NCBI GenBank assembly: GCA_022560555.1
Contig: JADFSZ010000016.1
Coordinates: 1 to 15,918, forward strand
Direction: 5' to 3'
DNA: 15,918 bases
Source of the DNA: JADFSZ01 sp022560555 [NCBI: PVC group bacterium]
GTDB lineage: Bacteria; GCA-001730085; JADFSZ01
Part shown: piece by piece, positions 1 through 15,918 of the stretch
Layout of the letters: each line of letters starts with the position of its first letter
Numbering within the stretch: position 1 is the stretch's first letter
Translations under genes and position numbers: made by a program
The notes under the pieces: model-generated
Told to the model about the DNA's origin: nothing
Database searches by the model: none
Seen by the model: the letters and a program-made list of their open reading frames with translations, nothing else

Positions 1-114
1 TTAAGAAGCGAAGGTCCTTTAGTGCCAGACTGGTTTTATTGGTTATTTAAAAAGAACTATGAGCTAGATATGCGATCGGTAGCTAATTCAATAAGCGATT
101 TAAAACCAGACTAA
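1..114 (+). CDS. C-terminal fragment of an unrecognised protein (cut by left edge)
   Basis: Frame 1 is open from the first base to a TAA at 112-114 and gives 37 residues, ending in ISDLKPD. The composition (VPDWFYWLFKKNYELDMRS) looks like a folded protein end and not random translation, with aromatic and charged residues mixed. The fragment is too short to assign to a family and its start lies outside the window. No Rho-independent terminator with a T-run follows it; the nearest structure is the hairpin at 306-339. It could still be a chance open frame, so confidence is low. Confidence 0.4.
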   Translation, partial: LRSEGPLVPDWFYWLFKKNYELDMRSVANSISDLKPD

Positions 115-305
115 TTTATTATTTAAATCTAGGCAAACCCTTCAGCACTTTGTCAAAGGCCTCTCCTTCGCTAAAGCTTCGAAGAGCAAGCTTGAAAAGA
201 ATTTGTGGGCGAAAAAATTTATTAAAAAGATCCTTTATTCCCCAAACGAAATTGCCTTAAATCTTTATTATCAAACAGCTTTTGACAACCCTTCCGATTC
301 ACTCC

Positions 306-339
306 CGGCCAGAGGCTGCCCCCGCCCAGCCACTGGCCG
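306..339. other. GC-rich two-part hairpin, function unknown
   Basis: CGGCCAG (306-312) pairs with CTGGCCG (333-339). After one A-A mismatch, GGCTG (314-318) pairs with CAGCC (327-331), closing an 8-nt C-rich loop. That gives 12 base pairs, nearly all G-C. Neither strand has a T-run after the stem, so it does not look like a standard intrinsic terminator. It lies between the 1-114 reading frame and the tRNA terminator. No gene is supported in the rest of 115-360. Confidence 0.5.
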
Positions 340-360
340 AAATTCCAGTTCCACAGCTTT

Positions 361-394
361 AAAAAATGACAGCCCTATCAATATTGATAGGGCT
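361..394 (-). terminator. Rho-independent terminator of the tRNA-Asn gene
   Basis: Positions 371-394 are a perfect 24-nt palindrome (AGCCCTATCAAT and its reverse complement). On the minus strand it is followed by GTCA and then six T residues (366-361). It begins 12 nt past the encoded CCA end of the tRNA on the same strand, which is where a tRNA terminator is expected. The T-run is displaced by 4 nt from the stem, a small departure from the ideal. Confidence 0.75.
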
Positions 395-406
395 AATCAT
401 CATGAA

Positions 407-698
407 TGGCTCCCCCGGCAAGACTCGAACTTGCGACATCATGGTTACGATCTGACTCTAATTTCTTAGAGAGTCGGACTTTCTCTTTACCCGTTCACAA
501 TGAGTGAAGTAGGGTAGCGGGTGTAAAGTCTCTGCACTTGCCCTTCACAGTTTGTTAACCATGAATGCTAGCTCAGGATTGCCTTGGCCGTTGTCAGCTT
601 TAGGTTTCCCTGAATTAGCCCGCTTTTCATCTCAGTGTTTCCACTAAGAGCTGCTAACTTGTAACAGCCACGCGCTCTACCAACTGAGCTACAGGGGA
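407..698 (-). tRNA. tRNA-Asn(GUU) interrupted by a group I intron
   Basis: The gene is split. The 5' exon is 698-664 (35 nt) and the 3' exon is 447-407 (41 nt, including encoded CCA at 409-407). Joined, they give a 76-nt cloverleaf. Acceptor UCCCCUG (698-692) pairs with CGGGGGA (417-411), with discriminator G at 410. The D-arm is GCUCAGUUGGUAGAGC. Anticodon stem CGUGG (672-668) pairs with CCAUG (444-440), the 7-nt loop is CUGUUAA, and the T-arm is GCAAG UUCGAGU CUUGC. The loop places GUU at 34-36, which reads Asn codons. The intron lies between U35 and U36, so the unspliced gene has no intact anticodon loop. The plus-strand reading frame across this locus (203-469, WLPRQDSNLR) is the well-known false translation of an antisense tRNA and is not a gene. 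Confidence 0.95.
448..663 (-). ncRNA. Group I intron (IC3-like, 216 nt, no ORF) in tRNA-Asn
   Basis: A self-splicing core can be drawn. P1: exon GGCUGU pairs with internal guide GCAGCU (654-649), giving the required U-G pair at the 5' splice site. P10: GUUA (658-655) pairs with the 3' exon start UAAC (447-444). P2: CUUAGUG/CACUGAG with a GAAA loop (648-631). P3: AGCGGG (624-619)/CCCGCT (521-516). P4: TCAGG (613-609)/CCTGA (577-573). P7: GACTTT (530-525)/AAAGTC (482-477). P8: ACCC/GGGT (515-489). P9: CTCTAA/TTAGAG with a GAAA loop (471-456). The last base is G (448). The segment GTGCAGAGACT matches the conserved R element around P7, and AAGAGAAAGTCC resembles the S element. Size and architecture match the small introns of cyanobacterial tRNA-Leu and Azoarcus tRNA-Ile. 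There is no room for an internal homing endonuclease. Confidence 0.93.
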
Positions 699-729
699 AT
701 GATTTTATAAACAAATTTGATTTTCAAAG

Positions 730-758
730 ATCATATAATTCAAAAGCTTTTATATCAA
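730..758 (-). promoter_or_regulatory. Sigma70-like promoter of tRNA-Asn
   Basis: On the minus strand, TTGATA (758-753) is followed after 17 nt by TATGAT (735-730). Each hexamer differs from consensus at one position. Predicted transcription start is near 723, giving a leader of about 25 nt before the tRNA 5' end at 698. This would allow the tRNA to be transcribed independently of the GIY-YIG gene upstream. Confidence 0.6.
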
Positions 759-762
759 CTAA

Positions 763-926
763 GCTATGCCGAATGAAGCTGCCCGAGATGCAATGCTTCG
801 GCATCCTGTGCCGAATGAAGTTTTCTAGGACTGTTACTCTTCGGCATCCCGAAGCATTCCCCAAGCTGTTGCCTCATTCGGGAAAGTATCCTGCCCTAAA
901 CCGCTACATTCGGGACAGGGGAATAA
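763..926. repeat. Left repeat block beside the GIY-YIG gene
   Basis: Three hairpins in a row. ATGCCGAA (766-773) pairs with TTCGGCAT (797-804). TGCCGAA (809-815) pairs with TTCGGCA (840-846). CCCGAA (848-853) pairs with TTCGGG (877-882). The block ends in CATTCGGGACAGGGGAATAA (907-926), and CATTCGGGA also occurs at 875-883. Positions 763-806 match 1193-1236 in the right block with 5 differences in 44, and 907-926 is identical to 1260-1279. The end of the block overlaps the last codons of the GIY-YIG gene. Confidence 0.85.
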
Positions 927-1173
927 TACGATTACCTTGAATTAATTTTTCAATGAACGAATGACTTTTTTTCTTTTTAATCCATAATTCGGCTTTTCGT
1001 GCTTTACTTCGATTTTCATAAGTCTTCTTAAAAACAATTTTGATCTCTGCGTTGCGTTTTCCAAAAGCAGTCCTTTGTTTAGAATGATCGCATAATCTGC
1101 GATCTAAGTTGTTCGTTTCCCCAACGTAAAACTTCCCTGAAACAGCACTTTTTAATATGTAAAGATAATGCAT
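904..1173 (-). CDS. Small free-standing GIY-YIG nuclease (UvrC/URI-type fold)
   Basis: An 89-residue protein made essentially of one GIY-YIG domain. The two-part motif is Tyr5-Ile-Leu (GIY position) and Tyr16-Val-Gly (YIG position). Arg25/Arg26 follow and His30 is in the first helix. Glu62, in KARKAELWIKKKK, sits where this family keeps its metal-binding glutamate. Short COG2827-like proteins of this kind are widespread in bacteria, mostly without known function, and the same fold is used by homing endonucleases such as I-TevI. The last residues (IPLSRM) are encoded by a copy of the flanking direct repeat. The start at 1173 is the only convincing ATG. It has no good Shine-Dalgarno sequence and lies inside a small hairpin (1170-1184). 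The gene is codirectional with and upstream of the intron-bearing tRNA. A role in intron mobility is a hypothesis only. Confidence 0.85.
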   Translation of the reverse strand: MHYLYILKSAVSGKFYVGETNNLDRRLCDHSKQRTAFGKRNAEIKIVFKKTYENRSKARKAELWIKKKKSHSFIEKLIQGNRIIPLSRM

Positions 1174-1192
1174 CTGAAAGATGCCTTTATTG

Positions 1193-1279
1193 GCTATGCC
1201 GAAGGAAGCAGCCCAAGAAGCAATTCTTCGGCATCCCGAGGGCCCCCATGGGGCCTCTTCATTCGGGACAGGGGAATAA
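1193..1279. repeat. Right repeat block beside the GIY-YIG gene
   Basis: ATGCCGAAG (1196-1204) pairs with CTTCGGCAT (1226-1234). CCCGA (1235-1239) pairs with TCGGG (1263-1267), enclosing an inner GGCCCC/GGGGCC stem (1241-1255). The block ends in CATTCGGGACAGGGGAATAA (1260-1279), identical to 907-926. Both blocks are in the same orientation, so the nuclease gene lies between direct repeats. If the promoter at 1319-1347 is real, this block forms the structured 5' leader of the nuclease mRNA. Confidence 0.85.
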
Positions 1280-1318
1280 AATATTTATAAGATCATTTAA
1301 CCAATAAGGTTAGCGCAG

Positions 1319-1347
1319 ATAGTATAATAAACCCCTCGTGAAGTCAA
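1319..1347 (-). promoter_or_regulatory. Candidate promoter for the GIY-YIG gene
   Basis: On the minus strand, TTGACT (1347-1342) is followed after 17 nt by TACTAT (1324-1319); an alternative -10, TATACT (1326-1321), has a 15-nt spacer. Transcription would start near 1312 and run through the right repeat block. The same stretch contains TATAAT on the plus strand (1323-1328 and 1354-1359), which could serve engB, but no matching -35 box is seen for those. Confidence 0.4.
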
Positions 1348-1370
1348 GGGTTTTATAATAAGATGCCGGA

Positions 1371-1946
1371 ATGGAAAATATCCAGATAAAAAAGGCCTTC
1401 TCCCAGGCTGATTTTCCGCAAGAGCCGCTGCCGGAAATGGCTTTTGTCGGCCGTAGCAATGTGGGGAAGTCTTCCCTTATTAATTTTGTATTTCGCCAAA
1501 AGAATTTATGTCCGATAAGTAAAACACCCGGCAAAACACGTTCCGTCAATTTTTATACGATCAACCACAAATTTCGCATTGTGGATCTTCCCGGATATGG
1601 GTACGCAAAAATATCGAAAAGTATTCATCAAACTTGGCCGGATATGATAAAAGAGTATTTCGAGCATCAGCTCAACATCACCGCTATTTTTTTCTTGGTC
1701 GATTCGCGACGGGATATCACGCGTGAGGATCTTGTATTATTCGAATGGCTTTGTCAGTACACAGACTCCATCTATATCGTCATCACCAAAACGGATAAAA
1801 TAAATCAAAAGGAAAAAAGCCAACTTACTCGCCGTATTGATAAATTTACGGAAAATACAGTTGCTAGCAAAAATATCATTTATGTCTCAATAAAATCTCA
1901 GGAAAGTCGAAAAGTGCTTTTAGATGCTATGAATCAGCATCTATGA
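1371..1946 (+). CDS. engB: EngB/YihA/YsxC ribosome-assembly GTPase
   Basis: A 191-residue single-domain TRAFAC GTPase, of normal length for EngB, which acts in late assembly of the 50S ribosomal subunit. The G motifs appear in order. The P-loop is GRSNVGKSS (27-35). The G2 region is KTPGKTRSVNFY (51-62), typical of this family. G3 is DLPGYGYAK (72-80), and G4 is TKTD (139-142). A Ser-containing G5-like stretch (YVSIKSQ) follows near residue 171. The start at 1371 is the only in-frame ATG after a stop at 1359-1361. It has no clear Shine-Dalgarno sequence, so translation initiation may be weak or leaderless. The gene diverges from the GIY-YIG gene and is separated by 149 nt from the next gene, which has its own promoter. 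Confidence 0.95.
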   Translation: MENIQIKKAFSQADFPQEPLPEMAFVGRSNVGKSSLINFVFRQKNLCPISKTPGKTRSVNFYTINHKFRIVDLPGYGYAKISKSIHQTWPDMIKEYFEHQLNITAIFFLVDSRRDITREDLVLFEWLCQYTDSIYIVITKTDKINQKEKSQLTRRIDKFTENTVASKNIIYVSIKSQESRKVLLDAMNQHL

Positions 1947-2019
1947 CGTAATACTGTTTAATAATCCGACAACTTGAGGGCAGAAATGAAATATTCTATA
2001 TGTAAGAATCAGTTATTGC

Positions 2020-2047
2020 TTGCGTTATAAAAATAATTTAGTATAAT
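2020..2047 (+). promoter_or_regulatory. Sigma70-like promoter of the TPR protein gene
   Basis: TTGCGT (2020-2025), a 16-nt spacer, and a perfect TATAAT (2042-2047). Transcription would start near 2054. That is consistent with the ATG at 2096 as the start of the TPR gene, since the in-frame TTG at 2060 would leave almost no leader. Confidence 0.55.
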
Positions 2048-2095
2048 ATATTTTCGAATTTGATTGCATGGGGAAAACAAAGCAGGGGAGAAAGT

Positions 2096-2935
2096 ATGAC
2101 CGCTAGGGGCAGGGGGATAGGTCTGGCTTTATGTGTAGCGATGATTTTATCGTACACCTTAGTATGGGCAAGTGAAGGTCAGGAGACGGATAAATACTTA
2201 TTGTCAGGGGATCAACATTATGAAAGCTTTGACAATAAATCTGCCCTTGATATGTACCGGAAAGCCTATGAGCTCAATCCGGATAGTTTTAAAACCCTTC
2301 TAAAGTTAACCCGCACTCTTATTGATGTCGGAGAAGATCTGAATTCCAAAGAATCAGAAGCGTATTATGAAGAAGCAGTTAAGTATTCCGAGCTCCTGAA
2401 AGAGAATTTTCCGGAAAGCCCTTACACCTACGCTTGCCTCGCGTCCAGTTACGGCTACCTAGCTATATTCCGCGGGGGCAAAGAAAAAATCCGTCTATCA
2501 AACAATGTGACAGAAAACGCCTACAAAGCGATTGCATTGGATCCCGATTACGAAGTTCCCTATATTGTTTTAGGAACCTATTATCGCGAAGTGGCCAACT
2601 TATCACCTTTTCTACGCGTATTCGCGGAAATGTTTCTGGGAGATGTCCCCAATGGCTCGCATGATGATTCCATTGAATGTCTTAAGAAAGCTCTTCAGAT
2701 CAGACCGGACTCAGTCTACACCGTTACTGAGTTAGCTAAAACTTATGCTTCTATGCGCAAATATGACTCAGCCATGGCTTCGCTTCGTAATGTGTTGAAA
2801 ATGTCCGTCGTGGATCACTTGGATCCGAGACTGCGGCAAGAAGCAGATGAAAAAATTTTGGTCCTTAAAAGAAAACTCAGCCGTCGACTTGCTCGCGGCA
2901 ACAACAAATTCCGACGCTACTCCGGTGCAAATTAA
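2096..2935 (+). CDS. Exported TPR protein resembling the RMDN family
   Basis: A 279-residue protein. The chosen start is ATG 2096, which follows AGGGGAG (2084-2090) at good spacing; an in-frame TTG at 2060 is less likely. Residues 1-25 form a signal peptide (Arg-rich start, hydrophobic core, likely cleavage after VWA). The rest is helical repeat. A TPR-like unit covers about residues 32-52 (ALDMYRKAYELNPDS), and others contain AYKAIALDPDYE and CLKKALQIRPDS. The order of LASSYGYLAIF-GGKEK, a central A-AIALDP, VLGTYYREVANLS, and a final ELAKTYASM unit resembles the RMDN (regulator of microtubule dynamics, FAM82) family and its bacterial relatives. The basic C-terminus (RRLARGNNKFRRY) is probably disordered. 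No enzymatic motif is seen and the partner is unknown. The protein probably acts as a periplasmic scaffold. Confidence 0.75.
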   Translation: MTARGRGIGLALCVAMILSYTLVWASEGQETDKYLLSGDQHYESFDNKSALDMYRKAYELNPDSFKTLLKLTRTLIDVGEDLNSKESEAYYEEAVKYSELLKENFPESPYTYACLASSYGYLAIFRGGKEKIRLSNNVTENAYKAIALDPDYEVPYIVLGTYYREVANLSPFLRVFAEMFLGDVPNGSHDDSIECLKKALQIRPDSVYTVTELAKTYASMRKYDSAMASLRNVLKMSVVDHLDPRLRQEADEKILVLKRKLSRRLARGNNKFRRYSGAN

Positions 2936-2980
2936 TTCTTACCTAAGAAAACCGCTCATTAAACAATCCCTTGTACTTTT

Positions 2981-3790
2981 ATGATTCTCCCTCTCTTACT
3001 TCTTTTTGGAGGAGTTTTTACCGGGATCTCCTCAGGTCTTTTAGGGATCGGAGGGGGGACCATTCTTGTTCCATTACAATACTGGGCCTTATCACAATAT
3101 TCAATCACAGGTGATATAGCGATGCGTATCGCTCTTGGAACGAGTTTGCTTATAATATTTCCCACAGTCATTGCCGGCACCATCAAGCATTCTAGAATGG
3201 GGGCTGTTGTATGGCGAGTCAGTCTCGTCCTTGGTATCACGGGCGCCCTTGGGAGTGCCATAGGCGGGATGGCCGCCGCGCATTTGCCTGATTTAATTCT
3301 CAAGAGAATTTTTTCAGTCATTGTTTTTTTTGCGGCTTTTCGTATGCTTTTTCAAATGCCATCTAAAGAGACACGAAGTTTTACGTTTAAAACCAGTGTA
3401 TTTCTCGGCCTTATTCTTTGCGGCCTTTGTGCCGGTGTTATCTCGGGTCTTGTCGGTATCGGAGGGGGACTGATTATTGTGCCGCTCTTAGTCATGACGT
3501 TTCATTTTGATATTCATAAAGCCATTGGGACATCAACCGCTACGATTCCTTTTATGATTTCCGGAGGAATTATCGCGTATTTGATCGAAGGAATTAAAAT
3601 CAAAGAAAGCCTGCCGCCCTATTCATTTGGCTATTTGAATCTTGCCCTATTTGCACTATTGGTCATAACAACAATTCCGGGTGCTTATTGGGGCGCCCAT
3701 CTTACGCATAAGCTTCCTAAAAATGTTCTTCGAAAGGGTTTTTCTATTCTTTTGTTTCTCATTGGTCTCAAAATGTCCAATCTCATCTAA
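2981..3790 (+). CDS. TauE/SafE (TSUP) family membrane transporter
   Basis: A 269-residue, very hydrophobic protein with about eight membrane segments, of the usual length for the sulfite exporter TauE/SafE family (formerly DUF81). The family signature occurs twice, once per half: GLLGIGGGTILVP (residues 19-31) and GLVGIGGGLIIVP (about 156-168). This reflects the family's internal duplication. Members export or import small sulfur-containing or organic anions such as sulfite, sulfoacetate or thiosulfate. The substrate cannot be read from this sequence and no sulfur-metabolism genes are nearby. The start at 2981 is the only ATG after an in-frame stop, and no Shine-Dalgarno sequence is seen. It lies 45 nt after the TPR gene and may be cotranscribed with it. 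No terminator hairpin is evident in 3791-3967. Confidence 0.9.
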   Translation: MILPLLLLFGGVFTGISSGLLGIGGGTILVPLQYWALSQYSITGDIAMRIALGTSLLIIFPTVIAGTIKHSRMGAVVWRVSLVLGITGALGSAIGGMAAAHLPDLILKRIFSVIVFFAAFRMLFQMPSKETRSFTFKTSVFLGLILCGLCAGVISGLVGIGGGLIIVPLLVMTFHFDIHKAIGTSTATIPFMISGGIIAYLIEGIKIKESLPPYSFGYLNLALFALLVITTIPGAYWGAHLTHKLPKNVLRKGFSILLFLIGLKMSNLI

Positions 3791-3967
3791 AATGCGATAT
3801 TGAAACTCGAATGTACTTTTGGCCCCATAATTTTTCGCAACCACTACATGATCAAGAAGTTATCAATGATATTTTGGTCTGGTAATTTTTGAGATTTGTG
3901 TTAATATATTTTGCTTATATATATCTTTAATGTTATCAATACTATACTGCAAATTATGAGGCCCTTG

Positions 3968-5461
3968 ATGATTCAAATGGCTCAACGTATGTCGATTCTT
4001 CTTTTGATTCTCATCGTTCTATCCGTGGGGAATGTTGCTAACAGCGAAGAGCGTATTGGTAAACTTTCAATTGACGAAACAGTAGAGATTGGCATTTTGA
4101 ACAATATACGTGTCAAGGTGGCAAGGCTCGAACAGGATTTAGCAGGCCTGGATCTTAAAATTGAGCGATCAATTTTTGATACGGAAGCCTGGTTTGAAAT
4201 TAATTGGAGGCGCGACAAACGAGCATCGATCAATAGCATCGGCGGTTCACGCGTCACAGACCAAAATTATAACATCGGCATCGATAAAAAAATCCCCACC
4301 GGAGCCGATATTTCCCTGTCATTCAGAAATCAGGATTTAGATACATCGTCGCCATTTTTCCCGATAGATCCCGCTTTTGTATCGGATATGGAAGCCTCTA
4401 TTACCCAGCCCTTACTGAAAAATATCGGGGGCATACAGGATAAAGCCCCGATTCGTATTTCTGAAATTGAAATCGATCGAATCGACATAGTCACGCAGGA
4501 TACGATCGAAGAAGTCATCGCTGAAATCAAGTTATCCTATTGGGATCTTGTTTTTGCGCAAGAAACGCTTAAGGCTCAAAAGGAAATTTTAGAAAAGGCG
4601 CAACAGCTTCTGGAGTTTAATATCGAAAATCGAAAATCAGGTCTGGCAGAGGATGTCGATATTTACGCAAGCGAGGCCAATACCGAAAGACATATGAACA
4701 ATGTTCTTGTTGCCCAAAATGAGCTTGTTACGGCCATTGAAACACTTAAATTAAAAATGAACTACCCGTATTTTTCAAGAATCGTTCCAACGGAGGAATT
4801 GTCCTATAAAAGTGTTTTTTTAGACCAAGATACCATCATGAGGAATGCGATTAAAAATCGCCGGGACTATATTACGAAACGGCTCCAAATTGAACAGGCC
4901 GATATTGATGTCCACATGAAGAAAAACAGTCGGTGGCCGCAAATGGATTTAATCGCCACCTTTAACGCGAACGGATTAAAGTCGAATTACCCGGACGCGG
5001 TCGCGGAAATGGCCGTAGCCTCAAATCCTTCCTACTTTCTTGGCGTGGAATTTCGGTTTCCATTAGCGAACACAAAGGCCAAAGCGCAATATCAATCGTC
5101 CCTGCTTGAAAAGGCAAGATTAATCCTCGAGTTTCGGCAGCTCGAAAAAGACATTGCTTTTGAAGTAGATGATGTAGTGCGGGCTGTATTGACCAATTCT
5201 GCTCAAGCCGGAAAACGTATCCGCATCGAAGAGCTTGAAAGTAAAAAACTCGAGGAGGAAGACCGCAATTACCGCTTAGGTCGATCCAACAGCAATATCA
5301 TTATTGACTATCAAGATGATTTGATCGAAGCGCGACTTGCAAAAATTGAAGCCCTCATTGATCTGGAAAAATCTCTTGTGAATCTGGATCGATCAAGGAA
5401 TATCCTTTTTGACCAGTATTTTCAATCTCATATCATTAGCCAGCTCGGAAACACAGAATGA
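3968..5461 (+). CDS. TolC-family outer-membrane efflux protein
   Basis: A 497-residue protein from ATG 3968, preceded by TGAGG (3957-3961); an in-frame TTG at 3911 and ATG at 3956 are alternatives. Residues about 9-25 form a signal-peptide core and mature protein begins near SEERIGKLSID. Two OEP halves can be recognised. Each has long helical stretches (for example around LSYWDLVFAQETLKAQKEIL, about 188-207, followed by RKSGLAEDVDIY) and a strand-rich segment (for example ADISLSFRNQD). This is the TolC pattern of a trimeric outer-membrane channel with a periplasmic alpha-barrel. It overlaps the RND gene by 4 nt (ATGA), so the two are translationally coupled and presumably form one export system. 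No adaptor (HlyD/MFP) gene lies beside them. The substrate is unknown. Confidence 0.88.
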   Translation: MIQMAQRMSILLLILIVLSVGNVANSEERIGKLSIDETVEIGILNNIRVKVARLEQDLAGLDLKIERSIFDTEAWFEINWRRDKRASINSIGGSRVTDQNYNIGIDKKIPTGADISLSFRNQDLDTSSPFFPIDPAFVSDMEASITQPLLKNIGGIQDKAPIRISEIEIDRIDIVTQDTIEEVIAEIKLSYWDLVFAQETLKAQKEILEKAQQLLEFNIENRKSGLAEDVDIYASEANTERHMNNVLVAQNELVTAIETLKLKMNYPYFSRIVPTEELSYKSVFLDQDTIMRNAIKNRRDYITKRLQIEQADIDVHMKKNSRWPQMDLIATFNANGLKSNYPDAVAEMAVASNPSYFLGVEFRFPLANTKAKAQYQSSLLEKARLILEFRQLEKDIAFEVDDVVRAVLTNSAQAGKRIRIEELESKKLEEEDRNYRLGRSNSNIIIDYQDDLIEARLAKIEALIDLEKSLVNLDRSRNILFDQYFQSHIISQLGNTE

Positions 5462-8400
5462 ATTTAATCCAATTTTCCATCCGTAATCGTCTGTTTTTCA
5501 ATTTATTGACTTTTTTTCTCATCATAGCCGGTATTCTCACGGCCCTCAAAATGAAAAGAGAAGCTTTCCCGAACGTTCAATATGATATTGTTTCTATCAC
5601 AACGTCCTACCAGGGAGCCTCCCCCGCGGAAGTTGAAAAACTTGTTACCATCCCATTAGAAGAAAAGCTCATTGAAGTTGACGATATTAAAGAAATGTTA
5701 TCCGTCTCTTCCGAGGGGATTTCAGTCATCACCATGACACTGGACCCGGACGCGCCTGATAAGGACCGTGTTGTTAATGATATCCAAACAGCTGTTGATA
5801 ACACGAATGATTTGCCTGACGATCTTGAAGACGATCCTATCGTCAAAGAATTTAACACAAGAGACAGGCCCGCGATTCAAATATCTCTTTCCGGAAATCT
5901 TGATGAGCACGATCTTCAGAAATACGCAGAAATATTGGAGGATCGTATTCTTGATATTGAGGGCGTCGCGCGCATTAACCGTTCAGGTTGGCGCGAAAAA
6001 GAAATCTGGGTCGAAGCTGATCCGGACAAACTTGATGAGTATCATTTTTCACTTGAAGACATTATCGTCGCCCTTAGAAACCGTAACCTGAATTTGCCCG
6101 GAGGTACGATCAAAAAGGACCGCGAAGAATTTCTCGTGCGCACCGTCGGTGAATTTGAAACCTCAGATGAAGTGCGAAAAGTCATTGTCAGGGCGAATGA
6201 TCAGGGCAACTGGGTAGAGGTGGGTGATCTCGCGCGTGTCATCGACACTTTTGAAGATGAAGATATTATTCATAAAACAAACGGAACACGGTCCATCAAC
6301 CTTCAGGTCGTAAAGAGGGGGTCGGGAGATGTGATTCGTGTTGTGAACGCGATTAGAGTCGTTTTAGACGAATTTAAGGAACAAGTCCCAACAGAACTCA
6401 AGGTTTCAATATACGATGATATTTCGTTCTACGTAAAGCGGCGTTTGAACGTTCTGCTTAATAACGGAATCTACGGAGTGTTTTTTGTTCTGATATGCCT
6501 CATGCTATTTTTGCGTCCTTCGGTCGCCTTGGCAACCGCGTTTGGGATCCCTTTCACGATTTTAGCCGCTATCATGGTTATGTCACTTTTGGGCCTTACC
6601 ATTAATCTTCTTTCTATGTTTGGTCTTATTATTGTCCTTGGGATGATTGTCGATGACGCGATTGTTGTCGGCGAAAATTCTTACCGTTTGATTGAAGAGG
6701 GATTAGAGCCCGAGGAAGCCGTCATAAAGGGGGCCACAGCTATGCTCAAGCCCGTCACCACTACGATCCTGACAACCATTGTTGTGTTTCTTCCCTTGAT
6801 GTTTATGACGGGAATATTCGGACAGTTTATCCGTGCCATACCTCAGGTTGTGATTATCGTCTTAGTCTTGTCCTTGTTTGAAGCCTTTTTTATTCTCCCT
6901 TCACATATTATCGATTTTGTGGGGATGAACAGAAAAGGTAAAGGATCGTCACTGAAAAGCAAATGGATAAAAAAGTTCATGTTCCCGTTTCATACTTTCT
7001 CTTCGGCACGTAATGCTCTGGGTCGCCGATGTGCTCAAAAGTACGAGACATTGCTTATTTGGTCCGTCAAAAAGCGTTATTTATTGTTCTTGCTCATGAT
7101 AATGATGCTTGTGGGGTCAGTTGTATTTCAAAAGAAATTTATGAAAACAATTTTATTTCCAAAACGTGGTATTGAAATATTTTCGGTTAAAGCCAAAGCT
7201 CCGGTTGGTACGGCTCTGAAACTCACCGCTGAGCAGCTCTCTCTTATTGAAAAAGCGATAGAAGGTCTTCCGAAAAATGAGATTGACACGTATGTGACCA
7301 CTGTCGGTCTGATGAGTGATGATGGGCGCTCGATGGAACGTGGTAGTCATGTTGGCCAAATTGTTGTGTACTTGACGCCACCCGCGGAACGAGTGCGGAA
7401 GGCCGACGAGATTATAGCGGATCTTAAAACAAAAGTGAAAAATCACGATTTTTTTGATCATTTGACCTTTTCTCAAATGGGCGGTGGCCCTCCGGTCGGA
7501 AAGCCTGTGGCGGCAAAAATTAGAGGAAAGTCGTTTGATGAATTGTTAGCCGTTGCCGAGAGGATTAAATCGGAATTGAGTAACATGAATGGAGTCATCG
7601 ATATTGAGGACGATTATAACGAGGGGAAGGGTGAGTACCGCGTTATTGTTAATGAAAAGGAAGCTCTGAGGACCGGCCTTTCTGTTCAACAGATTGCCCA
7701 AAGTGTCCGAAATATGTTTGATGGAGGCATCGCGACAACCATCAGAAAGGGGAAAGAAGAAATTGATGTTGTTGTGCGATTTCCTGAGCATTTAAGACAG
7801 AATCCCTCCAATTTTGAGAAATTACTGATCCCTAACGAAAAGGGAAATTTAATTCCGTTTTATAGCGTGGCCAAAATAGAACAGGCCACCGGGTTGATGA
7901 GTATCAAACACTACGATCGAAAGAAAGTTGTGACTGTAAGTGCAGAAATAGATGATGAAATTACGTCCTCCATGATTGTCAACACTACACTCCAGGAGAA
8001 ATCCATAAATATTCTTCGTGAATATCCGAATGTGCTCATTAAATTCGGAGGGGAAAATGAGGATACACAAGAATCGCTCGAAAGCTTGCGTCACGCGTTT
8101 GTTATTGCGTTGATTATGGTCTTTTTGATCTTAGCCACAACATTCAATTCTCTTTTACAACCAGCTATTGTCATATTAGCGATTCCGTTTGGATTTGTTG
8201 GAGTCGTTTTTGCTCTCTATTTTCACGGTGAACCATTCAGCTTCCTTGCCTTTCTCGGTATGGTTGGATTGTCCGGTGTTGTCATTAATGATTCTATCAT
8301 TTTAGTTGATTACATCAATCAGCTAAGAAAACAAGGATTGTCCCTTTTTGATGCCGTTATCCAAGGAGGCAAAACACGCTTAAGACCTGTCGTCTTAACA

Positions 8401-8574
8401 ACACTCACAACCATTATCGGGCTGGCTCCAGTCGCGTATGGATTGGGTGGGTTGGATCCTTTTTTACGACCCATGGCCATTACGATTAGCTGGGGACTCG
8501 CTTTTGGTACCATTATCATTCTCGGATTAGTTCCCTGTCTTTATTTCACGTTTGCGGGAGCCTCAAATGATTAG
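5458..8574 (+). CDS. RND-superfamily efflux permease (AcrB-like)
   Basis: A 1038-residue inner-membrane pump of normal AcrB-type length. TM1 is at about residues 11-30. The first periplasmic porter loop runs to about 330. TM2-6 follow, then TM7 (KRYLLFLLMIMMLVGSVVF), the second periplasmic loop, and TM8-12 (about 879 to the end). TM4 carries GMIVDDAIV with Asp399-Asp400, the proton-relay pair equivalent to AcrB Asp407-Asp408. The TM10 motif is GLSGVVINDSIILVDY. The relay Lys of AcrB (Lys940) is absent there, and Asn944 and Asp945 stand nearby instead. It is fused translationally to the TolC-like gene upstream (ATGA) and overlaps nadE by 8 nt. It couples proton influx to export of an unidentified substrate. 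No adaptor protein is encoded in the window. Confidence 0.92.
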   Translation: MNLIQFSIRNRLFFNLLTFFLIIAGILTALKMKREAFPNVQYDIVSITTSYQGASPAEVEKLVTIPLEEKLIEVDDIKEMLSVSSEGISVITMTLDPDAPDKDRVVNDIQTAVDNTNDLPDDLEDDPIVKEFNTRDRPAIQISLSGNLDEHDLQKYAEILEDRILDIEGVARINRSGWREKEIWVEADPDKLDEYHFSLEDIIVALRNRNLNLPGGTIKKDREEFLVRTVGEFETSDEVRKVIVRANDQGNWVEVGDLARVIDTFEDEDIIHKTNGTRSINLQVVKRGSGDVIRVVNAIRVVLDEFKEQVPTELKVSIYDDISFYVKRRLNVLLNNGIYGVFFVLICLMLFLRPSVALATAFGIPFTILAAIMVMSLLGLTINLLSMFGLIIVLGMIVDDAIVVGENSYRLIEEGLEPEEAVIKGATAMLKPVTTTILTTIVVFLPLMFMTGIFGQFIRAIPQVVIIVLVLSLFEAFFILPSHIIDFVGMNRKGKGSSLKSKWIKKFMFPFHTFSSARNALGRRCAQKYETLLIWSVKKRYLLFLLMIMMLVGSVVFQKKFMKTILFPKRGIEIFSVKAKAPVGTALKLTAEQLSLIEKAIEGLPKNEIDTYVTTVGLMSDDGRSMERGSHVGQIVVYLTPPAERVRKADEIIADLKTKVKNHDFFDHLTFSQMGGGPPVGKPVAAKIRGKSFDELLAVAERIKSELSNMNGVIDIEDDYNEGKGEYRVIVNEKEALRTGLSVQQIAQSVRNMFDGGIATTIRKGKEEIDVVVRFPEHLRQNPSNFEKLLIPNEKGNLIPFYSVAKIEQATGLMSIKHYDRKKVVTVSAEIDDEITSSMIVNTTLQEKSINILREYPNVLIKFGGENEDTQESLESLRHAFVIALIMVFLILATTFNSLLQPAIVILAIPFGFVGVVFALYFHGEPFSFLAFLGMVGLSGVVINDSIILVDYINQLRKQGLSLFDAVIQGGKTRLRPVVLTTLTTIIGLAPVAYGLGGLDPFLRPMAITISWGLAFGTIIILGLVPCLYFTFAGASND

Positions 8575-10258
8575 AATCGCTCTCGCGCAAATAAATTCTT
8601 GTGTTGGGGATCTTAAAAACAACTACTATCGAATTGCCCGGTCTATCGCGCTTGCGAAGAGCCGGGGAGCCCAGCTTGTTATTTTTCCCGAAATGGCCAC
8701 AACAGGTTATCCTCCCGAAGATTTGTTATTTAAAAAACATTTTACGGATGAGGTAAGTGAAATTAACAAAAAAATCGCGCATCTCTCGAATGGGATCTGT
8801 GTTATCGTCGGAACCATAGAAATGTCCGGACATCAGAAACCTTTTGATAGTGCTTTGATTTGCGCGAACAAAAAAATTCTCGGAGCCTATCATAAAGTGT
8901 GTTTGCCGAATTACGGTGTCTTTGATGAAAAGCGTCATTTCACCGCGGGTACGACCCCTTTAGTTCTTGTATTGAACGGTCTCTCGATTGGGCTAACGAT
9001 CTGTGAAGATATCTGGCATGATGACGGACCATTAAATCGCCTTCTTGATAAACTTTCATTGATTATTAATCTTAGCAGTTCGCCCTACACAACGACAAAA
9101 TATAAAGAGCGATTGAGGATCTTAAAAAAAAGAGCTCTGAAATATAAAGCGGATATTTTTTATGTCAATATGATCGGTGGACAGGATGAGCTTTTATTTG
9201 ACGGCCGTAGTCAGGTGATTACGAAACAGGGGAAAGTCGCGGCTGAAGCGGCTTTCTTTGAAGAAGATTTGCTTCTTTATGACTGTCTGATGAAACCACG
9301 CAAAAAGGACTCGAAAAGATCAAAGCAGCCAAAAATAAAATATGTCATATTAAACACTGTTATGGCTCCGGGGTCTAAACCCGTACGTAAACAAAAAGCC
9401 AAGAAAATTCCTCTCATTGAAGAAATTTATACGGCCTTAAAAATAGGCGTTCATGATTACGCGTCAAAGAACTCATTTCAAAAAGTGCTTATCGGTTTGT
9501 CCGGCGGCATCGATTCTGCCCTGACGGCACTTGTTGCCTGTGACGCTTTAGGACGTGAAAACGTTGTCTGCGTCACTATGCCTTCGAAATATTCATCGAA
9601 AGGGACTAAAAAAGATGCTAAAATATTAGCGAATCGTTTGGGTGCGAGAGTCATAGAAATCCCTATTCAAAATATATTCCATAAGTTTATCGTTGATTTA
9701 AGTCCGGTTTTCAAGAATATGCCGTCTGATAGTACCGAGGAAAATATTCAGGCCAGAATACGGGGGGTATTGCTTATGGCACTGTCAAACAAATTTGGTT
9801 GGCTTGTGCTGTCCACCGGAAACAAAAGCGAAACATCCTGCGGGTATTCAACATTGTACGGGGATATGGCCGGAGGATTGAATGTTCTTAAAGATATATA
9901 CAAAACAACTGTTTATGATCTCGCGCGTTGGCGCAATGAGAGAGATAAAAAGCCTCTTATCCCCGGAGGTATTTTTAAAAGAATGCCCTCGGCGGAGTTA
10001 AGACCAAACCAAAAAGATCAAGACACTTTACCCGCTTATCCGCTCTTAGACAAGATATTGAAGTGGTATATCGAAGAGAAACTCAGCGGCGCGAAGATTA
10101 TTAAAAAGGGATTTGATCGTACCGTGGTTAATCGTGTCATTCATATGGTTGAGACAAGTGAGCATAAACGCAGGCAAGCTCCACCGGGTATCAAAATCAC
10201 AAACGTTGCTTTTGGCCGGGATCGAAGATTTCCGATAACAAACCGCTATCGCGGTTAA
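8567..10258 (+). CDS. nadE: Glutamine-dependent NAD+ synthetase
   Basis: A 563-residue two-domain enzyme that makes NAD+ from nicotinate adenine dinucleotide, glutamine and ATP in the cytoplasm. The N-terminal nitrilase-type glutaminase domain has the catalytic triad Glu42 (FPEMATTGYPPEDLL), Lys110 (YHKVCLP) and Cys146 (TICEDIW). A basic linker of about 40 residues follows. The C-terminal synthetase domain has the ATP-pyrophosphatase loop SGGIDS (312-317), then STGNKSE and YGDMAGG. The start is ATG 8567, with GGGAG (8556-8560) correctly spaced before it; an in-frame TTG at 8552 is less likely. It overlaps the RND gene's end by 8 nt. Length and all motifs are normal for the bacterial glutaminase-fused form. 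Confidence 0.96.
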   Translation: MIRIALAQINSCVGDLKNNYYRIARSIALAKSRGAQLVIFPEMATTGYPPEDLLFKKHFTDEVSEINKKIAHLSNGICVIVGTIEMSGHQKPFDSALICANKKILGAYHKVCLPNYGVFDEKRHFTAGTTPLVLVLNGLSIGLTICEDIWHDDGPLNRLLDKLSLIINLSSSPYTTTKYKERLRILKKRALKYKADIFYVNMIGGQDELLFDGRSQVITKQGKVAAEAAFFEEDLLLYDCLMKPRKKDSKRSKQPKIKYVILNTVMAPGSKPVRKQKAKKIPLIEEIYTALKIGVHDYASKNSFQKVLIGLSGGIDSALTALVACDALGRENVVCVTMPSKYSSKGTKKDAKILANRLGARVIEIPIQNIFHKFIVDLSPVFKNMPSDSTEENIQARIRGVLLMALSNKFGWLVLSTGNKSETSCGYSTLYGDMAGGLNVLKDIYKTTVYDLARWRNERDKKPLIPGGIFKRMPSAELRPNQKDQDTLPAYPLLDKILKWYIEEKLSGAKIIKKGFDRTVVNRVIHMVETSEHKRRQAPPGIKITNVAFGRDRRFPITNRYRG

Positions 10259-10277
10259 TAGACATGAGGCATGTGAT

Positions 10278-11267
10278 ATGAATAAAGTGCGTAAACGAAT
10301 TTTGAGTGGCATGAGACCGACAGGCCGGCTTCACATCGGGCATCTCCTGGGCGCGCTGGAAAACTGGGTTAAATACCAAGATGAGTATGACTGTTTTTAT
10401 ATGGTGGCTGATTGGCACGCTCTTATGAGTGAATATGAAAAACCGGATGCGACACGTCAAAATATTTATGATTGTGTCGCGGATTGGCTTGCTTTCGGAG
10501 TCGATACAAGTAAAAGCACTGTATTTGTTCAGTCCGATGTGCCGGAGCATCTTGAGCTGTATATGATGTTGTCTTGTATAACGCCTTTACCGTGGCTTGA
10601 GAGGTGTCCGACGTACAAGGAACAGCTCAAAGAGATCAAAGGACGTGATTTGTTTACGTACGCGTTTTTAGGTTATCCGGCTCTTCAAGCCGCAGATATT
10701 ATGCTCTATAAAGCGAATATTGTTCCTGTCGGAAAAGACCAATTGCCTCATCTGGAATTGACACGGGAAATTTGCCGGAGATTTAACCATTTATACAAAA
10801 CGGATGTGCTTATTGAACCTCAGGCCATGCTGACGAAAACATCAAAATTGCTTGGAATTGATAATAGAAAAATGTCTAAAAGTTATGGAAACACCATTGC
10901 TCTTTCGGATGAACCGGACGTTATTATTAAAAAGACGAAAAAAATGATTACAGATCCCCAAAGGATCAAAATGGATGACCCCGGACATCCCGAAGTCTGC
11001 AATGTGTATTCCTATTATAATGTCTTTGCGCCTGAGCAATCCAAAGAGGTTTACGATTGGTGCACAGGTGCGAAAAAGGGATGCACGGAATGCAAATCCA
11101 TCATGGCAGATGTTCTCATTAAAAGACTTGAAGAGGGCCAAAAAGCACGAAAAGAGATTGTCAGGGATAAAAAAACCATTCAAAACATCCTGAAAAACGG
11201 CGCCGAAAAGGCGCGTGATATCGCAGGAAAAACCATGAAAGAAGTCAAAGAGGCTGTCGGACTATGA
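10278..11267 (+). CDS. trpS: Tryptophanyl-tRNA synthetase
   Basis: A 329-residue class Ic synthetase that charges tRNA-Trp, of normal length for the bacterial enzyme. HIGH is present exactly (His19-Ile-Gly-His22, in GRLHIGHLLGAL), and KMSKS is exact at 198-202 (NRKMSKSYGN). The GYPALQAADIMLYKA and VGKDQLPHLELTREI segments are characteristic of TrpRS. GAGG (10266-10269) precedes the ATG by 8 nt. It lies 19 nt after nadE and overlaps scpA by 4 nt (ATGA). Confidence 0.97.
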   Translation: MNKVRKRILSGMRPTGRLHIGHLLGALENWVKYQDEYDCFYMVADWHALMSEYEKPDATRQNIYDCVADWLAFGVDTSKSTVFVQSDVPEHLELYMMLSCITPLPWLERCPTYKEQLKEIKGRDLFTYAFLGYPALQAADIMLYKANIVPVGKDQLPHLELTREICRRFNHLYKTDVLIEPQAMLTKTSKLLGIDNRKMSKSYGNTIALSDEPDVIIKKTKKMITDPQRIKMDDPGHPEVCNVYSYYNVFAPEQSKEVYDWCTGAKKGCTECKSIMADVLIKRLEEGQKARKEIVRDKKTIQNILKNGAEKARDIAGKTMKEVKEAVGL

Positions 11268-11980
11268 GCTATAAAGTAGATTTGCCGATATTTGAGGGTC
11301 CTTTGGATTTGCTGCTTCATTTGATCAAAAAAGACGAAATCAACATCTATGATATTCCCATTTCACAGATCACGAAACAATACATGGAATATATCGGAAT
11401 GATGGAAATTCTGGATATCAATATCGCCGGTGAATTTTTGGTTATGGCTGCGACCCTGATGCATATAAAGTCAAAGATGCTTTTGCCTGCTCCGGACACG
11501 GATGAGGATGCGATTGATCCCAGAGAAGAACTTGTCCTGCAGCTTTTAGAGTACAAACGCTTCAAAGAGGTTGCCGGCCGCCTTCAGCAAATGGAAGAAG
11601 TCCAGAGTCATTTTTACAAACGGAACTTTCTGGATGAAGTTGAAAACCCGGATGAAGATGGGTTTATTCATGATGTCGATATTTTTGATCTCATGAGTGC
11701 CTTTCAGGGCATTTTGGAAAATCTGCCGAAGGAGACTGATTATACGATAGAAAAAGATACAATGACCGTGACAGATATGATTCTTGAAATTATGGGTCTG
11801 CTTAAACACTATGAAACGCTGCTATTCGCCTCCTTGTTTAAGAAATGTCCTTCAAAGGTTGTTGCCGTAACTGTTTTTTTGGCTATGCTTGAATTGATAA
11901 AGATGAGACGTGTTTCTGTGAGACAGGATAAAACGTTTGCTGATGTTGCTATTTTCAGAGGGGAGAAATATGAACGATGA
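11264..11980 (+). CDS. scpA: Segregation and condensation protein A (kleisin)
   Basis: A 238-residue kleisin subunit of the SMC-ScpAB condensin, which compacts and segregates the chromosome. The N-terminal SMC-neck-binding region begins FEGPLDLLLHLIKKDEINIYDIPI (from residue 9; the FEGPLDLLL motif is diagnostic). HIKSKMLLP lies near residue 70. The C-terminal winged helix that caps the SMC head contains VAVTVFLAMLELIKM and ends in a VRQDKTFADVAIF segment. The length is normal. The ATG overlaps the trpS stop and the end overlaps scpB by 11 nt, so scpA and scpB are probably translated together. Confidence 0.96.
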   Translation: MSYKVDLPIFEGPLDLLLHLIKKDEINIYDIPISQITKQYMEYIGMMEILDINIAGEFLVMAATLMHIKSKMLLPAPDTDEDAIDPREELVLQLLEYKRFKEVAGRLQQMEEVQSHFYKRNFLDEVENPDEDGFIHDVDIFDLMSAFQGILENLPKETDYTIEKDTMTVTDMILEIMGLLKHYETLLFASLFKKCPSKVVAVTVFLAMLELIKMRRVSVRQDKTFADVAIFRGEKYER

Positions 11981-12905
11981 GATAAAGACGAACCATCAGA
12001 ATGATCAAGATTTACAAAATCATGAGTCCGCTGAAGATGCGGGGGCATTGTCAGGATCCGAAGAAAATCTAGCTAAGAATCTGGAAGACAAACAAGTGTC
12101 CGCTCAAGCAGATGATGAAACGGATGTTTCTTTGGGTGAGACGGATGATTCTGAATTGACAAATGAGGAAAGGGCATTAAAACAAGAAGCTCTTGAGGAA
12201 CTCACGGCTCCGAATATTAAACACATTATTGAAGGCTTGTTATTTGTGAGCGATGAGCCTGTGACCATGGACAAATTCAAGCAGGTGCTAGGGGCTCGTA
12301 CAAAACCCCAAGTCGTCCGTGATTTTATCGCTGAGCTTAAAGAGGAATATGATGAAGCCAGTAGAGGGTTTATGATCATTGAAGTGGCCAATGGTTTTCA
12401 AATGGCCACACGCGCTGAATATGCCCATTGGTTGACAAAGCTATACAAAGGAAAGAAAGAGCGCTTTTTGTCAAAATCCTCATTAGAAACTCTTTCAATC
12501 GTAGCGTATCGGCAAACCATTACCCGCGCGGAAATTGAAGCCATCCGGGGTGTCAATGTTGATGGCGTTATTAAAACACTCCTTGATCGTAATTTAATTA
12601 AAATCGTCGGTAAAAAAGAAGTTCCGGGTCGTCCCATGCTGTATGGGACAACAAAACGTTTTCTTGAGTATTTTGGTCTAAAAGCATTGGAGGACTTGCC
12701 GGGATTGCCTGATAGTGATCCCGAGGAGGAGAAAAAAATCCGTGAATCTCTTCGCCGGGGAGATCAAATGGATGATGAAGATAAGGGGCTTCGTGAGCAA
12801 CAGCCCATTGTTGAAGATTACGAAGAAACTTTGAGTGAGGAAGACCAAGAAAATACTTCCGCCCAAACGTCAAATATTGAAGAGGATAGTAAATCGGACG
12901 GATAG
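11970..12905 (+). CDS. scpB: Segregation and condensation protein B with acidic extensions
   Basis: A 311-residue protein from ATG 11970, preceded by GAGGGGAG; an in-frame TTG at 11937 is less likely. The conserved core is at about residues 80-245, two winged-helix domains with the family hallmarks ETLSIVAYRQTITRAEIEAI and GRPMLYGTTKRFLEYFGL. ScpB dimers bind ScpA in the condensin. The protein is longer than typical ScpB (about 180-200 residues). It has an acidic, low-complexity N-terminal extension of about 80 residues and an acidic C-terminal tail of about 60 residues, both rich in Asp, Glu, Gln and Ser and probably disordered. It overlaps scpA by 11 nt. Confidence 0.95.
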   Translation: MNDEIKTNHQNDQDLQNHESAEDAGALSGSEENLAKNLEDKQVSAQADDETDVSLGETDDSELTNEERALKQEALEELTAPNIKHIIEGLLFVSDEPVTMDKFKQVLGARTKPQVVRDFIAELKEEYDEASRGFMIIEVANGFQMATRAEYAHWLTKLYKGKKERFLSKSSLETLSIVAYRQTITRAEIEAIRGVNVDGVIKTLLDRNLIKIVGKKEVPGRPMLYGTTKRFLEYFGLKALEDLPGLPDSDPEEEKKIRESLRRGDQMDDEDKGLREQQPIVEDYEETLSEEDQENTSAQTSNIEEDSKSDG

Positions 12906-12910
12906 TATTT

Positions 12911-12918
12911 AAGGAGGG
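12911..12918 (+). promoter_or_regulatory. Strong Shine-Dalgarno sequence of pheA
   Basis: AAGGAGGG ends 8 nt before the ATG at 12927. It is the closest match to the anti-Shine-Dalgarno consensus seen in the window, whereas the neighbouring operon genes mostly rely on overlaps or weaker GAGG sites. It fixes the pheA start and suggests higher or independent translation of pheA. Confidence 0.7.
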
Positions 12919-12926
12919 AGAACATT

Positions 12927-13988
12927 ATGAGCATTCATAAAAAGAGGGTTCAGATTGATAAAATTGATGATGATATTTTAAAAATTATCAACAAAAGAGC
13001 TAAATTAGTGCAGGATATTGCGCGAATCAAGCATGACAAAAAAGGAAAATTTTACGTTCCAAGCCGTGAACATAACATCTATAAACGGCTCAAGAAAAAC
13101 AATAAAGGTCCTCTTTCTCAAAAGGCTGTCAATGCTATATTCCGCGAAATAATGTCCGCGTCCTTGGCTCTGGAAAATCCTTTGCTCATATCCTTTATGG
13201 GGCCGCCGGCTAGTTTTACGCACTTGGCCGCTCAGGAAAAATTCGGAAGTTCATTGGATTATGTCGAAGAGAAGACCATCACGGATGTTTTTGACAGCGT
13301 TGAAAAGTCCCGAAGTGATTATGGGGTTGTGCCTATCGAAAACAGCACGGAAGGGACTGTCACGCATACACTGGATATGTTTATTGAATCGGATCTTCGA
13401 ATCTGTTCTGAACTCCTATTTCAAATTGAGCACAATCTATTATCTAAGTATCCACTGAAGCAGCTCAAAAGGATTTACTCTAATCCGCAGGTATTCGGGC
13501 AGTGCCGCTTATGGCTGGAAGCCCATTGTCCCGGGGTGGAATTGATTGAGAGCACGAGCACAACACAAGCCGCTCAAATTGCCTCAAAAGAGGCTAAAAG
13601 CGCGGCTATTGCAAGTCGATTGGCCGCACGGCAATATAAACTTCCTATTCTTAGGGCCACAATTCAGGACAAGGTGGATAATGTGACTCGATTCTTAGTC
13701 ATTGGTAAACAGGAAGTGGATCCGACGGGACACGACAAAACATCGATTCTGTTTTCTGTCAAAGACCGTGTAGGTGTTTTGCATTCGATGCTGGCCCCTT
13801 TCCGCAAAGCGAAAATAAATCTCACAAAGATTGAATCAAGGCCGACAAGAAAGAAAAAGTGGGAATATGTCTTTTTCGTCGATTTCATTGGGCATGAAAA
13901 AGACCAATCTATCCAAAGAGCATTGCGAGAGCTGGAAAAGAGCTGCCTTATGCTGAAAATTTTAGGTTCATACCCTACCACCACGTAA
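12927..13988 (+). CDS. pheA: Bifunctional chorismate mutase / prephenate dehydratase (P-protein)
   Basis: A 353-residue P-protein that converts chorismate to prephenate and then to phenylpyruvate. The AroQ-type mutase domain occupies residues 1-80. Arg7, Arg24, Lys35 and Glu48 have the same spacing as the E. coli active-site residues Arg11, Arg28, Lys39 and Glu52. The dehydratase domain begins near residue 87 (SFMGPPASFTHLAA), contains VPIENSTEGTV, and carries the catalytic TRF motif at Thr254-Arg255-Phe256. A C-terminal ACT domain (about 266-345) contains GVLHSML and ESRP (303-306), the motif that binds phenylalanine. Feedback inhibition by phenylalanine is therefore expected. It lies 21 nt after scpB and 26 nt before the hisC-type gene, which could supply the last step. 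Confidence 0.95.
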   Translation: MSIHKKRVQIDKIDDDILKIINKRAKLVQDIARIKHDKKGKFYVPSREHNIYKRLKKNNKGPLSQKAVNAIFREIMSASLALENPLLISFMGPPASFTHLAAQEKFGSSLDYVEEKTITDVFDSVEKSRSDYGVVPIENSTEGTVTHTLDMFIESDLRICSELLFQIEHNLLSKYPLKQLKRIYSNPQVFGQCRLWLEAHCPGVELIESTSTTQAAQIASKEAKSAAIASRLAARQYKLPILRATIQDKVDNVTRFLVIGKQEVDPTGHDKTSILFSVKDRVGVLHSMLAPFRKAKINLTKIESRPTRKKKWEYVFFVDFIGHEKDQSIQRALRELEKSCLMLKILGSYPTTT

Positions 13989-14014
13989 TCCGATAATTTT
14001 ACAAGGCTTTCCAC

Positions 14015-15136
14015 ATGTTAAAAAGGCTTATGAATAAAAATTTCTTAAATTTTAAGCCTTATGAGCCGGGGAAGCCTATTGATGAAGTGTCACGTGAGTT
14101 AAAAATTCGTAATATCATCAAACTAGCTTCAAACGAGAATCCGTTTGGACCTTCGCCCAAGGCTGTCCAAGCAGCTAAAAGGGCTCTTCTAAGCTCACAT
14201 GTCTATCCTGACGGAAGCTGCTATCATCTACAAAAGAAACTTGCGTCAAAGCTTGGTGTGAAGCCGGGCAATATTATCTTTGGCAATGGCTCGAATGAAC
14301 TTGTTGAGCTCATTATGAGTGTTTTTGTCGGAAAAAATGAAAATATCATCATTTCCCGGCACGCGTTTGTTGTCTATCGTTTGTGCGCGAAACAAAAAAA
14401 TATCAAATTTATTGAAGCGCCGATGCTGAATTATACACATGACCTTAAGTTCATGGCCAAGGCCGTGACGAAAAAAACAAAACTTATTTTCGTTGCCAAC
14501 CCCAATAATCCTACGGGAACTATCAATACGGCCGGGGAACTAGATCAATTTATTCAATCATTGCCGGGGGATGTGATCCTTGTTGTCGATGAAGCCTATT
14601 GTGAATTTGTTCAAAGCAAACAGTATCCGAAGACACTTCGGTATATTCGTTCAAGAAAAAATATCATACTCCTTCGTACTTTTTCAAAAATATATGGTTT
14701 GGCCGGTCTTCGTATCGGATACGCAATTGGAAGCGAGAGGCTTGTTAAACCCCTTCATTTAGCCAGACAACCGTTTAATGTGAACAGTATCGCGCAGATC
14801 GCGGCTAGCGCCGCTATTGACGACAACGCGTTTGTCAGAAAAACACTTTTGAATAATAAAACGCAAATGGATTATCTTGTCTGTGAACTTGAAAAATTAG
14901 ACCTTAAGGTCATACCAAGTCAGGCTAATTTTATTCTCATTAATGTTCGACAAAACGGCAGACGCGTATTTAAAAGACTGATGTCGCGCGGTGTGATAGT
15001 ACGGCCAATGGATGAGTACGGATTCTCAAATATGATTCGAGTTACAGTCGGGTTAGTAAACCAAAATAAAAAGTTTATCAGAGCTCTGAAACAAGTATTG
15101 AAGGATTGTACAGATAGAAAGGGAAGGCTGTTATGA
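14015..15136 (+). CDS. hisC: Histidinol-phosphate-type aminotransferase (possible aromatic aminotransferase)
   Basis: A 373-residue fold-type I PLP aminotransferase of the HisC group. Key residues are Asn165 in ANPNNPTGT, Asp192 in VVDEAYCEF (PLP pyridine nitrogen), and Lys225 in FSKIYGLAGLRIGY (Schiff-base lysine). The opening KPYEPGKPIDEVSRELKI and ASNENPFGPSP are typical of HisC. HisC makes histidinol phosphate in histidine synthesis, but HisC-like enzymes encoded beside pheA, tyrA or aroA often act on phenylpyruvate, and this one follows pheA directly. No other histidine gene is present here. The start could be 14015 or 14030; the latter has AAAAGG close upstream. It overlaps purD by 4 nt. 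Confidence 0.9.
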   Translation: MLKRLMNKNFLNFKPYEPGKPIDEVSRELKIRNIIKLASNENPFGPSPKAVQAAKRALLSSHVYPDGSCYHLQKKLASKLGVKPGNIIFGNGSNELVELIMSVFVGKNENIIISRHAFVVYRLCAKQKNIKFIEAPMLNYTHDLKFMAKAVTKKTKLIFVANPNNPTGTINTAGELDQFIQSLPGDVILVVDEAYCEFVQSKQYPKTLRYIRSRKNIILLRTFSKIYGLAGLRIGYAIGSERLVKPLHLARQPFNVNSIAQIAASAAIDDNAFVRKTLLNNKTQMDYLVCELEKLDLKVIPSQANFILINVRQNGRRVFKRLMSRGVIVRPMDEYGFSNMIRVTVGLVNQNKKFIRALKQVLKDCTDRKGRLL

Positions 15137-15918
15137 ATGTTCTGGTTGTCGGCAGCGGAGGACGTGAACACACATTTGTTTGGAAACTTTATCAAAGCAA
15201 AAAAGTCAAAAAGATTTTTGCGGCTCCCGGAAACGCGGGTATGACCGCTCATGCAACATGTGTTTCGATTCAAGCGGATGATATACAAGGGCTTCTTAAA
15301 TTTGCGAAGGATAACATGATTGACATTACGATTGTCGGGCCTGAGTTGCCGTTGACATTAGGAATTGTTGATGAATTCCAAAAAAACAATTTACGCATAT
15401 TTGGTCCATCCAAAGCGGCCGCACAGCTTGAGGGGAGCAAAGTATTTTCCAAAGTCTTTATGAGTAAATACGGAATTCCAACGGCTCCATATGAGGTTTT
15501 TGATGATGTTGACGATGCACGGGTCTATATAGAAAAAGAAGCCTACCCTCTAGTGATTAAGGCTGACGGTTTAGCGGCCGGCAAGGGTGTTTATATCTGC
15601 ATGGGTAAGGCTGAGTCTCTCTCGGCGCTTGAAGAAATTATGGTGAAAAAAACATTTGGCGATGCCGGGGCACGAATTATTGTTGAGGAATGTTTGATGG
15701 GGCAAGAGGTCTCTATATTAGCTTTTTGTGACGGGAATACTGTAAAGATGATGGAGACAAGCCAAGATCACAAAAGGATTTTTAATAACGATGAAGGGCC
15801 CAATACCGGCGGCATGGGGGCCTACAGCCCGGCCGATTTGATTGATGACGCACAAATGAAGGAGATTTACGATCACGTTCTTGTTCCGGTTCTGGAAGGC
15901 ATGAAAGTCGAAGAATCA
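15133..15918 (+). CDS. purD: Phosphoribosylamine-glycine ligase, partial (right edge)
   Basis: The first 262 codons are present and the rest lies beyond the window; the complete enzyme is about 420-430 residues. PurD joins glycine to phosphoribosylamine using ATP, the second step of purine synthesis. The N-domain starts with MNVLVVGSGGREH, followed by APGNAGM and VGPELPLTLGIVD. The ATP-grasp domain has FGPSKAAAQLEGSK, IKADGLAAGKGV, and the hallmark DHKRIFNNDEGPNTGGMGAYSP. The ATG overlaps the end of the hisC-type gene (ATGA) and GGGAAGG lies upstream, so it belongs to the same transcription unit. No frameshift is seen in the visible part. Confidence 0.96.
   Translation, partial: MNVLVVGSGGREHTFVWKLYQSKKVKKIFAAPGNAGMTAHATCVSIQADDIQGLLKFAKDNMIDITIVGPELPLTLGIVDEFQKNNLRIFGPSKAAAQLEGSKVFSKVFMSKYGIPTAPYEVFDDVDDARVYIEKEAYPLVIKADGLAAGKGVYICMGKAESLSALEEIMVKKTFGDAGARIIVEECLMGQEVSILAFCDGNTVKMMETSQDHKRIFNNDEGPNTGGMGAYSPADLIDDAQMKEIYDHVLVPVLEGMKVEES

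Follow-up and report, generated by a model that had tools for sequence, protein, structure and literature searches.

The window, a stretch of 15,918 nucleotides from a draft genome of an uncultured bacterium of the PVC group (contig JADFSZ010000016.1), carries a tRNA-Asn gene on its minus strand that is interrupted in the anticodon loop by a group I intron. The 5' exon (698-664) comprises the acceptor strand, the D arm, the 5' strand of the anticodon stem and the loop through U35, and the 3' exon (447-407) runs from U36 to the CCA end; both were delimited by the cloverleaf of the spliced form. The intron between them (663-448) is 216 nt long and ends in G, with boundaries given by the spliced product and the cloverleaf test. 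Removal of these 216 nt leaves a complete tRNA of 76 nt, which ARAGORN identifies as tRNA-Asn(gtt). By default the program reports no tRNA in the unspliced window, and with introns allowed it misreads the gene as Thr(cgt). A strict cloverleaf test returned a full cloverleaf from seven adjacent splice registers and from none of 60 shuffled segments. A U at the 5' splice site together with a G as the last intron base is found in one of the seven registers, and that register reads GUU, which places the cut between U35 and U36. The Thr(CGT) identity was rejected because the CGT registers lack the U and G splice ends. The predicted ligated junction, joining the end of the 5' exon to the 3' exon, is GGCUGU-UAACCAUG. 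The initial annotation, which had proposed two tRNA-Asn(GUU) halves split between U35 and U36 and a terminal G on the intron, is borne out on all these points. A promoter-like site (TTGATA-17-TATGAT, 758-730, minus strand) lies ahead of the tRNA, and a terminator-like hairpin of 11 pairs with a T-rich tail (395-370, minus strand) lies directly behind it. Both are consensus matches with counts near chance expectation (three promoter-like sites found in the region against 1.0 expected, and one hairpin against 0.7).

The intron matches the Rfam model Intron_gpI (RF00028) over its full length with 83.8 bits against a cut-off of 50 (E 1.8e-20, 455-673, minus strand), in agreement with its first assignment to group I. 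Its core shows no visible difference from this family; four of its relatives in tRNA-Asn genes score under that threshold. All helices lie on the minus strand. In P1 (668-650), the exon bases GCUGU followed by UA pair with UAGCAGC and place a U.G pair at the splice site (664 with 654). The P2 hairpin (649-630) is closed by a GAAA loop. P3 is formed by 623-619 and 521-517, P4 by 613-609 and 577-573, and P7, the guanosine-binding helix of group I introns, by 530-525 and 482-477. P8 is a hairpin (516-488, pairing 516-512 with 492-488). P9 (471-456), taken from the Rfam alignment, has 6 bp and a second GAAA loop, L9. The paired elements P3, P4, P7, P8 and P9, the two GAAA tetraloops and the U-G pair in P1 had all been described in the initial annotation and were recovered here.

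Support for this core was sought in 23 bacterial tRNA-Asn introns, aligned by MAFFT and not fitted to a structure, with the counted structure taken from the window intron. A total of 95.9% of the paired cells are paired, and 23 of the 35 pairs show changes on both sides. The covariation value is 0.540, compared with 0.146 in shuffles (none of 500 reached it) and no more than 0.106 when the partners are slid, though any structure taken from a member of the alignment tends to have a built-in advantage over slid versions. Compensatory changes are clear in P2 (all six inner pairs changed on both sides), P3 (5/5 pairs, 100% paired), P4 (4/5) and P8 (4/5). P7 is paired and mostly invariant: its first four pairs and the splice-site U.G are unchanged in 23/23 introns, and its last pair fails in 7/23. 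The count leaves out P9, the inner two P1 pairs (paired in 17 and 18 of 23), the outer two P2 pairs (holding in 10/23 and 12/23) and one P3 pair. The intron is probably of the tRNA type, in an IC3-like subgroup. A P10 helix matching the 3' exon, also claimed at first, fares less well. A pairing of 4 bp (GUUA/UAAC) is available in the window, but 7% of shuffles equal it, three of the 23 introns have none, and only 2/23 beat their own shuffles at 5%.

No ORF of endonuclease size, and hence no homing endonuclease ORF, is present in the window intron. The longest ORF wholly inside it encodes 31 aa on the opposite strand, and a 48-aa ORF on the same strand runs into it from the 5' exon side. A GIY-YIG ORF at 904-1173 was considered as the homing enzyme of the intron and found unsupported in this role, being outside the intron, single-copy in the genome and a short stand-alone domain. 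This ORF is flanked by a 44-nt repeat (763-806 and 1193-1236) and short inverted arms, as seen in the region 760-1280 of the window; a third copy of the repeat (G000:C131:1478-1522) lies close to a tRNA-Arg (1606-1679).

The draft genome (1.66 Mb, 222 contigs, 91.5% complete) contains one group I intron. No other tRNA-Asn was found among its 30 other tRNAs over the cut-off, which span 15 amino acids, and one further tRNA, truncated by a contig end, reads Gly(GCC). A DNA search for a second copy returned the two exons as the only full-identity matches longer than 20 bases. Asp, Cys, His and Tyr are likewise without a tRNA among the 30 loci, so that the draft does not contain a full set and could be missing a second tRNA-Asn; the four kinds may be lost in draft gaps or represent further hidden genes. 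The proposal that this is the only tRNA-Asn of the genome is thus upheld by the tRNA set and the DNA search but falls short of proof. An intact tRNA-Asn pattern was matched in 0/14 genomes with the split gene, the window genome included. The general sensitivity of this pattern is about half (199/386 genomes matched), and the exons themselves fit it, by selection in 13 relatives and by inspection in the window. In the second genome of this phylum that was covered (G001), the tRNA-Asn gene is intact and the group I model gave no match. The draft genome of the window yielded no asparaginyl-tRNA synthetase above the cut-off. The two best synthetase matches are a lysyl-type and an aspartyl-type enzyme, the latter examined in part, and Asn-tRNA may therefore be made by amidation in this organism.

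A pattern scan of named genomes, which may omit the genome of the window, yielded at least 118 loci. The pattern fixes the U35/U36 site and an intron of about 190-250 nt, so that neither counts as a finding of the scan. Among the matches listed, tRNA-Asn is truly split in 13 of the 118 loci, the remainder being uninterrupted tRNAs that lie side by side or, at L063, a stretch of N. The 13 come from Clostridia (L055, L132, L134), Elusimicrobia (L056), Portnoybacteria (L069), Buchananbacteria (L131), Saccharibacteria (L158), Betaproteobacteria (L073), Burkholderiaceae (L092), Omnitrophota (L091, L135), Nitrospirota (L126) and an unplaced bacterium (L059). Nine of their introns pass the Rfam cut-off. 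Together with the window, 14/14 spliced forms are read as tRNA-Asn(gtt), 14/14 introns end in G, and ARAGORN in its default mode detects none of the 14 genes. Once introns are permitted, the program calls Asn in nine of the 14 and a wrong identity in five.

The Intron_gpI model, which is free of any tRNA pattern, was also run over 386 genomes sampled around the window genome and not as a census. Matches were found in 44 genomes, 28 of them over the cut-off; the strict filters make these counts an undercount. The host was examined for 54 of the 57 match rows and for one row from another search. A tRNA-Asn gene split after nt 35 accounts for 11 rows, one of which is the same intron as that of the Nitrospirota locus above, and two more tRNA-Asn genes are split by long introns (L165, L167). 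In total 13/386 genomes, including that of the window, have a split tRNA-Asn, and the U35/U36 site recurs in the other classified tRNA-Asn cases of the survey, which were found without the site-fixing pattern. The same insertion at the same nucleotide was thus obtained from both searches, and the arrangement is not unique to the window genome. Other hosts are Leu(UAA) with four cases and a further one in a doubtful register (L198), Arg(UCU) with three (L186, L200, L204) and Arg(CCU) with one; the four Leu(UAA) and three Arg(UCU) genes are cut after nt 34. One tRNA-Tyr(GUA) gene has a group I intron after nt 35 (L166), a host for which we know of no earlier description. Three tRNA-Met-like hosts were recognised by eye (L181, L191, L193). 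Among the 20 loci given to Rfam, seven have group I introns in 23S rRNA (L183, L188, L189, L033, L034, L171, L174), and two have group I matches beside or inside a tmRNA gene (L195, L201).

Compared over aligned columns, short exon ends included, the window intron shares 70-78% identity with the introns of L091, L126, L178 and L182, and little less with those of L169 (69%) and L055 (67%). A phylogenetic tree was built from 55 introns and midpoint-rooted; it includes no Ile intron, and many of its deep nodes are poorly supported. The window intron groups with L091 from Omnitrophota, L126 from Nitrospirota, L178 and L182 with support of 99/99, a grouping across phyla that could in part reflect old inheritance. 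The tRNA-Asn introns do not form one clade in this tree but are scattered among Leu, Arg and Tyr introns, and three viral tRNA-Asn introns sit with an Arg(CCU) intron (94.8/96).

Both long tRNA-Asn introns end in G and are associated with an ORF. That of L165 is 562 nt long with an ORF of 108 aa (L165 1719-2045), and that of L167 is 552 nt long with an ORF of 146 aa (L167 1683-2123) which, as listed, begins upstream of the intron. The two ORFs have HNH-like matches of 18.6 and 18.2 bits against a Pfam cut-off of 21.4 (E 0.002-0.003). Relatives of the L165 HNH-like protein were located at 46 loci in viral contigs. Candidate split tRNAs lie at 10 of these, and they were discarded, since none is Asn and all are apparently spurious.

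The split tRNA-Asn pattern was also found in 85 stretches of viral contigs, 80 of which were examined as loci. The viral filter was passed by 21/80, and after subtraction of two tandem arrays (L257, L267) a split tRNA-Asn is left in 19/80, two of these (L237 and L271) sharing the same intron. The viral label of these contigs rests on IMG/VR, apart from matches to PHROGs. In five of the seven contigs tested, a phage family other than a nuclease was matched: a terminase in L263, RIIA in L271, an amidoligase in L273, an RNA-binding protein in L272, and a halogenase and a kinase in L255. L249 has an HNH nuclease only and L233 has no match. In the tree, the viral intron of L233 pairs with the Burkholderiaceae intron of L092 (98.6/100), and that of L230 groups with two Clostridia (85.1/98). 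No viral intron of the 55-intron tree falls in the group of the window intron, and the window intron has no match in plasmid and phage records.

INPHARED was searched with three viral introns, one of the listings giving the best 20 of 40 records, and 12 regions were opened. No split tRNA-Asn was found in the five regions checked, the other seven being judged by annotation only. Split genes of other kinds were seen in phage records, namely Leu(UAA) in Agrobacterium phage Atu_ph07 (L301) and in a 735-kb phage record (L304), and Arg(CCU) in a Microcoleus phage (L302). Klebsiella phage Muenster (L299) has a seemingly split Met gene by eye only, for which ARAGORN makes no call. A term search did not find the word intron in those parts of the Atu_ph07 paper text that it covered (PMC6102473).

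The classic bacterial tRNA hosts of group I introns are tRNA-Leu(UAA), tRNA-fMet, tRNA-Arg(CCU) and tRNA-Ile(CAU), the last being the host of the Azoarcus ribozyme. The intron described here shares with the bacterial anticodon-loop introns a small core, a P1 on the anticodon arm with U.G, a last base G and a host tRNA that is restored by splicing, here predicted. It differs in its host, tRNA-Asn(GUU), and in the cut after nt 35, compared with nt 34 in the surveyed Leu(UAA) and Arg(UCU) genes. Bonocora and Shub reportedly described, in 2001, cyanobacterial tRNA-fMet introns with an endonuclease ORF. The tRNA-Asn introns resemble these as anticodon-loop introns able to carry such an ORF; the HNH match is weak in L165 and L167, however, and the window intron has no such ORF. 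According to the passages available, further hosts include tRNA-Arg(UCU) and tRNA-Leu(UAA) in large sulfur bacteria (PMC4853749), claimed Arg, Gly and Lys tRNAs in cyanobacteria (PMC5733544), and fMet and Ile2 tRNAs (PMC8450103). The notion of tRNA-Arg(UCU) as an unreported host was dropped in view of the sulfur bacteria. Two reviews from 2014, in the passages available, place bacterial tRNA introns in cyanobacteria and in alpha- and beta-proteobacteria (PMC4033280), and every phage intron then known in protein genes (PMC3984707). Some tRNAs with group I introns are mentioned in circularized genomes, 34 of 36 of them CPR (PMC8172020); as in the present case these tRNAs are hidden from the usual programs, but the part available names no host tRNA. 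Among the matches listed, in a search of a partial library, no paper was recognised as describing a bacterial or phage tRNA-Asn with a group I intron, and no such description was recognised in the passages around the matches in PMC11835236, PMC6125680, PMC7886860, PMC9769974, PMC5418858, PMC11782384 and PMC5107563. This agrees with the initial remark that tRNA-Asn(GUU) is not a described host. The intron therefore is of a known kind, a group I intron of a tRNA anticodon loop, in a host that appears undescribed and, judging from the sequences surveyed, common.

We conclude, with a probability of roughly nine in ten, that the single tRNA-Asn(GUU) gene found in the draft carries within it a small group I intron that has no endonuclease ORF and is predicted to splice. 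The anatomy of the gene, the co-varying core, the conservation of the site to one nucleotide and the finding of no second tRNA-Asn are the observations on which this reading draws. After transcription the intron would fold, and its guide GCAGC would pair with the end of the 5' exon and form the U.G pair at U35. A guanosine, the probable cofactor, would be bound in P7 and the RNA cut after U35. The freed U35 would then attack after the last G of the intron, joining U35 to U36 in a tRNA of 76 nt, and the decoding of Asn codons would presumably depend on this splicing. Its origin is best accounted for by introns that spread horizontally into the tRNA-Asn site, in some cases carrying an HNH-like ORF, and the window copy would be a form that lost this ORF or never had it.

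Small tRNA group I introns are known to self-splice in vitro, which counts against a need of this intron for a host protein such as a tyrosyl-tRNA synthetase-like protein or an RNA chaperone. Its complete and compact core with both GAAA loops points the same way, and such a requirement is rated unlikely, though it draws some support from the short P10 of the window and from some group I introns for which protein-assisted splicing is known, as stated in the part available of PMC3984707. The split gene might also be a decayed copy, with a working tRNA-Asn in the missing part of the draft. The incomplete, fragmented assembly and the four other amino acids without a tRNA would allow for this; the exons, however, fold into an undamaged cloverleaf ending in CCA, the intron has its full core, the promoter- and terminator-like sites are still there, and none of the 14 genomes with the split gene shows an intact one by pattern. 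Decay is accordingly judged improbable.

Less probable again is a role of the intron as a switch, in which conditional splicing would set the supply of tRNA-Asn. The sole tRNA-Asn found and an anticodon that, judging from the sequence, would be held in P1 before splicing are compatible with such control, but at the Rfam gathering threshold the window gave no match to any ligand-binding RNA family, and the sporadic distribution and the ORF-bearing forms fit a mobile element. The chance that proteins splice this intron, in the manner of archaeal or eukaryotic tRNA introns, is negligible: we found no point in support of this, the group I core co-varies, and the site is U35/U36 instead of the position 37/38 usual for protein-spliced introns, as given in the available part of PMC4033280.

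Beyond the ribozyme-interrupted tRNA-Asn gene of the window, we hold at even odds a broader reading, in which U35/U36 of tRNA-Asn(GUU) is a main site of bacterial group I introns, entered repeatedly by introns that are sometimes armed with HNH and exchanged between bacteria and phages, such that Asn decoding in many lineages would depend on a ribozyme. The site would have escaped notice since tRNA programs fail to detect the split gene or give it a wrong identity. Among the tRNA hosts that could be classified in the survey, tRNA-Asn(GUU) is the most frequent (13/386 genomes, against four, or five with the doubtful case, for Leu(UAA)), and if this frequency holds, existing lists of tRNA introns in bacteria have gaps. 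By way of the split tRNA-Asn genes seen on viral contigs, introns could pass from one phylum to another. With the same insertion present in other bacterial phyla as well as on contigs of phages, these may harbour a common arrangement that has so far gone undescribed, and genomes that seemingly have no tRNA-Asn may simply hide the gene.
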